Shown piece by piece: positions 1-64,000 of a stretch of DNA of 64,000 nucleotides (position 1 is its first letter; each line of letters begins with the position of its first letter). The notes beneath the pieces are model-generated. The model was not told the DNA's origin. It searched no databases and saw only the letters and a program-made list of their open reading frames with translations. The DNA lies in the NCBI RefSeq assembly GCF_010667575.1, contig NZ_JAABNT010000005.1:62001-126000 (forward strand). Direction: 5' to 3'. The translations under genes were made by a program, and so were the position numbers. Source of the DNA: Sulfitobacter sediminilitoris. GTDB lineage: Bacteria; Pseudomonadota; Alphaproteobacteria; Rhodobacterales; Rhodobacteraceae.

Positions 1-99
1 TTCCTGATCTGGAATGCCCTGAAGGACGCCGGTGTGGAAATCCCGTATCCACAGCGGGTGGTCGAGATCAAAGGCGGACTGCCGAAAGAAACGCCGTGA
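1..99 (+). CDS. MscS-type mechanosensitive channel, C-terminal fragment
   Basis: Only the last 32 codons and the TGA stop lie in the window; the 5' part is off the left edge. The residues include the stretch EIPYPQRVVEIKG, which resembles the conserved end of the cytoplasmic C-terminal domain of MscS-family small-conductance mechanosensitive channels, inner-membrane proteins that release solutes on hypo-osmotic shock. The stop overlaps the GTG start of the next gene (GTGA), so the two are probably co-transcribed. With so little sequence the subfamily cannot be told. Confidence 0.7.
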   Translation, partial: FLIWNALKDAGVEIPYPQRVVEIKGGLPKETP

Positions 100-1280
100 A
101 CCATGCCGTGGTAATCGGGGCCGGTCCGGCGGGGCTTATGGCCGCGGAGGTCATGGCGGCGGCCGGGCTAAAGGTGACCCTGTGCGAGGCCAAGCCTTCT
201 GTCGGGCGCAAGTTTCTGATGGCGGGAAAGTCCGGGTTGAACCTGACCAAGGACGAGGCGCTGGACCCTTTCACAGAGGCATTCGCAGAAGCAACCGGGC
301 CTTTGGCCTCAATCATCCGGGCTTTTGATAGTGATGCGGTGAAAGCCTGGGCGCAGGGACTGGAGCAAGAGGTCTTCACCGGCTCCACCGGCCGGGTGTT
401 TCCCGTGGCGATGAAAGCCTCGCCCTTGTTGCGCGCCTGGATGGGACGGCTTGCCGAGACCGGCGTGGAGGTGCACACGCGCTGGGCGTGGCAGGGATGG
501 CGCGACGGGGCGCTGATATTTAGTACACCTGAGGGTGAGCAAACGCTCGCTGCTGATGTGACCGTGTTGGCCCTGGGCGGCGCAAGCTGGTCACGATTGG
601 GGGCAACCGGGGAATGGGCGGATATCCTCAAACGGCAGGGTGTGGAGATTGCGCCATTTGCTGCAGCCAATGCGGGTGTTTCGGTCAAGTGGTCGAGCCA
701 TATGTCCAAACATTTCGGTGCTGCATTGAAAGGGGTGGCATGGCATGCTGGTCCCTATACATCGCGGGGCGAAGCCACGCTTTCGGCGCGGGGGCTCGAA
801 GGGGGCGGTATCTATTCCGTCTCGAGGGGCGTGCGCGAAGGCCATCCGCTGACACTTGACCTGTTCCCCGATCTGACGGTGCCCGATATTACTGCACGGC
901 TGAGCAAGCCGCGCGGCAAGGCCAGTCTGTCAAATCACCTCCGCAAAACGCTGAACCTGTCTCCGGCGCAGATCGCCCTGGTGCAGGAAATGGCACGTCC
1001 CTTGCCGGATGGTCTGCGAGCCACGGCCCGGCTGTTGAAAGCGTTGCCCATCAAGCACGCGGGCTTGCGACCCATGGATGAGGCCATCTCGACCGCGGGC
1101 GGCATTCCGTTCGATGCACTTGACGACACATTGATGCTGCGCGATTTGCCCGGCGTTTTTGCCGCCGGGGAAATGCTGGACTGGGAAGCGCCGACCGGTG
1201 GATACCTGATCAGCGCCTGCCTTGCGACAGGGCGCTGGGCGGGGCTTCATGCTGTCGAATGGCTGCGCAAGGCAGGGTAG
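96..1280 (+). CDS. TIGR03862 / HI0933-family FAD flavoprotein
   Basis: A 394-residue protein starting at a GTG that overlaps the previous stop. The N-terminus is a dinucleotide-binding Rossmann fold (VVIGAGPAGLMAA, residues 5-17) with an acidic residue after the second strand (LCEAKP), typical of FAD binding. The C-terminus carries the AAGEMLDWEAPTGGY block that marks the HI0933/YhiN/BaiN group of NAD(P)/FAD-dependent oxidoreductases. The substrate of this subfamily is not established; the protein should be soluble and cytoplasmic. It ends 8 bp before the convergent glutathione S-transferase gene. Confidence 0.88.
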   Translation: MNHAVVIGAGPAGLMAAEVMAAAGLKVTLCEAKPSVGRKFLMAGKSGLNLTKDEALDPFTEAFAEATGPLASIIRAFDSDAVKAWAQGLEQEVFTGSTGRVFPVAMKASPLLRAWMGRLAETGVEVHTRWAWQGWRDGALIFSTPEGEQTLAADVTVLALGGASWSRLGATGEWADILKRQGVEIAPFAAANAGVSVKWSSHMSKHFGAALKGVAWHAGPYTSRGEATLSARGLEGGGIYSVSRGVREGHPLTLDLFPDLTVPDITARLSKPRGKASLSNHLRKTLNLSPAQIALVQEMARPLPDGLRATARLLKALPIKHAGLRPMDEAISTAGGIPFDALDDTLMLRDLPGVFAAGEMLDWEAPTGGYLISACLATGRWAGLHAVEWLRKAG

Positions 1281-1288
1281 GCGCGGCC

Positions 1289-1882
1289 TTATCCCGGTTG
1301 CTTGGCCTGTGCGGCCTTGAACGCATCACGTTCGCGCATGGATTTCGCCCATTCGCCAAGGCGATCGTTCACACGGGGGAAGCCCGCGCCGATTGACCAG
1401 TTGATGCAGTGCACTGCCAGAATGTCAGCATGGGTCATGTGATCGCCCATCAGGAACGGACCTTCCAGCCGGTCTGCCAGAACGTCGGCTGAGCGGATGA
1501 ATTCAGCTTTCAACGCGTCCTTGATCGCGGGCACGCGGCTTTCCTCAGGCAGAACAAAGCTGTGTTTCGCGGCAGTCCACAGGATCGCGTCGAATTCGTC
1601 GATCAGCCAGAAGGTCATGGCATCTTGACGGGCGCGGGCAGGGGTGCCTGCGGGCGCGGTCAGCTTGCCGTGTTTGTCGCCAAGATACGTCATGATCGCG
1701 ACGCTGTCGGTAAGCACGTCCTCTCCGTCGATGAGCGCGGGAATTTTGCCCAATGCGTTGTACTTCTTGGCCTCGTCTGAACGGGGTCCAGCGTCGATTT
1801 GAATGTACTTCTCGCCCATTTCTTCAAGCATCCACATGACGCGGAAAGCGCGGGATTTGGTGGCTCCGATGACGGTGTACAT
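1289..1882 (-). CDS. Glutathione S-transferase family protein
   Basis: A 197-residue protein. The N-terminal thioredoxin-like domain (about residues 1-76) has the cis-Pro glutathione-binding segment GKIPALIDGEDVLTDS, and the rest is the all-helical GST C-terminal domain including the GPFLMGDHMTHADIL signature near residue 150. It probably conjugates or reduces small molecules with glutathione in the cytoplasm; the substrate is unknown. I chose the ATG giving MYTVIGATKS, since an upstream start would add 29 residues with no GST similarity that overlap holA. It is the last gene of the leftward leuS-lptE-holA run, 19 bp after holA. Confidence 0.88.
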   Translation of the reverse strand: MYTVIGATKSRAFRVMWMLEEMGEKYIQIDAGPRSDEAKKYNALGKIPALIDGEDVLTDSVAIMTYLGDKHGKLTAPAGTPARARQDAMTFWLIDEFDAILWTAAKHSFVLPEESRVPAIKDALKAEFIRSADVLADRLEGPFLMGDHMTHADILAVHCINWSIGAGFPRVNDRLGEWAKSMRERDAFKAAQAKQPG

Positions 1883-1901
1883 GGGCAGTCCTTTCAGTGG
1901 G

Positions 1902-2900
1902 TTATCTTTGAGCGCCCAGCATGGCGAGGCGAATGAAAGCGCGTTCAACAAGTGCCAGACTTGGGGCATTCTGCCCGGCTGAGCGCAAGGTAAGGTCGGT
2001 GTCGGTCAACACGCTGAGGGCAGTCTCCAGTTTGGCCGCGCCCCAGCTTTTGGCCTGTCGTGCCACCCGGTCGCGGTCGCGCACGCCGTAGATGGGCGCG
2101 CCGGGGCTGGCCGCAATCCGGTAGAGCGTGCGGAAATGGCGGATTGCCATAATGGTAAGTGTGACGGCGGTGACACCCTGAGCTTGCAGTTTGCTCATAA
2201 CGGGGCCGATGTCGCGCGCGCGGGCTTCGGCGACCACGTGCAATATGTCGTCGACATCCGCCTCAGTCGAGGTGGGGGCGCAGGCCATGATATCTTCTGT
2301 GCTCAGCCCGGTGTCATCATTCAGTTTGTAAAGCGACAGTTTTTCTACAGTCTGGCGAAAATCACCGGGATCAAGGACGCGGGCAAGATCGGTCAGGGCC
2401 GGCATTGCCTCGCCATCGGGGTGCAGCCCGGCATCGCTGAGCATGCGCTCGATCTCGGCCCGGTCGGGTGGGTTGTCATAGATGGCGGCCGCAAAGGCGC
2501 TTGGATGTGCTTCGAATGCCTTGCGCACTTTTGAGGTCTTCTTGAGATCACCGCCGGTGACGACGATCTGTGCATCGCCCGGCTGCCAGTCAGCCAATGC
2601 GTCGATCAGGATCTTCGCGACATTGTCGTTCGCGTCCTCGACGAAAGCTGCGCGCGGGCCGGGAAAGAAACCCACCGCCTTGATCGCGTCCAGCAACATC
2701 GCGGGATCGCGACGCAGGTCTGCCGCCGGAATGCGGGTAAGACGCATTTCTTCTTCGGCGTTCGGCCCAAGCAGTGCCTTGACGAACTCCTGCCGCTTCA
2801 ATGCGACACGCATTGCATCGCCCCCAAAAATCAACAGGCCGGCATTTTCCGGATCGGGGCGCGCGAAATAGGCGTTGGCATCGCGGGTGTTGAGTTTCAT
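1902..2900 (-). CDS. holA: DNA polymerase III subunit delta
   Basis: A 332-residue protein matching the delta subunit of the clamp loader, which opens the beta sliding clamp and loads it onto primed DNA. The layout fits HolA: an N-terminal degenerate AAA+ domain (residues about 15-140), a lid domain and a C-terminal collar domain with AKSWGAAKLETAL and LRSAGQNAPSLALVERAFIRLA. Its ATG overlaps the stop of lptE by 4 bases (ATGA type), indicating translational coupling. The leuS-lptE-holA order is common in Rhodobacterales and supports the call. Confidence 0.9.
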   Translation of the reverse strand: MKLNTRDANAYFARPDPENAGLLIFGGDAMRVALKRQEFVKALLGPNAEEEMRLTRIPAADLRRDPAMLLDAIKAVGFFPGPRAAFVEDANDNVAKILIDALADWQPGDAQIVVTGGDLKKTSKVRKAFEAHPSAFAAAIYDNPPDRAEIERMLSDAGLHPDGEAMPALTDLARVLDPGDFRQTVEKLSLYKLNDDTGLSTEDIMACAPTSTEADVDDILHVVAEARARDIGPVMSKLQAQGVTAVTLTIMAIRHFRTLYRIAASPGAPIYGVRDRDRVARQAKSWGAAKLETALSVLTDTDLTLRSAGQNAPSLALVERAFIRLAMLGAQR

Positions 2901-3379
2901 GTGCCTAGATCTGCCGCGTATAGGCGCGTGACGATCTGATCTGCGATCACGTTCATCAGACGCTTCTGCGCGTCCTGCTCTCCGGCAAGGGTTTCAACGG
3001 TTGTTCCGGTGGCGGAATATCCGACGAAGTTTTCAACTGTACCAGAGGTTACCACCTGACCACTATCAAGGCTGCGCAGACTGAATTGAACAACCCCGAT
3101 CAGGTTGAACCGCCCGGTATCGCCTTCGCGGTCAATGGCAAGACGCGCTTCGGATGTGTTGATGATCATTGAAAGCGCAAAGGCCGGATCGCTGCTGCGG
3201 CCCAGCCGCTCTTCCAGTTCCCGCACCAAAAGGTAGCTGTCCTGTGAGCCGGGCGGATCCACAAGCACGCGGTTTTGCAGGGTCTGGCCGTTTCCGCCCG
3301 GACCGTAGATCGGTGTGAACCCGCAAGCGGCAAGCGCCAGCGGGGCCAAAAGCACAAATCTGCGGTCAGGCAACAACAT
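2897..3379 (-). CDS. lptE: LPS-assembly lipoprotein LptE
   Basis: A 160-residue outer-membrane lipoprotein. The N-terminus has a signal peptide ending in a lipobox (LALAAC, Cys19), followed by GFTPIYGP, the hallmark start of alphaproteobacterial LptE proteins. In the family it plugs the LptD beta-barrel that inserts lipopolysaccharide into the outer leaflet. The gene overlaps the 3' end of leuS by 14 bases and the start of holA by 4, so the three are almost certainly translated from one transcript. Confidence 0.9.
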
Positions 3380-5912
3380 TCACGATCCGTCCGGGGACAA
3401 CGATGACTTTCTTTGGTGCGGCCCCATCAAGGGTCCGGATGACAGCTTCGTGGGCGAGGGCGATTTTTTCAACCTCTTCCTTGGCCATATCGGCGGGCAC
3501 GTTGATTTCTGCACGCCGCTTGCCATTGACCTGGATCGGCATGGTGATCGTGTCGTCAACCAGCATCGCTTCGTCCGCCTTTGGCCAAGGCGCGTTGACG
3601 ATCAGACCGTCGCCGCCCTGATGGGCCCAGACATCCTCGGCCAGGTGAGGGGTCATCGGGGACATGAGCTGCGCGAGGGTCATGATCGCCTCGCGCTGTG
3701 CCGCGTACCCGGCCTTGGATTTCTGCAAGGTCGCGGTGAAAGCATAGAGCTTTGCGATGGCCGCGTTGAACCCGAAGGATTCGATTCCCATGGTCACATC
3801 ATGGATCGTCTTGTGCATGGCACGGAGCAGATCGTCATCGCCTTCGCCTTTTGCATCCTTGTCCATCTGTCCGATCTTGTCGCACAGGTTCCAGACACGA
3901 GTGAGGTGTTTGAAGGCGGCTTCGGCACCTGAGGCCGTCCACTCCACGTCCCGTTCCGGGGGCGAATCGCTCAGCACGAACCAGCGGGCGGTGTCGGCGC
4001 CGTAGTTCGAGATGATGTTCAGCGGGTCGACCACGTTTTTCTTGGATTTCGACATCTTGGCCGAAGGGATGATCTCGACCTCGGTGCCATCGGCCAGTTT
4101 GCCGTCGGTCACGTCCTCGGGCAGATGATAGACGGGTCGCCCGTTTTCATCGCGTGTGAGGTAGATCTCATGCGTCACCATGCCTTGGGTAAACAGGGCA
4201 TCAAAAGGTTCAATCGCGGATTCCGGCAAGTGCCCCGTGATGTGCATCGCACGGGCAAAGAAGCGCGAGTAAAGCAGGTGGAGAATCGCGTGTTCGATGC
4301 CGCCGATATACTGATCGACATTCATCCAGTATTGCGCGTCTTCCATGTTTGTCGGTGTCTCGGCGCGCGGGGCGGTGAAGCGGGCAAAGTACCACGACGA
4401 ATCGACGAATGTGTCCATCGTGTCGGTCTCGCGCTTGGCCGGTGCGCCGCAGGCGGGGCAGGTGCAATCGCGCCACGTGGGGTGACGGTCCAGCGGGTTG
4501 CCGGGCGTGCTGAAATCCACATCATAGGGCAGTTCGATAGGCAGGTTCTCTTTCTTTTCGGGCACCACGCCGCAGGCGTCGCAATGCACGACGGGAATCG
4601 GGCAACCCCAGTAGCGCTGGCGGGACAGACCCCAGTCGCGCAGGCGGAATTTCGTCACGCCCTGACCAACGCCATTCTGCTCGCAGAAGTCGATGGCGGC
4701 GTCGATGGCTTCTTCGCCGGTTTGCCACTGCTCTCCAGCAAAGCCCCGGTTGTAGAAGACCTTGTCGGTCTTGGGCGGGACGTAAGCCTCATCAAGCTCT
4801 TCGGCGCTTTCCTCGGACGGGAGGAAAGTCGAAATGATAGGCAGGCCGTATTTCGTGGCGAATTCAAAGTCACGCTCGTCATGGGCGGGGCAGCCAAAGA
4901 TCGCACCGGTGCCGTAATCCATGAGGATGAAATTCGCGATATAGACCGGCATTTCATGCGCGGTATCAAAGGGATGGCGCACACGGATGCCGGTATCAAA
5001 GCCAAGCTTCTCAGCGGTTTCGATAGCTTCTTCGGTGGTGCCGCCGGTGCGGCACTGGGCGCAGAAGGCTGCGACGTCTTCATTCTCGCGCTCCAGCACC
5101 TTGGCAAGCGGGTGGTCCGGCGAGATGCCGACAAATGACGCGCCCATCAGCGTGTCGGGGCGGGTTGTGTACACTTCAATTCGGTCATGGCCATCGGGCG
5201 CATCAACGGTTGAGAACGCGAATTGAAGCCCGCGCGATTTGCCGATCCAGTTGGCCTGCATCAGCTTGACCTTGGCGGGCCAGTTATCAAGCGTATCCAG
5301 CGCCGAGAGCAATTCTTCGGAATGTTCGGAAATCTTGAAGAACCACTGCGTCAGCTCGCGCCGTTCCACCAAGGCACCGGAACGCCAGCCACGGCCGTTT
5401 TCGACCTGTTCGTTGGCAAGAACGGTCATATCGACCGGATCCCAGTTTACGATGGCGTTCTTGCGGTAGACCAGATCAGATTCAAGGAAATCGAGGAAAA
5501 GCGCCTGCTGCTGGCCGTAGTATTCCGGGTCGCAGGTGGCAAATTCGCGGGACCAGTCAATGGACAGACCCAGCGGCTTCATCTGGCCGCGCATGTCGTC
5601 GATGTTGCCGTAGGTCCAGTCCTTGGGGTGGCCTCCGATGGCCATCGCGGCGTTTTCGGCGGGCATGCCGAAGGCGTCCCAGCCCATCGGGTGCAGCACG
5701 TTGTGGCCCGTCGCAATCTTGTAGCGCGCGATCACGTCACCCATCGTGTAGTTGCGCACATGACCCATATGGATGCGCCCGGACGGATAGGGAAACATCT
5801 CAAGCACGTAGTACTTTGGCTTGGACGCATCGCGCACGGCCTTGAAGGTTTCGTTCTCTTCCCAGGCTTGCTGCCAACGGGCTTCAATTTCAGCAGGGAT
5901 ATATCGGGACAT
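3366..5912 (-). CDS. leuS: Leucyl-tRNA synthetase
   Basis: An 848-residue class I aminoacyl-tRNA synthetase charging tRNA-Leu in the cytoplasm. The HIGH-type signature is [13 protein letters not shown] at residues about 43-55 and the KMSKS loop is [13 protein letters not shown] near residue 613. Between them lie the CP1 editing domain ([14 protein letters not shown], about residue 250) and the zinc-ribbon-like segment with paired cysteines (HCDACG, CTCPACG). Length is normal for bacterial LeuRS. It lies in a leftward run downstream of the DUF3576 lipoprotein, with an 84-bp gap. Confidence 0.97.
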
Positions 5913-5996
5913 TACGGTAGGACCTTTGAGAATTGAAAACGCCGGGCTGTTGCCTCGACAGGGCCCGGCGCGAAAGTAGTATAAGAGTGTTCGGGC

Positions 5997-6497
5997 TCAG
6001 AGACGGTTATCGGCAATGCGCAGTTCGCGGGCGCGGCTGAGAATTGCATCCTCAACCGCACGGGCAGTGGCCCTGTTGACGGCCCGTCCGCCACGCGTTT
6101 GCAACGCCACATTCAAAGACCGCGCATCAAGAGCAGGATCATCGATCAGGACAGTCGCACGGTAGGACCGCCCGCCACCGGGAGGGGTGCCATACCCAGT
6201 TACGATCACTCCGGTGAAGGGATCGACCGACTGCACAGGCAGAAAGTTCAGCACCTCAAGAGAGGCAGACCACAAATACTTGTTTACAGAGACCGAGCGT
6301 TCCGCGCTCTTGCGGTTAAAGATCGACCAGATCGTGTTGTTCGGATCTGTCTCAATGTTGCTTGGGTTGTTTGCATTTGTATATGTGTCAGGGCGCGCGG
6401 TGGCCTCGCTGCCCAGATTGCGCAGGGTGCCGCAGGCGCTCAGCATGCCCAAAAGCATGACAGCGATTCCGATTCTGCAGAGGGTGTTACGGACCAT
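5997..6497 (-). CDS. DUF3576 family lipoprotein
   Basis: A 166-residue putative lipoprotein. The start chosen gives MVRNTLCRIG followed by a hydrophobic segment and a lipobox (GMLSAC), so the mature protein would begin at the Cys and sit in the periplasm or outer membrane. The rest resembles DUF3576 proteins (NNTIWSIFN, LWSASLEVLNFLP, VIVTGYGTPPGG), a family of unknown function usually found just upstream of leuS in alphaproteobacteria, as here. An in-frame upstream ATG at 6596 would hide the signal peptide and is rejected. Confidence 0.85.
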   Translation of the reverse strand: MVRNTLCRIGIAVMLLGMLSACGTLRNLGSEATARPDTYTNANNPSNIETDPNNTIWSIFNRKSAERSVSVNKYLWSASLEVLNFLPVQSVDPFTGVIVTGYGTPPGGGRSYRATVLIDDPALDARSLNVALQTRGGRAVNRATARAVEDAILSRARELRIADNRL

Positions 6498-6787
6498 TAC
6501 AGCGTTCCTTTGCCTGTTTAGGCAATGGTCTATCCAAGCGGCGCTGCGTGGGCAAGGCATATGTATTAAGGCGATTCTGGGATCAATCCGGCGCAACCGG
6601 CCCTATTCTCCCCCGTCATGCGACGACCCTGTGTTAAAACTGTGGCAAAGCTGCACCATTGGGCCGAGCAATGGTGAGATGCGATTTGTGCTTCTTGCCA
6701 ACCAATGGGCATTGGATGCAAACACCCTCATGTACCCTTTCCGGATTCCCCGGTCTGGGCATGTGAATTCAAACCGAGGGAAAACTC
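6498..6787. other. Divergent intergenic region before the porin
   Basis: This 290-bp stretch separates the leftward DUF3576 gene from the rightward porin gene and must carry both promoters. It is more AT-rich near 6620-6740 than its surroundings. A TTGGAT hexamer near 6712 lies about 15 bp before TACCCT near 6733, only a weak sigma-70-like pair. I see no ORF with recognisable content and no clear operator. Confidence 0.4.
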
Positions 6788-7687
6788 ATGAAAAAAGTTC
6801 TCTTCGCTACAACGGCTCTGGTTGCGACCGCCGGCGTTGCAGCAGCAGACGTTACCTTTGGCGGCTATGGTCGCTTTGGTGTAATCCACGTAACTAACCC
6901 GACTGGCACGAACGAAACAAATGTGACGTCTCGTTTCCGTCTTCAGATCGATGCGACAGCAGAATCTGACGCGGGCGTGACATTCGGTGCACGTGTTCGC
7001 CTCGAAGGCGAAGAGCGTGATGAAACTAATGGCAACCGTCCGAGTTTCAACGGTGTGCGCTACTTCGCACGTTCCGGTGGCCTGGAAGTCGGTGTTGGTA
7101 ACATCTTTGGCGCGCTGGAATTCATGCCTGGCATGTACCCAATCGATCTGGGTCTGACCGGTCATAACTACGACTACACCGCGTACAACTTCGGCGGCGA
7201 CGCGTACTCCTCCGGCGGTCTGGGTTCTGCCGGCTCCAACGGCGTTGAACTTCTGTACTCCGCAGGCGACTTCTCCGTACACGTTTCTGCTTCGGAAACA
7301 CAAAATGCCGACCGTATTGCAGCGCACATTGCTTACACTTGGAACGGCTGGACATTCGCTCTGGGTGGCCAGGATTCCGACCTCGCAACAGACACCGAGC
7401 TGGCGGCATCCGTTGGCGGTTCCTTCGGTCCGGTTGACGTAACGCTGGCCTTTGCTGACAACGGCACAAAAGGTGATCACATCGTTCTGGCCGGTCGTGT
7501 TGATGTTGGCGCAGCGACAAACGTCGAAGCCTACGTTGCAGATGCTGATCAGTGGGCTGACACAAGCTTCGGTATCGACTTCAATCACGACCTCGGCGGC
7601 GGTACCTCCCTGCGTGGTGGTGTTTCCACAGGCGGTAGCCTCGGCGACGAGTCAGCTGTCGACTTCGGTGTGCGTTTCAACTTCTAA
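6788..7687 (+). CDS. Outer-membrane porin (Rhodobacteraceae type)
   Basis: A 299-residue beta-barrel porin. A signal peptide (KKVLFATTALVATAGVAAA, cleavage before DVTFGG) is followed by alternating strands rich in Gly, Tyr, Asn and Asp, such as GGYGRFGV and RFRLQIDATAES, and the chain ends in Phe (VRFNF), the outer-membrane insertion signal. It should form a general diffusion pore. The start follows a clear purine-rich ribosome site (GAGGG, 7-8 bases upstream). The gene stands alone, with a strong terminator 23 bp after its stop, as expected for an abundant monocistronic porin. Confidence 0.93.
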   Translation: MKKVLFATTALVATAGVAAADVTFGGYGRFGVIHVTNPTGTNETNVTSRFRLQIDATAESDAGVTFGARVRLEGEERDETNGNRPSFNGVRYFARSGGLEVGVGNIFGALEFMPGMYPIDLGLTGHNYDYTAYNFGGDAYSSGGLGSAGSNGVELLYSAGDFSVHVSASETQNADRIAAHIAYTWNGWTFALGGQDSDLATDTELAASVGGSFGPVDVTLAFADNGTKGDHIVLAGRVDVGAATNVEAYVADADQWADTSFGIDFNHDLGGGTSLRGGVSTGGSLGDESAVDFGVRFNF

Positions 7688-7710
7688 GTTGAACGTCACT
7701 TCGGTGATTT

Positions 7711-7743
7711 GGGGCGGGCCTTTGGCCTGCCCCTTTTCTTTTG
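7711..7743 (+). terminator. Rho-independent terminator after the porin
   Basis: Arms GGGGCGGGCC (7711-7720) and GGCCTGCCCC (7724-7733) form a 10-bp stem with one G-U pair and a TTT loop, followed by a T-rich run (TTTTCTTTTG). It lies 23 bp after the porin stop. Confidence 0.9.
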
Positions 7744-7787
7744 TGCAGGCCTGTTGTTATTTGCGCCTCTGAACCGGAGGAACCAAG

Positions 7788-8441
7788 ATGAGCCTGCAAG
7801 AGATCAAAGACCGCATTGCACAAGCTGAGAAAGACGCTGGTCGCGCTGCCGGGTCGGTACATCTGATCGCGGTCAGCAAAGTACAGCCCAATGAACGTGT
7901 GCAGGCCGTGCTGGAACAAGGCCACCGCTGTTTCGGCGAGAATAAGGTGCAGGAGGCTGCAGGCAAATGGCCTGCGTTCAAGGAAATTTTCCCGGGCATC
8001 GACCTACATCTGATTGGCCCGCTTCAGTCTAACAAGACACGGCAGGCCATGGACCTTTTCGACGCCATCCATTCGGTCGACCGCCCCAAGCTGGCCAAGG
8101 CCATCGCGCGTATAGCGCAGGAAGAAGGCAATTGTCCGGATCTCTTCGTACAGGTGAATTCCGGCGAGGAGGAGCAAAAAGCCGGGGTTTTGCCCGCTGA
8201 TGCAGATGCGTTCATCGCGGATTGTCTATCGATGGACCTGCCCGTGAAAGGGTTGATGTGCATTCCGCCAGTGGACGAGGAGCCGAGCCTGCATTTCGCG
8301 CTGCTGGCCAAGATCGCCGCGCGCAATGGTCTGACGGGCCTTTCCATGGGAATGAGCAGCGATTTTGAGCGCGCCATTGCCTTGGGCGCCACGCACGTGC
8401 GCGTCGGATCGGCAATCTTTGGCGCGCGTGTCGCGGGTTGA
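7788..8441 (+). CDS. yggS: YggS/PROSC family pyridoxal-phosphate homeostasis protein
   Basis: A 217-residue single-domain alanine-racemase-like barrel. The PLP-binding lysine is in LIAVSKVQP near residue 30, and other family blocks are visible: GENKVQEAAGK, LHLIGPLQSNK and GLSMGMSSDFERAI. The family is thought to buffer free PLP and influence amino-acid and keto-acid balance rather than act as a racemase. It is cytoplasmic. The gene follows the porin terminator and has a GGAGGA ribosome site just upstream of its ATG, so it is probably transcribed on its own. Confidence 0.93.
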   Translation: MSLQEIKDRIAQAEKDAGRAAGSVHLIAVSKVQPNERVQAVLEQGHRCFGENKVQEAAGKWPAFKEIFPGIDLHLIGPLQSNKTRQAMDLFDAIHSVDRPKLAKAIARIAQEEGNCPDLFVQVNSGEEEQKAGVLPADADAFIADCLSMDLPVKGLMCIPPVDEEPSLHFALLAKIAARNGLTGLSMGMSSDFERAIALGATHVRVGSAIFGARVAG

Positions 8442-8747
8442 TCCAGAGGAGCGGCTTCGCCGCACTGCATTATTGATTGGCTCTTGTGCGCTGACGTAGT
8501 TTTACGTCCGGGCTGGTGATGCGTTCTGGGGTTGCGAGGCTTCTGGCTCACCATCCCAGAGGGTCTGGTGCCACCATCGCTTGATCCCGTCCATGTCAGA
8601 CCGCCACCCGCTTCCCAAGAAGAATAGCGGTATCCCGCAAGCGGGTCCCTCCGCGATTCGTCTTGGCAACCGGCTGTCGCCCTGCCCTGACATGCTCAAG
8701 CGACGGCGGCTCCAGCCCAGAGAAAGGGTGACGGGGCAGTCCAGTGC
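8442..8747. other. Intergenic region with long imperfect palindrome
   Basis: This 306-bp stretch lies between two convergent genes and has no recognisable gene. It is unusually structured. A long imperfect dyad spans 8602-8679. A further 6-bp pairing (GGTCTG 8562-8567 with CAGACC 8597-8602) lies just outside it. A 65-codon reading frame from a TTG on the minus strand (8699 to 8502; residues such as GIKRWWHQTLWDG) crosses the palindrome. It has no ribosome site that convinces me, so I do not call it a gene. Confidence 0.45.
8602..8679. repeat. 78-nt imperfect inverted repeat (REP-like or RNA hairpin)
   Basis: The core arms are CCAAGAAGAATAGCGG (8615-8630) and CCGCGATTCGTCTTGG (8651-8666), pairing at 14 of 16 positions. 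The pairing continues outward with scattered mismatches to 8602/8679. A perfect CCCGC-AA-GCGGG hairpin (8634-8645) sits at the apex. There is no T tract, so it is not a simple terminator. The mismatches are A with G rather than G-U wobble, which favours a DNA palindrome of the REP type, but a structured RNA is possible. Confidence 0.5.
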
Positions 8748-9254
8748 TCAGGGGATGACCAAGCGGGTACGGTGTCGGATGCGTGGGGCGATGTGGTGCA
8801 GGCTTTGCCTTGAGAGGGCGATGCAGCCTTCGGTGGGATAACCCGGTCGACGCCATTGGTGGATGAAAATTGCCGACCCGCGTCCGGGCACGGCATAGGG
8901 CCAATTCCAGTCTGTCAGCAGGATCAGATCGTAAAGCGGGTCACTGCGGCGCAATTTTTCATGACTGTGGGGATAAGGCGCACGGACCATCATGTTGTAA
9001 TCTTCGTCGCCGGGACCATCAGACCAAAGATCGCCGGGGTGGATGGGGACGGCCCAGTCTGCCGGCCGCGCCATGCGGTCGGGGCGGTAGAGCATGCCCA
9101 CGATCCTGTGAGCCCCCCGTGGTGTTGCACCATCCCCTTCGCGTTTGCGGCTGGTGAGTCCGCCCTTTCCGATGGTGCAGGGATAGGTACGACCCAAAAA
9201 CCGCAGGCCCTTCGGGCTTAGGACCATATCCCATGGCGATGCTGTACGGTTCAC
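8748..9254 (-). CDS. L,D-transpeptidase catalytic-domain protein (YkuD)
   Basis: A 168-residue protein that is essentially one YkuD domain. The active-site block is [19 protein letters not shown] with His132 and Cys144 as the likely catalytic pair. Such enzymes make 3-3 peptidoglycan cross-links or attach proteins or D-amino acids. No signal peptide is visible from the GTG start that overlaps the ribA stop (GTGA), which is odd for a periplasmic enzyme; an in-frame ATG at 9227 would also lack one. Export may be non-classical, or the real N-terminus may differ. It is translationally coupled to ribA. Confidence 0.85.
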
Positions 9255-10339
9255 AGAAGATGCCCGGACTTCTTGGCCTTGGTGGCGAGGTAGGCTGTGT
9301 TGTGGCGGTTCTCGCCAACACGCAGCGGCACGCGTTCTGCCACATCGATACCACTTGCCTTCATCATTTCGACCTTGCGCGGATTGTTCGTCAGCAAACG
9401 GACAGCAGAAAATCCCATGGATTTCAGGATGTCCGCGCCAAGCCGGAAATCGCGTTCATCATCTTCAAAGCCGAGGCGGTGGTTCGCCTCCACCGTATCA
9501 AATCCCTGATCTTGCAGTGAATAGGCGCGCATCTTGTTGGTCAGGCCAATCCCGCGCCCTTCCTGGTTCAGATAAAGCAGGACGCCGTGGCCTTCTTCCC
9601 CCATCTGCGCCAGTGCGGCACGCAATTGAGGGCCGCAGTCGCATTTGAGGCTGCCCAGCAGATCACCGGTGAAACAGGCAGAATGGAGGCGGGTCAGAAC
9701 CGGCTTGGCACGGTCCGGTGACCCGATCTCAATCGCATAGTGTTCTTCGCCGCCGTCCTCTGGCCGGAAAATATGCAGCCGCCCGGCTTCGGAGACCTCC
9801 ATGGGCAGTCGTGCGTTCACGACCGGATGCAGGTGGCTGCGCGTTTCCAGCGCCGAAGCAGCAGCATTCAGATCAAGCGTGGTGAGATGATTCTGAGCCG
9901 CAAAATCCACGCCGCCGGGAAGATCCAGCACCAAAGCGGCGGGCAGCAATCTGGCAGATTTTGCCAGCTGAAGGGCGGCACGGTGTACATCTGTCGCCCC
10001 CCCTCGCGCACAGGCGAACGGGCCTTTCATCGGGGCGCGCAGATCATCTGCGGGATTTGCAATGCTTTGGACCCAGGCGGGTGTGGCATCCTTGGGCAAC
10101 GCAATACGTGCCAGATCGCCGTCATAGACACGTGCCTTGAGCGTCTCGGCCCGGCGTGCAGTGATAGCCAGCACAGGTTCGCCCCCCAAGGCAAGCAGAT
10201 CGGCAAGACGTTGAGACGTCAGCGTTTCCGCAGCCATCACCAATGCTGTACTCTCACCGTGCAGCATCACAGGTACACCCATCCGCAGGTCTGCGCGGGC
10301 GCGTGCCAACTGCTCTGTTATGTCGGGAGCAAAGCTCAT
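9251..10339 (-). CDS. ribA: GTP cyclohydrolase II with degenerate N-terminal domain
   Basis: A 362-residue protein. Residues about 180-350 are a GTP cyclohydrolase II domain, the first step of riboflavin synthesis: zinc cysteines in [17 protein letters not shown] (Cys222, Cys233, Cys235), the NQEGRGIGL loop and the [10 protein letters not shown] block. Residues 1-170 look like a remnant of the DHBP-synthase (RibB) half of a RibBA fusion, but I do not see the acidic DDEDRENEGD-type active site, so the second activity is probably lost. The gene is divergent from the response regulator and coupled to the downstream L,D-transpeptidase. Confidence 0.92.
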
Positions 10340-10507
10340 CTTTTGTTACGACTCCGGGTCTGGATTGAAAGATATCTATGTCAGGCGGGGCGGAATTGAA
10401 ACATTTGAGCGGTATTGGCACACGAGCCCGTGAAAGAAATGCACAAAACCTTGTCGAAGATCGCGACAGACCACATTTCTATATTAACGAACAGTGGAGA
10501 CAGCCCA

Positions 10508-11194
10508 ATGGCGCAGTTGAAGAAGATATTGCTGGTGGATGATGATGACGATCTGCGCGAGGCGCTGAGCGAACAATTGATCATGACCGAAGACTTTGAT
10601 GTTTTCGAGGCCGCCAACGGTGGTGATGCCATGACGCGGGCCAAAGAAGCCATTTACGATCTGGTCATTCTGGACGTTGGTCTGCCCGACACTGACGGTC
10701 GCGAGTTGTGCCGCCTGATGCGCAAGCAGGGCGTGAAAAGCCCGATCATGATGCTGACAGGACATGACGGTGATGCCGATACGATCCTTGGCCTTGACGC
10801 AGGGGCAAATGACTATGTCGCAAAGCCCTTCAAGTTTCCCGTCCTGCTGGCGCGTATCCGCGCGCAGCTTCGACAGCATGAACAATCCGAAGACGCGGTT
10901 TTTCAACTTGGGCCATATACGTTCAAGCCATCAATGAAGATGCTGATCACTGAAGACGAAAAAAAGGTGCGGCTGACTGAGAAGGAAACCAATATCCTTA
11001 AATTCCTCTATCGTTCGACCGACGGTGTGGTGCCGCGCGATGTGCTGTTGCATGAGGTGTGGGGATACAATGCAGGCGTGACCACCCATACGCTCGAGAC
11101 GCATATCTACCGGCTGCGTCAAAAAATTGAACCAGATCCGTCAAATGCGCGCCTTCTTGTGACCGAATCTGGCGGGTACAGATTAGTTTCATAG
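10508..11194 (+). CDS. OmpR-family response regulator (orphan)
   Basis: A 228-residue two-domain regulator. The receiver domain has the acidic pocket in LLVDDDDDL, the phospho-acceptor Asp56 in LVILDVGLPD, a Thr in MLTGHD and Lys in VAKPFK. The C-terminal winged helix-turn-helix (about 130-228) ends in THTLETHIYRLRQKIEP and ESGGYRLVS. No histidine kinase is adjacent. The sequence looks like the conserved alphaproteobacterial CenR-type envelope regulator, but I cannot prove this. I prefer the ATG at 10508 (MAQLKKIL) to the one at 10415, because the receiver fold starts there and GGAGAC precedes it. A terminator follows. Confidence 0.9.
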   Translation: MAQLKKILLVDDDDDLREALSEQLIMTEDFDVFEAANGGDAMTRAKEAIYDLVILDVGLPDTDGRELCRLMRKQGVKSPIMMLTGHDGDADTILGLDAGANDYVAKPFKFPVLLARIRAQLRQHEQSEDAVFQLGPYTFKPSMKMLITEDEKKVRLTEKETNILKFLYRSTDGVVPRDVLLHEVWGYNAGVTTHTLETHIYRLRQKIEPDPSNARLLVTESGGYRLVS

Positions 11195-11315
11195 ACCGGG
11201 AACTTTTCCCGATTCTCGGAGTTACAATTCAAGAGCGTGTTTTTTCATGAGTTTTCGCTCTTCCTAGATCCCGAAGTTTGTGTCCGGGTAATGACACATA
11301 CCTCCCTGTTGGACT

Positions 11316-11345
11316 GGCCGGACCTTGGTGTCCGGCCTTTTTTCT
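11316..11345 (+). terminator. Rho-independent terminator between response regulator and xth
   Basis: Perfect 8-bp stem GGCCGGAC (11316-11323) and GTCCGGCC (11330-11337) with a 6-nt loop, followed by seven T residues. It lies about 120 bp after the response-regulator stop, so that mRNA would have a long 3' end. Confidence 0.9.
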
Positions 11346-11417
11346 TGTGGTGATCGCTATGGCGGCCTGCTGACACACGGGGTAGGTTCGCGCCGAGTCA
11401 CACCAGCGGAGCCTACC

Positions 11418-12206
11418 ATGCCCTTTACCCTTGCCACATGGAACATCAACTCGGTCCGATTGCGCGAACAGCTGGTGCTACGCATGCTGGCGGAACATGG
11501 ACCGGACGTTCTGTGCCTGCAGGAGTGCAAAAGCCCGGTCGACAAGATTCCGACCGAAGGCTTTGCCGAGGCCGGATACAACCACATGGTTGCGCGGGGG
11601 CAGAAGGGCTACAACGGCGTGGCGATCCTGTCAAAGCTGCCTCTTGAGGATGTGGGCGACAAGGATTTTGCGGCACTCGGTCATGCCCGCCATGTTGCGG
11701 CGAAACTAGAGAACGGCACCACGATCCATAATTTCTACGTGCCTGCGGGTGGCGACAAACCTGACCGAACAATCAACGAAAAGTTTGGCCAGAAGCTCGA
11801 TTACCTCGCCGAGATGCGTGACTGGTTCCATGAAGACAAACCTGAAAAGGCAATCCTTGTCGGTGACCTGAACATCGCGCCGCGCGAAGACGATGTCTGG
11901 GACCACAAGAAGCTGCTCAAGGTCGTCAGTCACACGCCGGTCGAGGTTGAAGCCTTCGGCGCGACGCAGGACGCCGGGCACTGGGTCGATATCACCCGGC
12001 AGGACATCCCCGAGGGCAACCTTTACAGTTGGTGGTCTTACCGCTCCCCCGATTGGGACACGGCAGACAAGGGACGCAGGCTTGATCACATCTGGGCCAC
12101 GCCTGATATTTCCAACGCTGCGCACTCCAGCCATATCCAGCGGGTGGTGCGCGGTTGGGAGCAACCCAGCGACCATGCCCCGGTTTTTGCAACCTTTGAC
12201 CTTTGA
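11418..12206 (+). CDS. xthA: Exodeoxyribonuclease III / AP endonuclease
   Basis: A 262-residue endonuclease/exonuclease/phosphatase-fold enzyme for base-excision repair, cleaving DNA at abasic sites. Visible motifs are TWNINSVRLR at the N-terminus, the metal-binding Glu36 in LQECKSP, GDLNIAPREDDVWD, GRRLDHIWATP and the C-terminal catalytic SDHAPVFATF. Length matches the family. The start at 11418 (MPFTLATWN) is chosen because the longer frame adds 31 non-conserved residues across the promoter. It heads a rightward run with the CnoX-like, LON-domain and Trm112 genes. Confidence 0.94.
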   Translation: MPFTLATWNINSVRLREQLVLRMLAEHGPDVLCLQECKSPVDKIPTEGFAEAGYNHMVARGQKGYNGVAILSKLPLEDVGDKDFAALGHARHVAAKLENGTTIHNFYVPAGGDKPDRTINEKFGQKLDYLAEMRDWFHEDKPEKAILVGDLNIAPREDDVWDHKKLLKVVSHTPVEVEAFGATQDAGHWVDITRQDIPEGNLYSWWSYRSPDWDTADKGRRLDHIWATPDISNAAHSSHIQRVVRGWEQPSDHAPVFATFDL

Positions 12207-12264
12207 TTCACGCGGCAAAGCGCTCATATAACCTTCAAACGCGAGCAAGCGAGGACTGAAGAAG

Positions 12265-13176
12265 ATGGAATTAGACCTAACCGGCGCAGCGGGCGCCGAC
12301 CTGATCATTGATAGCGACGAAGCCAGCTTTATGACCGACGTGGTCGAGGCGTCTCAGACGACCCCGATCATCGTGGATTTCTGGGCACCTTGGTGTGGCC
12401 CGTGCAAGACACTTGGCCCCATGCTGGAAGATGCCGTGCGCGCAGCCAAGGGCGCGGTCAAGATGGTTAAGGTCAACGTGGATGAGGCGCAAATGATCGC
12501 GGGCCAGCTGCAGATCCAGTCGATCCCGACGGTCTACGCCTTTCACAAGGGGCAGCCGATTGACGGTTTTCAGGGCGCGCAGCCGCAATCCGAGATCAAA
12601 GCATTCGTGGACCGCGTGGTGAAAGCGGCTGGCGGAGAAGCACCCGGTGACGGATTGGCCGAAGCAGTTGAGGCCGCAGAGGAAATGTTGGCCGAGGGTT
12701 CGGCGACGGACGCGGCACAGACGTTTGCAGCCGTGCTGGGTGAAGACCCGAACAACGCCGCCGCTTACGGCGGGATGGTTCGCGCGCATATCGCGATGGG
12801 TGAGTTGGATCAGGCCGAGGCGTTTCTGAATGGTGCACCGATCGAGATTTCTAAGGCACCGGAGCTTGAAGCCGCCCATGCACAGTTGCAACTGGCGCGG
12901 CAGGCCGCAGATGCCGGTCCAGTCGCCGATCTGACCGCTGCGGTCGAGGCAAACCCCGAAGATTTGCAGGCGCGTTTTGACCTTGCACAGGCCCTGTACG
13001 CAAACGGCGATGCGCCCGGTGCTGTGGATCACCTGCTTGAGCTTTTCAAACGGGATCGCGAGTGGAATGAAGGGGCGGCCAAGACCCAGCTCTTTACGAT
13101 TTTCGACGCTTTGAAACCAAATGATCCGGTTGTTCTGAACGGACGGCGAAAATTGAGCTCGATGATATTTGCCTGA
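12265..13176 (+). CDS. Thioredoxin-fold co-chaperone, YbbN/CnoX family
   Basis: A 303-residue protein. The first about 125 residues are a thioredoxin domain with an intact WCGPC active site (Cys44, Cys47) and the cis-Pro loop QSIPTVYAF. The remaining part is helical and Ala-rich, with tetratricopeptide-like units (AAYGGMVRAHIAMGELDQAE, about 165-185). In E. coli the CnoX homologue protects proteins under oxidative bleach stress, though its CXXC is altered; here the redox motif is intact, so it may act as both chaperone and reductase. It lies between xthA and the LON-domain gene. Confidence 0.92.
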   Translation: MELDLTGAAGADLIIDSDEASFMTDVVEASQTTPIIVDFWAPWCGPCKTLGPMLEDAVRAAKGAVKMVKVNVDEAQMIAGQLQIQSIPTVYAFHKGQPIDGFQGAQPQSEIKAFVDRVVKAAGGEAPGDGLAEAVEAAEEMLAEGSATDAAQTFAAVLGEDPNNAAAYGGMVRAHIAMGELDQAEAFLNGAPIEISKAPELEAAHAQLQLARQAADAGPVADLTAAVEANPEDLQARFDLAQALYANGDAPGAVDHLLELFKRDREWNEGAAKTQLFTIFDALKPNDPVVLNGRRKLSSMIFA

Positions 13177-13203
13177 TCAATTCGCAGCGCTACGTCCCCT
13201 TTC

Positions 13204-13848
13204 ATGATCAAGCCAACAGACCTGCCAGATACAATCGCGATATTTCCGCTGGCGGGAGCATTGTTGCTGCCGCGTTCGCGGCTGCCATTGCATATTTTTG
13301 AACCGCGTTACCTTCAGATGATTGAAGATGCGCTTAAGACCGACGCACGGCTTATCGGGATGGTGCAGCCCAACACGGTTCTGGGACGAGACGGCCACGG
13401 CCTGCACACCATCGGCTGTGCCGGACGCATCACTCAGTTTTCCGAGACAGAGGATGGCCGTTACATGATCACCCTTGGTGGCGTGTCGCGGTTCCGTGTC
13501 GTGAAAGAAATCGAAGGTTTCACGCCTTACCGCCGGTGCGAAGTAAACTGGGAAGGCTTCGAAAGAGATCTGGGCAAGGACGAGGCTGACAATGGCTTTC
13601 AGCGCAAAAGCTTCCTCAATCTGCTGGGCCGCTACTTTGAAACGCGCGGCCTATCGGCCGATTGGGGCACGCTCAAGGAAGCGGATGATGAGTTGCTGAT
13701 CAATTCGCTATCCATGATGCTGGATTTTGAAGCCGAAGATAAGCAGGCGTTGCTTGAGGCACCTTCGCTTGAAACCCGGCGCGAGACATTGGTGACCCTG
13801 ATAGAATACGCCATGCGCGGCGGTCAGGACGAAGGAATGATGCAGTGA
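13204..13848 (+). CDS. LON peptidase N-terminal (substrate-binding) domain protein
   Basis: A 214-residue protein that is a stand-alone Lon N-terminal domain: it opens with [27 protein letters not shown], the conserved start of that domain, and lacks the AAA+ and protease parts of Lon. The role of such proteins is not settled; they may bind misfolded substrates. It follows the CnoX-like gene by 27 bp and overlaps the Trm112 gene by 4 bases (GTGA), so the three are very likely one transcript. Confidence 0.9.
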
Positions 13849-14030
13849 GCGATACCGAAGTACAGTTTGACCGCCGAATGCTTGAGGCGCTGATCTGTCC
13901 GCGCACGCAAACGACGCTGAGCTACGATGCCGAAAGGCAAGAACTGGTGTCAAAGGCCGCCGGGCTTGCCTATCCGATCCGCAATGGCATCCCGGTGATG
14001 CTGGTGGATGAGGCGCGGCGGCTCGATTAA
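13845..14030 (+). CDS. Trm112 family protein
   Basis: A 61-residue protein of the Trm112/YcaR type. It has [13 protein letters not shown] and the [17 protein letters not shown] block near the C-terminus. In eukaryotes and archaea Trm112 activates several methyltransferases; the bacterial partner is not known. Only one Cys of the usual N-terminal zinc site is present (CPRT instead of CPxC), so it probably does not bind zinc there. GTG start overlaps the LON-domain stop. Its 3' end overlaps the convergent monooxygenase gene by 4 bases. Confidence 0.88.
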
Positions 14031-15253
14031 AGCGCTTTGCCCTGCATCAGGCGGGGCAGATCACCGGTCAGACCCGCCGCTTCGCGAATGAAGCCCCGGC
14101 GCAAGCCCGGCAATGCATTTACCGCAGCCATACCGATGTCTCGTGCCATGCGGACAAGCGGGTTATTATTTGAGAACAGCCTGTTGAAGCTATCCGTGGC
14201 AAGCGCCAGCGTCGCATTATCGAACCGCCGCCACTCCTGATAGCGCAGCAGAGCGGCGTCAGAACCCACGTCCTCGCCCCGGCGTGCCGCGTCCGCGATC
14301 ACCTCGGCCAATGCCGCCACATCGCGCAGCCCTGCGTTCAGTCCCTGACCTGCAATCGGATGCACCCCATGCGCAGCATCGCCCAAAAGTGCCACGCGGG
14401 GCGCGACCATCTCATGCGCAAGCGAAAGTCCCAAGGGGTAGGTATAGCGTGCACCCGCCAGTTTGATGTCGCCCAAAAAGCTGCCGAAACGAGGGCGCAG
14501 CACGTCGAGATAGGCCTCATCAGGCAGCGCATTGATCTGGGCTGCGTTGGCTGTCGTCTCGCTCCAGACGATTGACGACCTGTTGCCGGTCAGCGGCAGG
14601 ATGGCCAGCGGCCCCGGCGGCATGAAGAACTGATGTGCCACGCCGTGGTGTGGCAGCTCATGTTCAATCGCACAGACCAGCGCTGTCTGCCCGTATCCCC
14701 ATTCGATCCGTTTGATCCCCGCACGGGCACCGGTGCCCGTGCCACGGCCATCGGCGCCCACCGCAAGTTTTGCGCGCAAGCTCTTCCCGGATGCAAGTGT
14801 CATGGTAATTCCTGCCGCATCCACCTCTTGCGCGATCACCTTTTCACCGTCCATGCGGGTGATGTTTTGACAGCTCTCTACCGCCTCCAGCAGAACCCGA
14901 CGCAAGTGCCGGTCTTCAACCATATACCCCATCGGGCCTTCTTCGATCTCGGCATGATCAAAGTGCATGAACATCGGTGCCGGCCCGTCGCCTGCACGCC
15001 CGTCGGTGACCTTGATCTCAAGCATCGGCTGGGCGTTGTCGATCAGGTCGCCCCAAATGCCGATACCCTCCAGCAACCGGGTCGAGGTCAGTGCCAGCGC
15101 ATAGGACCGCCCGTCAAAGCCAGCATCCTTGCGCACCTTGTCTGCCAGCGCGTCGATCAACGTGATGGACTGACCTGTTTGGGCAAGCGCAAGTGCCAAG
15201 GCGGTGCCATTCAGCCCGCCGCCAATGATCGCGATATCGGTATCAAATTTCAT
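14027..15253 (-). CDS. UbiH/UbiF/VisC-family FAD monooxygenase
   Basis: A 408-residue aromatic-ring hydroxylase. It has the FAD Rossmann motif [17 protein letters not shown] at residues about 6-22, the DG-type motif [16 protein letters not shown] near 160, and the second FAD motif [24 protein letters not shown] near 285-305. This pattern fits the enzymes that hydroxylate ubiquinone precursors on the inner membrane; whether it acts at C5, C6 or C1 cannot be told. The ATG at 15253 is chosen because the 12 extra upstream residues are not conserved. It is divergent from the amidase gene. Confidence 0.9.
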
Positions 15254-15340
15254 GCCCCTCAATATGGTTGCAGGGCAGGGATTGTCCATGTGCGCAAGCG
15301 TCGCTACCTTCCGGTCAAATCATTAAAGAGGGGGTGCGCC

Positions 15341-16669
15341 ATGCAAGAGTGGCTGACAATGACAGCGGCAGACCTGGGGCGCGGGATTGGCGAAGGCAAG
15401 ATTGATCCGGTCGCGCTTTGCCAGACCTATCTGGATGCCATTGATGCACATCCGCTCAAGGACCGGATATATGCCCGTGTCACGGCTGATCGTGCCTTGG
15501 CAGAGGCCAAAGCGGCAGCGGAGCGGGCGGCGTCCGGATATCGCTTGTCGCCCTTGGACGGTGTTCCGATCTCGTGGAAAGACCTTTTCGACACGGCTGG
15601 TACCGTGACCGAAGCCGGATCGAAGCTGCTGGAAGGGCGGGTGCCCGACCACGATGCCGCGGTGCTGGTCAATGCAACCGCCGCCGGGCTTGTCTGTCTG
15701 GGCAAGACACATATGAGCGAACTGGCGTTTTCGGGGTTGGGTCACAACCCCAGCACAGCGACGCCACCATGCGTGAACAATGAAGCGGCAGTATCTGGGG
15801 GGTCGTCCTCCGGTGCGGCAGCGTCGGTTGCGTTCAATCTGGCGGCGGCTGGCATTGGAACGGATACGGGCGGGTCCGTGCGTATTCCTTCAGCGTGGAA
15901 TGACCTCGTCGGCCTCAAGACCACTTCTGGACGGCTCTCGCTTGAAGGTGTTGTGCCTCTGGCCTTGAAATTCGACACTGTCGGTCCGCTGTGCCGATCC
16001 GTGGAAGACGCGGGCATTCTGATGGCGATCCTCGAAGGCGGCACACCGGCTGACCTGCGCCACGCCGATCTTAAAGGGCGTCGCTTTGGCATGCTGAGGA
16101 CCGTTGCGCTTGAGGACATCCGCGATGAACCGCGCCTGGCGTTCGAGGCCGCAGTGGAAAAACTGCGCAATGCTGGAGCTGAGGTTGAGGAGATCGAGGT
16201 TCCGGAAGTGGCCGAAGCCATGACATTGGCCACCAGCCTGTTCACGACCGAAGCCTACGGCCTGTGGCGCGACGTGATCGAAGCGAACCCGGACAGGATG
16301 TACGAAGAAATCCTGATGCGTTTCCGGTTGGGCAAGAACCACACTGGCCCGGATTACGTAGCCGCCTGGGCCAAGCTGGATGCCTTGCGAGCGGCCTATG
16401 ATGCCGCCACCGCTGGTTATGATGCAGTCCTGGCCCCCACAGCTCCAATCTTGCCGCCCGATCTGGCGCGGTTGGAAGAAGATCACGACTTCTATCTGAC
16501 AGAGAATTTGCTGGCGCTGCGTAATACCCGGATTGGTAATCTGATGGGGCTGTGCGGCCTCACACTTCCTACGGACACGCCTTCTTGTGGTTTGATGATG
16601 CTTTGCCCACCAAATATGGAAGAACACCTTCTTCGTCTGGGGATTGCGGCAGAGGAAGCGCTGCGCTGA
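15341..16669 (+). CDS. Amidase-signature family hydrolase
   Basis: A 442-residue member of the amidase-signature family, which hydrolyses C-N bonds with a Ser-cis-Ser-Lys triad. Lys80 (PISWKDLFDTAG), the Ser cluster in SGGSSSGAAAS (about 153-158) and nucleophile Ser179 in GTDTGGSVRIPS are all present. It might be GatA-like, but the gene is alone without gatB or gatC, so a free amidase is more likely; substrate unknown. The start at 15341 follows AAAGAGGGGG and replaces an in-frame start 700 bp upstream that would run antisense through the monooxygenase gene. Confidence 0.9.
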   Translation: MQEWLTMTAADLGRGIGEGKIDPVALCQTYLDAIDAHPLKDRIYARVTADRALAEAKAAAERAASGYRLSPLDGVPISWKDLFDTAGTVTEAGSKLLEGRVPDHDAAVLVNATAAGLVCLGKTHMSELAFSGLGHNPSTATPPCVNNEAAVSGGSSSGAAASVAFNLAAAGIGTDTGGSVRIPSAWNDLVGLKTTSGRLSLEGVVPLALKFDTVGPLCRSVEDAGILMAILEGGTPADLRHADLKGRRFGMLRTVALEDIRDEPRLAFEAAVEKLRNAGAEVEEIEVPEVAEAMTLATSLFTTEAYGLWRDVIEANPDRMYEEILMRFRLGKNHTGPDYVAAWAKLDALRAAYDAATAGYDAVLAPTAPILPPDLARLEEDHDFYLTENLLALRNTRIGNLMGLCGLTLPTDTPSCGLMMLCPPNMEEHLLRLGIAAEEALR

Positions 16670-16787
16670 GATTGGCCTAAATGCCACAAACCCCTGTTTG
16701 CGTTCCGGTTTTTCTGGACGGCGACCGGGCGCTTGGGTACTTTGAAAGAAACGGGGCGATAACGATCCCGATCCGAGGCAGTTTTAG

Positions 16788-17975
16788 ATGGTGTACCCAG
16801 AGCGGTTTTCGAACCTTCCGGCTCATGCTTGGCCGCGCCTGCGCGCTCTTTTAGACGTGCATGAGGGCGGTGGCCCGCTGATCCAGATGACAATTGGCGA
16901 GCCGAAACATGCGTTTCCGGCTTGGGTTACTGATGTCATCACGCAAAACGCCGCTGGGTTTAACAAGTATCCGCCGAACGATGGCTCTCCTGAACTCAAG
17001 TCTGCCATCGCGGGCTGGATCAAGCGGCGCTACGGGGTCGAGATGGATGCCGAAACAGAGGTTATGGCGCTGAACGGCACGCGCGAGGGGCTCTATAACG
17101 CGGTCATCGCGCTGTGTCCTGAGACGAAGCATGGCGAAAAACCCGCCGTGCTGATGCCGAACCCCTTTTATCAGGTCTATATGATCGCCGCAATTTCCGG
17201 CGCTGCCGATCCGATCATGGTGAATGCCACGGCTGAGACAGGTCATCTGCCGGACTTCGAAAACGTGCCCGAAGATGTGTTGCGCCGAACAGTCGCTACC
17301 TACATCTGTTCGCCCGCCAATCCGCAAGGGGCCGTGGCTGATCGTGATTACTGGGCGAAGCTGATCGCGCTGGCCGAGAAGTACGATTTCTTTATTTTTG
17401 CCGATGAGTGTTACTCCGAGATCTACCGCGACACGCCGCCCCCCGGTGCGATGGAAGTGGCCGAGGAACTGGGCACGGATCGCAACCGGGTGGTGATTTT
17501 CCATTCGCTCAGCAAACGGTCGAACCTGCCGGGACTGCGTTCCGGTTTCGTGGCGTCCGGTCCTGATACCATCCGCGAGATCAAGCAGCTGCGCAATTAT
17601 GCCGGTGCACCGCTGCCGCTGCCGTTGCAGCAGGCCGCTGCCGCTGTCTGGACCGACGAGGAACACGTCAAGGAAAACCGCCGTCTCTATCTGGAGAAAT
17701 ACCAGATCGCCGACCGCATCCTTGGCAACGTGCCGGGCTATGTCAGTCCGGACGCCGGATTCTTCCTCTGGCTGCCGGTCGAGGATGATGAAGAAGCGGC
17801 AGTGAAGCTGTGGCGCGAGACAGGCGTCAAGGTGCTGCCCGGCGGGTATCTGGCGCAGGACGTACCGGGGCAGGAAAACCCCGGCAAGAAATACATAAGA
17901 GTGGCGCTGGTCGCGCCTGCGGATGAAACGGAACGCGGATTGGAGCTGATCCGCGACTGTCTTTATCCGGCATGA
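16788..17975 (+). CDS. Class I/II PLP aminotransferase (DapC-like)
   Basis: A 395-residue fold-type I aminotransferase. The PLP lysine is Lys243 in [16 protein letters not shown], and [19 protein letters not shown] and the Arg in KYIRVALV are typical. The overall sequence ([19 protein letters not shown]) resembles succinyldiaminopimelate aminotransferases of lysine and peptidoglycan-precursor synthesis, but the substrate is inferred; dapB also lies in this window, far away. The stop overlaps the ftsK start (ATGA), giving tight coupling with ftsK. Confidence 0.88.
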
Positions 17976-20881
17976 GTAAGAGGGACGAAAGCATGGCATA
18001 TCAGACACGCGGGCGCGATCCATTGCTGGACAGCAACATGGCTGAAGCCATCGAGAAACGCGGCAAGGAACTGCTGGGTCTGGTGCTGATCCTATTCGGT
18101 GTGATGGCTGCGATGATGATCGGAAGCTATACGCCAGACGATCCCAACTGGATGGTGTCCACGGATGCCCCCGTGCAGAACTGGATGGGCCGGATGGGTG
18201 CGTCCATCGCGGCACCGCTGTTCATGATCGTGGGCTGGGGCGCTTGGGGCGTGGCCATTGTCCTGCTGGTCTGGGGCGTGCGTTTTGCACTGCACATGGG
18301 GCAGGATCGTGCCGTGGGGCGCCTGATCTTTGCACCGATTGCCTTGGCACTTGGCTCAATCTATGCAGCGACCCTCGCGCCGGGGCCGGAGTGGCTGCAA
18401 ACACACAGCTTTGGTTTGGGGGGCCTTTTTGGCGACACCGTCATGGGGGCGATCCTGACGATCCTGCCCATTGGCTCCACCTTCACGGTCAAGTTGATGT
18501 CGCTGGTAATGGGCGTTGGTATCTTGGCACTGGGTGCTTTCGTGCTGGGCTTCACCAAGGTGGAGCTTGCCCGTATCGGGCGCTTCCTTCTGGTTGGTGT
18601 GATCATGGCCTATGCGCTTGTCATGGCGGCACTGGGCCGCAGTGTCAGCGGTGCTGTCCACGCAGGTCAGAAGCTGCACATCCGTCAGGCCGAGCGTCGC
18701 GAGCGCAACCGCATTGCAGCCGAGGAGCAGGCCGCGTTTGAAGCCAGCCAGCCGGTGATGACAACGCCAACTGCACCCGCACTGCCGCCAGAGCTTATGT
18801 TGACGGCTGAGGCTCCGGATCAGAAGACCGGGCTTTTGGCACGGATGCCCGGACTGATCAAACGGCCCGAACAGATGCCCGAACCGGAACTTGTAGAGCA
18901 TTACAGCGATGTCGTCCTTGACGACATGCCGGGTGAGGACCGCATCAAGTCCAAGATCGCTGATGTCATCAAGAACCGCGTGCGCAGCACGACCGCCGTA
19001 CATACCGCAACCACAGCACCCTTGACCAAAGGGCGCGGCCGCGGTCCCGATGCGCTGCTTTTGAACAGCGCACCGCAAACGCAGCTCAAGCCTGAACCGC
19101 CGCTTACCGCGTCTGCGCGAACGGTGCCTCCTGTAACCGCAACGAAGCTTTCCATCGATACTGTGGCACCTGCGGCTGTCGCAGTGCCGCCAGCCACGTC
19201 ACAGGAAGCAGCCCTGCCATTGCAGGAAGCACCCGCGCCCGAAGTGCCGCCCATCCCCGTGGCCGAACCGCGCAACATCGTGCAGCAACCGACACGCAAG
19301 CCTGTTCAACCGTCCAAACAAGCCAAGGCAGAGGCGCAACCGACACTCAGCTTCGAAGAGACCCACCCCGGCTTTGAATTGCCTCCACTTAACCTCCTGG
19401 AAAACCCTGAGGAAATTCAGCGACTGCACCTGAGCGATGAAGCGTTGGAAGAAAATGCGCGCATGTTGGAATCGGTGCTGGATGATTACGGCGTGAAGGG
19501 CGAGATCGTCGCCGTCCGCCCCGGCCCGGTGGTGACCATGTACGAGCTTGAGCCCGCACCGGGCCTCAAGGCGTCCCGTGTCATTGGTCTTGCCGATGAT
19601 ATCGCCCGTTCGATGGCAGCCCTCTCTGCGCGTGTCTCAACCGTGCCGGGCCGCAGCGTCATCGGTATCGAACTGCCAAATGAGAACCGCGAAAAGGTTG
19701 TCCTGCGTGAGATTCTGTCAGCCCGAGATTTTGGCGACAGCAACATGCGGCTCCCGCTGGCGCTGGGCAAGGACATCGGCGGCGATCCGGTGGTCGCGAA
19801 CCTTGCCAAGATGCCTCACCTGCTGATTGCGGGGACCACCGGCTCCGGTAAATCCGTTGCGATCAACACGATGATCCTGAGCTTGCTTTACAAGCTGACG
19901 CCCCAGGAATGTCGGTTGATCATGATCGACCCCAAGATGCTGGAACTTTCCGTCTATGACGGCATCCCGCACCTGCTGTCGCCGGTGGTGACAGACCCCA
20001 AGAAGGCGGTCGTAGCCCTCAAATGGGTCGTGGGCGAGATGGAAGAACGGTATCGCAAGATGTCCAAGATGGGCGTGCGGAACATCGAGGGTTTTAACGG
20101 TCGTGTGCGCGAGGCATTGGCCAAGGGCGAGATGTTCAGCCGCACCGTTCAAACCGGTTTCGACGAGGATACCGGCGAGCCGATTTTCGAGACCGAAGAG
20201 AACACCCCCGAGGCGCTCCCCTATATCGTCGTGATCGTGGACGAGATGGCAGACCTGATGATGGTCGCTGGCAAAGAGATCGAGGCTTGTATCCAGCGTC
20301 TGGCACAGATGGCGCGTGCCTCTGGCATTCATCTGATCATGGCGACACAGCGACCTTCCGTTGATGTGATCACCGGTACGATCAAGGCGAACTTCCCGAC
20401 GCGGATTTCCTTCCAGGTAACCTCCAAGATCGACAGCCGCACGATCCTTGGCGAGATGGGAGCCGAACAACTGCTTGGTATGGGTGACATGCTTTACATG
20501 GCTGGCGGCGCCAAGATCACCCGCTGCCACGGACCTTTCGTCAGCGATGAAGAGGTCGAGGAAATCGTCAACCACCTCAAGCAGTTCGGAGAGCCGGATT
20601 ACGTCTCTGGTGTGGTCGAAGGACCGGCAGAGGACTCCGAAGCGAGCATCGATGCTGTGCTGGGGCTGGGTGGCAATACTGACGGCGAAGACGCGCTTTA
20701 TGATCAGGCGGTCGCGGTGGTTATCAAAGACCGCAAATGTTCCACCTCTTACATCCAACGTAAACTTGCGATCGGATACAACAAGGCGGCGCGACTGGTG
20801 GAGCAGATGGAAGATCAGGGTCTTGTGTCACCCGCAAACCACGTCGGCAAACGCGAAATACTCGTGCCAGAACAAGGCTAG
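17972..20881 (+). CDS. ftsK: DNA translocase FtsK
   Basis: A 969-residue septal DNA pump that clears chromosomes from the division plane and activates XerCD at dif. Four hydrophobic segments lie in residues about 30-220. A Pro/Ala-rich linker spans about 240-470. The motor has Walker A GTTGSGKS at residues 621-628 and Walker [11 protein letters not shown] near 755. The C-terminal gamma winged helix ([21 protein letters not shown], from about 910) recognises the polar KOPS sequences. The linker is short compared with E. coli FtsK. It is coupled to the aminotransferase upstream and closed by a terminator. Confidence 0.96.
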
Positions 20882-21282
20882 GCTTACCTCCAAGGGTCAG
20901 GTTCCAAGGCACCATGGCACCGCCGGGCTTCTCTCTCCCGGCGGTGTTTTTCGTTTGGTTTCGAGTCGGCAAAAGGACCGTAACAGTCTGTTCGGGATAC
21001 CAATGGCCCGGCTGACGAATGCTCAAAATTCTGGACGGAAGGTGCAGAAATGCCCTAGGCTGCCGGTGCAATCCCACTCTGCGACCTGTCACAAGGCCCA
21101 TATTCAGCGGCCCTAAGGGGCGGGTGGGGCCATTTTGGCCTGCAATATTTTAAAACGATTATTTCAACGATCAAGTGATTGAAGGACAGACGTGCCAGCA
21201 GTTTTGGAACTGAACGTCACAGTAAGACGCGGACCCGTCGGCACATCCTGATCCTGCAGATCAGTGCGAAAAGGACCCTGCC
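20882..21282. other. Non-coding gap between ftsK and the lysine-rich gene
   Basis: The 401-bp gap starts with the ftsK terminator. The rest has no ORF I believe: an 80-codon frame from 20724 on the other strand and a 71-codon frame from 21179 have no family-like content. From 21140 to 21180 it is locally AT-rich, with TTGGCC (21135-21140) 17 bp before ATTATT (21158-21163), a weak sigma-70-like pair that might be the promoter of the lysine-rich gene. AAGGA lies a short distance before the ATG at 21283. Confidence 0.4.
20918..20951 (+). terminator. Rho-independent terminator after ftsK
   Basis: Perfect 10-bp stem CACCGCCGGG (20918-20927) and CCCGGCGGTG (20937-20946), 9-nt loop, then TTTTT. It lies 37 bp after the ftsK stop and separates ftsK from the next gene. 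Confidence 0.92.
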
Positions 21283-21900
21283 ATGGCAGAAGACAACGAC
21301 CCGACAAAGAAATTTCTGGACGCGACCCAAAGGTATCAGACACGGTTACAGCATTTGTGGAAGACCGTTTTCAAGAAGGTGGCATCCTATCTGAAATCCT
21401 TGGTGGCTTTCATCACCAAGGTCACGAAAGCGGCCGCAAAACTGGCCATGACCGTGGGCAAAGCGGTGGTTGACAAGGTCATGGCTGCCGGAAAGCTGGT
21501 CGAACAGCTTATCAGCAAGATTCCGCAACTGATCAAGGCAGCCATGAAGCTGGGCAGAAAGATCATCGACCTGATCAAGAAAGCTTCCGATCCGAACAAG
21601 ATCATCGGCACGCTGAAAAAACTGTTCACCCGCTATGTGAAGATGCTGAGAGAAATTTTCGGCGAGATCGCGCAATTGGTGAAACAACTGGATGTGATGG
21701 GGACACTTCTGGGCATCGTGAATTCCTTTAAAAAGGTCCTTCAGCTGGTGTTTGCGTGGATCGCGGATGTGACAAAGGCGAACGATGCCGTGATCCGGGC
21801 CAAGCGGATGCTTCAGAAAGCCATCAAGGAAATGAAGAAAGAGGTAAAAGAGGCCGAGAAGCTTCGCAAAGAGGTGATGAAGCTGAAGGTTGCGGCCTGA
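21283..21900 (+). CDS. Unrecognised lysine-rich, all-helical basic protein
   Basis: A 205-residue protein I do not recognise. By my count it has 36 Lys and 8 Arg against 18 Asp/Glu, only 3 Pro and no Cys. It looks helical throughout, with Lys spaced every 3-4 residues between Ile/Leu/Val/Phe/Ala, for example KAAAKLAMTVGKAVVDKVM and LGRKIIDLIKKASDPNK, giving amphipathic helices. There is no signal peptide or lipobox. A central stretch (about 137-165) is more hydrophobic, and the last 40 residues look like a charged coiled coil. Codon choice matches the chromosome. It lies between the ftsK terminator and lolA, 94 bp before lolA. Membrane or lipid binding is a guess; DNA compaction or a toxin-like role are alternatives. 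Confidence 0.75.
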   Translation: MAEDNDPTKKFLDATQRYQTRLQHLWKTVFKKVASYLKSLVAFITKVTKAAAKLAMTVGKAVVDKVMAAGKLVEQLISKIPQLIKAAMKLGRKIIDLIKKASDPNKIIGTLKKLFTRYVKMLREIFGEIAQLVKQLDVMGTLLGIVNSFKKVLQLVFAWIADVTKANDAVIRAKRMLQKAIKEMKKEVKEAEKLRKEVMKLKVAA

Positions 21901-21929
21901 CCTTTGTGCAATGCGCGAAAATCCGCGGC

Positions 21930-21946
21930 TTGATATCGCATATCAA
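21930..21946. promoter_or_regulatory. 17-bp perfect dyad upstream of lolA
   Basis: TTGATAT (21930-21936), 3-bp spacer, ATATCAA (21940-21946), centred about 57 bp before the lolA ATG and 30-46 bp after the stop of the lysine-rich gene. It is operator-like. The TTGAT/ATCAA ends recall an FNR box, but the spacer is 7 bp rather than 4, so I do not call it one. Confidence 0.4.
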
Positions 21947-21994
21947 CCCCGGACGCCTTATGTCGTGATCAGCAATGACATACAGGTAAACATC

Positions 21995-22597
21995 ATGCGT
22001 TTCTTCCGGTCTGCCATCCTTGGCCTTGGCATGGCGATCTTTCTTCCTCTGGCGGCTGCAGCGCAAAAGCTGCCGTTGAACGATATCTCCGCGTATCTCA
22101 ACAAGCTCCAGACGGCCAAGGGAGAGTTCACCCAGATCAACGACGATGGCTCTATCAGCACGGGCACGATTTATATCAAGCGCCCCGGTAAGGTACGGTT
22201 CGAATATAACCCGCCTGAAAGCGCGCTGGTCGTGGCCGGCAGCAACACGGTCGTGATCTATGACAAGAAATCGAACCAGCCAGCAGAAAGCTATCCGCTG
22301 TCACGTACGCCGCTGTCGATCATCCTGGCGCGCAACGTGAACCTTGGTGCCGCGAACATGGTGACGGGCCACCGTTTTGACGGCACGGCCACGGTCGTCA
22401 CCGCGCAGGACCCGCAGAACCCCGAATACGGCAACATCCAGCTGAAATTCACGGGCAATCCCGTTGAGCTGCGCCAGTGGGTGATCAACGATGGCAATGG
22501 GTCCCAGACGACAATTGTGTTGGGGGATCTGCAAGAGGGCGCAAACCTGCCCAACAGCCTGTTCGATGTCGGAAGCCCCGGTCAAGCGAACCGCTAA
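21995..22597 (+). CDS. lolA: Outer-membrane lipoprotein carrier protein LolA
   Basis: A 200-residue periplasmic chaperone carrying lipoproteins from LolCDE to the outer membrane. A signal peptide ends near AAAAQ (about residue 21). Then follow LNKLQTAKGEFTQIN, IYIKRPGKVRFEYNPP and PLSIILARNVNL, typical of the alphaproteobacterial LolA barrel. The start at 21995 is taken because the upstream extension of 35 residues would bury the signal peptide. LolA commonly follows ftsK; here a foreign-looking gene and a terminator lie between, so it probably has its own promoter. Confidence 0.9.
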   Translation: MRFFRSAILGLGMAIFLPLAAAAQKLPLNDISAYLNKLQTAKGEFTQINDDGSISTGTIYIKRPGKVRFEYNPPESALVVAGSNTVVIYDKKSNQPAESYPLSRTPLSIILARNVNLGAANMVTGHRFDGTATVVTAQDPQNPEYGNIQLKFTGNPVELRQWVINDGNGSQTTIVLGDLQEGANLPNSLFDVGSPGQANR

Positions 22598-22733
22598 GGC
22601 CGGGGAGAAAACGCACTGAACGCCCCATGCTGCGGCAGTCGGGTGATCAAATTCATGACGTTTTTGCAGGGCGTCATGATGATCTGGCCAAAGCTGGACC
22701 GTTCATCAGACAAGCACCCAACCTGCAGGCTGA

Positions 22734-23321
22734 TCAGCGCCGCAGGCGACATCCGTTGATCTGATCGCGGTACATGGACGAGCGGGCGTCAACCTTGGCT
22801 GCCACGCCGACCAACCACGCCTTGCGATTGTAGGTTCCGCGCGAGAATCCGGTGTGCCCCTCGTGATAGGCCAGATACTGGTTGCGGGCGTCGGCAAGCG
22901 ATACACCGTTACGTTCGCGCGTCTGGTTGAAATACCAGCCCATGAAATCGGTGGCATCGTTAATCCGGTTGCGTCGCGCCGCGCGGCGATTCTGGTCCTT
23001 GCGGTATTCTTCCCAAGTGCCATCCAACGCCTGACTGTAGCCATAGGCGCTGGATTGACGTCCCATCGGGATCACCCCCAACACATACTTAAAAGGGGTT
23101 CGGGCGTCAGCGACGAATTTGCTCTCCTGATGGATCGTGGCCATCATTACGTGCATCGGCACGCCCCACTTACGTTCAACCTTGCGGAATGCCTTCAGAT
23201 ACTGCGGGCGCTCTTTGAGAATTGAGCAGGCGTTGTCCAGATTGCGCGGCGCAGACGACTGTCCACCACCGCAGGAGGCCACCAGCAATACAATTATCAG
23301 GGCGCGAAGGGTTTTGCTCAT
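22734..23321 (-). CDS. Lytic transglycosylase lipoprotein (SLT domain)
   Basis: A 195-residue lipoprotein with lipobox LVASC (Cys17). The SLT lysozyme-like domain has the catalytic Glu66 in ATIHQESKFV, then YGYSQALDGTWEEYR and the AYHEGHTGF block near residue 150. Such enzymes cut glycan strands to 1,6-anhydro muropeptides for remodelling of the wall. It should be anchored to the outer membrane facing the periplasm. It lies downstream of the AEC transporter gene on the same strand, 72 bp away. Confidence 0.9.
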   Translation of the reverse strand: MSKTLRALIIVLLVASCGGGQSSAPRNLDNACSILKERPQYLKAFRKVERKWGVPMHVMMATIHQESKFVADARTPFKYVLGVIPMGRQSSAYGYSQALDGTWEEYRKDQNRRAARRNRINDATDFMGWYFNQTRERNGVSLADARNQYLAYHEGHTGFSRGTYNRKAWLVGVAAKVDARSSMYRDQINGCRLRR

Positions 23322-23393
23322 CTGCCTCTCGCTTTGTCTTTTTATATTTTTGTGCAGTTTAGCGGATTTTTCGCCCGCGTCACATCACATTTT

Positions 23394-24275
23394 TCAAAGC
23401 AGCACGGCCAAAAGCAGCGGCAACGCGCCGATAGACATCAGTGTCGAGACAACGACAAGCCCGGCGACGGACTGCGCGTCGGCGCCGTATTTCTCGGCCA
23501 GCATGTACGAGGTGACCGCCACCGGCGTCGCCACCTGCAACACCAGAATGCCAAAGGCTGCTTTGTCGAGCGCGAACCAATCCGCCGCAACCCATGCACA
23601 ACCGATACAGATTGCCAGCTTGACCAGCGACAGCACCATGGCGCGACCAATGCCGCCCGGCGACAGGCGCGCAACGGCAACCCCAAGGGTGATCAGCATC
23701 AAGGGGATAGCCATCTGCCCAATCAGACCCAGCGTATTGTCCAGAAACGTGGGCAGCTTCCAGTCCTGCCAAAGGAACACTGCGCCCAGCACCGTAGCCC
23801 ACATAAGCGGTTCTTTCAGGGCCTTGGTGAAGGATCCGGCCCCGGCAACCAGCCAGATGCCATAGGTGAATGACAAAAGCGCCATCACCGCAAAAACCAC
23901 GACAGCATATTCCAGTCCGACCTCGCCAAAGGCAAAGAGGGCAAGCGGCAGGCCCAGATTGCCCGTATTCCCAAAGATCAGCGGCGCGGCATAAGTGCTT
24001 TGGTTCAGGCGGGCCACCCGGACAAGCACCAGCACGATCCCTGACACGGCGGCATAGGCGACAAGGCTGGCCAGCGTCAGTGTGGTCAAGGCGGCCGGAT
24101 CAAGCGTGGTGTTCACCAGCGCGGTAAAGATCAGACAGGGCACGGCAAGGGTCATGGCAAGCCGCGTGACAAACTGCAGGCGGTATTCAAACCCCAGCTT
24201 GACCCAACCAAACCCAACGGCAGCCAACAAAAACACCGGGGCCACGATTTCCAATACCGTCAGAACAAGGGTCAA
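23394..24275 (-). CDS. AEC family transporter (auxin efflux carrier type)
   Basis: A membrane protein of about 293 residues with 8-10 hydrophobic segments and the AEC-family blocks FLLAAVGFGWVKLG, RLAMTLAVPCLIFTAL and GNTGNLGLPLALF. Such permeases move small carboxylates such as malate. I see no ATG at the conserved start. A TTG (giving MTLVLTVLEIVAP) preceded by GAAGGAAAC is the best start, while the ATG at 24371 would add 32 non-conserved residues and overlap hspQ on the other strand. The substrate is unknown. Confidence 0.88.
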   Translation of the reverse strand: MTLVLTVLEIVAPVFLLAAVGFGWVKLGFEYRLQFVTRLAMTLAVPCLIFTALVNTTLDPAALTTLTLASLVAYAAVSGIVLVLVRVARLNQSTYAAPLIFGNTGNLGLPLALFAFGEVGLEYAVVVFAVMALLSFTYGIWLVAGAGSFTKALKEPLMWATVLGAVFLWQDWKLPTFLDNTLGLIGQMAIPLMLITLGVAVARLSPGGIGRAMVLSLVKLAICIGCAWVAADWFALDKAAFGILVLQVATPVAVTSYMLAEKYGADAQSVAGLVVVSTLMSIGALPLLLAVLL

Positions 24276-24360
24276 CAGTCTGTTTCCTTCATTTCGCGGG
24301 ACGTGATTGGACAAAACCCCCTTGAACCGAGTACTAACGAAAGGTAGGGGCTGCAATGTT

Positions 24361-24687
24361 ATGCTACGCACACGTGCAAAATATCATCTCGGCCAGGTCG
24401 TCCGGCACAAGAAACACCCTTTTCGTGGGGTGATTTTTGACGTCGATCCTGAATTTGCAAACACGGAAGAATGGTACGAGGCGATCCCCGAAGACAGCCG
24501 TCCTGTAAAGGATCAGCCGTTTTATCACCTGTTGGCCGAGAATGACCAAAGCTACTACGTGGCCTATGTGTCAGAGCAGAACCTGGTCGCGGATTATTCC
24601 GGCGAACCGGTGGATCATCCTGATATTCCAGATCTTTTCGGGCCCTTCACCGATGGCGCCTATCCCCTGCATTTCCAACTGAACTGA
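24361..24687 (+). CDS. hspQ: Heat-shock protein HspQ
   Basis: A 108-residue YccV/HspQ-like hemimethylated-DNA-binding-domain protein. Family features are KYHLGQVVRHKKHPFRGVIFDVDPEF, the YVAYVSEQNLV strand and LFGPFTDGAYPLHF. In E. coli HspQ is a specificity factor for the Lon protease. Note that a stand-alone Lon N-terminal domain protein is also encoded in this window. The start at 24361 gives the conserved MLRTRAKY; the longer frame overlaps the divergent AEC gene. Confidence 0.92.
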   Translation: MLRTRAKYHLGQVVRHKKHPFRGVIFDVDPEFANTEEWYEAIPEDSRPVKDQPFYHLLAENDQSYYVAYVSEQNLVADYSGEPVDHPDIPDLFGPFTDGAYPLHFQLN

Positions 24688-24990
24688 CGGCTGAAATCAG
24701 CTGCCTGTCAAGGCGCAACGCGTCCGTGGGTTATATGGTTTTCAATTTCTTGGAAAAGAAAGTCGTCGACACCGCGCACTGGGTGGGGGCTATTAAACGC
24801 GGTGCCGACGGAAGCCATATGCAGCTACAGCCACTGGTATGCTTTCTGACCAAGGCGCAAATGTGATGAGGTCTGGGCCATTGTGCGAAAGTTGGCGGCA
24901 GAAATGCGGCATGGTTAATTGAGTAAAGACGAAGCGGTAAATCTTACCGACTGCTCTGCAACGCGCTGACATCTTGAAGCGAATGCGCGC
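24688..24990. other. Intergenic region between hspQ and the anti-sigma kinase gene
   Basis: This 303-bp gap separates two convergent genes. I see no terminator with a T tract. The only reading frame with some protein-like character runs 24735-24866 on the plus strand (43 residues, starting MVFNFLEKKVVDTAHWVG), with only a weak ribosome site (GTGGG). It could be a small protein or the relic of a longer gene; I do not list it as a gene. Confidence 0.35.
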
Positions 24991-25500
24991 TTATTCTGGA
25001 TCAGCCCGGCCTGTTGCCCCAAAAGCAATGCGCAATCTCAACTGGTTTTCCTGCCCGACGCGCCGATACTCAACGTCATGGGTCAGGTCCTTGATCAGAA
25101 ACCAGCCAAATCCCCCTTCGGGCAGATCGACGATCGCCACATCTACCGGTTTTGGGCAGCCGACTGGCGCTTTGCCGTCGGGCATGGCGCGGCCGTTGTC
25201 CTTGATATCCAGCAGCCCGTCCTGGCTGCGCGCGCACCGGATATGGATGGGGCCGACAGGACCGATAGGAGGATAGGCATGTTCAAGGATGTTGTTCAGA
25301 ACTTCGGCAAGAATGATTTGGACTGTGCCGGCCTGCTCCAGATCAAGGTGGAATGCGCCAAGCGCCGCAATGACCTCTTCAAGTGCGTCACGAATGGCAA
25401 ATTCACCGCTGCGCACGCTGACGTCAAAGTTGGGCAACCCATCCAGCGACAGATCCATGATAGATTGGACCACGATGTTCGGGTCAGACCCGTTGGGCAT
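24991..25500 (-). CDS. Anti-sigma-factor-type ATP-binding protein (HATPase, RsbW-like)
   Basis: A 169-residue GHKL ATPase without any sensor part. The N box is ILAEVLNNILEHAY (residues 64-76), the G1 box DIKDNGRAMP (99-107) and the G2 box PEGGFGWFLI (127-136). Stand-alone domains like this are serine kinases of partner-switch systems, sequestering a sigma factor or other target and phosphorylating a STAS antagonist. The STAS gene overlaps its start by 17 bases. No sigma factor or PP2C phosphatase is nearby, so the target is unknown. Confidence 0.9.
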   Translation of the reverse strand: MPNGSDPNIVVQSIMDLSLDGLPNFDVSVRSGEFAIRDALEEVIAALGAFHLDLEQAGTVQIILAEVLNNILEHAYPPIGPVGPIHIRCARSQDGLLDIKDNGRAMPDGKAPVGCPKPVDVAIVDLPEGGFGWFLIKDLTHDVEYRRVGQENQLRLRIAFGATGRADPE

Positions 25501-25822
25501 CCACTGCGTCCTCTAACGTCGGGAAGATCTGGAACACACTATCCATTCGGGTCAGCCGAAACACCTTGTCAACCATCGGGGTAAGCCCGGCCAGATGCAG
25601 CGTGCGTTCCGGTGCGAGGTTCTTCATTGCTGCCACGATGGCACCCAGACCGCTGGAATCGATAAAGTCGACTTCACTCAGGTTAAGGATCACCTGCGGT
25701 GGCGCAACTGCTGTTTGCGTTCGCAACGCGTCCTTAAAGGCAACGGCCACTGGCGCATCGATGCGTTGCTCCTGCACGGTGACGATACAGATATCCCCTT
25801 CTGTTCTGACGGACATTTCCAT
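25484..25822 (-). CDS. STAS-domain anti-sigma factor antagonist
   Basis: A protein of about 112 residues that is a single STAS domain. The switch serine lies in VDFIDSSGLGAIV (Ser56/Ser57), the site phosphorylated by RsbW/SpoIIAB-type kinases. The kinase gene starts within its 3' end, so the pair is translationally coupled. I place the start at 25822 (MEMSVRTEGD); the ATG 6 bases later is equally possible, while the longest frame runs into the thiolase promoter. Confidence 0.88.
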   Translation of the reverse strand: MEMSVRTEGDICIVTVQEQRIDAPVAVAFKDALRTQTAVAPPQVILNLSEVDFIDSSGLGAIVAAMKNLAPERTLHLAGLTPMVDKVFRLTRMDSVFQIFPTLEDAVDAQRV

Positions 25823-25907
25823 AAACAGACCCCGCAAGCTTGGTGATTGTTCGGCATAGGGTAAAATGCTTACCAAGAGATAAGCGGTCTGATGAATGGA
25901 GATGGAT

Positions 25908-27080
25908 ATGCGAAACGTGGTAATTGCTGGTGCGGCGCGGACCCCGATGGGGGGATTCCAAGGGGCGTTCGAAGGCGTCAAGGCTGCTGAGCTTGGCGGT
26001 GCGGCTATCCGTGCCGCGCTTGAGAACGCCGGTCCTGCAACGGTTCAGGAAGTTCTCATGGGCTGTGTTCTGCCGGCAGGCCAAGGGCAGGCACCGGCGC
26101 GGCAGGCCGGTTTCGCCGCCGGTCTGGGTGAGGACGTGCCCGCGACCACGCTAAACAAAATGTGCGGGTCCGGGATGAAGGCCGCGATGGTGGGATTCGA
26201 TCAGATCGCGCTGGGCCACACGGACGTCATGGTCGCCGGCGGCATGGAAAGCATGACCAACGCACCTTACGTCCTGCCCAAAATGCGCGGAGGCGCGCGA
26301 TTGGGTCATGCGCAGGTGATTGACCATATGTTTCTTGATGGTCTGGAGGACGCCTATGACAAGGGCCGCCTGATGGGCACCTTTGCCGAGGATTGCGCCG
26401 AGACCTACCAATTCACACGCGAAAAGCAGGATGAATATGCTCTCAGATCGCTTTCGCGCGCGCTTGAGGCGCAGGAAAGCGGCGCGTTCGCGCAAGAGAT
26501 CGCGCCTTTCGAGGTGAAGTCGCGCAAAGGGTCCGTGACCGTTTCAGCGGATGAACAACCGGCCTCAGCACGCCCCGACAAGATTCCAAATCTAAAGCCC
26601 GCTTTCCGCGAAGGCGGTACAGTAACGGCGGCGAACTCTTCCTCCATTTCGGACGGCGCCGCAGCCCTCGTGTTGGCCTCCGAAGAGGCGGCGAAAGAGC
26701 AGGGTCTGAATATCCGTGCCCGGATTATCGGCCATGCAAGCCACGCGCAGGCACCGGGCTTGTTCACCACAGCCCCCGTCCCTGCCGCACGAAAGTTGCT
26801 GGAGCGTATCGGCTGGGCCACAGAAGACGTGGATCTTTGGGAGGTGAACGAGGCTTTTGCCGTGGTCCCCATGGCCTTCATGCATGAGATGGGTCTGTCC
26901 CATGACATCGTTAACGTGAACGGCGGTGCCTGCGCGCTGGGCCACCCTATCGGCGCATCGGGCGCGCGGATCATGGTCACGCTGCTGAACGCGCTGGAAA
27001 AGCGCAACCTCAAACGCGGTGTCGCGGCGATCTGCATCGGCGGCGGTGAAGGCACGGCGATTGCCATCGAAAGGGTCTGA
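25908..27080 (+). CDS. Acetyl-CoA acetyltransferase (thiolase)
   Basis: A 390-residue biosynthetic-type thiolase. The nucleophile Cys86 is in KMCGSGM, His346 in GHPIGASG and the second catalytic Cys376 in AICIGGGEG; NEAFA is also present. It condenses two acetyl-CoA or splits beta-ketoacyl-CoA. No phaB or phaC is adjacent, so a role in PHB synthesis is not shown. Three in-frame ATGs lie within 15 bases; I chose the third because GGAG sits 6 bases before it. The gene is divergent from the STAS/HATPase pair. Confidence 0.9.
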   Translation: MRNVVIAGAARTPMGGFQGAFEGVKAAELGGAAIRAALENAGPATVQEVLMGCVLPAGQGQAPARQAGFAAGLGEDVPATTLNKMCGSGMKAAMVGFDQIALGHTDVMVAGGMESMTNAPYVLPKMRGGARLGHAQVIDHMFLDGLEDAYDKGRLMGTFAEDCAETYQFTREKQDEYALRSLSRALEAQESGAFAQEIAPFEVKSRKGSVTVSADEQPASARPDKIPNLKPAFREGGTVTAANSSSISDGAAALVLASEEAAKEQGLNIRARIIGHASHAQAPGLFTTAPVPAARKLLERIGWATEDVDLWEVNEAFAVVPMAFMHEMGLSHDIVNVNGGACALGHPIGASGARIMVTLLNALEKRNLKRGVAAICIGGGEGTAIAIERV

Positions 27081-27123
27081 TCCCTTTGGCAGGCACCTGA
27101 TTTGCCTGTTGCACTGGGTGGAT

Positions 27124-27150
27124 CAGCAGGAGGCAAGGCGCCTCCTGCTG
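27124..27150 (+). terminator. Strong hairpin after the thiolase (terminator-like, no T tract)
   Basis: Perfect 11-bp arms CAGCAGGAGGC (27124-27134) and GCCTCCTGCTG (27140-27150), 5-nt loop. It lies 44 bp after the thiolase stop. There is no run of T, so it may be a weak or non-canonical terminator or an mRNA 3'-end stabiliser. Confidence 0.45.
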
Positions 27151-27223
27151 CGTCGTCAGAGGTGATCATCTCCCCCGTCATCCAGAAAACGTCAGGAAAG
27201 CAGATCAGGTCATCCAAATACAC

Positions 27224-27248
27224 GTGAAATAATTCTGGATTTTTTCAC
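27224..27248. promoter_or_regulatory. Operator-like dyad 1 upstream of the XRE-cupin gene
   Basis: A 25-bp element beginning GTGAAAT and ending TTTCAC, with an imperfect interior. It has the same length and the same outer half-sites as the perfect dyad 39 bp downstream. It is a probable binding site for the adjacent XRE regulator. Confidence 0.5.
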
Positions 27249-27262
27249 GCGACTCGATCAGA

Positions 27263-27287
27263 GTGAAATTCAGGGATAGAATTTCAC
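27263..27287. promoter_or_regulatory. Operator-like dyad 2 upstream of the XRE-cupin gene
   Basis: Perfect 9-bp arms GTGAAATTC (27263-27271) and GAATTTCAC (27279-27287) around a 7-bp spacer, ending 9 bp before the ATG. It probably overlaps the promoter or ribosome site and suits autorepression by the XRE protein encoded just after it. Confidence 0.6.
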
Positions 27288-27296
27288 GGACCTGCC

Positions 27297-27869
27297 ATGC
27301 AGCACAGCAGACCAGATGGACCAACCACGCTTGGCGCGGATCTGCGGGCGCTGCGCAAAAGCAGGGGCCTCACGCTGATCGACATGGCGGATACGCTTGG
27401 TAGGTCCGTTGGCTGGCTCAGTCAGGTCGAACGGGACATTTCCGAACCATCCATCACCGACCTGCGCCATATTGCGGCGGCGCTTGATGTGTCGATCTCA
27501 ATGTTGTTCCGGCACGCAGCAGCCCCCGCGCATGAGGCAGGTCACGTCGTGCGCCGCGACGCGCGCCGAACCATTGGCTCACATATGGCCGGTCTGGTCG
27601 AGGAACTGCTCTCGCCGGACCTGACGGATGATTTCGAGATGGTGCATTCCACCTTTCAACCGCGCAGCCGCATCAAGGAGGCGGTGACACGCCCGACTCA
27701 GGAGGTGGGCTATGTCCTGTCTGGAAAACTGGAAATTGAAATCGCAGGGCTGACCCACCTGATCAATCCCGGTGACAGCTTCCGTATCCGAGGAGAACCT
27801 TTTCGTTGGTCCAACCCCTTTGATGGACCCGCCGTGGCCATCTGGGTCATCGCCCCGCCGGTGTACTAA
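27297..27869 (+). CDS. XRE-family regulator with C-terminal cupin domain
   Basis: A 190-residue transcription factor. The helix-turn-helix lies at about residues 12-66 (LRALRKSRGLTLIDMADTLGRSVGWLSQVER), and the C-terminal half is a small cupin (about 110-185, VGYVLSGKLEIEIAG and NPGDSFRIRGE) that probably binds a small effector. Regulators of this class often control amino-acid, polyamine or N-methyl compound catabolism next to them. It is first of a rightward series (LysE, GFA, two flavoenzymes, methyltransferase), with a 3-bp gap to lysE, and two dyads precede it. Confidence 0.9.
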   Translation: MQHSRPDGPTTLGADLRALRKSRGLTLIDMADTLGRSVGWLSQVERDISEPSITDLRHIAAALDVSISMLFRHAAAPAHEAGHVVRRDARRTIGSHMAGLVEELLSPDLTDDFEMVHSTFQPRSRIKEAVTRPTQEVGYVLSGKLEIEIAGLTHLINPGDSFRIRGEPFRWSNPFDGPAVAIWVIAPPVY

Positions 27870-27872
27870 GCC

Positions 27873-28493
27873 ATGAGCTTTGACGCCTGGCTGATATTCG
27901 CGCTGTTCTGGGTGGTTTTCGTCACCACGCCGGGGCCCAATGCAGTCAATTGCATCACCAACGGCATGACGTTGGGTTTCCGCAAGTCTTTGATTGGCGT
28001 GCTGGCGATCCTGACGCAGGCCTCGTTGTTCCTGCTGCTTTCTGCCTTTGGTGTCACGGCGCTTATCGCTGCGTCTGAAACGGCGTTCACCATTGCCAAG
28101 TACATCGGGGCAGGGTTCCTGATCTATCTCGGCGTCCGCGGCTGGATCATGTCCAAGACACCGCCGGTGGTAAATGAACGGCCAGCCCGCAGCATCTATT
28201 TGCACGCATTCGCCATAGCGACGATCAATCCGAAAAGCGTCGCGGGATACCTTGCCGCCTTTTCGCAATTCGTGCAGCCCGACGTGCCGATCTGGCAGCA
28301 GATGGGCATTATCGTGCCAACAGCGCTCACCATCACTGCGTTGAGTTATTCTACTTTCACCGCTCTGGGGGCGGGGATTGGCCACGCGGCCCTTGGCGCG
28401 GTTTTCAACGTCTGGTTTCGGCGGGTCATGTCGATTTGTTTTATTGGTTACGGGATGCTCTTGGGCAGTGCCGCAACACCGGTGAGGGCCTGA
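27873..28493 (+). CDS. LysE/RhtB family amino-acid exporter
   Basis: A 206-residue inner-membrane protein with about six hydrophobic segments. The LysE-family blocks TPGPNAVNCITNGMTLGFRKS near residue 18, GAGFLIYLGVRGW near 80 and a FxNPK-like ATINPKSVAGYLAAF near 118 are clear. It should export amino acids or similar compounds. It sits 3 bp after the XRE-cupin gene and 1 bp before the GFA gene, so all three are co-transcribed; the exporter may remove excess product of the demethylation enzymes, which is inference. Confidence 0.9.
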   Translation: MSFDAWLIFALFWVVFVTTPGPNAVNCITNGMTLGFRKSLIGVLAILTQASLFLLLSAFGVTALIAASETAFTIAKYIGAGFLIYLGVRGWIMSKTPPVVNERPARSIYLHAFAIATINPKSVAGYLAAFSQFVQPDVPIWQQMGIIVPTALTITALSYSTFTALGAGIGHAALGAVFNVWFRRVMSICFIGYGMLLGSAATPVRA

Positions 28494-28494
28494 A

Positions 28495-28869
28495 ATGCTT
28501 GAGGGAAGCTGTAACTGCAAGGCCATCCGGTTCGACGTGAGGGGCAACTGGAAAGGGGCCTCAAACTGTCACTGTGGCCAGTGTCGCAAGCAGTCGGGCC
28601 ACGTCTGGGCGTCTGCATTCGCGCCGGTGACAGACATCCAAATCAGCGGCGACCCCCGCTGGTACCGCTCAAGCGACAGCGCCAAGCGGGGTTTCTGCCC
28701 CACCTTCGGCGCATTCCTTTTTTGGAAGCACGACGCCGAAGACACGATGAGCTTTGCGCTTGGCGCGCTTGATGGCCCAACGGGCCTGCATCTGGAAAAA
28801 CACATCTTTGTCGCTGACAAGGGCGACTATTACGACATTGCTGACGGCCTGCCGCAGCACGACCAATAA
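28495..28869 (+). CDS. GFA family (Gfa/CENP-V) protein with one altered zinc ligand
   Basis: A 124-residue GFA-domain protein. Zinc cysteines Cys6, Cys8 (GSCNCKA), Cys25, Cys27, Cys30 (CHCGQCR) and Cys68 are present. The usual last ligand of the FCPxCG motif is Phe71 (TTC for an expected TGC), reading FCPTFGAFLF. Family members include the proposed glutathione-dependent formaldehyde-activating enzyme, and the placement before dimethylglycine dehydrogenase-type genes, which can release formaldehyde, is suggestive. The lost ligand may weaken zinc binding or reflect a single-base error. Confidence 0.87.
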   Translation: MLEGSCNCKAIRFDVRGNWKGASNCHCGQCRKQSGHVWASAFAPVTDIQISGDPRWYRSSDSAKRGFCPTFGAFLFWKHDAEDTMSFALGALDGPTGLHLEKHIFVADKGDYYDIADGLPQHDQ

Positions 28870-28880
28870 CGGAGCATCCT

Positions 28881-31328
28881 ATGGCTGATTTCCCAACAAC
28901 GGCCCGCGTGGTCATCATCGGCGGCGGTGTAGTCGGCACCTCGACCCTCTATCATCTGGCCAAGGCGGGCTGGGCCGACTGCGTACTGCTGGAAAAGAAC
29001 GAACTCACCGCTGGCTCCACATGGCACGCGGCGGGTAACGTCCCCAACTTTGCAGGCTCCTGGGCTGTGATGAACATGCAGCGCTATGCAGCCGCGATGT
29101 ACCGCACGCTGGGCGAGGACGTGGATTACCCGATGAACTATCATGTCACCGGCTCCATCCGTCTGGGTCATTCCAAAGAGCGAATGCAGGAATTTGAGCG
29201 GGTCGCGTCGATGGGGGCGTATCAGGGGCTTGAGATGACGATCTGTACGCCTGATGAGCTGAAGGAAATGCACCCGTTCATGGAAACGCATGATCTGGCC
29301 GGTGGCCTTTGGGATCCGCTGGACGGCGATATCGACCCTGCGCAGCTGACGCAGGCCATGGCCAAGGGCGCGCGCGATCTGGGCGCGCGGATCGAACGGT
29401 TCTGCCCCGCGATTGGTATTGAACGGGATGGCGATGAATGGATCGTCAAGACACCCAAGGGTGACATCCGTTGCGAATATGTTGCGAACTGTGCCGGATA
29501 TTATGCGCAGCGCGTGGGCGAGATGTTCAAACCTTTCGGCGGGCGCACCGTTCCGATGGTCACCATGTCTCATCAGTATTTCCTGACGGAACCTATCCCG
29601 GAACTGGAAGCATGGACCAAGGAGAAGGGTCACAAGGTCCCGCTGCTGCGCGACGTCGATACCTCTTACTACCTTCGTCAGGACAAAAGTGGCCTGAACC
29701 TTGGCCCGTACGAGCGGAACTGCAAGGCACACTGGGTCACACCGGACGATCCAATGCCGGAGGATTTCAGCTTCCAACTGTATCCCGACGATCTGGAGCG
29801 GCTGGAATACTACATCGAGGACGCCATGGCGCGCGTGCCGATCCTTGGCACTGCTGGCGTGGGCCGCAACATCAACGGCCCCATTCCCTATGCGCCCGAT
29901 GGCCTGCCGATGGTTGGCCCCATGCCGGGTGTCAGAAATGCCTTCGAGGGGCATTGCTTTACTTTCGGCATCGCGCAGGGCGGTGGCGCGGGTAAGGTGC
30001 TGTCGGAATGGATCATGCACGGCGAGACCGAGATGGACATGTGGGCCGTCGATCCGCGTCGCTACACCGATTACACCGATCACGATCACTGCCTTGCCAA
30101 GGCGCTGGAAACCTACGGCCACGAATATGCCATGCATTTCCCGCACCACGCATGGCCCGCAGGACGTGACAAGAAACTGTCGCCGGTGCACGACCGCGTC
30201 ATCGCGGCAGGTGGCCAGATGGGTGCCTACAACGGCTGGGAACGCGCCAACTGGTTTGCGCAGGAGGGCGACGACACGTCCGAGGAATCGACCCAGACGT
30301 GGGACCGCAATGGCCCCTGGGCCAAGCGCGTGAAGGAAGAGGTCGAAGCCGTGCGTGACAGTGTGGGCGTGCTGGACCTGCCGGGCTTTTCCCGTTTCAA
30401 CCTCAGCGGTGAGGGTGCCGCTGAATGGCTCCGTGGCCGCATTGCCGGGGCCTTGCCAAAGGTGGGCCGCATGAACTTGGCCTATTTTCCTGACAGCCGG
30501 GGCCGCATCCTGACTGAGATGTCGCTGATGCGCCACGGGGAGGATCACTTCACTCTGATCACCGCTGCCACTGCGCAGTGGCATGATTACGAAATCCTGT
30601 CGCGCAATCTGCCCGATGGCCTGTCGCTGACCGACCACACGACGGAATATTCCACGCTGATTGTCACCGGGCCCAAGTCGCGCGACCTGTTCGAGGGGTT
30701 GGGCACCGAAGCTGACCTGAGCGCCTCATGGCTCTCTCTGCAGCCGGCCAAGGTCAGTGGCGTCGACTGCGCACTGGCGCGGGTATCCTTCGCGGGCGAA
30801 CTTGGCTGGGAAATCCATGCTGCCAATGCGAACATCCCAGCGCTTTACGATGCGGTTGTCGGTGCGGGGGCCAAGCCCTTCGGCATGTGGGCGCTGAACT
30901 CCATGCGGATGGAAAAAGGCTACCGGGCGTGGAAGGGCGACCTGTCCACGGACTACTCCCTGCTCGAAGCGGGCCTCGACCGGTTCGTCAAGTTGGACAA
31001 GCCACAGGATTTCCCCGGCAAGGCAGCACTTTTGGCGGAAACGCAGCAGGGCGTGAAAAAACGTTTTGTCACGCTCATTGTCGATGCCGGTGATCAGGAC
31101 GCGCCGTATATGTCGACCGTCTGGCACAATGGCGAGGTCGTGGGCGAAACCACCTCTGGCGATTGGGGCTACCGGGTGGACAAGTCTATCGCGCTTGGCA
31201 TGGTTCGGGCGGAACTGGCCGAACCCGGCACTGAGGTCGAGATCAATATCTTTGGCAAGATCTGCAAGGCTACCGTGCAACCGGATCAACCGCTTTGGGA
31301 TCCCGAAAACGCGCGGATCCGCGCATGA
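28881..31328 (+). CDS. Dimethylglycine dehydrogenase-type flavoenzyme, paralogue 1
   Basis: An 815-residue two-part enzyme. Residues about 8-370 are a DAO-type FAD domain (VVIIGGGVVGTSTLYHL) with STWHAAG, whose His49 matches the covalent FAD-linking His of dimethylglycine and sarcosine dehydrogenases. A central FAO_M segment leads to a GcvT-like folate-binding domain (about 440-810; SFAGELGWEIHA and MRMEKGYRAWKGDL). The family oxidatively removes an N-methyl group and passes the carbon to tetrahydrofolate. The exact substrate is inferred. It overlaps the homocysteine methyltransferase gene by 4 bases. Confidence 0.9.
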   Translation: MADFPTTARVVIIGGGVVGTSTLYHLAKAGWADCVLLEKNELTAGSTWHAAGNVPNFAGSWAVMNMQRYAAAMYRTLGEDVDYPMNYHVTGSIRLGHSKERMQEFERVASMGAYQGLEMTICTPDELKEMHPFMETHDLAGGLWDPLDGDIDPAQLTQAMAKGARDLGARIERFCPAIGIERDGDEWIVKTPKGDIRCEYVANCAGYYAQRVGEMFKPFGGRTVPMVTMSHQYFLTEPIPELEAWTKEKGHKVPLLRDVDTSYYLRQDKSGLNLGPYERNCKAHWVTPDDPMPEDFSFQLYPDDLERLEYYIEDAMARVPILGTAGVGRNINGPIPYAPDGLPMVGPMPGVRNAFEGHCFTFGIAQGGGAGKVLSEWIMHGETEMDMWAVDPRRYTDYTDHDHCLAKALETYGHEYAMHFPHHAWPAGRDKKLSPVHDRVIAAGGQMGAYNGWERANWFAQEGDDTSEESTQTWDRNGPWAKRVKEEVEAVRDSVGVLDLPGFSRFNLSGEGAAEWLRGRIAGALPKVGRMNLAYFPDSRGRILTEMSLMRHGEDHFTLITAATAQWHDYEILSRNLPDGLSLTDHTTEYSTLIVTGPKSRDLFEGLGTEADLSASWLSLQPAKVSGVDCALARVSFAGELGWEIHAANANIPALYDAVVGAGAKPFGMWALNSMRMEKGYRAWKGDLSTDYSLLEAGLDRFVKLDKPQDFPGKAALLAETQQGVKKRFVTLIVDAGDQDAPYMSTVWHNGEVVGETTSGDWGYRVDKSIALGMVRAELAEPGTEVEINIFGKICKATVQPDQPLWDPENARIRA

Positions 31329-32206
31329 CCGATATCACCCTTCTTGATGGCGGCATGGGGCAGGAACTGGTCCACCGGGCAGGCGACAAGCCGACGCCGC
31401 TCTGGTCCACACAGGTAATGATCGACCACCCCGGTCTGGTGGCTGATGTCCACCGGGATTTCACCGCAGCCGGGGCGACCGTTGCAACGACGAACACCTA
31501 CGCTGTCCATCACGACAGGCTGGCGGGCACACCGCTTGAGGACCGTTTTGCCGATCTGCTGACCATGGCGCTGGCTGAGGCACGTGTCAGCGGGGCCAAA
31601 CGCATCGCTGGGGCCATCGGTCCACTGGTCGCATCCTATCGGCCTGATCTGCACCCAGACGCAGACACCGCTGCGCCGATCTACGCGGAGATCGCGCAGA
31701 TGATTGGCCCGTCCTGCGATCTGATTATCTGCGAGACCGTGGCCTCGGTCACCCATGCAGAAGCGGTCCTGCGTGGCGCCTCCGCCTCAGGCAGGCCGGT
31801 CTGGCTGGCGCTGACGGTTCAGGACAGCGACGGCTCCAAGCTGCGCTCTGGCGAAGCTCTGGCCGACGCGCTGCCCTACGCCGAAGCGGGTGCGTCGGCG
31901 GTCCTGGTTAATTGCTCTGCCCCCGAAGCAATCCCGGCGGCCCTTGACGTCTTCAAAGCGGGCAAGCTGCCTTTCGGGGCCTACGCCAATGCGTTTGAGC
32001 AGATCACGGAAGACTTCCTGAAAGACAAACCCACCGTTGATGCCTTGCAAAAACGCCGTGACATGACCCCCGAAGCCTATGCCGATCACGCGATGGCATG
32101 GGTCGATCAGGGCGCCACCATCGTCGGGGGCTGCTGCGAGGTCAGCCCCGCCCATATTGCCGAAATCGCCCGTCGCCTGCGCGCGGCTGGTCATACCATT
32201 GTCTAG
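31325..32206 (+). CDS. Homocysteine S-methyltransferase family protein (BHMT-like)
   Basis: A 293-residue zinc barrel enzyme. The zinc cysteines are Cys197 in LVNCSAPE and Cys270/Cys271 in GGCCEVSPAHI, and LLDGGMGQEL opens the barrel. Such enzymes move a methyl group from betaine, S-methylmethionine or related donors to homocysteine to give methionine. Lying between two dimethylglycine dehydrogenase-type genes, and coupled (ATGA) to the first, it most simply acts as a betaine-homocysteine methyltransferase giving dimethylglycine. I choose the overlapping ATG at 31325 over the frame start at 31295. Confidence 0.88.
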   Translation: MTDITLLDGGMGQELVHRAGDKPTPLWSTQVMIDHPGLVADVHRDFTAAGATVATTNTYAVHHDRLAGTPLEDRFADLLTMALAEARVSGAKRIAGAIGPLVASYRPDLHPDADTAAPIYAEIAQMIGPSCDLIICETVASVTHAEAVLRGASASGRPVWLALTVQDSDGSKLRSGEALADALPYAEAGASAVLVNCSAPEAIPAALDVFKAGKLPFGAYANAFEQITEDFLKDKPTVDALQKRRDMTPEAYADHAMAWVDQGATIVGGCCEVSPAHIAEIARRLRAAGHTIV

Positions 32207-32242
32207 CGCGCCTTGGCGCGACATCTTCTAAAGGATCAAGAG

Positions 32243-34687
32243 ATGGCTGAAGTCCCTTCTCACGCCCGCGTCGTTATCATTGGCGGCGGCGTCATTGGCT
32301 GTTCCGTGGCCTACCACCTTACCAAACTCGGTTGGAAGGATGTGGTCTTGCTGGAACGTAAACAGCTGACCTCTGGCACCACTTGGCACGCCGCTGGCCT
32401 TATCGCGCAACTACGCGCGACGGCGAACATGACCAAGCTCGCGAAGTATTCACAGGAACTCTACGGCAATCTTGAAGAGGAAACCGGGGTCGCAACCGGG
32501 TTCAAACGGGTAGGTTCCATCACCGTTGCGCTGACCGAAGAGCGCCGGGAAGAGATCTACCGACAGGCTGCCATGGCCCGCGCTTTCGGGGTGGACGTCG
32601 AAGAAATCAGCCCACAGGAGGTGCTGGCGAAATACCCACATCTTAACATCGAGGGCGTCACCGGCGCGGTTTACCTCGACAAGGACGGGCAGGGCGATCC
32701 GGCCAACATCGCGCTGGCATTGGCCAAGGGCGCTCGTCAGCGCGGTGGCAAGGTCATTGAACGAACCAAGGCGACCGGTGTGACACGCGAGGGGCGTCGC
32801 ATCACCGGGGTGGACTGGGAACAGGGGTCCGAGACCGGCCACATCGCATGTGAGATGGTCGTGAACTGCGGTGGGATGTGGGGTCATGAGGTCGGCCGGA
32901 TGCTGGGTGTCAACGTACCGCTTCAAGCCTGCGAGCATTTCTACATCGTCTCTGAACCCATCGAAGGTCTCAGCCAACTCCCTGTTTTGCGCGTCCCGGA
33001 CGAATGCGCCTATTACAAGGAAGACGCGGGCAAGATGATGCTGGGCGCCTTTGAGCCGCACGCAAAGCCATGGGCGCTGAACGGCATTCCGGAAGACTTC
33101 GAATTCGATCAACTGCCAGAGGATTTCGACCATTTCGAGCCGATCCTTGAAAACGCCGTGAACCGGATGCCCATGCTGGGGGAGGCCGGTATCCACACCT
33201 TCTTTAACGGCCCTGAGTCCTTTACCCCTGATGACGCCTACCACCTTGGCCTGGCACCTGAGATGGACAATGTCTGGGTCGCCGCTGGCTTCAACTCTAT
33301 CGGCATCCAGTCAGCGGGTGGTGCGGGCATGGCGCTGGCACAATGGATGGAGGATGGGCAAAAACCTTTCGATCTGGGCGATGTGGACATTGCCCGCATG
33401 CAGCCCTTCCAAGGCAACAAGACCTATCTTGCGGAACGCTCCAAGGAAACGCTGGGCCTGCTTTATGCAGATCATTTCCCTTACCGCCAGAAAGCGACAG
33501 CGCGGGGTGTGCGTCGCACGCCGTTCCACCAGCACCTGCTGGATCGGGGCGCGGTCATGGGAGAACTGGCAGGCTGGGAGCGCGCCAACTGGTTTGCAGA
33601 TGACGGACAGAAGCCGGAGTACGCATACAGTTGGAAAAGGCAAAACTTTTTCGACAACGTCGCCGCCGAACACATGGCGGTGCGTGAAAATGTCGGCATG
33701 TACGACATGTCCTCCTTCGGCAAGATCCGCGTCGAAGGCAGGGATGCGACTGCGTTTCTCAACCATATCGGCGGCGGGCAATATGACGTGCCTGTTGGCA
33801 AGATCGTATACACCCAATTTCTGAATCCTCGTGGCGGGATCGAGGCGGATGTGACCGTCACCCGCGTGTCCGAAACAGCCTATCTGGTTGTCACCCCCGC
33901 CGCGACGCGGCTCGCGGATGAGACTTGGATGCGTCGCCATCAGGGCGATTTTAATGTGGTCATCACCGATGTGACCGCGGGTGAGGGCGTGCTTGCCGTC
34001 ATGGGCCCGCGCGCGCGGGAATTAATGCAAGCGGTGTCGCCCAATGATTTTTCAAATGCTGCGAATCCCTTTGGCACCGCGCAAGAGATCGAGATTGGCA
34101 TGGGTCTCGCTCGTGTACACAGGGTGACCTATGTCGGCGAACTGGGTTGGGAGATTTACATCAGCACCGATCAGGCGGGCCATGTGTTCGAAACATTGGC
34201 CGAGGCTGGACAGGACTTTGGCCTTAAGCTGTGTGGCATGCACATGATGGACACTTGTCGGATCGAAAAGGGCTTTCGACACTTTGGTCACGACATCACG
34301 CCTGAGGATCACGTGCTTGAAGCGGGGCTTGGCTTTGCCGTGAAAACCGACAAGATGGACTTCATCGGACGTGACGCGGTGTTGCGCAAGAAGGACGAAG
34401 GATTGTCCACTCGCATGGTCCAGTTCCGCCTGACCGACCCCGAACCGCTGCTGTATCATAATGAGCCAGTGCTGCGGGACGGTGAAATCGTCGGCTACCT
34501 GTCCTCTGGTGCATATGGTCACGCGCTGGGCGGTGCCATTGGAATGGGCTACGTGCCGTGCAAGGGGGAAAACGCAGCAGACCTGCTTGCCTCCGCGTAC
34601 GAGATTGATGTGGCGGGTACGAGGGTGCCGGCCAAGGCGTCAATCACGCCGATGTATGATCCCAAGGCCGAGCGGGCGAAAGTGTAA
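32243..34687 (+). CDS. Dimethylglycine/sarcosine dehydrogenase-type flavoenzyme, paralogue 2
   Basis: An 814-residue paralogue of the enzyme at 28881-31328, with the same layout: FAD Rossmann motif VVIIGGGVIGCSVAYHL, His49 in TTWHAAGL, FAO_M region, and a GcvT-type C-terminus (YVGELGWEIYIS, CRIEKGFRHFGHDI). The segment after the His (LIAQLRATANMTKLAKYSQELY) is closer to classical dimethylglycine/sarcosine dehydrogenases than paralogue 1 is, so the two probably act on different methylation states. It follows the methyltransferase gene by 36 bp with an AAGGATCAAG ribosome site. Confidence 0.9.
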   Translation: MAEVPSHARVVIIGGGVIGCSVAYHLTKLGWKDVVLLERKQLTSGTTWHAAGLIAQLRATANMTKLAKYSQELYGNLEEETGVATGFKRVGSITVALTEERREEIYRQAAMARAFGVDVEEISPQEVLAKYPHLNIEGVTGAVYLDKDGQGDPANIALALAKGARQRGGKVIERTKATGVTREGRRITGVDWEQGSETGHIACEMVVNCGGMWGHEVGRMLGVNVPLQACEHFYIVSEPIEGLSQLPVLRVPDECAYYKEDAGKMMLGAFEPHAKPWALNGIPEDFEFDQLPEDFDHFEPILENAVNRMPMLGEAGIHTFFNGPESFTPDDAYHLGLAPEMDNVWVAAGFNSIGIQSAGGAGMALAQWMEDGQKPFDLGDVDIARMQPFQGNKTYLAERSKETLGLLYADHFPYRQKATARGVRRTPFHQHLLDRGAVMGELAGWERANWFADDGQKPEYAYSWKRQNFFDNVAAEHMAVRENVGMYDMSSFGKIRVEGRDATAFLNHIGGGQYDVPVGKIVYTQFLNPRGGIEADVTVTRVSETAYLVVTPAATRLADETWMRRHQGDFNVVITDVTAGEGVLAVMGPRARELMQAVSPNDFSNAANPFGTAQEIEIGMGLARVHRVTYVGELGWEIYISTDQAGHVFETLAEAGQDFGLKLCGMHMMDTCRIEKGFRHFGHDITPEDHVLEAGLGFAVKTDKMDFIGRDAVLRKKDEGLSTRMVQFRLTDPEPLLYHNEPVLRDGEIVGYLSSGAYGHALGGAIGMGYVPCKGENAADLLASAYEIDVAGTRVPAKASITPMYDPKAERAKV

Positions 34688-34754
34688 CGGGTACAAAGTA
34701 AGTCTTTTCAGGGGGCTGTAGTTTGCCATACCCCTAGGGCGAACGGAGAACCCC

Positions 34755-35678
34755 ATGCGCAGCCCCGATACCAGGACATCCCCAAAAACCAACGAAGACA
34801 CCCTTCAGGGCTTGTTCTTTGCGTTGATGGCCTACGGGCTGTGGGGCTTCCTGCCGATCTATATGAAGATCATGTCTCATATCCCGGTGGTCGAAGTTCT
34901 GGTGCATCGGGTCCTGTGGTCTGTACCCATTGCGGCTGCGGTGCTGATCGTGTTGCGCCGCACGTCGGCCCTGAACGAAGCGCTGCGCAATCCGCGGATG
35001 TTGGTCATGGGCTGTGTCACGGCGGTGCTGATCTCGGTCAACTGGGGTGTGTACATCTGGGCGATCGTGACCGGACAAGCGCTGGACGCCGCGCTGGGCT
35101 ATTACATCAACCCTCTGTTCAGTATTTTTCTGGCCGCCGTGATCCTTGGTGAACGTCTGACGCGGGCGCAACTGGTCGCTATCGCGCTGGCAGCAACTGC
35201 GGTTGTGGTGCTGACTGTCGAGGCGGGGCGCATTCCTTGGGTGTCGCTTGTATTGACTGTGTCATGGGGGTTTTACGCGCTCGCCAAAAAGAGCCTGCCG
35301 ATTGGGCCAAATCAGGGCTTCCTGCTTGAGGTGCTGATCCTGTCTGTCCCGGCCTTAGGCTATCTGGCCTATCTCACGGCTGCCGGAGAGTCGCATTTCT
35401 CACTCAGCTTTGACCGCGATACATGGCTGCTGATGGGGTGTGGTGTGGTGACTGCGGTACCGCTGATGTTCTATGCCAACGGGGCCAAGCTGCTGCGGCT
35501 GTCGACGATCGGCATTCTGCAATACATCGCACCAACATTGATCTTTCTGGTCGCGGTCTTTGTCTTTGGCGAAACCTTCGGTCGGGCGCGGATGATCGCC
35601 TTCCCGATGATCTGGGCTGCATTGGTGGTCTACTCTTGGTCAATGCTGCGGCAGATACGCAGTGCGCGTGTGGCTTAA
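34755..35678 (+). CDS. rarD: EamA-family transporter RarD
   Basis: A 307-residue membrane protein with about ten hydrophobic segments in two EamA halves. The N-terminal GLFFALMAYGLWGFLPIYMK, then VEVLVHRVLWSVPIA, and GYYINPLFSIFLAAVILGERLT match RarD. The natural substrate is unknown (chloramphenicol sensitivity is only a name). It follows the demethylation cluster by 67 bp on the same strand and may belong to it. It overlaps the convergent NTF2-like gene by 4 bases. Confidence 0.9.
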   Translation: MRSPDTRTSPKTNEDTLQGLFFALMAYGLWGFLPIYMKIMSHIPVVEVLVHRVLWSVPIAAAVLIVLRRTSALNEALRNPRMLVMGCVTAVLISVNWGVYIWAIVTGQALDAALGYYINPLFSIFLAAVILGERLTRAQLVAIALAATAVVVLTVEAGRIPWVSLVLTVSWGFYALAKKSLPIGPNQGFLLEVLILSVPALGYLAYLTAAGESHFSLSFDRDTWLLMGCGVVTAVPLMFYANGAKLLRLSTIGILQYIAPTLIFLVAVFVFGETFGRARMIAFPMIWAALVVYSWSMLRQIRSARVA

Positions 35679-36085
35679 GACAACGCCTCGCGGAATTTGA
35701 GAAAGCGGGGGTCCGTCGCCACACGCTTGTTCATCGCTTCGCGCAGCGCTCCGATGGTCTTGTGCGGGCGCATCACCACCTCGAAATCCTGCATGAGGCC
35801 CTCTTCGTTCAGGGTGATCAGATCGACACCGACACAGTCCAGGCCTTCTATGGTGCATTGAAACTCCAATGCCCAGTCCTGGCCCTCTCCCATGACCCGG
35901 CGATAGACAAAGTTCTCAAACACCTCGTTCACGTGACCCAGAACGGCTGACACCGCGTCGCGCCCGTTCCAAGTTGCCCAATAGGTCGGCGGCTTGAAAC
36001 GCACGTCTTCTGCCATCAGCGCTGGCACGCCATCGTGGTCTTTTGCAAGGACAAGGTCGTGGAACTTCTGGATTGTCGGGTGCAT
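35675..36085 (-). CDS. NTF2-like / SnoaL-like protein
   Basis: A 136-residue single-domain protein of the nuclear transport factor 2 fold: an N-terminal helix HPTIQKFHDLVLAKDHDGVPALMAED, then VRFKPPTYWATWNGRDAV and a curved sheet with GVDLITLNEEGLMQDFEVVMRPHKT. Such small proteins serve as isomerases, polyketide cyclases or binding proteins, so function cannot be assigned. It lies convergent to rarD and divergent from the pseudouridine synthase gene. Confidence 0.82.
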   Translation of the reverse strand: MHPTIQKFHDLVLAKDHDGVPALMAEDVRFKPPTYWATWNGRDAVSAVLGHVNEVFENFVYRRVMGEGQDWALEFQCTIEGLDCVGVDLITLNEEGLMQDFEVVMRPHKTIGALREAMNKRVATDPRFLKFREALS

Positions 36086-36161
36086 GTGGGCCTCCTCTGT
36101 AAGGCCAAGACTGGCACGGGATGGGTTGAAAACCTATCCGCGATCTGTGACGAGGGCGGCA

Positions 36162-36809
36162 ATGGACGTAACGTATTCCCCTCCAACTGACCCCTTGGTC
36201 GTGCTGCACGAAGATGCCGAGGTGCTGCTGGTCGACAAACCCAGCGGTCTGCTCAGCGTGCCGGGCAAAGGCGAGCATCTGGCCGATTGCCTGATTTCCC
36301 GCGTGCAGGCCGCATTCCCTCAAGCGCTGCTGGTGCACCGGCTGGATCGCGACACATCCGGCGTGATGATCTTTGCCATGACACGCTACGCGCAGCGCCA
36401 TCTGGGCCTGCAATTCGAAAAACGCATGACGCGGAAGACCTACGTCGCCCGCGTCTGGGGGGTGCCTGAGCAGAAGTCAGGGCTGATTGACCTGCCGCTG
36501 ATCGTGGATTGGCCCAACCGTCCACTGCAAAAGGTTTGCCATGAAACGGGCAAGCCCGCGCAAACGGAATGGAAGGTCATCAAGTCAGACGATCATACCG
36601 CGCGTATGCGCCTGAGCCCCAAAACAGGCCGCAGCCATCAGTTGCGTGTGCATATGCTTGCACTCGGTCATCCGATCTTGGGTGACCCGTTCTATGCCAC
36701 GGGTCCCGCACGCGATTACCCCCGGCTGATGCTGCACTCAGAGGAGTTGCGTTTCAAACATCCGCAAGGCGGCATATCCATGAAGGTGCGGGCCAAGGCC
36801 CCGTTCTGA
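36162..36809 (+). CDS. RluA-family pseudouridine synthase
   Basis: A 215-residue enzyme isomerising uridine in rRNA or tRNA. The catalytic Asp62 lies in the diagnostic HRLDRDTSGVM motif, and KTGRSHQLRVHMLALGHPILGDPFY near residue 150 is typical of RluA. There is no S4 domain, which fits the short RluA type (tRNA U32 and 23S U746 in E. coli) rather than RluC or RluD; the target is inferred. Its ATG at 36162 is preferred over an in-frame start at 35994, which would run antisense through the NTF2-like gene. Confidence 0.9.
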   Translation: MDVTYSPPTDPLVVLHEDAEVLLVDKPSGLLSVPGKGEHLADCLISRVQAAFPQALLVHRLDRDTSGVMIFAMTRYAQRHLGLQFEKRMTRKTYVARVWGVPEQKSGLIDLPLIVDWPNRPLQKVCHETGKPAQTEWKVIKSDDHTARMRLSPKTGRSHQLRVHMLALGHPILGDPFYATGPARDYPRLMLHSEELRFKHPQGGISMKVRAKAPF

Positions 36810-36815
36810 CAGTGC

Positions 36816-37451
36816 TCAAAGCTTCTTGTAGCAGGACCCGTTTGTGCCAACCTCGACCACCTTGCGAGAGCTTTGCATGCGCTCTGTGTTCAAGCCGATG
36901 ATAATCGCGCCGGGTTTGGCGCTGTCCATCAGCAACTCTTCAAAGGCGGTTTGCATGTCATCGTCTGAAAAGGGCCGGTAAAAGAACAGCAGGTCAAACC
37001 CCGAATAGTCGAACTTCATCGCATCATCGACAAAGGCATCCTCACCCAGTCCATATATGCGCTGTGCCGTTTCGATGTACTCCGGCACGATGTCAAAGCC
37101 GACAGCTTTGACAATCGGGATCAGTTTCTGAGTGCGAAAAAGGCTGAGGTTGCGGCCAATCCCACAGCCGATCTCGACCAGCGTCAGCGGGCGGATGGGC
37201 TGGCGCGAATGGCGAAAATCTGGATCGTCCGGCAGGACAACGGAAAGATCCAGAAGGATGTCTGCCAGCCCGTCAAGAACATAGGGGATGTACTGAAACT
37301 GGCCTTCGGCGCTTTCGACTTCGGGGACGGCCCATGTATCCGGTGCTTCCAGCGCTGCTTTGAATATCTCGCACTTTCGCATCATCTCAAGGTATCGGGT
37401 TTCGATGCTCTTGAGGTCCTCGATGAATTGTTCGGTCTCATATGATCGCAC
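36816..37451 (-). CDS. Class I SAM-dependent methyltransferase-like protein
   Basis: A 211-residue protein with the SAM-binding motif I LVEIGCGIGRNLSLF (residues 91-105), motif II with acidic GFDIVPEY, and a post-II loop FDYSGFDLLFFYRPF. The N-terminal 85 residues are helical and unlike standard methyltransferases. The acceptor cannot be told; the catalytic fold alone is seen. It is convergent with the pseudouridine synthase gene, 6 bp apart. Confidence 0.78.
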   Translation of the reverse strand: MRSYETEQFIEDLKSIETRYLEMMRKCEIFKAALEAPDTWAVPEVESAEGQFQYIPYVLDGLADILLDLSVVLPDDPDFRHSRQPIRPLTLVEIGCGIGRNLSLFRTQKLIPIVKAVGFDIVPEYIETAQRIYGLGEDAFVDDAMKFDYSGFDLLFFYRPFSDDDMQTAFEELLMDSAKPGAIIIGLNTERMQSSRKVVEVGTNGSCYKKL

Positions 37452-37564
37452 GCCTCATCCCCTTTGATCCGGCCACCCCGACAGCATTCACCCTGAAGCC
37501 GTTTGTGTAAATGACTTGATATCTGTGGCTCGCGTCTGATCAGCACCGATCAAAGGGTCAGAAT

Positions 37565-37591
37565 AAAAAAAGGCCGCCCGATCAGGCGGCC
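37565..37591 (-). terminator. Rho-independent terminator of the aldehyde dehydrogenase gene
   Basis: A 7-bp stem GGCCGCC (37572-37578) and GGCGGCC (37585-37591) with a 6-nt loop. On the minus strand it is followed by seven T residues (A run at 37565-37571). It lies 25 bp after the stop of the leftward aldehyde dehydrogenase. Confidence 0.92.
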
Positions 37592-37615
37592 TGTCCCTTG
37601 ATTCTTCAGATGGCC

Positions 37616-39043
37616 TTAGCCTGCGGCCCAACCGGATACGGCTTTGACTTCAAGGAACTCCTCAAGCCCGAACGCCCCGCCTTCACGGCCATTGCCGGAC
37701 TGCTTGTACCCACCAAAGGGGGAGCCTTGGGCAAAGCCCACGCCATTCGTTTCCACCATGCCCGACCGCAGACGGCGCGCCACGCGGCGGCGCTTCTCGT
37801 CATCTTCGGTCTGAACGTAGTTGGTCAGGCCGTAAGGCGTGTCATTTGCGATCTGCACCGCTTCTTCTTCGGTCTCGAACGGGATGATCGACAGAACGGG
37901 GCCAAAGATTTCTTCCTGCGCGATGGTCATGTCGTTTGTCACGTCCGCAAAGACCGTCGGTTTGACGTAATAGCCACGATTCAGCCCATCGGGGCGGCCC
38001 AGACCACCGGCAACCAGCCGCGCCTCGGACATTCCTTTCTCGATCAGGCCCTGGATCTTGTTGTACTGCGCTTCGGACACAACCGGACCGATGTGCTTGC
38101 CTTCTTCGGACGCCGGGCCGACATGGGTGTTGTTGGCGACATCTGCCGCCATTTCGACCGCTTCGTCATAGCGCGACTTGTGCACCAGCATCCGGGTCGG
38201 TGCGTTGCACGACTGGCCGGAGTTGCGGAAACAGCGGATCGCACCCGCCTTGGCTGCCTTGGGGTGAGCGTCTTCAAAGATGATGTTCGCACCCTTACCG
38301 CCCAACTCAAGACTGACGCGCTTGAGGGTGTCTGCTGCGGCCTTGGAAATCGCGATGCCCGCACGGGTGGAGCCGGTAAAGCTGACCATATCCACATCAG
38401 GGTGGCAGGACAGTTGCGAGCCGACGCCCGCGCCATCGCCGTTGACCATATTGAACACACCGGGGGGGAAGCCCGCCTCATCCATGAACTCCGCAAACAG
38501 CAGGCCGGACAGCGGTGCAATCTCGGACGGCTTCAGCACGACCGTACAGCCGGTTGCCACTGCCGGGATCGCCTTGAGGATGATCTGGTTCATCGGCCAG
38601 TTCCAGGGCGTGATCAATGCGCAAACCCCGATAGGCTCCAGCAGCGTCTTCTCGGTTGCGGTAAAGTCTTTCTCGAACTCGAAGGTCTCGAAAGCCTTGA
38701 GGAAACCACCAATATGCCAGCTGCCTGCGCCAACCTGTTGCTGGCGGCTCAGGTCAATCGGCGCGCCCATTTCCATCGACATGGCCTGCGCCATCTCTTC
38801 CTGGCGGCGATCATAGATCTCGGCGAGTTTCTTGATCAGCGCCACGCGCTCTTCGCGCGGGGTCTGCGACCAGCCGTCGAAAGCCGCACGTGCGGCGGCG
38901 ACAGCCGCATCCGTATCCGCCTGATCGCCAAGGGATATCACGGCGCATTGCTCTTCGGTGGAAGGGTCGATTACGGGGAAATCATTGGCCTTGGCGGGGG
39001 CGACCCACTTGCCATTGATATAGAACTCACGCTTTTCCAACAT
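37616..39043 (-). CDS. NAD(P)-dependent aldehyde dehydrogenase
   Basis: A 475-residue ALDH-superfamily enzyme. The oxyanion block PWNWP (146-150), the base Glu246 in LELGGKGAN and the nucleophile Cys279 in NSGQSCNAP are intact, and QEEIFGPVL and GGYKQSG are conserved. It oxidises an aldehyde to its acid; the substrate is unknown. The start giving MLEKREFYINGKW is preferred; the 22 residues before it are not ALDH-like. It is divergent from the peroxiredoxin gene across a 153-bp region with a dyad. Confidence 0.93.
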   Translation of the reverse strand: MLEKREFYINGKWVAPAKANDFPVIDPSTEEQCAVISLGDQADTDAAVAAARAAFDGWSQTPREERVALIKKLAEIYDRRQEEMAQAMSMEMGAPIDLSRQQQVGAGSWHIGGFLKAFETFEFEKDFTATEKTLLEPIGVCALITPWNWPMNQIILKAIPAVATGCTVVLKPSEIAPLSGLLFAEFMDEAGFPPGVFNMVNGDGAGVGSQLSCHPDVDMVSFTGSTRAGIAISKAAADTLKRVSLELGGKGANIIFEDAHPKAAKAGAIRCFRNSGQSCNAPTRMLVHKSRYDEAVEMAADVANNTHVGPASEEGKHIGPVVSEAQYNKIQGLIEKGMSEARLVAGGLGRPDGLNRGYYVKPTVFADVTNDMTIAQEEIFGPVLSIIPFETEEEAVQIANDTPYGLTNYVQTEDDEKRRRVARRLRSGMVETNGVGFAQGSPFGGYKQSGNGREGGAFGLEEFLEVKAVSGWAAG

Positions 39044-39113
39044 CGGTAACTCCTTATTATTGGTGGGGCGCGCCACGCGGGGCCGCCCAAATTCGCGCCA
39101 CTGTGTCACCGCG

Positions 39114-39129
39114 CTTGCACCACTGCAAG
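39114..39129. promoter_or_regulatory. Dyad in the peroxiredoxin/aldehyde-dehydrogenase intergenic region
   Basis: Perfect 6-bp arms CTTGCA (39114-39119) and TGCAAG (39124-39129), 4-bp spacer. It is centrally placed between two divergent genes and about 20-40 bp before AT-rich -10-like hexamers (TAAGAT, TATAAA at 39162-39178). A shared operator is possible. Confidence 0.35.
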
Positions 39130-39196
39130 GGGTGGTGTGCTGGGCGGGAATGACTACATACTAAGATAGAATATAAATCTGACCCCGGAGGATACC

Positions 39197-39850
39197 ATGG
39201 GCTTGCGCATCAACGACACGATCCCTGATTTGACCGTCGAAACCGACCAAGGCACCATGTCCCTGCATGATTTCGTAGGCGACAGCTGGGCCATCCTGTT
39301 CTCTCACCCAAAGGATTTCACACCTGTCTGCACCACGGAATTCGGCGCTGTCGCACAGCTTGCCGATGAATGGGACAAACGTGGCACCAAGGTGATCGGC
39401 GTCAGCGTCGATGGCGTTGAGGACCACAAGAAGTGGAAAGGCGATATTGAAACGGTAGCAGGCACCAAGGCCGGTTTCCCGATCATCGCGGATGAGGGCC
39501 TCGAAGTGTCCAAGGCATTCGACATGCTGCCTGCCGAAGCCTATCTGCCCGACGGTCGCACGCCAGCCGATTCTGCGACGGTGCGGTCTGTCTTCATCAT
39601 CGGGCCGGACAAGAAACTGAAGCTCTCGATGACCTATCCCATGACCGTCGGACGCAACTTTGCCGAAGTGTTGCGCGCGCTGGATGGGCTGCAGACCTCA
39701 ACGGGAAAAGGCGTTGCAACACCCGCCAACTGGAATGTGGGCGATGATGTGATCATCCCGACAGCCGTGTCCGACGAAGACGCGAAAACCAAGTTTGGCG
39801 ATTTCAAAACCGTGCTGCCCTACCTGCGGATGACCAGCGATCCCAGCTAA
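39197..39850 (+). CDS. Peroxiredoxin (1-Cys, Prx6 type)
   Basis: A 217-residue peroxiredoxin. The peroxidatic Cys45 lies in HPKDFTPVCTTEFG, with Arg in PDGRTPADSATVRSVFIIGP and a C-terminal arm typical of the 1-Cys Prx6 group (VPTAVSDEDAKTKFGDFKTVLPYLR type). It reduces peroxides in the cytoplasm, with glutathione or thioredoxin resolving. A CGGAGGATACC ribosome site precedes the ATG. Its stop overlaps the convergent glycosyltransferase-like gene by 4 bases. Confidence 0.93.
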   Translation: MGLRINDTIPDLTVETDQGTMSLHDFVGDSWAILFSHPKDFTPVCTTEFGAVAQLADEWDKRGTKVIGVSVDGVEDHKKWKGDIETVAGTKAGFPIIADEGLEVSKAFDMLPAEAYLPDGRTPADSATVRSVFIIGPDKKLKLSMTYPMTVGRNFAEVLRALDGLQTSTGKGVATPANWNVGDDVIIPTAVSDEDAKTKFGDFKTVLPYLRMTSDPS

Positions 39851-40524
39851 AACAGGCCAAAGACTTTTTTGCGGGGCGTCATGGTATCCAGATATTTCTG
39901 GTAATCGTGTCGCCCCGTGATCGTTCCATCAGCGACCGCGCAGAACAGTTCAACCGAACTACGCTTGCGAGACTGGAACAGATGGAAGAATTCCATCTCT
40001 CCATAAAACGTTCCAACACCGAACACACCTTGATCTGCCAACGGCCATTTCGGCTGAATAGCAAACCGTGGCGGAATCAGGGACACTGGCACGTCGCGCT
40101 CTTGCGCGATGTCGGTCAGGACTTGTGCGACGTCCTGATCATCGGTCCGCTCAAGTCCCGGTTCCCCAAAATCAGCATACATCGTCGATGGCAGTGCCAT
40201 GAACATCGGGCCCGCATAAACGCGATTGGGATCCTTGTGGTTTGCCACCTGCGACAAGCCCACCAACGCCCCGTCTTTCGCGCTTGAGACCATCCGGTCA
40301 AACGCGTCCCGCGACAATGGGAAAGCATCGATATCGGCGATCACCACGACGTCATGCTCTGGCGGGCCTGCCAGTACCTGCGCCATCCAGCCTGCATGTG
40401 TCTGAGCGTTGTCCAAAAACTGGTTCAGCGGGATATCGAAGTGCTTGAACACCCGCGCCTGCGCGGCAACCAATTCGGGTGGGATGTTGTCGCGATAATA
40501 GCTGTGCACGACAGGGATGCTCAT
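39847..40524 (-). CDS. Uncharacterised protein, coupled to a glycosyltransferase
   Basis: A 225-residue protein I do not recognise with confidence. It begins MSIPVVHSYYRDNIP and holds VVVIADIDAFPLSRDAFDRM, in which DID resembles a metal-binding DxD of glycosyltransferase folds, then YAGPMFMALPSTMYADFG and GVFGVGTFYGEMEFFHLF. It could transfer or recognise a sugar. Start and stop are set by the 4-base overlap with the upstream GT25 gene, so the two form a unit. The longer frame from 40758 would run back through the GT25 gene and is rejected. Confidence 0.72.
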   Translation of the reverse strand: MSIPVVHSYYRDNIPPELVAAQARVFKHFDIPLNQFLDNAQTHAGWMAQVLAGPPEHDVVVIADIDAFPLSRDAFDRMVSSAKDGALVGLSQVANHKDPNRVYAGPMFMALPSTMYADFGEPGLERTDDQDVAQVLTDIAQERDVPVSLIPPRFAIQPKWPLADQGVFGVGTFYGEMEFFHLFQSRKRSSVELFCAVADGTITGRHDYQKYLDTMTPRKKVFGLF

Positions 40525-41297
40525 GTCAGTGCCCTTTTCGCACGCCGTTTGAGAGTGTTGGCGCGTCGGTTCTCTGCGATCACGCGCGCGGCCCGTTTCA
40601 GCGGATAGGATGGGCTGCGGCTGTCTCCGCCGCGCTTGTTTCCGATCCCTGAGACAATTTCGCTTTCTGCGTCGGTCGTGGAAAAGCAGGGCGGATAAAG
40701 TGCGACACCGCCATCGTTTTGCTGCATCAGGCGACGCAGGTGAATATCGACCGGACATGTGATGGGGTAGGCAGAGCGCACAAATCTTTCAGCGCCTCCG
40801 CGGGACCAAAGCAGCGCGGTCGTGCGCATCGGGAAGTAATGTGCGCGGTGCAACATCGTCATTTGCGACCCGGCATATATCTCGTAAAGCGGAGTTGCGA
40901 TCTTCAGCTTGCCTGCGGCAAGGTGGGCCACATCCCATGCGGTCCGGTCGTCCTGTGCATCCGCCAGAAGCGCTCGCGATATCGCAAACGCACCGGGCAG
41001 GGGTTTCATGTCATCTTCCAGCACCAGCGCAAATCGAGCAGTTGAAGCGAGAAATCGCTTCGCCACCTCTACGTGGCTTATATAACAACCGACTTCTCCG
41101 CCCGTCAGATCGCGCCCCATCAACGCGCGTGCCGCCTCGGCGCTATATTCAGGGACTTCACGAAGGTCCTTGTACCTTCCATCGAACGCCGAGTGACGGA
41201 CAAAGGCGACCCCCTCTGACCGCATAGCTTCTGTAGCCGCATCAAGACGTGCGTCAGAACCATCAAGATTGATGAGGAAGATCGGCAGGTCAGTCAT
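40521..41297 (-). CDS. Glycosyltransferase family 25 (LPS-type) protein
   Basis: A 258-residue GT25-like enzyme. It begins LPIFLINLDGSDARLDAATEAM, the usual opening of this family, and has the acidic motif ALVLEDDMKPL (Glu94-Asp95-Asp96) for nucleotide-sugar and metal binding and GEVGCYISHVEVAKRF. Such enzymes add hexoses to lipopolysaccharide or other surface glycans at the inner membrane. The ATG at 41297 is used; the longer frame to 41372 adds a non-conserved stretch. It is coupled (ATGA) to the 225-residue protein gene. Confidence 0.85.
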   Translation of the reverse strand: MTDLPIFLINLDGSDARLDAATEAMRSEGVAFVRHSAFDGRYKDLREVPEYSAEAARALMGRDLTGGEVGCYISHVEVAKRFLASTARFALVLEDDMKPLPGAFAISRALLADAQDDRTAWDVAHLAAGKLKIATPLYEIYAGSQMTMLHRAHYFPMRTTALLWSRGGAERFVRSAYPITCPVDIHLRRLMQQNDGGVALYPPCFSTTDAESEIVSGIGNKRGGDSRSPSYPLKRAARVIAENRRANTLKRRAKRALT

Positions 41298-41468
41298 CGC
41301 GCCCGATCCTAGCGGATCGTTCTGACCGGCGCTAGCAGATGCTGTCACCCAGCGGTGAAGAAATGGCTGCATGCTGTTGGGGAATTCGCCATCGCGTGGC
41401 TAGTTGTTTTCCTATTTCCCACAGGTGAAATTTTCGTCGCAACCATGTTCAATCAGGCAGACACCATA

Positions 41469-41493
41469 CTCCCCGATGCGGCGCATCGGGGAG
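41469..41493 (-). terminator. GC-rich hairpin after the Tat-type L,D-transpeptidase
   Basis: Arms CTCCCCGATG (41469-41478) and CATCGGGGAG (41484-41493) with a 5-nt apex. It lies 21 bp after the stop of the leftward L,D-transpeptidase gene. No T tract follows on that strand, so it is only a possible terminator. Confidence 0.4.
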
Positions 41494-41514
41494 CACCACA
41501 TTGGATCTGAAGGC

Positions 41515-42072
41515 TTAATGAAGGACGACGCGCGTCCCACTGGGCACCCGCTCATACAGGTCAATCGCGTGGGCGTTGATCATCCGAACACAGCCATTTG
41601 ACCGGCGCGTGCCCATCGTATGCGGCTGGGGCGTACCATGGATGCGCAAAAGGGTGTCACGGTCCCCGTCGTAGAGATACAGTGCGCGCGCCCCCAGCGG
41701 ATTGTTGGGGCCGCCGTCCATGCCGTCGGCGTATTGCAGATACTTCTCGGGTTCCCGTTCGATCATCGCCTTGGTTGGCGTCCAACGCGGCCATTCAGCC
41801 TTGCGACCAATGGTGAACGCGCCACTCTCGTAGAGTCCTTCGCGACCAATACCCACGGGATAGCGTACAGCCTTGCGCCCCGGCATCGTCCAGTAAAGCG
41901 CGAACTGCCCGGGGTCGACGTGGATTTCGCCCGGTTCGAACTCCGCCTTGATCCGGACGATACGCGCCTGATGTTCGGGCGGTATCTGGTAGGCTTGGGT
42001 GGCGGCGACGGCCTGTCCGCCGAAAAGAGTTGCGGCACCCGTGGCCAGAAAATTGCGTCTGCTCAAAGGCAT
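41515..42072 (-). CDS. Tat-exported L,D-transpeptidase (YkuD/ErfK type)
   Basis: A 185-residue periplasmic enzyme. The N-terminus LSRRNFLATGA is a twin-arginine signal, unusual but known for this family in alphaproteobacteria. The YkuD domain holds HGTPQPHTMGTRRSNGCVRM with His145 and His151 and catalytic Cys161. It cross-links peptidoglycan or attaches lipoproteins. It is distinct from the signal-less enzyme at 8748-9254. It lies downstream of pnp on the same strand, after pnp's terminator. Confidence 0.91.
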   Translation of the reverse strand: MPLSRRNFLATGAATLFGGQAVAATQAYQIPPEHQARIVRIKAEFEPGEIHVDPGQFALYWTMPGRKAVRYPVGIGREGLYESGAFTIGRKAEWPRWTPTKAMIEREPEKYLQYADGMDGGPNNPLGARALYLYDGDRDTLLRIHGTPQPHTMGTRRSNGCVRMINAHAIDLYERVPSGTRVVLH

Positions 42073-42162
42073 TTCTCATCGTCCTCTTTCTTTGTTCGGT
42101 TAAATAACGCCGAGACTTCGGAAAAAGTTGCATTTCGAGCCGCTCTGTCAAGCCTGCAAGAC

Positions 42163-42192
42163 AAAAGCCCCGGCGTTTCCACCGGGGCTTTT
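42163..42192 (-). terminator. Terminator after pnp
   Basis: Perfect 11-bp arms AAAAGCCCCGG (42163-42173) and CCGGGGCTTTT (42182-42192), 8-nt loop. Because the stem ends in A/T runs it can act on both strands; it lies 25 bp after the pnp stop. Confidence 0.88.
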
Positions 42193-42216
42193 GCGATTGT
42201 TCAAAGAAGGTGCGGA

Positions 42217-44352
42217 TCAGTCCTCCGCTTTCTCTTCTTTCTTGATCTCTTCGCCGGTCTCCTGATCGACAACTTTCATCGACAGGCGCACCTTGCCGCG
42301 ATCGTCAAAGCCCAGAAGCTTGACCTTCACTTCCTGGCCTTCCTTCAGAACGTCCGAAGGATGGTTCAGGCGGCGGTTCTCGATCTGGGACACGTGGACC
42401 AGACCGTCGCGCTTGCCAAAGAAGTTCACGAAGGCACCGAAGTCCACGATCTTGACGACCGTACCTGTGTAGATCGCGCCTTCTTCGGGCTCGGCCACGA
42501 TGGCGTGGATCATGTCGTAGGCTTTCTTGATGCTGTCGCCGTTTGGCGATGCGATCTTGATGATGCCTTCGTCGTTGATGTCGACCTTCGCGCCGGACAC
42601 TTCAACGATTTCACGGATGACCTTGCCGCCGGATCCGATAACTTCACGGATCTTGTCCGTAGGCACCTGCATGGTTTCAATGCGTGGCGCATGGACAGAG
42701 AAGTCGGCCGCACCGGTGATCGCCTTGTTCATCTCACCCAGGATGTGCATCCGGCCGTCCTTGGCCTGAGCCAGGGCTTTCTCCATGATCTCGGGCGTGA
42801 TGCCCGCGACCTTGATGTCCATCTGCAAGGATGTGATGCCGTCCTTGGTGCCGGCAACCTTGAAGTCCATGTCGCCAAGGTGGTCTTCGTCACCTAGAAT
42901 GTCGGACAGGATCGCGTAAGACCCGTCATCCTCAAGGATCAGACCCATCGCCACACCGGCCACGGCTGTCTTGAGCGGCACGCCCGCGTCCATCATGGAC
43001 AGCGAGCCACCGCAGACGGAGGCCATGGAGGACGAGCCGTTGGATTCCGTGATCTCGGACACCACGCGAATGGTATAGGGGAAGTCCGTTGCCGCAGGCA
43101 GAACCGCCTGAAGCGCACGCCATGCCAGCTTGCCGTGACCCACTTCGCGGCGGCCGGGAGGGCCCACGCGGCCCACTTCACCAACCGAATAGGGTGGGAA
43201 GTTGTAGTGCAGCAGGAAGTTGGACTTGAAGTTGCCGTGCAGCGCGTCGATGAACTGCTCATCGTCGCCGGTGCCCAGAGTGGTCACAACCAGACCCTGC
43301 GTCTCACCACGGGTGAAGAGCGCCGAACCATGCGTCCGCGGCAGAATGCCTGTCTCACAGACGATATCGCGGATCTCATCGGTTTTACGACCGTCGATAC
43401 GCTTGCCGGTTTTCACCACATCGCCGCGCAGGATTGACGCTTCCAGCTTCTTCATCGCGGAGCCAAGGTTCGCGTCCTCAAGCTGCTCATCAGAGAGTTG
43501 GCCTTTGATCGTCTCGCGGGCGGCCGAAACCGCTGCCGTGCGCTCTTGCTTGTCCATAATCGCGAAAGCGGCGCGCATCTCTTTCTCGCCTGCCTTTTTC
43601 ACGGCCTCATAGAGGTCGGAATAATCGACCGGCTGGAAATCGAACGGCTCTTTCGCGGCATCTTCGGCCAGATCAATGATCAGGTCGATGACGGGCTGGA
43701 TGTTTTCGTGCGCGAACTTTACCGCGCCCAGCATTTCCTCTTCGCTCAGCTCGTAGGCTTCGGATTCAACCATCATCACGGCGTCTTTGGTGCCGGCAAC
43801 AACCAGGTCCAGACGCTGTTCCGGGTTCAGACGCAGATCCTGCATGTCATCCACGGTTGGGTTCAGGATGTATTCGCCATCCTCGAAACCAACACGGCAA
43901 CCGGCAATCGGACCCATGAAGGGCGCGCCGGAAATGGTCAGCGCGGCAGAAGCCGCGATCATCGCAACCATGTCTGGGTCGTTGACCAGATCGTGGGACA
44001 GCACGGTACACATCACCAGAACTTCGTTTTTGAAGCCCGGTACGAACAGCGGGCGGATCGGACGGTCGATCAGACGCGCGGTAAGCGTTTCTTTTTCGGT
44101 CGGACGCGCCTCGCGCTTAAAGAAACCGCCGGGCACTTTACCCGCGGCGTAATACTTTTCCTGGTAGTGGACGGTCAGTGGAAAGAAGTCCTGACCTGGC
44201 TTTTGCTGACGTGCAAAAGTGACGTTCGCCATGACGCTGGTTTCGCCCAGCGTTGCAATCACGGACCCATCCGCCTGACGGGCCACTTTACCGGTTTCCA
44301 GTGTGAGCGTTTCCTCACCCCACTGCATCTCTTTTTTCGTTACGTTAAACAT
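42217..44352 (-). CDS. pnp: Polyribonucleotide nucleotidyltransferase (PNPase)
   Basis: A 711-residue phosphorolytic 3'-5' exoribonuclease of the RNA degradosome. Two RNase PH domains are seen (FVPGFKNEV-type first half, and [22 protein letters not shown] with [15 protein letters not shown] in the second), then a KH domain ([21 protein letters not shown], near residue 565) and an S1 domain ([30 protein letters not shown]) near 632. The tail is lysine- and glutamate-rich. Its normal neighbour rpsO is 3.2 kb upstream here because four other features intervene. Confidence 0.97.
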
Positions 44353-44368
44353 CTACGTTTCCTGTTTC

Positions 44369-44383
44369 GGTCCACGTTGGACC
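44369..44383 (-). promoter_or_regulatory. Small hairpin in the pnp leader
   Basis: Perfect 6-bp arms GGTCCA and TGGACC with a CGT loop, 16-31 bases before the pnp ATG on the minus strand. E. coli pnp is autoregulated through a leader hairpin; a similar role here is only a guess. Confidence 0.3.
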
Positions 44384-44600
44384 ATTTGCATAGGGGCCGA
44401 ATTGCCCCTGACCGCGGTATCTTCATATGAGAGGCGCTGCGGTCCGGGCGCCGGCTTTCAGATGGGCCGCGTGTACAGGAGTTTTCGGCCCGTGGAAAGG
44501 GCGACAAATCGCCGGTCACAGCGCGTTAACCAATCAGTAATAACTGCACGCGACGGTTGTGATATCTTTGCGATAGAATCGACATGGGGAGGATGACGAT

Positions 44601-44816
44601 ATGACCACACATGACCTGAAAGCCAAGGCTGCCCACCTAGAACAGATGTTCGAAAATACCCAGCCCGAGGACCGGCTGAAACTGCGCCCGGAGGTCCAGC
44701 GCGTGATCCAGACGCTTGCGGCGCACCATCAGCCAATCCCTCTGCGACTTCGCCAGATTGAGCGCAAGCTGGAAGAGGAAGCCTTTGACGACATGTTCGA
44801 GAACATGCCTGTCTAG
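44601..44816 (+). CDS. Small uncharacterised helical protein (71 residues)
   Basis: An ORF of 71 residues with a GGGGAGGATG ribosome site about 10 bases before its ATG. The protein is soluble and strongly charged, probably helical, with no signal peptide or Cys. A short motif occurs twice: QMFENTQ near residue 16 and DMFENMP at the very end, with a basic middle (LRLRQIERKLEEE). I know no family for it. It is divergent from pnp and convergent with the amidinotransferase gene, standing alone. Codon use is like its neighbours, so it is likely real. Confidence 0.6.
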   Translation: MTTHDLKAKAAHLEQMFENTQPEDRLKLRPEVQRVIQTLAAHHQPIPLRLRQIERKLEEEAFDDMFENMPV

Positions 44817-44886
44817 CCAGACCTTAGGTATCAAAGTGGCGGCGTGATGCCGAACACGAGGGCTCCCGGATAAATCCGCCGCTTCT

Positions 44887-46002
44887 TTACGCCGATAGGC
44901 TTGGGAAATAATCCTCGCACCCGCCTTCGCGGTAGACGTCCGCCGTGCAGCAATGCAGCCCGCCCCCAAAGGCATAGGCGTCCCGCAGCTCGACCTCGAC
45001 GACCTCCATGCCCAGCTTGTCCATCTGCTCGGCCTGATAGACCTCGGACTTCTCCACGCAGACGGTCTTGGGGTCCAGAACCAGTACGTTCATTGAAAGC
45101 CACGTTGACGAATAACACAGCGGTGGCGGGGTGTTGTGGGCAGGCTGTGCGGCATCAACGATCTCCCAATCGTTTGCCTCGAACATACCGCGCTGATCCT
45201 CCGGCAACCTGCGCTGCGGGTTGTTCAGGATCAGACCAGGCCGCAACGGCGTAAAGGTGGCGTCGATATGAATGGGGTAGGGATCGCCGGGAAAGTTGAC
45301 CGTATGGACCCGGTGATCGGGGAAATGACGGCGCAGCCATTCGATCCCTTTCAGGTTCGTGGTGAACCCGTGCTGCACCACCAGATCACGGCCAAACCGC
45401 AGCACATCCGCCGCATCGAACAACGGCTCTTCCTCGGTGGTGACAAAGAATTTCTCTGCTGCCCACTGCAGCCTCTTTTCCACGCCGATCTTATCGCTCA
45501 GGTAGTCAGGATGGTAATCCGCATCGGTCAGGCGCGGCTTTGGGGCGCTCTCATGGCGGAAATTCGGATCCTCATCGAAATACTTCTGCATGAGGGGACG
45601 GTAATTCAGATATTCAAACCAACGGCAGCGATAGGACATCGTCGCCTCAAGCATTTCCGACCCGACTGTCAGCAGCACATCACGCGGCGGCATGCATCCG
45701 AACTGGCTGTCGGTGTTAAAATCCGGTGTCGTTACAGGCAGGGCATGATCAATCGGCGTGGGCCGATCCACCCGCACGCCGCGCTTCTCCAGAAGGACTG
45801 CGAAATTGTCCAGCAGTTCATTCGCGCGATCAATCGTTTCCTGAGGACGGCGGCCCCACTGGCCGCGCATGTCACTGTCCTCGGGCACCTTCGCATCCAG
45901 CGCAGGTTCTTCGGGTGGGATATGACAATCATCTGCCCGCCCCACGATCACGTGCTTCAGCGGATCCCATTCGTTCCAGCTGTTCACCACTGTCTTTTGC
46001 AT
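44887..46002 (-). CDS. Amidinotransferase (glycine/inosamine amidinotransferase-like)
   Basis: A 371-residue pentein-fold enzyme. It opens with VVNSWNEWDPLKHVIVGRADD, has the His/Asp segment PIHIDATFTPLRPGL near residue 270, and the nucleophilic Cys at 351 or 352 in AFGGGLHCCTADV near the C-terminus, all as in L-arginine:glycine amidinotransferases. It moves an amidino group from arginine to an amine, giving ornithine and a guanidino compound; the acceptor is unknown. The start after GGGCGAG at 46002 is preferred to 46104. It is divergent from an amidase by 100 bp. Confidence 0.88.
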   Translation of the reverse strand: MQKTVVNSWNEWDPLKHVIVGRADDCHIPPEEPALDAKVPEDSDMRGQWGRRPQETIDRANELLDNFAVLLEKRGVRVDRPTPIDHALPVTTPDFNTDSQFGCMPPRDVLLTVGSEMLEATMSYRCRWFEYLNYRPLMQKYFDEDPNFRHESAPKPRLTDADYHPDYLSDKIGVEKRLQWAAEKFFVTTEEEPLFDAADVLRFGRDLVVQHGFTTNLKGIEWLRRHFPDHRVHTVNFPGDPYPIHIDATFTPLRPGLILNNPQRRLPEDQRGMFEANDWEIVDAAQPAHNTPPPLCYSSTWLSMNVLVLDPKTVCVEKSEVYQAEQMDKLGMEVVEVELRDAYAFGGGLHCCTADVYREGGCEDYFPSLSA

Positions 46003-46102
46003 CTCGCCCTCCCGAAACCTGAATTTTGCAAGCCCTAAGACCAAAGATGAACCTGTGCAAGCGTGGTCCATCGTGCCAGTTTGTTCGCAAAGGGAGGATG
46101 CC

Positions 46103-47500
46103 ATGGAACTCTATGAACTCACCGCGACGGAGACGGTAGACAAGATTAAAGCCGGAGAGATTACCGCACTCGCCGCTTGCGAGGCTGTGCTGGCCCGGAT
46201 GGATGCCGTGAACCCGGCAATCAATGCCGTGGTCGCCCGCAACGACGCGGAAGCGTTGGAGGCCGCAGACGCCGTCGACGCCGCGCGCGCAAAAGGCGAA
46301 ACGCTTGGCCCAATGGCAGGCGTACCTGTCACCATCAAGGAGAACGTCGATCAGAAGGGGTTCGCCACCACCAACGGCATACGCCTGCAAAAAGACCTAA
46401 TCGCCAATTCCGACAATCCGGTCGTGGCCAGCCTGCGCCGGGCCGGGGCGGTCATCGTGGGACGGACCAACACACCTGCGTTTTCCCTGCGCTGGTTCAC
46501 GCGCAATTCGCTGCATGGCCATACCAAAAATCCCCATAATCCGGCGATCACGCCGGGCGGCTCTTCAGGCGGCGCGGCATCTGCCACGGCAGCGGGGATC
46601 GGCGCGATGGGCCACGGCACCGATATCGGCGGATCGATCCGCTATCCCGCCTATGCCTGCGGATTGCAGGGCATTCGCCCCACGCTGGGCCGTGTCGCCG
46701 CCCGCAACGCAAGCGCCCCGGACCGGCACATCGGCGCGCAATTGATGGCCGTTTCCGGGCCGCACGCCCGCTCTGTTGCTGATCTTCGCCTGACGCTTGC
46801 CGCGATGGCGGAACCTGATCTGGAAGACCCGTGGCATATGCCCGTCCCGATGAGTGGTCCCGAATATCCGCGCCGCGCTGCCCTGTGCATATCGCCCGAA
46901 GGGTTGGATACCCATCCTTTGGTGGAACAGGCGCTGCGTGATGCCGCCACCCGGCTTGCCGATGCCGGTTGGGAGGTTGTCGAGACGGATTGCCCGCCGT
47001 TCCGTGAACCCGCCCGCCTGCAAGCCCAGCTTTGGCTGGCCGAGATGGAGCGCGGTGCCAAGGCTGCCTTTGCCAAGGAAGGGGATGCAGACGCGCTTTA
47101 TGTACTGGCCGAGATGCAAAAGCTTACCCCCGTTCCCGACCGCGACGAGGTGATGGATGCTTTGCAATCGAGGGCTGGCTTTCTGCGCGACTGGCAGATG
47201 TTCCTTGCGCAGTATCCTGTGCTGATCTGCCCTGTCTCGGCTGAGCCGCCCTTCAGCGATTTGCTGGACCTTGAGGATTTTCCGCGCGTGATCGAAGCGC
47301 AGCTGACACAGGTGGGCTTGCCCCTGATGGGGCTGCCGGGCCTGTCTGTCTTCACCGGGTTCGGCACCAGTGATGACGGGCGCGTCCCACTTGGCGCGCA
47401 ACTGATCGCAGGGCGGTACCGCGAGGACATCTTGTTCGACGCCGCCGAGGCGATCGAGGCGCGCAGCCCGAAGATCGGTGTTGTGACACCCAAAGGATGA
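46103..47500 (+). CDS. Amidase-signature family hydrolase (second)
   Basis: A 465-residue amidase-signature enzyme. Lys79 in PVTIKENVDQKG, the Ser pair in PGGSSGGAAS (154-155) and nucleophile Ser178 in HGTDIGGSIRYPA are all present. It is distinct from the enzyme at 15341 and shares only the family motifs. AAAGGGAGGA precedes the ATG at 46103. It is divergent from the amidinotransferase gene, so the two may be controlled together and act on guanidino or amide compounds; this is inference from position only. A terminator shared with rpsO follows. Confidence 0.9.
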   Translation: MELYELTATETVDKIKAGEITALAACEAVLARMDAVNPAINAVVARNDAEALEAADAVDAARAKGETLGPMAGVPVTIKENVDQKGFATTNGIRLQKDLIANSDNPVVASLRRAGAVIVGRTNTPAFSLRWFTRNSLHGHTKNPHNPAITPGGSSGGAASATAAGIGAMGHGTDIGGSIRYPAYACGLQGIRPTLGRVAARNASAPDRHIGAQLMAVSGPHARSVADLRLTLAAMAEPDLEDPWHMPVPMSGPEYPRRAALCISPEGLDTHPLVEQALRDAATRLADAGWEVVETDCPPFREPARLQAQLWLAEMERGAKAAFAKEGDADALYVLAEMQKLTPVPDRDEVMDALQSRAGFLRDWQMFLAQYPVLICPVSAEPPFSDLLDLEDFPRVIEAQLTQVGLPLMGLPGLSVFTGFGTSDDGRVPLGAQLIAGRYREDILFDAAEAIEARSPKIGVVTPKG

Positions 47501-47512
47501 TCCCACACAATG

Positions 47513-47543
47513 AAAAAGCCGCGTCTGATACAGACGCGGCTTT
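47513..47543. terminator. Bidirectional terminator between amidase and rpsO
   Basis: Perfect 10-bp arms GCCGCGTCTG (47518-47527) and CAGACGCGGC (47531-47540), ATA loop, flanked by AAAAA on one side and TTT on the other. It serves the rightward amidase and, better, the leftward rpsO gene. Confidence 0.9.
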
Positions 47544-47567
47544 CATCAACTGTAATGCGTGCAACGC

Positions 47568-47837
47568 TTAGCGGCGCAGACCCAGACGCTTGATCAGGTC
47601 CTGATAGCGGGCCTCATCCTTGCGCTTGACGTAGTCAAGAAGCTTACGACGCGTCGCAACCATCTTGAGCAGGCCACGGCGACCGTGGTTGTCTTTCTTG
47701 TGTGTCTTGAAGTGCTCGGTCAGCGTCGCGATACGCGAGCTCAGAACAGCAACCTGCACCTCGGGGGAGCCAGTGTCGCCCTCTTTGGTGCCGAATTCTT
47801 TCATGACGCGTGCTTTTTCTTCAGCAGTAATCGACAT
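47568..47837 (-). CDS. rpsO: 30S ribosomal protein S15
   Basis: An 89-residue S15 of standard length. It opens [15 protein letters not shown] and has [52 protein letters not shown], the 16S rRNA-binding helices. AAAGGAGACC precedes the ATG. S15 binds early in 30S platform assembly and often represses its own translation. It normally lies between truB and pnp; here both neighbours are displaced by accessory genes, and rpsO has its own terminator. Confidence 0.97.
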
Positions 47838-48002
47838 CGGGGTCTCCTTTCGGAAGTTGAGTTAAAGGTATGGCGCAGGCCGGGATGTCGTCCAGCACAG
47901 GCCCGTGGAGATGCGTCTGCCAATCAGGAATCAGCAGGCGACGGTGGCGTATAGGAAGAATCAACGGGGATGGCAAAGGTTTATTACGGTTATTACGCTG
48001 CA

Positions 48003-48953
48003 TTAACTGCCCGCAAGACCCAGCGTCACGGCAGAGCTGAGCGGGATCAAGGCAATATCAGCCGTCGAAAGCTCGGATTGCCCACTGACTTGTGCCAAGA
48101 CCTGATCTCCCATCCAGACCTGAAGCTGGCCTGCGTGGTCAGGATCAGGCCGCACGGCAATTTCCGGCACCTCTGCTTCGGTATCGCTATCGTCCCAGAC
48201 GAACAGCAATGAATCGTCTTCCGGTTCAAAATCAGAGATCGCAGCACTGGCGCCATTCTCAATCCAGTCGCCCAGAACGATTTGATCCGCTCCGGAACCG
48301 CCATGCACCTGATCGTTCTGGCCCGCGACAATGACATCATCACCGCCACCGCCATTAAGAAAGTCAGCCTCATCAATATCCGATAGCGCATCGGAATCCG
48401 GGCCAGCCACGACACCGCTCAGCGTGTCGTCACCTGCGCCACCAAAAAGGGTATCCTCGCCCGCGTCGCCGCGCAACGCGTCGTCGCCCAGACCGCCCGA
48501 CAATGCATCGTTTCCTGTACCGCCAGACAACTGATCGTCGCCCTCTGACCCGTTCAGCGCGTCATCGCCGTCATCGCCATACATGAAATCATCATCATTC
48601 TGACCCACCAGCGTGTCATCTTCGGACCCGCCAAAAAGATCATCGTCGCCGTCATCGCCAATCAGGGTGTCGCTGCCCGCCTAGCCTAACAGTGTATCAT
48701 TTCCGCGGTCGCCGCGTGCTTCGTCGTCGCCTGTGCCAGCCTCCACCAGATCGTTCCCGTCGCCTGCGCTGATCCGGTCATCGCCCTGCGTCCCGGCGAC
48801 AGCATCAGAGGCCTCTGATGCCGTGATCAGAGTCACATTGGGTGAAGTGGGCGAGGGTTGCTGAACGTCATCGTCCAGAACATCGTCGCCGATATCGACA
48901 TAGGCGGCAGCACCTACCGCCATCAGACCCATCAATCCTGCCAGCCACAACAT
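48003..48953 (-). pseudogene. RTX-repeat calcium-binding protein interrupted by an amber codon
   Basis: One reading frame of 317 codons with an in-frame TAG at codon 91 (48681-48683). Before it lie a hydrophobic N-terminal segment (LWLAGLMGLMAVGAAAYV), an acidic linker and three or four RTX-like nonapeptides. After it the same frame carries roughly ten more (GGxGxDxL type, such as GGTGNDALS and GGAGDDTLS) and a C-terminal beta region (AAISDFEPEDDSLLFVWDD). RTX repeats bind calcium outside the cell. The frame is otherwise intact, so the stop is a recent mutation, a sequencing error or read through. GAG or CAG needs one change to TAG. A partial restart at 48608 is possible. Confidence 0.8.
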
Positions 48954-49060
48954 AAGACGACCTCAACTCATTCGAGAAAACGACATGTCGTCGCGGGTCA
49001 GATAAAAGCCACAGCTTAGACGTCAGGTCAAAACCAAAGAGATGAACTGGTTAAGGGGAT

Positions 49061-49585
49061 CTAACCGCGCGCAGCATTCAAATCCCAGCGCACCGGGCTT
49101 TGCGCATATGGCAGATAAAGCGGGTGTTTCGGATGGCCTGCTTTGGACAGGCCAAGGTGAAAGACGGGCATATCCAGACTTTCAAGCAATTGCGCGACCT
49201 CTGGTCCGCGCCCTTTATGCGCCCCATGCACACCCCACGCGGCAATGATCTCATCCGCCCAATCTGCCGCTTCCGTTAAGGCCGCGTCATTCTCTGGCCC
49301 TACCGGATCATCTGCGGCCCGCATGTCACGGGGGTCGGTTGCGCGCCACGCAAAGATATTGGTCACGCGAAACGCGCCGAACCCCAGATGCCTTGCTCGA
49401 CGCTCACAGCGTTCGACCGTGGGGTCGTTTTCCACCTCTGTCGCGGTCGATGGGTTCAGCATGACAAACAGCACCCGCTTGCCCGCCGGGTTCCATACCC
49501 GTGTCAGGCTATAGCGATATCGCTCACACTCCGAATAAACGGCAGTTGATGGCGCATCGCCCTTTGTATGGCTCCGGGTGATCAT
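49061..49585 (-). CDS. DUF1643 domain protein
   Basis: A 174-residue protein matching DUF1643: YRYSLTRVW, FVMLNPSTATEVENDPT, the Cys/Arg region ERCERRARHLGFGAFRVTNIFAWRATDP, and a C-terminal HPLYLPY segment. Its function is unknown. The family is sometimes found near restriction or mobile elements, but I see none here. The start at 49585 (MITRSHTKGD) is used rather than 49621, though both are possible. It is the second gene downstream of truB in the leftward run. Confidence 0.85.
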   Translation of the reverse strand: MITRSHTKGDAPSTAVYSECERYRYSLTRVWNPAGKRVLFVMLNPSTATEVENDPTVERCERRARHLGFGAFRVTNIFAWRATDPRDMRAADDPVGPENDAALTEAADWADEIIAAWGVHGAHKGRGPEVAQLLESLDMPVFHLGLSKAGHPKHPLYLPYAQSPVRWDLNAARG

Positions 49586-49700
49586 GCGCTGCTGTCTGCC
49601 AGTGCAGGTGATGCGGTGCAATTGGAAAAGCCGTCAGCGGCCAGTCCTGCGGAAGGTACCTTGCTTGCGGCTCAACATCGTCACCAAACCGTATGAGGTA

Positions 49701-50603
49701 TCAGTTGAACACCCGACTTGGATGCAACTCGCCTGCCTTGAAACGCCCGACAGCGACCGCTTGCCCGTCAAACGACGCCCAGCATTCATCGCCGTATTCC
49801 ACATCATGGCCGATCACCATGCCGGGGTTCCCGTTGCGCAGCCGCGTTGCCCCTTCTGCGGTCGCCTTGACCTCTGGCAAGTCCGCCAGCCCCTGCTCCA
49901 ATGGCAACACATGGGCGTCCAGTTCAGGCGTCCGCGCCAGCGCGTCGATCTGATCCAGCGTCAGCCCGTCGGCGGCGTCGAAGGGTCCCGACCAGATCCG
50001 GCGCAGTTCCCGCACATGCCCGAAACACCCCAAAGCGCGCCCCAAATCCCGCGCGATTGACCGCACGTAGCCGCCCTTGCCACAAACCATCTCAAGCGTG
50101 ACGTGATCTGCATCGGGCCGGTCGACCAGCAACAGGCTTTCGACATACAAAGGCCGCGCTGCCAACTCCATTTCCTCGCCATCCCGTGCGCGTTTATAGG
50201 CGCGTTCGCCGTCAATCTTGACGGCTGAGAATTGCGGCGGCACCTGTTCAATGTCGCCGATGAACTGCGCCAGCGCGGCTTTGATTTCGTCGTCATCGGG
50301 CCGCAGGTCAGAGGTTTCCAGAACCTCGCCTTCCGCATCGTCCGTATTGGTGGCGATCCCAAGCCGGACCGTGAATTCGTAGGCTTTCAGGGCGTCGGTG
50401 ATGTAAGGCACCGTTTTGGTTGCTTCGCCCAGTGCCACCGCCAAAACTCCTGTCGCCTCCGGATCAAGTGTGCCCGCGTGCCCGGCTTTCTTGGCATCCA
50501 GCGCCCAACGGACCTTGTTCACGACCGCGGTTGAGGTCGGCCCGGCGGGTTTGTCCACCACCAGCCACCCCGATATATCCCGCCCCTTGCGTTTGCGACC
50601 CAT
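49701..50603 (-). CDS. truB: tRNA pseudouridine(55) synthase
   Basis: A 300-residue enzyme making pseudouridine 55 in the tRNA T arm. It opens with [21 protein letters not shown] and has the catalytic Asp47 in [14 protein letters not shown], followed by [22 protein letters not shown] and the [13 protein letters not shown] motif near residue 188. Length is normal. It lies 78 bp after the glycosidase-like gene and belongs to the classical rbfA-truB-rpsO-pnp order. Confidence 0.96.
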
Positions 50604-50681
50604 GTCAGCCTCTTTGATAAATTCCGCCCGCGCTATACTGTGATGCGCCCCGACTGCCCAGAGCGTTCTTGGCCTTCGGCG

Positions 50682-51419
50682 CTACTCGGCGGGTTCAACC
50701 ACGCCGATGATCGGCCCCAAAGTGGTAAAGCCAGACCCGCTCCGGCCCAGATCCGGCGCGCGCATGCGCGAGATATTGCCGTCGAAATACAATGCATTCT
50801 TCAGCCCCAGATGGTCGCGGAACAGCGATCCGAATTCGTGAAAGGTGACGGTGGTATCGGAAATTGCAAAGACGGCGCGGGTGCCGTCCTCAGAGGTGCC
50901 AACGCCATTTCGGATGTACCTCGATGTGCTGTCCACCAAGAATCTTGGGTGTAGCTCCCCACCGATCACCAGCATCGGCCCGGATTGCGTGGCATCGCGG
51001 CATGCAGGCGCTTGATCCAGATAGTCTGTTGTTTCAAACACATCGGCCCTGCCATCCCGCAGACACAGGACACCGTTAGGTAGCAATCCAAAGTTGCCGG
51101 GGCCTGCGTTCGGTATCACCCGCTGCACTTCGATACCGTCCTCGATGTAGTGGCCCACCGGACGGCGATCCTCATGGTACATCCCCGCGTTCGTCGCAAA
51201 GCCAAGCCGCTGGCCGTTTTTCGCCAAAGCGGCATCGATGTTGCCGAAATGACCAAAAACCGCGCCATTCTCATCCGCCAGAAAAAGCTCAAGCCGCTCG
51301 TACATCGCATCAACTTCGCAGATTGCGTAGACATTGTTCTGATACGTTTCTTGCCGACATTCCGTCGCTGCCGCTGGCAGGGCCAGCAGTGCCAAGCAGA
51401 CAGCAAGGCTTCGCATCAT
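50682..51419 (-). CDS. Secreted phosphodiester-glycosidase-like protein (NAGPA/DUF2233)
   Basis: A 245-residue exported protein with a signal peptide ([19 protein letters not shown], cleavage near residue 19). The rest matches the phosphodiester glycosidase (NAGPA-like) domain: [24 protein letters not shown]-like [29 protein letters not shown] and [14 protein letters not shown]. Bacterial members are poorly studied and may cut phosphodiester-linked sugars. Its start overlaps the rbfA stop by 4 bases, so it is inserted, in frame of expression, between rbfA and truB. Confidence 0.85.
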
Positions 51420-51832
51420 CCCTCGGTTGCTCCGTCCGGAGCTTCGGCGTCACGGCGCACGCGGTCCTCTGACAGCATCCGCCGTGTCTCGTCCATCTGG
51501 TCAAACGTCTCGTCCAGCCGGAATCGCAGATCGGGCGCAAACTTCAGCGTTAGCTTTTTGGCTACCAGCCGCCGCAGCTCGCCCTTGTTGCGCGCAAGCA
51601 ACTCAATCACCTCGTCCTGACCCTGACCGCCCAAGGGCAGCACGTAGGCCGTGGCGATCTTGAGATCGGGAGAGGTGCGGACCTCGCCTACGGTGATCGA
51701 CATGCGATTGAGATCGGGATCGTGCACATCGCCACGCGCCAATACCTCGGACAGCGCCCGCCGGATTGTCTCGCCCACGCGCAGCTGGCGTTGCGACGGG
51801 CCTGCGCCCTCATGAAACTTGTTCTTAGCCAT
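51416..51832 (-). CDS. rbfA: Ribosome-binding factor A
   Basis: A 138-residue 30S maturation factor. It has [27 protein letters not shown] at the N-terminus, [25 protein letters not shown] in the KH-type core and [20 protein letters not shown] near the end, all typical. It acts on the 5' end of 16S rRNA during late maturation, mostly in the cold. The gene heads the leftward run and lies 87 bp from the divergent dapB. Confidence 0.95.
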
Positions 51833-51919
51833 AACCCCTACCTAAGCGCTCCCATTCTCTTTGCCAAGCGGGGGCGCGCGGGGTAAAGCAGGCGGAACTT
51901 TGTTGAAGGAGAGCCCCGG

Positions 51920-52741
51920 ATGTCCCAATCCATACGCGTTGCCGTGACCGGCGCTTCAGGCCGCATGGGCCAGACACTGATATCGCTGGTAAACGCCTCT
52001 GACCGCATGCACCTCAGCGGCGCGATTGAACGTCCGGGCCATGACTGGATCGGCCGTGATGTGGGCGAGGCGATGGGGGGCTCTGCCTTGGGAATCAGCG
52101 TAACCGACGACGCGCAAGCCGCGATCGCAGGGGCGGACGCCGTGATCGACTTTACCGCCCCTGTGGCCACGATTCAGTTTGCCGAATTTGCGGCTAGCGC
52201 GGGCATCGTGCATGTGATCGGCACCACGGGTATGACGGATGATGAAATTGCGGCACTTGATCCCTTTACCTCCAAAGCGACCATCATCCGCGCCGGTAAC
52301 ATGAGCCTTGGCGTCAACCTGCTGACCCAGCTGACCAAGCGGGTCGCCGCCGCCCTCGACGATGACTACGACATCGAGGTGATCGAAGCGCATCACAACC
52401 AAAAGGTCGACGCCCCCTCAGGCACGGCTCTGATGCTGGGAGAGGCCGCTGCCGAGGGGCGCGGCGTCAAACTGTCCGACGTGGCGGACCGGGGCCGGGA
52501 CGGCATCACGGGCGCACGCAAGAAGGGCGACATCGGTTTCACTGCCATCCGGGGCGGCGACATCATCGGAGAACATGATGTGATGTTTGCCGCCGCAGGC
52601 GAGCGGATCATCCTGCGCCATGTTGCGTCGGACCGAACTGTCTTTGCACGCGGCGCGCTCAAGGCGGCACTTTGGGGGCAGGGTCGCGCGCCGGGGCACT
52701 ACGACATGCTGGATGTGCTGGGTCTTTCTGACCCTGCGTAA
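51920..52741 (+). CDS. dapB: 4-hydroxy-tetrahydrodipicolinate reductase
   Basis: A 273-residue enzyme of lysine and diaminopimelate synthesis. The NAD(P) motif is [14 protein letters not shown] near residue 8, the catalytic loop [19 protein letters not shown] (His and Lys, about 155-172) and the C-terminal block [20 protein letters not shown] are all standard. GAAGGAGAGC precedes the ATG. It is divergent from rbfA and followed by a small secreted-protein gene. Confidence 0.96.
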
Positions 52742-52818
52742 CTTTTTTTCAGGTGTGCTGAAACCAAAACGGCACTTCGTGCGTATATCTTTGTAATCGT
52801 CCGCAAAGGAGACTCACG

Positions 52819-53175
52819 ATGACACGTGTTGCAATGACTATCTTTGCTGCCACTCTTGCGTTCGCAACGCCCGCATTTGCAGAGTTTCAACAGGTGACGT
52901 CCCGCAATGATTTCGTGGCGCTGGTCGGAGGCAAGACGCTGACCCGACCTCTCGTGAAAATTCAGGTCTTGCCGGATGGTCGGATCGCCGGCAAAGGCGC
53001 GGCATGGGAAGTGACCGGCAAATGGTCGTGGGAAAACGGCTATCTCTGCCGCAGCCTCGAATGGGGCGGCGACGATCTGGGCTACAACTGTCAGGAAGTG
53101 AAAACAGACGGCGCGCGCGTGCGCATCACGTCTGACAAGGGTACCGGACAGTCCGCAGACTTCCGCCTTCAATAA
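52819..53175 (+). CDS. Small secreted protein, family unknown
   Basis: A 118-residue protein with a clean signal peptide (MTRVAMTIFAATLAFATPAFA, cleavage near residue 21). The mature part of about 97 residues is beta-rich with GRIAGKGAAWEVTGKWSWENGYLCRSLEWGGDDLGYNCQEV and two Cys that could pair in the periplasm. The TGKWxWxxGxxCR pattern occurs in small periplasmic proteins of Rhodobacterales, whose role I do not know. AAAGGAG precedes the ATG. It is convergent with the DUF1674 gene, 15 bp apart. Confidence 0.8.
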   Translation: MTRVAMTIFAATLAFATPAFAEFQQVTSRNDFVALVGGKTLTRPLVKIQVLPDGRIAGKGAAWEVTGKWSWENGYLCRSLEWGGDDLGYNCQEVKTDGARVRITSDKGTGQSADFRLQ

Positions 53176-53190
53176 GCCGTCCGGCAACGC

Positions 53191-53523
53191 CTAGAAATCG
53201 ACGGCGATGCCCTTCTTCTCCCAATCTCCATAGCGCACGGGCTCTGGCCCGTCCCTGCCGCCCAGTTCGGGCGGCAGCTCTAGTTTCGCAGCTTTTTTAC
53301 GTCGCTCTTCCGCCTCGGCCAGCGCACGCTGTGCAGCAGGTGGAATGGGGTTGGGGTCCGGCCCCGGATCAGGTGCCGGATCGGGAAGCGGGCGCGGAGC
53401 CGGATCAGGGCTCGGTGTGCCCGGCAGATCAGGTTGCGGCGTCGGTGCGGGTTGTCCGGGTGTGTCGGGGATCGGCCTTGGTCCCGGTGCGCCGCTCGGG
53501 GTGTTCTGCGTCTCTTCGGTCAT
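53191..53523 (-). CDS. DUF1674 (SDHAF4-like) protein with proline-rich N-terminus
   Basis: A 110-residue protein. The C-terminal about 35 residues (LPPELGGRDGPEPVRYGDWEKKG) are the DUF1674 motif of succinate-dehydrogenase assembly factor 4, which helps flavinylated SdhA join the complex. The N-terminal about 60 residues are a Pro/Asp/Ala tract with repeated PDPAP-type units and probably disordered; most family members are shorter. AGAGGA precedes the ATG at 53523. The sdh genes are not in the window. Confidence 0.87.
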   Translation of the reverse strand: MTEETQNTPSGAPGPRPIPDTPGQPAPTPQPDLPGTPSPDPAPRPLPDPAPDPGPDPNPIPPAAQRALAEAEERRKKAAKLELPPELGGRDGPEPVRYGDWEKKGIAVDF

Positions 53524-53597
53524 TGCGTCCTCTTGAGGCATTGTTGCCTTTGATATACGTCGCTTCTCATTGCGGGCAACCCGGATAGGAACTTCAG

Positions 53598-54872
53598 ATG
53601 TCACAAACCGGCGTTCAGGCGCGCAGGGGGGCTGTGTCCCTTCTTGATCAGATCTTGGGTGATGAACCACGCCTGATGTCGGAATTGCTGGCTGGTGGGG
53701 TGCTTGAAAAACTGCCCCCTGATGACCGCGCCCGCGCCCAGCGTTTGGCGACAGAAACCCTGCGTGGTCTGGAACGTGCCGACCGTCTGCTGCAAAAACA
53801 CCTCAAGAAATATCCACCGCTGACTATTCACAATGTTCTACGCGTCGGCACCATTGAGCTGTGCCAAGGCGGTGCGGCACATGGTGTCGTCAACGCGATG
53901 GTCAATCTCGTGGCCCAGCATCCGCGCCTCAGCCATCTGAAGGGTCTGACCAACGCGGTTCTGCGGAAAATCGCCGCCGAAGGACCCGATGCGTGGGATG
54001 CTCTCCGCGCGCCGCGTCTGCCCAAATGGCTGCGCGGCCCGCTGATTGAAGCATGGGGTGCTGACGCGATGGCCGCAATGGAGATTGCGCATTTCAAAGG
54101 TGCGCCGCTGGACCTCACCGCCAAGACCGATCCGCAGGCTGTCGCTGAGGCGACCGGCGGCACACTTCTGCCCACAGGAACGGTGCGCATCACCAACCCC
54201 GGTCAGGTCTCCACCATGCCCGGCTATGAGGCAGGCGACTGGTGGGTGCAGGATGCGGCCGCAGCCTTGCCCGTGCGCATCCTTGACCCCAAGCCCGGTG
54301 AAGCGATCCTTGATCTCTGCGCCGCACCAGGCGGCAAAACGATGCAACTTGCCGCTGCGGGGGCCGATGTGACGGCGGTGGACGATTCCATTCCGCGCAT
54401 GGTCCGCGTGAAAGAGAACCTGTCGCGCACCGGCCTTGCCGCCAAGACGCTGACCAAGGACGCGCGCGCCGTCAAAGGCAGCTTTGATGCCATCCTTCTG
54501 GACGCGCCATGCTCAGCCACTGGTACGATCCGTCGCCACCCTGACCTGCCCTATGCCAAGGATGGATCCGAATTCGGCGCGCTGATCGAACTGCAGACCG
54601 AGTTGATTGACCATGCCTGGACATTGCTGAAACCCGGTGGCCGCATGGTCTTTTGCACCTGTAGCCTGCTCCCGGACGAGGGCGAAGTGCAGGTGGACGA
54701 GGCGCTTGAAAAACATCAGGACATGCAGGTGGACAGCAGCGTCCTTAGCCTGCCGGGCATAGACAGCAGCTGGATCACCACCGAAGGTGGGCTGCGCCTG
54801 CGCCCAGACTACTGGTCAGACTTTGGCGGGATGGACGGCTTTTACATCGCCTGTTTGCGCAAGGCAGGTTGA
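53598..54872 (+). CDS. rsmB: 16S rRNA (cytosine-967-C5)-methyltransferase RsmB
   Basis: A 424-residue RNA m5C methyltransferase. An N-terminal NusB-like helical domain (to about 140; RAQRLATETLRGLERADRLL, HPRLSHLKGLTNAVLRKI) precedes the SAM domain with LDLCAAPGGKTMQLA near 237, DAPCSATGTIRRHPD near 300 and catalytic VFCTCSLLPDEGE near 350. The target is inferred from the family. Its stop abuts that of the convergent PhnD-like gene with no gap. Confidence 0.92.
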   Translation: MSQTGVQARRGAVSLLDQILGDEPRLMSELLAGGVLEKLPPDDRARAQRLATETLRGLERADRLLQKHLKKYPPLTIHNVLRVGTIELCQGGAAHGVVNAMVNLVAQHPRLSHLKGLTNAVLRKIAAEGPDAWDALRAPRLPKWLRGPLIEAWGADAMAAMEIAHFKGAPLDLTAKTDPQAVAEATGGTLLPTGTVRITNPGQVSTMPGYEAGDWWVQDAAAALPVRILDPKPGEAILDLCAAPGGKTMQLAAAGADVTAVDDSIPRMVRVKENLSRTGLAAKTLTKDARAVKGSFDAILLDAPCSATGTIRRHPDLPYAKDGSEFGALIELQTELIDHAWTLLKPGGRMVFCTCSLLPDEGEVQVDEALEKHQDMQVDSSVLSLPGIDSSWITTEGGLRLRPDYWSDFGGMDGFYIACLRKAG

Positions 54873-55625
54873 TCAGTTGTCGCGCATTGGCGGGTTTGCG
54901 ATGGCAAGGTAGTCTGCCGCCTCAATGCTCACCAAGCCCCGCAGGGACAGGGTTTCCCTGTCGTCCGTAGCCAGTTGGGCAATCGCGTCAGAGACAGCGT
55001 CGAAAATCCGTGCCGCGTTCATGTTCAGTGCGGTGATATAAGGCAGACCCGGCGTGGCCGGTGTCCATTCCAGAACCCGCAGATGTCTTGCAAAATCGTC
55101 ATACCGCTCGATGAACCGCCACGTCACAGCGTCAATCGCAGCGATGTCCGCGTGCCCCTCGGCCACAGCCTTGGCCGACTTGATGTGCCCGCCGCTCTGT
55201 TCCCGGTTGGCGAACCAGAACCCATGCCTTTGCGCGACCGCATAAGGTGCTGCGTATCCGGATTGCGAGATTGTCTGATTATATGCAAACCGCGCATCCC
55301 GAAACGCCGCCAGATCAAGGCGCGCATCATCTGCCCGCACCACAATTGCGCTTCGATAATACCCCTGCGGGCATCCTTCGACGCCGAAATCAGGGGTGCC
55401 GACCAACTGAACCTTGCCATGCAGGCTCAAGCGGTAGGGCATCCCACAGGTTTGGCTCAGGATCAGATCGGGCGCCTCCCACACCGCGAACTCTTCAATG
55501 TCGTTCGACAGGGTCTCATGCGCATCAATCCCGCGTGCGGCCAATGAGTGCCGGATCAGCGCCCAATACCGCCTGTGGGCGGCCTCAAGCTCTGGTCTGG
55601 CGTACATCATCAGGCTGGCGATCAT
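54873..55625 (-). CDS. PhnD-like phosphate/phosphonate-binding-type protein
   Basis: A 250-residue periplasmic-binding-protein fold resembling PhnD: IASLMMYARPELEAAHRRYW at the start, DLILSQTCGMPYRLSLHGKV near 55, GYYRSAIVVRADD, and AKAVAEGHADIAAIDAVTWRF near 160. I see no signal peptide, so it seems cytoplasmic, and no permease or ATPase gene is nearby. It may sense or sequester a ligand rather than feed a transporter. The ligand is unknown. Confidence 0.82.
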   Translation of the reverse strand: MIASLMMYARPELEAAHRRYWALIRHSLAARGIDAHETLSNDIEEFAVWEAPDLILSQTCGMPYRLSLHGKVQLVGTPDFGVEGCPQGYYRSAIVVRADDARLDLAAFRDARFAYNQTISQSGYAAPYAVAQRHGFWFANREQSGGHIKSAKAVAEGHADIAAIDAVTWRFIERYDDFARHLRVLEWTPATPGLPYITALNMNAARIFDAVSDAIAQLATDDRETLSLRGLVSIEAADYLAIANPPMRDN

Positions 55626-55800
55626 CCGGGCCTCATCGGTTTCACTGCGTCGAAACCTAGCTTCAGGCGGGGTCAGACAACAGACGCAATACGACCAATC
55701 CCGCCGATTCTGTTTCTGGTCACCAAAAACCGGTGACTCCCACTTGCACCCGGTCTATGATCCCGCCAAACGCCAAAAGAGCGTCAAGGGCAGTCGATTT

Positions 55801-57549
55801 ATGGTCAACCTAACCACCCTGAAAGCGCGCCAGGCGCGGATTTTGAACGCGGTCCACGCGCGTCTTGCGACGCGTGCCAAGGCCAGCGTCAAGGGTTTCG
55901 TCTCGTCGCCAGAGCCGCGCACAATCGGATCTTTTGCACGTGGTCGGCAGCTGATTGCGGGCAATTATCTGTTTGCTGGCACGCTTATCAACGCACCCGG
56001 CCACAGTCTGTGGGACGTGACCCCGCCTGACACTGCCTATGCGGCTGAATTGCAGGGGTTTGCATGGCTCGATGACCTCGCCGCCGTGGGTGACATTGCC
56101 GCAAGACAGGCGGCACAGACATGGCTCTGGGAATGGATCGACCGCTTTGGCAAAGGGCGCGGACCGGGGTGGAGCCCGGATCTGACCGGTCGCCGTCTCA
56201 TCCGGTGGATCAATCACGCGATTTTTGTACTGCGCGGTCAGGAATCCGAACAAAGCAGAGCCTTCTATCGTTCGCTGGAACAGCAAACCCTTTTCCTGTC
56301 GCGCCGCTGGCGGGGCGCGGCCCCGGGGTTGCCACGTTTCGAGGCGCTGACGGGATTGATCTACGCGGGCCTTTCCCTTGAGGGACAAGAAGCGCTTGCC
56401 GGCCCCGCGATCAGGGCATTGGCCCGCGAATGCAAAAGCCAGATTGACGCGCAGGGCGGTTTGCCTACACGCAACCCCGAAGAACTGCTGGCGGTTTTCA
56501 CGCTGCTGACCTGGGCGGCGGCGGCGCTTAGTGACGCAGGGCGCGGCACGCCCACCGAGCACCTTGAAGCCATTGAGCGCATCGCGCCCACCCTGCGCTC
56601 CCTGCGGCACTCGGATGGGGCGCTGGCCCGTTTCCACGGTGGCGGACGCGGCATCGAAGGGTGGCTGGATCACGCGTTGGCAGCCAGCGGCGTCAAGGGC
56701 GGTCAACCCAGCGGGCTGGCGATGGGATATGCGCGCCTGTCGGGGGGGCGTACCAGCATCGTCGTTGATGCCGCTGCTCCTCCGACCGGGCCCGCCTCTG
56801 CAAACGCCCACGCCTCGACGCTCGCGTTTGAACTGACGTCCGGTCGTCGTCCGCTGATCGTGAACTGCGGCTCAGGCTCTTCTTTTGGTCTGGACTGGCG
56901 CAGGGCAGGGCGCGCCACCCCGTCGCACTCCACGCTCAGCCTTGGCGGCTATTCCAGCGCCCGGCTGGCTGACCCGGACCCGGCAACCGGCTATGAGGCG
57001 TTGATCAACACGCCAAAACACGTGCCTGTGGAAATATCGCCCATCACGGACGGCATTCGCTTTCAGGGCGGGCATGACGGCTACGTTCCTTCCCATGGCC
57101 TGACCCACGCGCGTACCTTGGAACTGACGCTTGATGGCCGGGGCCTCGCGGGCGAAGACATGCTGTTTGCCATGGAAGATGCCGACAAACGCCGTTTTGA
57201 CGCGGCGCTTGACGCGGGCAAGCTCAAGGGAATCCGGTTCGATATCCGCTTTCATCTGCACCCGGACGTGGACGCAACACTGGACCTTGGCGGCGCGGCC
57301 GTCTCGATGGCGCTCAAAAGCGGTGAGGTCTGGGTGTTTCGCCACGACGGTGTCCACAACCTGACTCTTGAACCGGGCGCCTATCTTGAGACGACACGTC
57401 TGAAACCCCGAGCCGCGCAGCAGATCGTGCTGTCTGGCATGGCCTTTACCTATGCCACCCGTGTCCGGTGGTCCTTGTCCAAAGCGCAGGAAACTGCGAT
57501 TGGCGTGCGTGACTTGTCCATGGACGAGCCGTACCTGGAAGAAATCTGA
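55801..57549 (+). CDS. Heparinase II/III-family protein
   Basis: A 582-residue protein. The N-terminal half is an alpha/alpha toroid ([38 protein letters not shown]) and the C-terminal half a beta-sandwich ([31 protein letters not shown], near 350-385) as in heparinase II/III-like lyases that cut uronic-acid polymers. No signal peptide is seen, so the true substrate is unclear. In Rhodobacterales a homologue commonly lies between rsmB and purH, as here. The start at 55801 ([10 protein letters not shown]) is chosen over one at 55498, which runs antisense to the PhnD-like gene. Confidence 0.88.
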
Positions 57550-57565
57550 CCGAAGGACCCGAAAA

Positions 57566-59152
57566 ATGCCCGATCTCGTAGCCGTCAAACGCGCCCTGCT
57601 TTCCGTTTCCGACAAGACCGGACTGGAGGGTCTGGGCAAGGCGCTGGCCGGTCACGGCGTCGAATTGCTGAGCACCGGGGGCACGGCAAAGGCACTGCGC
57701 GACGCAGGGCTTGAGGTCAAGGACGTGGCCGAGGTCACAGGTTTTCCCGAGATGATGGATGGTCGCGTGAAAACGCTGCATCCGGTCGTCCATGGCGGTT
57801 TGCTGGCGTTGCGTGACAACGATGACCACGTGGCGGCGATGAACGAACATAACATCGGTGGCATCGACCTTGTTGTGGTCAATCTCTATCCCTTCGAGGC
57901 GACGGTGGCCAAAGGTGCGGCATACGACGAGGTGATCGAAAACATCGACATCGGCGGTCCGGCCATGATCCGCTCAGCAGCCAAGAACCACGGTTTCGTC
58001 AACGTTGTTGTTGACGTCGAAGACTATGCCGCCGTGATCGAGGAAATGTCCGCCAACGATGGCGCGACAGCCTATGCCCTGCGCCAGCGCCTTGCCCAAA
58101 CCGCCTATGCCCGGACCACGGCCTATGACACCGCTGTCAGCACCTGGATGGCGGGGCAGGTCGATGGCACACCGCGCCGCCGCACCTTTGGCGGCACGCT
58201 GGCGCAAACGCTCCGCTACGGCGAGAACCCGCATCAGTCTGCTGCCTTCTACACCGATGGCTCGAACCGCCCCGGCGTGGCCACAGCAAGGCAGCATCAG
58301 GGCAAGGAACTCAGCTACAACAACATCAACGACACCGACGCGGCCTTTGAACTGGTCAGTGAATTCGCCCCCGATGCTGGTCCCGCCTGCGCGATTATCA
58401 AACACGCCAACCCCTGCGGTGTGGCAACAGGCAAGACCCTGACCGAGGCCTATACCCGCGCCTTCGACTGCGACCGCACCTCCGCCTTCGGTGGCATCAT
58501 CGCATTGAACCAACCCCTTGACGGTGAAACCGCCGAGGCCATCTCGGGCATCTTTACCGAAGTCGTCATCGCTCCCGGTGCGGACGCCGACGCGATCGAA
58601 GTCTTCTCCAAAAAGAAAAATCTCCGCCTGCTGACCACCGACGGTCTGGCCGACCCCACCGCCGCGCAGCTGACAGCGCGGCAGGTGTCCGGCGGCTGGC
58701 TGGTGCAGGACAAGGACGTGGGCCGCATCACCCGCGACGATCTCAGGGTCGTGACCAAGCGCGCGCCTTCCGAGCAGGAACTGAACGACATGCTGTTCGC
58801 ATGGACCGTCGCCAAACACGTCAAATCCAACGCCATCATCTACGTCAAGGATGGTGCCACCGTCGGCGTCGGTGCCGGACAGATGAGCCGCGTGGACAGC
58901 ACCCGCATCGCCGCCCGCAAGGCACAGGACATGGCCGAAGCGATGGGCCTGCCCGCACCGCTGACCCAAGGGTCCGTTGTCGCGTCTGACGCGTTCTTCC
59001 CCTTTGCCGATGGCCTGATCACCGCTGCCAAGGCCGGGGCGACCGCGCTGATCCAACCGGGCGGCTCCATGCGCGACGACGAAGTGATCGCCGCGGCAGA
59101 TGAGGCAGGACTGGCGATGGTCTTTACCGGCATGCGCCATTTCCGGCACTGA
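57566..59152 (+). CDS. purH: Bifunctional AICAR formyltransferase / IMP cyclohydrolase
   Basis: A 528-residue enzyme for the last two steps of purine synthesis. The N-terminal IMP cyclohydrolase opens [21 protein letters not shown] and has [13 protein letters not shown]; the C-terminal formyltransferase has the Lys-His pair ([12 protein letters not shown], near 277), FGGIIALN and [10 protein letters not shown]. Length is standard. It starts 16 bp after the heparinase-like gene, with GAAGGACC as ribosome site, and is followed by lspA after 8 bp. Confidence 0.97.
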
Positions 59153-59160
59153 TCACCGCG

Positions 59161-59649
59161 ATGCGTCTTCTTACCATCTCAGCCATTGCGGCCTTTCTGA
59201 TCGACCAGATCAGCAAATATGTGGTGATCCACATGTGGCAGCTTTGGCGGGTGCGCGAGATCGACGTTCTGCCCCCGGTTCTGAATTTTCGCTACGGCGA
59301 GAATCGGGGCATCAACTTTGGGCTCGGTGACGGCATCAGCGTCTGGGTGTTGATCATCCTTGCCGTCGTCATCTCACTTGGCGTGCTGATCTGGGCGTGG
59401 CGCGCCAAGCTGCGCCGCATCGCGATGATTTCTGCCGGTTTGCTGATCGGCGGTGCGATTGCCAACGTGCTTGACCGTCTGATCTATGGCTACGTGCTCG
59501 ACTTTCTCAACAACTCCTGCTGCGGGTTCAACAACCCGTTTGTCTACAATGTTGCCGATGTCTTTATCTTCGCCGGAGCAATCGGTCTGATCTTCTTTGG
59601 CGATGACACCCGAAAGCCCGCCAAAGCAGGTGGCAAAAAACCTAAGTGA
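59161..59649 (+). CDS. lspA: Lipoprotein signal peptidase
   Basis: A 162-residue integral inner-membrane aspartic peptidase with four hydrophobic segments. The catalytic pair is Asp114 in YGYVLDFL and Asp133 in [11 protein letters not shown], with [11 protein letters not shown] and NVLDRL also present. It cuts prolipoproteins before the lipidated Cys; several such substrates are encoded in this window (LptE, the DUF3576 and DUF3035 proteins, the lytic transglycosylase). The gene follows purH by 8 bp and leads into a run of envelope genes. Confidence 0.95.
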
Positions 59650-59701
59650 CATTGCCCGTCCGACTGCGATATCACGGGGGCAACCGGAACGGAGACGATA
59701 C

Positions 59702-60205
59702 ATGCGCCGCACCCTTTTGCTTCTCCTGATCCCGCTGGTCCTTGGGGCCTGCGCCAACAAGGGTCTGCGGGACTTGCAGAACACTTCGGACGGGCCGGAT
59801 GAATTCATGATCCAGCCGTCCAAGCCGCTTGAAGCACCGCCCAGCTACAAGGAATTGCCGACCCCTACACCGGGACAGGCAAACCTGACTGATCGCTCCG
59901 CGCTAAACGAAGGCATCACGGCATTCGGTGGCCGGGTTGAGGCGGCAAATGGGGGTATCCCTGCAAGTGACGGCGCGCTGGTGCAGCACGTCAGCCGTCT
60001 GGGGGTCGCGGCCAACATCCGCGAGGAACTCGCTGAACGCGACGCACTGTTCCGCAAGCGCAAGGCGCGTTTCACACAGATCCGGATCGTGCCCGTGGAC
60101 CGCTACAATCAGGCTTACCGCCGCGAAGCATTGGATGCCGACCTCGAAGCGGCGCGCTGGCGCCGTGCAGGGGCACGCACACCTTCGGCACCTCCGGCGC
60201 AGTAG
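59702..60205 (+). CDS. DUF3035 family lipoprotein
   Basis: A 167-residue lipoprotein with lipobox PLVLGAC (Cys17). The mature part has GPDEFMIQPSKPLEAPPSYKELPTPTPG, the mark of the DUF3035 family (unknown function), and a basic C-terminal tail (RRAGARTPSAPPAQ). It should be in the outer membrane. ACGGAGACG precedes the ATG at 59702; the longer frame overlaps lspA. The lspA-DUF3035-M16-M16 order suggests a common envelope role. Confidence 0.87.
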   Translation: MRRTLLLLLIPLVLGACANKGLRDLQNTSDGPDEFMIQPSKPLEAPPSYKELPTPTPGQANLTDRSALNEGITAFGGRVEAANGGIPASDGALVQHVSRLGVAANIREELAERDALFRKRKARFTQIRIVPVDRYNQAYRREALDADLEAARWRRAGARTPSAPPAQ

Positions 60206-60307
60206 GGGCGGGACGCAATACCGCACCTTACAAATTTGTCATTTGCCTTGAATGTCGCGGGCCTGCACGTACCTCTTTGCAAGATGCGACAACCTAAAGG
60301 ACGAACC

Positions 60308-61651
60308 ATGTTCAGATTGCCGAAACTGACGGCCCTTTTGGCGTTCCTGCTTGCGCCCGTTGCGGCGCTTGCCAGCGATAACGAAGCGGTTACGTACTTC
60401 AAGCTAGATAACGGCATGGAAGTCGTCGTGGTCGAAGACCACCGCGCGCCTGCCGTACAGCAAATGGTCTGGTATCGTGCCGGATCAGCGGATGAGCCCA
60501 AGGGATCGTCCGGCGTGGCGCATTTTCTTGAGCACCTGCTGTTCAAAGCCACCGACAAGATGGAAGCCGGTGAATTCTCGGCCACTGTTGCCCTGAATGG
60601 CGGACGCGATAACGCATTCACCAGCTATGACTACACCGCCTATTTTCAGCGTGTCGCCGCCGACCGGCTTGAGCTGATGATGGAAATGGAAGCGGACAGG
60701 ATGAAAAACATCCGCCTGACGCCAGAGAATATCCGAACCGAACGCGATGTGATCCTTGAAGAGCGCAACCAACGGACCGACAATTCCCCCGGTGCCCTGT
60801 TTAACGAACAGGTGAACGCGGCGCAGTACCTGAACCATCGTTATGGCACGCCGGTCATCGGCTGGCGGCACGAGATGGAGGAACTTGACCTGGACGACGC
60901 GCTGTCGTTCTACGAGACCTACTATTCACCAAACAACGCGATCCTTGTTGTTTCTGGCGATGTGGACCCCGAAGAGGTCCGCACACTGGCAGAAAAGTAT
61001 TACGGCGTGATCCCGGCAAACCCCGACTTGCCAGAACGCATTCGCACGCAAGAGCCACCTCAGACCGCTGAGCGTCGCTTGGTTTTCCGTGATGCGCGGG
61101 TCGCTCAACCCTATGTGACGCGGTCTTACCTCGCGCCAGAGCGTGATCCGGGCGATCAGGAAAAAGCTGCGGCGCTCACGATCCTTTCGGAGATACTGGG
61201 CGGCGGCACCACGTCATACCTTGCTGAAAAGCTTCAGTTTGACACCCAGATCGCGACCTATACCGGTGCGTTCTACAACGGCGGGTCGCTTGACGACACG
61301 ACGTTTGATTTTGCGGTCGTCCCTGCCGCTGGCGTGACGCTGCAAGAGGCCGAAGATGCGCTGGACGCCGCCTTGCAAAGCTTCCTCGAAACCGGCGTTG
61401 ATGCCGACCAGCTTGCCCGTATCAAACTGCAAATACGTGCAGACCAGATCTATGCCCGTGACGATGCGGAACGTGTTGCCAACCGCTATGGCCGCGCGCT
61501 TGCCATCGGGCTGACGGTGGCGGACGTGCAGGCATGGCCGGGTATTCTGGATGCGGTCACAGCGGACGACATCATGCAGGCTGCGCGTGATGTTTTTGAC
61601 AGGCGCACGTCCGTTACCGGATGGCTGATGAAAGAGGAGGTCACGCAATGA
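60308..61651 (+). CDS. M16 family zinc peptidase (catalytic)
   Basis: A 447-residue exported metallopeptidase. A signal peptide ends near ALAS (residue 23). The inverted zinc motif is HFLEH (His72, Glu75, His76) with the third ligand Glu in NIRTERDVILEE near residue 146. The second M16 half has EILGGGTTSYLAEKL. It should degrade peptides or processed signal segments in the periplasm. The partner gene starts in its stop (ATGA), so they probably form a heterodimer as in mitochondrial processing peptidase. Confidence 0.93.
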   Translation: MFRLPKLTALLAFLLAPVAALASDNEAVTYFKLDNGMEVVVVEDHRAPAVQQMVWYRAGSADEPKGSSGVAHFLEHLLFKATDKMEAGEFSATVALNGGRDNAFTSYDYTAYFQRVAADRLELMMEMEADRMKNIRLTPENIRTERDVILEERNQRTDNSPGALFNEQVNAAQYLNHRYGTPVIGWRHEMEELDLDDALSFYETYYSPNNAILVVSGDVDPEEVRTLAEKYYGVIPANPDLPERIRTQEPPQTAERRLVFRDARVAQPYVTRSYLAPERDPGDQEKAAALTILSEILGGGTTSYLAEKLQFDTQIATYTGAFYNGGSLDDTTFDFAVVPAAGVTLQEAEDALDAALQSFLETGVDADQLARIKLQIRADQIYARDDAERVANRYGRALAIGLTVADVQAWPGILDAVTADDIMQAARDVFDRRTSVTGWLMKEEVTQ

Positions 61652-62964
61652 GACTGATCTACGCCCTTATCCTGACATGCCTTGCCAGCCTGCCTGCGCG
61701 GGCCGAGGTCGACATTCAGGAAGTCACCAGCCCCGGCGGCCTGACCGCATGGTTGGTCGAAGAACCGTCGATCCCGTTTGTTGCCCTCGAAATCCGCTTT
61801 CGCGGCGGCGCATCGCTGGATGATCCTGAAAAGCGTGGCGCCATCAACCTGATGACTGCGTTATTGGAAGAAGGGGCCGCCGATATGGACGCACGCGCCT
61901 TTGCCCAAGCGCAAGAGGAACTGGCGACCAGCTTCGGCTTTGACGTTGACCGCGACGCGGTTTCGATCTCTGCCCGTTTTCTGACCGAAAACCGCGATGC
62001 ATCCATCGACCTGCTGCGCGATGCGCTGACGCAACCGCGCTTTGACGCCGAAGCCATCGAACGTGTGCGCGGGCAGGTGCTGTCGATCATTCAATCCGAC
62101 CAGAAAGACCCCAACGACATCGCCAGCGAGACCTTTGCCAGGATCGCCTATGGCGATCATCCTTACGCCTATTCGATAAATGGAACGATCGACAGTGTCA
62201 CTGCGCTGACCCGTGACGATTTGATCGCGGCGCACAAGGCAGTCTTGGCACGCGACCGCATCTACATTGGCGCGGTTGGTGACATTACCCCCGAAGAACT
62301 CGGGCCGCTGCTGGATGACTTGTTAGGTGCATTGCCGGAAACCGGCGCGCCGATGCCACCGCAGGCCAATGTCACCATTCCGGCAGGTATTACAGTCGTG
62401 GATTTCCCCACGCCGCAGTCCGTCGCGCTCTTCGGACAGCCTGGCATTGCGCAGGACGACCCTGATTTCTTTACCGCTCTGGTCCTGAATCAAGTCCTGG
62501 GCGGCGGTGGGTTCGAAAGCCGCCTTATGGATGAGGTTCGCGAAAAGCGTGGCCTGACCTACGGCGTGTATTCCTATCTGGCGAGCCGCGATCTGGCGAA
62601 TGTCTACATGGGGTCGGTCAGTTCTTCGAACGACCGCATCGCCGAAGCCATCTCCGTGATCCGCGAAGAATGGGAAAAGGCGGCGGCCGAAGGCCTGTCA
62701 GAGAAGGAACTGCAGGACGCCACGACCTATATCACCGGGGCCTATCCGCTGCGGTTTGACGGAAATGGTCCGATTGCCAACATCCTTGTCGGAATGCAGA
62801 TGCTGGGCCTGCCCATCGACTATATCGCCACCCGCAATGACAAGGTCGAAGCGGTGACGCTGGACGACGTAAAGCGGGTCGCGGATGAACTGCTTGACCC
62901 CGAAGGTCTGCATTTCGTGGTCGTGGGTCAGCCCGTGGGCCTAGAGACAACTGTGGGTGAATAG
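61648..62964 (+). CDS. M16 family protein lacking the zinc motif (partner subunit)
   Basis: A 438-residue exported protein with signal peptide (LIYALILTCLASLPARA). It has the M16 fold (FRGGASLDDPEKRGAINLMTALLEEG, and VLGGGGFESRLMDEVREKRGLTYGVYSYL in the second half), but the HxxEH position reads NLMTALL, so it cannot bind zinc. Such non-catalytic subunits carry the substrate-positioning R/Y pair. It is coupled to the catalytic gene by a 4-base overlap and closed by a terminator. Confidence 0.92.
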   Translation: MRLIYALILTCLASLPARAEVDIQEVTSPGGLTAWLVEEPSIPFVALEIRFRGGASLDDPEKRGAINLMTALLEEGAADMDARAFAQAQEELATSFGFDVDRDAVSISARFLTENRDASIDLLRDALTQPRFDAEAIERVRGQVLSIIQSDQKDPNDIASETFARIAYGDHPYAYSINGTIDSVTALTRDDLIAAHKAVLARDRIYIGAVGDITPEELGPLLDDLLGALPETGAPMPPQANVTIPAGITVVDFPTPQSVALFGQPGIAQDDPDFFTALVLNQVLGGGGFESRLMDEVREKRGLTYGVYSYLASRDLANVYMGSVSSSNDRIAEAISVIREEWEKAAAEGLSEKELQDATTYITGAYPLRFDGNGPIANILVGMQMLGLPIDYIATRNDKVEAVTLDDVKRVADELLDPEGLHFVVVGQPVGLETTVGE

Positions 62965-63009
62965 AAGGTAAATGGGTCCATCAAGACCTTGAGAAGTAAC
63001 AAGTTAGAA

Positions 63010-63039
63010 GGGCTGTCCCCGCAGGGACAGCCCTTTTTT
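63010..63039 (+). terminator. Rho-independent terminator after the M16 pair
   Basis: Perfect 10-bp arms GGGCTGTCCC (63010-63019) and GGGACAGCCC (63024-63033), CGCA loop, then six T residues. It lies 45 bp after the second M16 gene. Confidence 0.93.
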
Positions 63040-63131
63040 GATTGTCTTTCAAAGAAACGGAAGCGACGCAGCGGCGGTTGTCCAAGTGGTCCATCGGCAA
63101 GCGTGATAACGCCCAGACGGCCCCTTGTCCG

Positions 63132-64000
63132 TCATTCGCCATAAGGCACCCAGATATTCTTGACCTCTGTTGCTGCCTGCAGAAACGCATGTCCCTCGCC
63201 AGCCGCGCCCATCCAGTCGCGGGCGTGTCCGTTGTTCACCCAAGTCCGCTTGAGATTTGTGGCCGATCCCTTTTCGATCACTGCGCTCAACGCGCTCGCC
63301 CCGAAAGACCAGACTGCGTCAACGTCCATGTGCCGCGCCAGCGGATCGGCAATATCGGACTGCGGTCCGGTCAGGATGTTCACCACGCCCGCAGGCACGT
63401 CCGAGGTTTCCAGCACCTGAATAAAGTCAGTTGCGGCCAGCGGAAACGGCTCAGACGCAGACAGGATCACGCGGTTGCCCATCGCGATGGCAGGCGCCAT
63501 GCAGGAGATCAACCCCAGCAGGGGTGCCTCTGCAGGGCACAGCGCACCGATGACGCCCACGGGTTCCTTCATCGCAATGGCCACGCCGCGGATCGGCACA
63601 CCATGGACCTGACCGTCGTATTTGTCGGCCCAAGCCGCATAGGTGAACAAACGTTTGACGCACGCCGCCACCTCTTTCGCACCGGTCTTGCCGCCCTGCA
63701 TGGCGTCGAGCCGTGCTGCGAATTCATCTGCCCGCGCATCAAGGTTCTCTGCAATATAATAGAGGATCTGCGCACGCAGGTGTCCCGTTGTCTTTGACCA
63801 TCCTTTTGCGGCATGTGCTGCTTCGACAGCGTTGCGCAGGTCCTTGCGGTTTGCGATGCTGGCGTGCCCCAACAGCTTGCCTGCCTTGCCGTAGACCGGC
63901 GCGGAATAGCCGCCGTCGGGGCGCGCTTGCTTGCCGCCGATATACAGCTTGGCAGTGCGGTCGACGCCATCTGCCGGTCCACCCTCGCCAGTGAACGGTT
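63132..64000 (-). CDS. Aldehyde dehydrogenase family protein, 3' part
   Basis: The frame is open to the right edge, so the gene continues beyond 64000; about 289 C-terminal residues are visible. They hold AAHAAKGWSKTTGHLRAQILYYIAENLDARADEF and PVGVIGALCPAEAPLLGL, the cofactor-side half of an ALDH fold, then a short tail with no catalytic-Cys block. This resembles the second, degenerate ALDH unit of the long (about 780-residue) enzymes seen in Rhodobacterales near deoC, with the catalytic unit off the edge. The apparent TTG start at 63872 is therefore not the real one; the frame reads KLYIGGKQARPDGGYSAPVYG upstream of it. Confidence 0.8.
   Translation of the reverse strand, partial: PFTGEGGPADGVDRTAKLYIGGKQARPDGGYSAPVYGKAGKLLGHASIANRKDLRNAVEAAHAAKGWSKTTGHLRAQILYYIAENLDARADEFAARLDAMQGGKTGAKEVAACVKRLFTYAAWADKYDGQVHGVPIRGVAIAMKEPVGVIGALCPAEAPLLGLISCMAPAIAMGNRVILSASEPFPLAATDFIQVLETSDVPAGVVNILTGPQSDIADPLARHMDVDAVWSFGASALSAVIEKGSATNLKRTWVNNGHARDWMGAAGEGHAFLQAATEVKNIWVPYGE

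Follow-up and report, generated by a model that had tools for sequence, protein, structure and literature searches.

An orphan lysine-rich gene between ftsK and lolA of Sulfitobacter sediminilitoris, tentatively read as encoding an amphipathic helix-bundle coat protein

The window analyzed here, a stretch of 64,000 nucleotides from Sulfitobacter sediminilitoris, carries an ftsK gene (17972..20881, +; Pfam FtsK domains), an orphan gene (21283..21900, +), and lolA (21995..22597, +; Pfam LolA, 4.1e-27), with a lytic transglycosylase gene downstream that Pfam confirms as it does FtsK and LolA. We use the name X for the orphan gene and for its product of 205 amino acids. The ORF opens with ATG, closes with TGA, and lies 401 nt from ftsK and 94 nt from lolA, exactly where a sequence-only reading of this DNA had put it; the residue counts given there (36 Lys, 8 Arg, 18 Asp plus Glu, no Cys, and 3 Pro) match exactly on recount. 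That reading also took X for a real gene with chromosome-like codon use, and both claims hold. X is a real gene and not a spurious ORF: homologues were found, so that 14 genomes carry it in total, the frame is intact, and the copies show codon-position bias, low dN in pairs, and purifying selection. Its codon-use value of 0.182 is ordinary and mid-range, being rank 15 from the lowest among the 24 genes called in positions 8001–36000. The G+C content is low (50.5% versus 58–62% in six other genes) and GC3 is normal (0.704), a combination that fits the Lys-rich composition and not recent transfer or a foreign origin. No known RNA was detected with Rfam at gathering scores in positions 20850–22050.

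The sequence-only reading described a strong ftsK terminator. Read by eye, the sequence 3′ of ftsK (20918..20951, +) shows a GC-rich hairpin and, behind it, a run of five T, and similar hairpins occur in the aligned ftsK–X gaps. An automatic terminator scan of 20850–22050 did not list it, because its loop comprises 9 bases and the scan allows 3–8; the scan returned two other sites, against 2.0 expected. Upstream of X, the alignment of four Sulfitobacter upstream regions suggests by eye a candidate promoter for X (CTGGAC, 18 nt, CTAGGC; 21031..21060, +), which the consensus promoter scan did not find. Distant members of the family carry upstream a CTTGAY-N17/18-CAnnCT pattern whose second hexamer ends 66–71 nt from the start in L017, L018, L019, L021, and L025 (L019 and L025 being near-identical) and 44 nt from it in L016; the pattern is promoter-like, in a suggestive sense only. 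No dif-like site was found in the window.

Two further elements of the interval were noted. Close 5′ of lolA, at 21931–21945, lies a perfect palindrome, TGATAT-CGC-ATATCA, followed by a CTTATGTC-like stretch; the palindrome or a near form of it occurs in 17 of 29 Sulfitobacter ftsK–lolA gaps, and it may serve lolA as an operator or promoter element. At 20879–20891, TAGGCTTACCTCC starts at the ftsK stop codon. CTTACCTCC is kept in 9 of 11 ftsK–lolA gaps compared and in 3 of 4 aligned upstream sequences, and the CCTCC within it resembles the anti-Shine-Dalgarno sequence.

The sequence-only reading had stated that X parts two genes that usually adjoin, and had proposed comparing the interval across relatives. 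The 29 intervals measured come from 59 genomes with a lolA match (60 searched): the 30 lolA loci with the best scores were taken, and one of these had no ftsK match. In 22 of them the ftsK–lolA gap is only 163–267 bp, which bears out the statement; X is kept in 4, and a different, ExoD-like gene fills the interval in 3 others (L039, L040, and L041, all Sulfitobacter; the L040 copy matches Pfam ExoD at 2e-42, and the other two were judged from their translations). The slot between ftsK and lolA thus accepts single genes. In a midpoint-rooted tree of 29 genomes, built from the FtsK tail, LolA, and the transglycosylase, the four X hosts group with three genomes that lack X in a seven-genome clade (support 0.90), a distribution that we read as one gain with later loss.

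In the wider searches, homologues of X were found in 4 of 62 genomes of Sulfitobacter, in 4 of 8 genomes of one other genus, in 7 of 394 sampled Rhodobacteraceae genomes with the family profile, and in 9 of 390 genomes of the order, all nine of them Rhodobacteraceae; these sets overlap. Among 240 sampled genomes of the class, the single hit was the window's own genome. Thirteen of the 14 carriers were aligned and are the members referred to below, the fourteenth (G732) standing outside the alignment. Searches of 72,556 plasmids and 50,697 phages, and two pattern-based scans of IMG/VR viral contigs, returned no homologue. In four leave-out tests, real members scored 130–213 bits, whereas shuffles that kept the residue class at each position averaged 30–78 and never exceeded 117; the homology therefore exceeds mere pattern. 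All 13 members are 204–218 residues long with intact frames. X defines a conserved orphan family, so far found only in some Rhodobacteraceae, and no description of it was found in those parts of the literature on phasins, Lys-rich proteins, and ftsK–lolA that were searched. A 206-residue ORF of like style and length in another genus (G193; L022:9673-10293, −) gave a single-sequence match of E 0.009. Its family HMM score of 24.4 bits exceeds 200 of 200 class-preserving shuffles by a narrow margin (maximum 22.2), and it is not recovered with the family profile at E 0.1; it is possibly a very distant relative and was left out of the family counts.

Between Sulfitobacter species, X is 54–57% identical, FtsK 86–87%, and LolA 80–91%. 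Comparison of the window's X with that of G008 gives changes of 0.35, 0.21, and 0.58 at the three codon positions, the third being highest. A low dN/dS had been named in the sequence-only reading as support for a real gene, and across 11 pairs dN is indeed well below dS, with dS near saturation in most; the sole pair with low dS (L019/L025) has a dS of 0.26 and a dN of 0.01. These values indicate that X is fast-evolving, yet protein-coding and under purifying selection.

X occupies five different sites across the 13 genomes, as called from Pfam searches on the neighbors of one or two genomes per site, with counterparts tied by BLAST. Four Sulfitobacter genomes share the ftsK–X–lolA arrangement. 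In two genera, one genome each (L017 and L021), the order is DUF484, a xerC-type gene, X, and a CDP-alcohol-phosphatidyltransferase-like gene. XerC genes typically adjoin DUF484, and the Phage_integrase match in L017, which does so, is read as XerC. Five genomes of two further genera carry X near dnaE, with hisS-, hisZ-, and hisG-type genes on the opposite side and small genes intervening in some. In one genome (L016) X adjoins genes for a TPP enzyme and an AraC-type regulator, and in another it lies between NAPRTase and an isochorismatase-family gene. The use of five sites shows that the ftsK–lolA position is not specific to the family, and no neighbor directly beside X is common to different sites. 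In L017, a gene of TPP-enzyme type at a distance of 2.4 kb from X resembles the TPP gene beside X in L016 (28% identity); the likeness was attributed to a common enzyme family, and the gene was rejected as a partner. X is best explained as a stand-alone accessory gene of Rhodobacteraceae that keeps fixed sites within lineages.

The protein itself is extreme in composition. All 13 members have a net charge of +20 to +32, no Cys, and 3–7 Pro, and among the 212 called proteins of at least 100 residues around them they hold the top 13 ranks in Lys as well as in net charge per residue. The amphipathic helices seen in the sequence-only reading are borne out: the mean helical hydrophobic moment of the window protein is 0.503 (z 9.3), whereas 300 shuffles average 0.234 with an sd of 0.029, and z values of 6.8–9.5 were obtained across the 13 members. 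In the helix-face analysis, which covered windows with a clear face and no inner Pro, ILVMF make up 72–80% of the residues within 60° of the hydrophobic face, and Lys and Arg mostly lie 120–180° away from it; because hydrophobic residues define the face, some of the ILVMF enrichment follows from the method itself, which is less true of where the charges lie. Heptad periodicity is 102.9°, and 11/3 apolipoprotein-type lipid helices have 98°. The periodicity peak of the members averages 102.3° (range 101.5–103.5), a heptad-like period that favors a packed bundle and speaks against classical 11/3 lipid helices. The best 19-residue hydropathy of the window protein is 1.44, below the usual membrane-span threshold of 1.6; 7 of the 13 members exceed this threshold, with values up to 2.20 and at positions that differ between them, which leaves room for a membrane-spanning form in some of them.

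An AlphaFold prediction from two sequences places five helices at residues 7–57, 60–100, 104–136, 142–164, and 167–201. The model is poor (mean pLDDT 53, pTM 0.47), and only its helix ends were used; with these the conserved break residues D6-P7, G59, D103-P104, D137, and G140 coincide. X may thus be an all-α protein of five helices, a prediction of low confidence. A search of the PDB by sequence gave only weak E values, to designed bundles, chemoreceptors, and generic coiled coils.

That X belongs to no recognized family, as had been claimed, agrees with the profile searches: none of the 24 Pfam matches of the window protein passes the curated cutoff, and likewise none in NCBIfam. The cutoff comparison concerns the window protein. 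Its weak, subthreshold Pfam matches (PhaE, Phasin_2, PspA, and ApoLp-III) are alike in style. Across the members, counted at E 0.1 or 0.01, the widespread matches are weak and mutually unrelated (a baculovirus PEP model and DUF7217 in 7 of 13 each, a mycoplasma two-TM model in 4 of 13). Apolipophorin-III is a five-helix amphipathic lipid-binding bundle and in this respect resembles the low-confidence five-helix prediction for X. The family is weakly matched by 4 of 13 members (best E 4.5e-4), but the window protein scores 17.4 bits against a cutoff of 36.3 (PF07464), and X differs in its heptad-like period and Lys dominance.

The reading that we favor, tentatively and at rather less than even confidence, is that X folds in the cytosol into a bundle of amphipathic helices, whose positively charged outside attaches to an anionic surface or polymer. 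In solution, the wide hydrophobic faces would pack against one another to form a bundle or oligomer, and the lysine-covered faces would bind the partner, for which the inner membrane leaflet, phospholipid-coated PHA granules, polyphosphate, and nucleic acid are candidates. X would then be a surface coating of phasin or apolipophorin type, with no claim of membership in either, and accessory rather than essential. In favor of a coat are the net charge, the absence of Cys, the top Lys ranks, the moment z values, the heptad-like peak, the charge opposite the hydrophobic face, the break residues at the model's helix ends, and the subthreshold PhaE, Phasin_2, PspA, and ApoLp-III matches. CDP-alcohol phosphatidyltransferases are a lipid-synthesis family, and a gene of this kind follows X at the xerC site only (Pfam 2.3e-5 in L017; the L021 counterpart is 84% identical). 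Against a coat stand the poor AlphaFold model, the period unlike that of 11/3 lipid helices, the possibly membrane-spanning members, and direct neighbors that vary by site, and neither a ligand nor a partner was found; the co-occurrence of phaC, described below, adds nothing either way. Of the options named in the sequence-only reading, the membrane- or lipid-binding or polymer-coating protein is plausible by inference, and the toxin-like element is not supported.

Next in rank, and unlikely, is a nucleoid or nucleic-acid-binding protein, in which a lysine-coated bundle would coat or bridge DNA or RNA in the manner of GapR or histone-like proteins. Such a role would suit the very high positive charge, the Lys on the polar faces, and the location of X beside ftsK in one lineage, beside a xerC-type gene in two genera, and near dnaE in two further genera. 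However, the TPP enzyme/AraC and NAPRTase/isochorismatase sites are not DNA-maintenance genes, dnaE fits loosely, the window lacks a dif-like site, and the hydrophobic face is probably broader than a small nucleoid protein needs. Nor do the members repeatedly and strongly match any family of DNA-binding proteins; RmuC comes closest (3 of 13 members, best 0.012). GapR has Lys-rich helices, as X has, but it is about 90 residues long against the 205 of X, and its family, DUF2312, is absent from the 24 Pfam matches of the window protein. Two reports describe GapR as a DNA-binding, oligomeric nucleoid-associated protein (PMC7373187, PMC7498317). The genes ftsK and xerC as neighbors hint at a chromosome role, with which two of the five sites are at odds, and the lipid-enzyme neighbor at the xerC site is a lead in the opposite direction, from one site only. 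A narrower and far less probable version makes X a lineage-specific chromosome-coating or septum-associated lysine-faced bundle working with the FtsK–XerCD machinery; if true, it would explain why X lies directly beside ftsK and a xerC-type gene in separate lineages.

Somewhat less likely than nucleic-acid binding is that X is an accessory true phasin on PHA granules. Phasins are commonly, though not obligatorily, encoded with PHA genes, and they need not be so cationic. The window protein reaches 21.7 bits with PhaE (PF09712; cutoff 25.7, E 1.4e-4), 17.9 with Phasin_2 (PF09361; cutoff 24.9, E 3.6e-3), 16.4 with TIGR01841 (cutoff 30.2), and 19.0 with TIGR01834 (cutoff 154.95), all below the curated values, and, counted by library entry, phasin or PhaE models are matched by just 1 of 13 members. 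A phaC gene is present in all 34 genomes tested, 13 hosts and 21 nonhosts alike, and its co-occurrence with X is therefore uninformative. Twelve of the 13 hosts have a Phasin_2 match elsewhere, which passes the cutoff in 11, and in all 13 hosts X lies on another contig or more than 250 kb from the phaC and Phasin_2 matches. Canonical phasin membership, named in the sequence-only reading as a match that would refute it, is rejected on these grounds. One report describes PhaP of Aeromonas as a coiled-coil tetramer of eight helices, each monomer with one hydrophobic and one hydrophilic surface (PMC5180188); X shares the α-helical, amphipathic character described there and differs in its charge of +20 to +32, its scores, and its distance from phaC. 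The window's genome (G000) holds three phaC and four Phasin_2 matches on contigs C1, C14, and C67, with a WS/DGAT match between the phaC and phasin matches on C67. A neutral-lipid droplet coat tied to WS/DGAT was rejected, as WS/DGAT occurs in 1 of 13 hosts versus 4 of 21 nonhosts.

A toxin, bacteriocin, or defense effector that perturbs membranes is improbable, although the cationic amphipathic helices, the rapid evolution, and the scattered occurrence of X would fit one, and one member weakly matches the antiviral reverse transcriptase Drt5 (8e-5, NCBIfam). The best PADLOC value for the window protein is 0.0041, again to Drt5. Different sites share no directly adjoining neighbor, the neighbors scanned with Pfam are of housekeeping type, and the same site is kept across species and genera, unlike typical mobile toxins; neither a conserved partner nor a strong defense-model match points to a toxin–antitoxin or defense system.

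Hardly credible, finally, is a decayed phage tape-measure fragment, the other refuting match named in the sequence-only reading. Tape-measure proteins do share with X long amphipathic helices and a similar residue pattern, and two tape-measure families, phrog_1272 (best 1.3e-9) and phrog_305 (best 1.7e-6), each match 10 of 13 members. Of five class-preserving shuffles of the window protein, to which this control applies, four match tape-measure or tail PHROGs; the best shuffle (1.7e-7) beats the window protein's own 1.7e-6, the best member's 1.3e-9 lying beyond these shuffles, and no similarity beyond the amphipathic pattern is left for the window protein. The tape-measure origin is rejected on these shuffles together with the near-fixed length of a stand-alone chromosomal gene with intact frames and the absence of phage context, there being no homologue in the phage and viral-contig searches and only housekeeping-type genes among the neighbors scanned. 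The shuffles also expose a trap, in that a strongly amphipathic basic protein that retains only its residue classes reaches 1.7e-7 against tape-measure profiles.

Surface coating therefore ranks first among the functions, still short of an even chance, ahead of nucleic-acid binding, a true accessory phasin, and a toxin, in that order. The X family is genuinely orphan, yet of an ordinary kind. It adds a protein family of defined length and conserved positions that has no curated model in the libraries searched, and if the surface-coating reading is true, X would be an unrecognized intracellular surfactant or coat protein.
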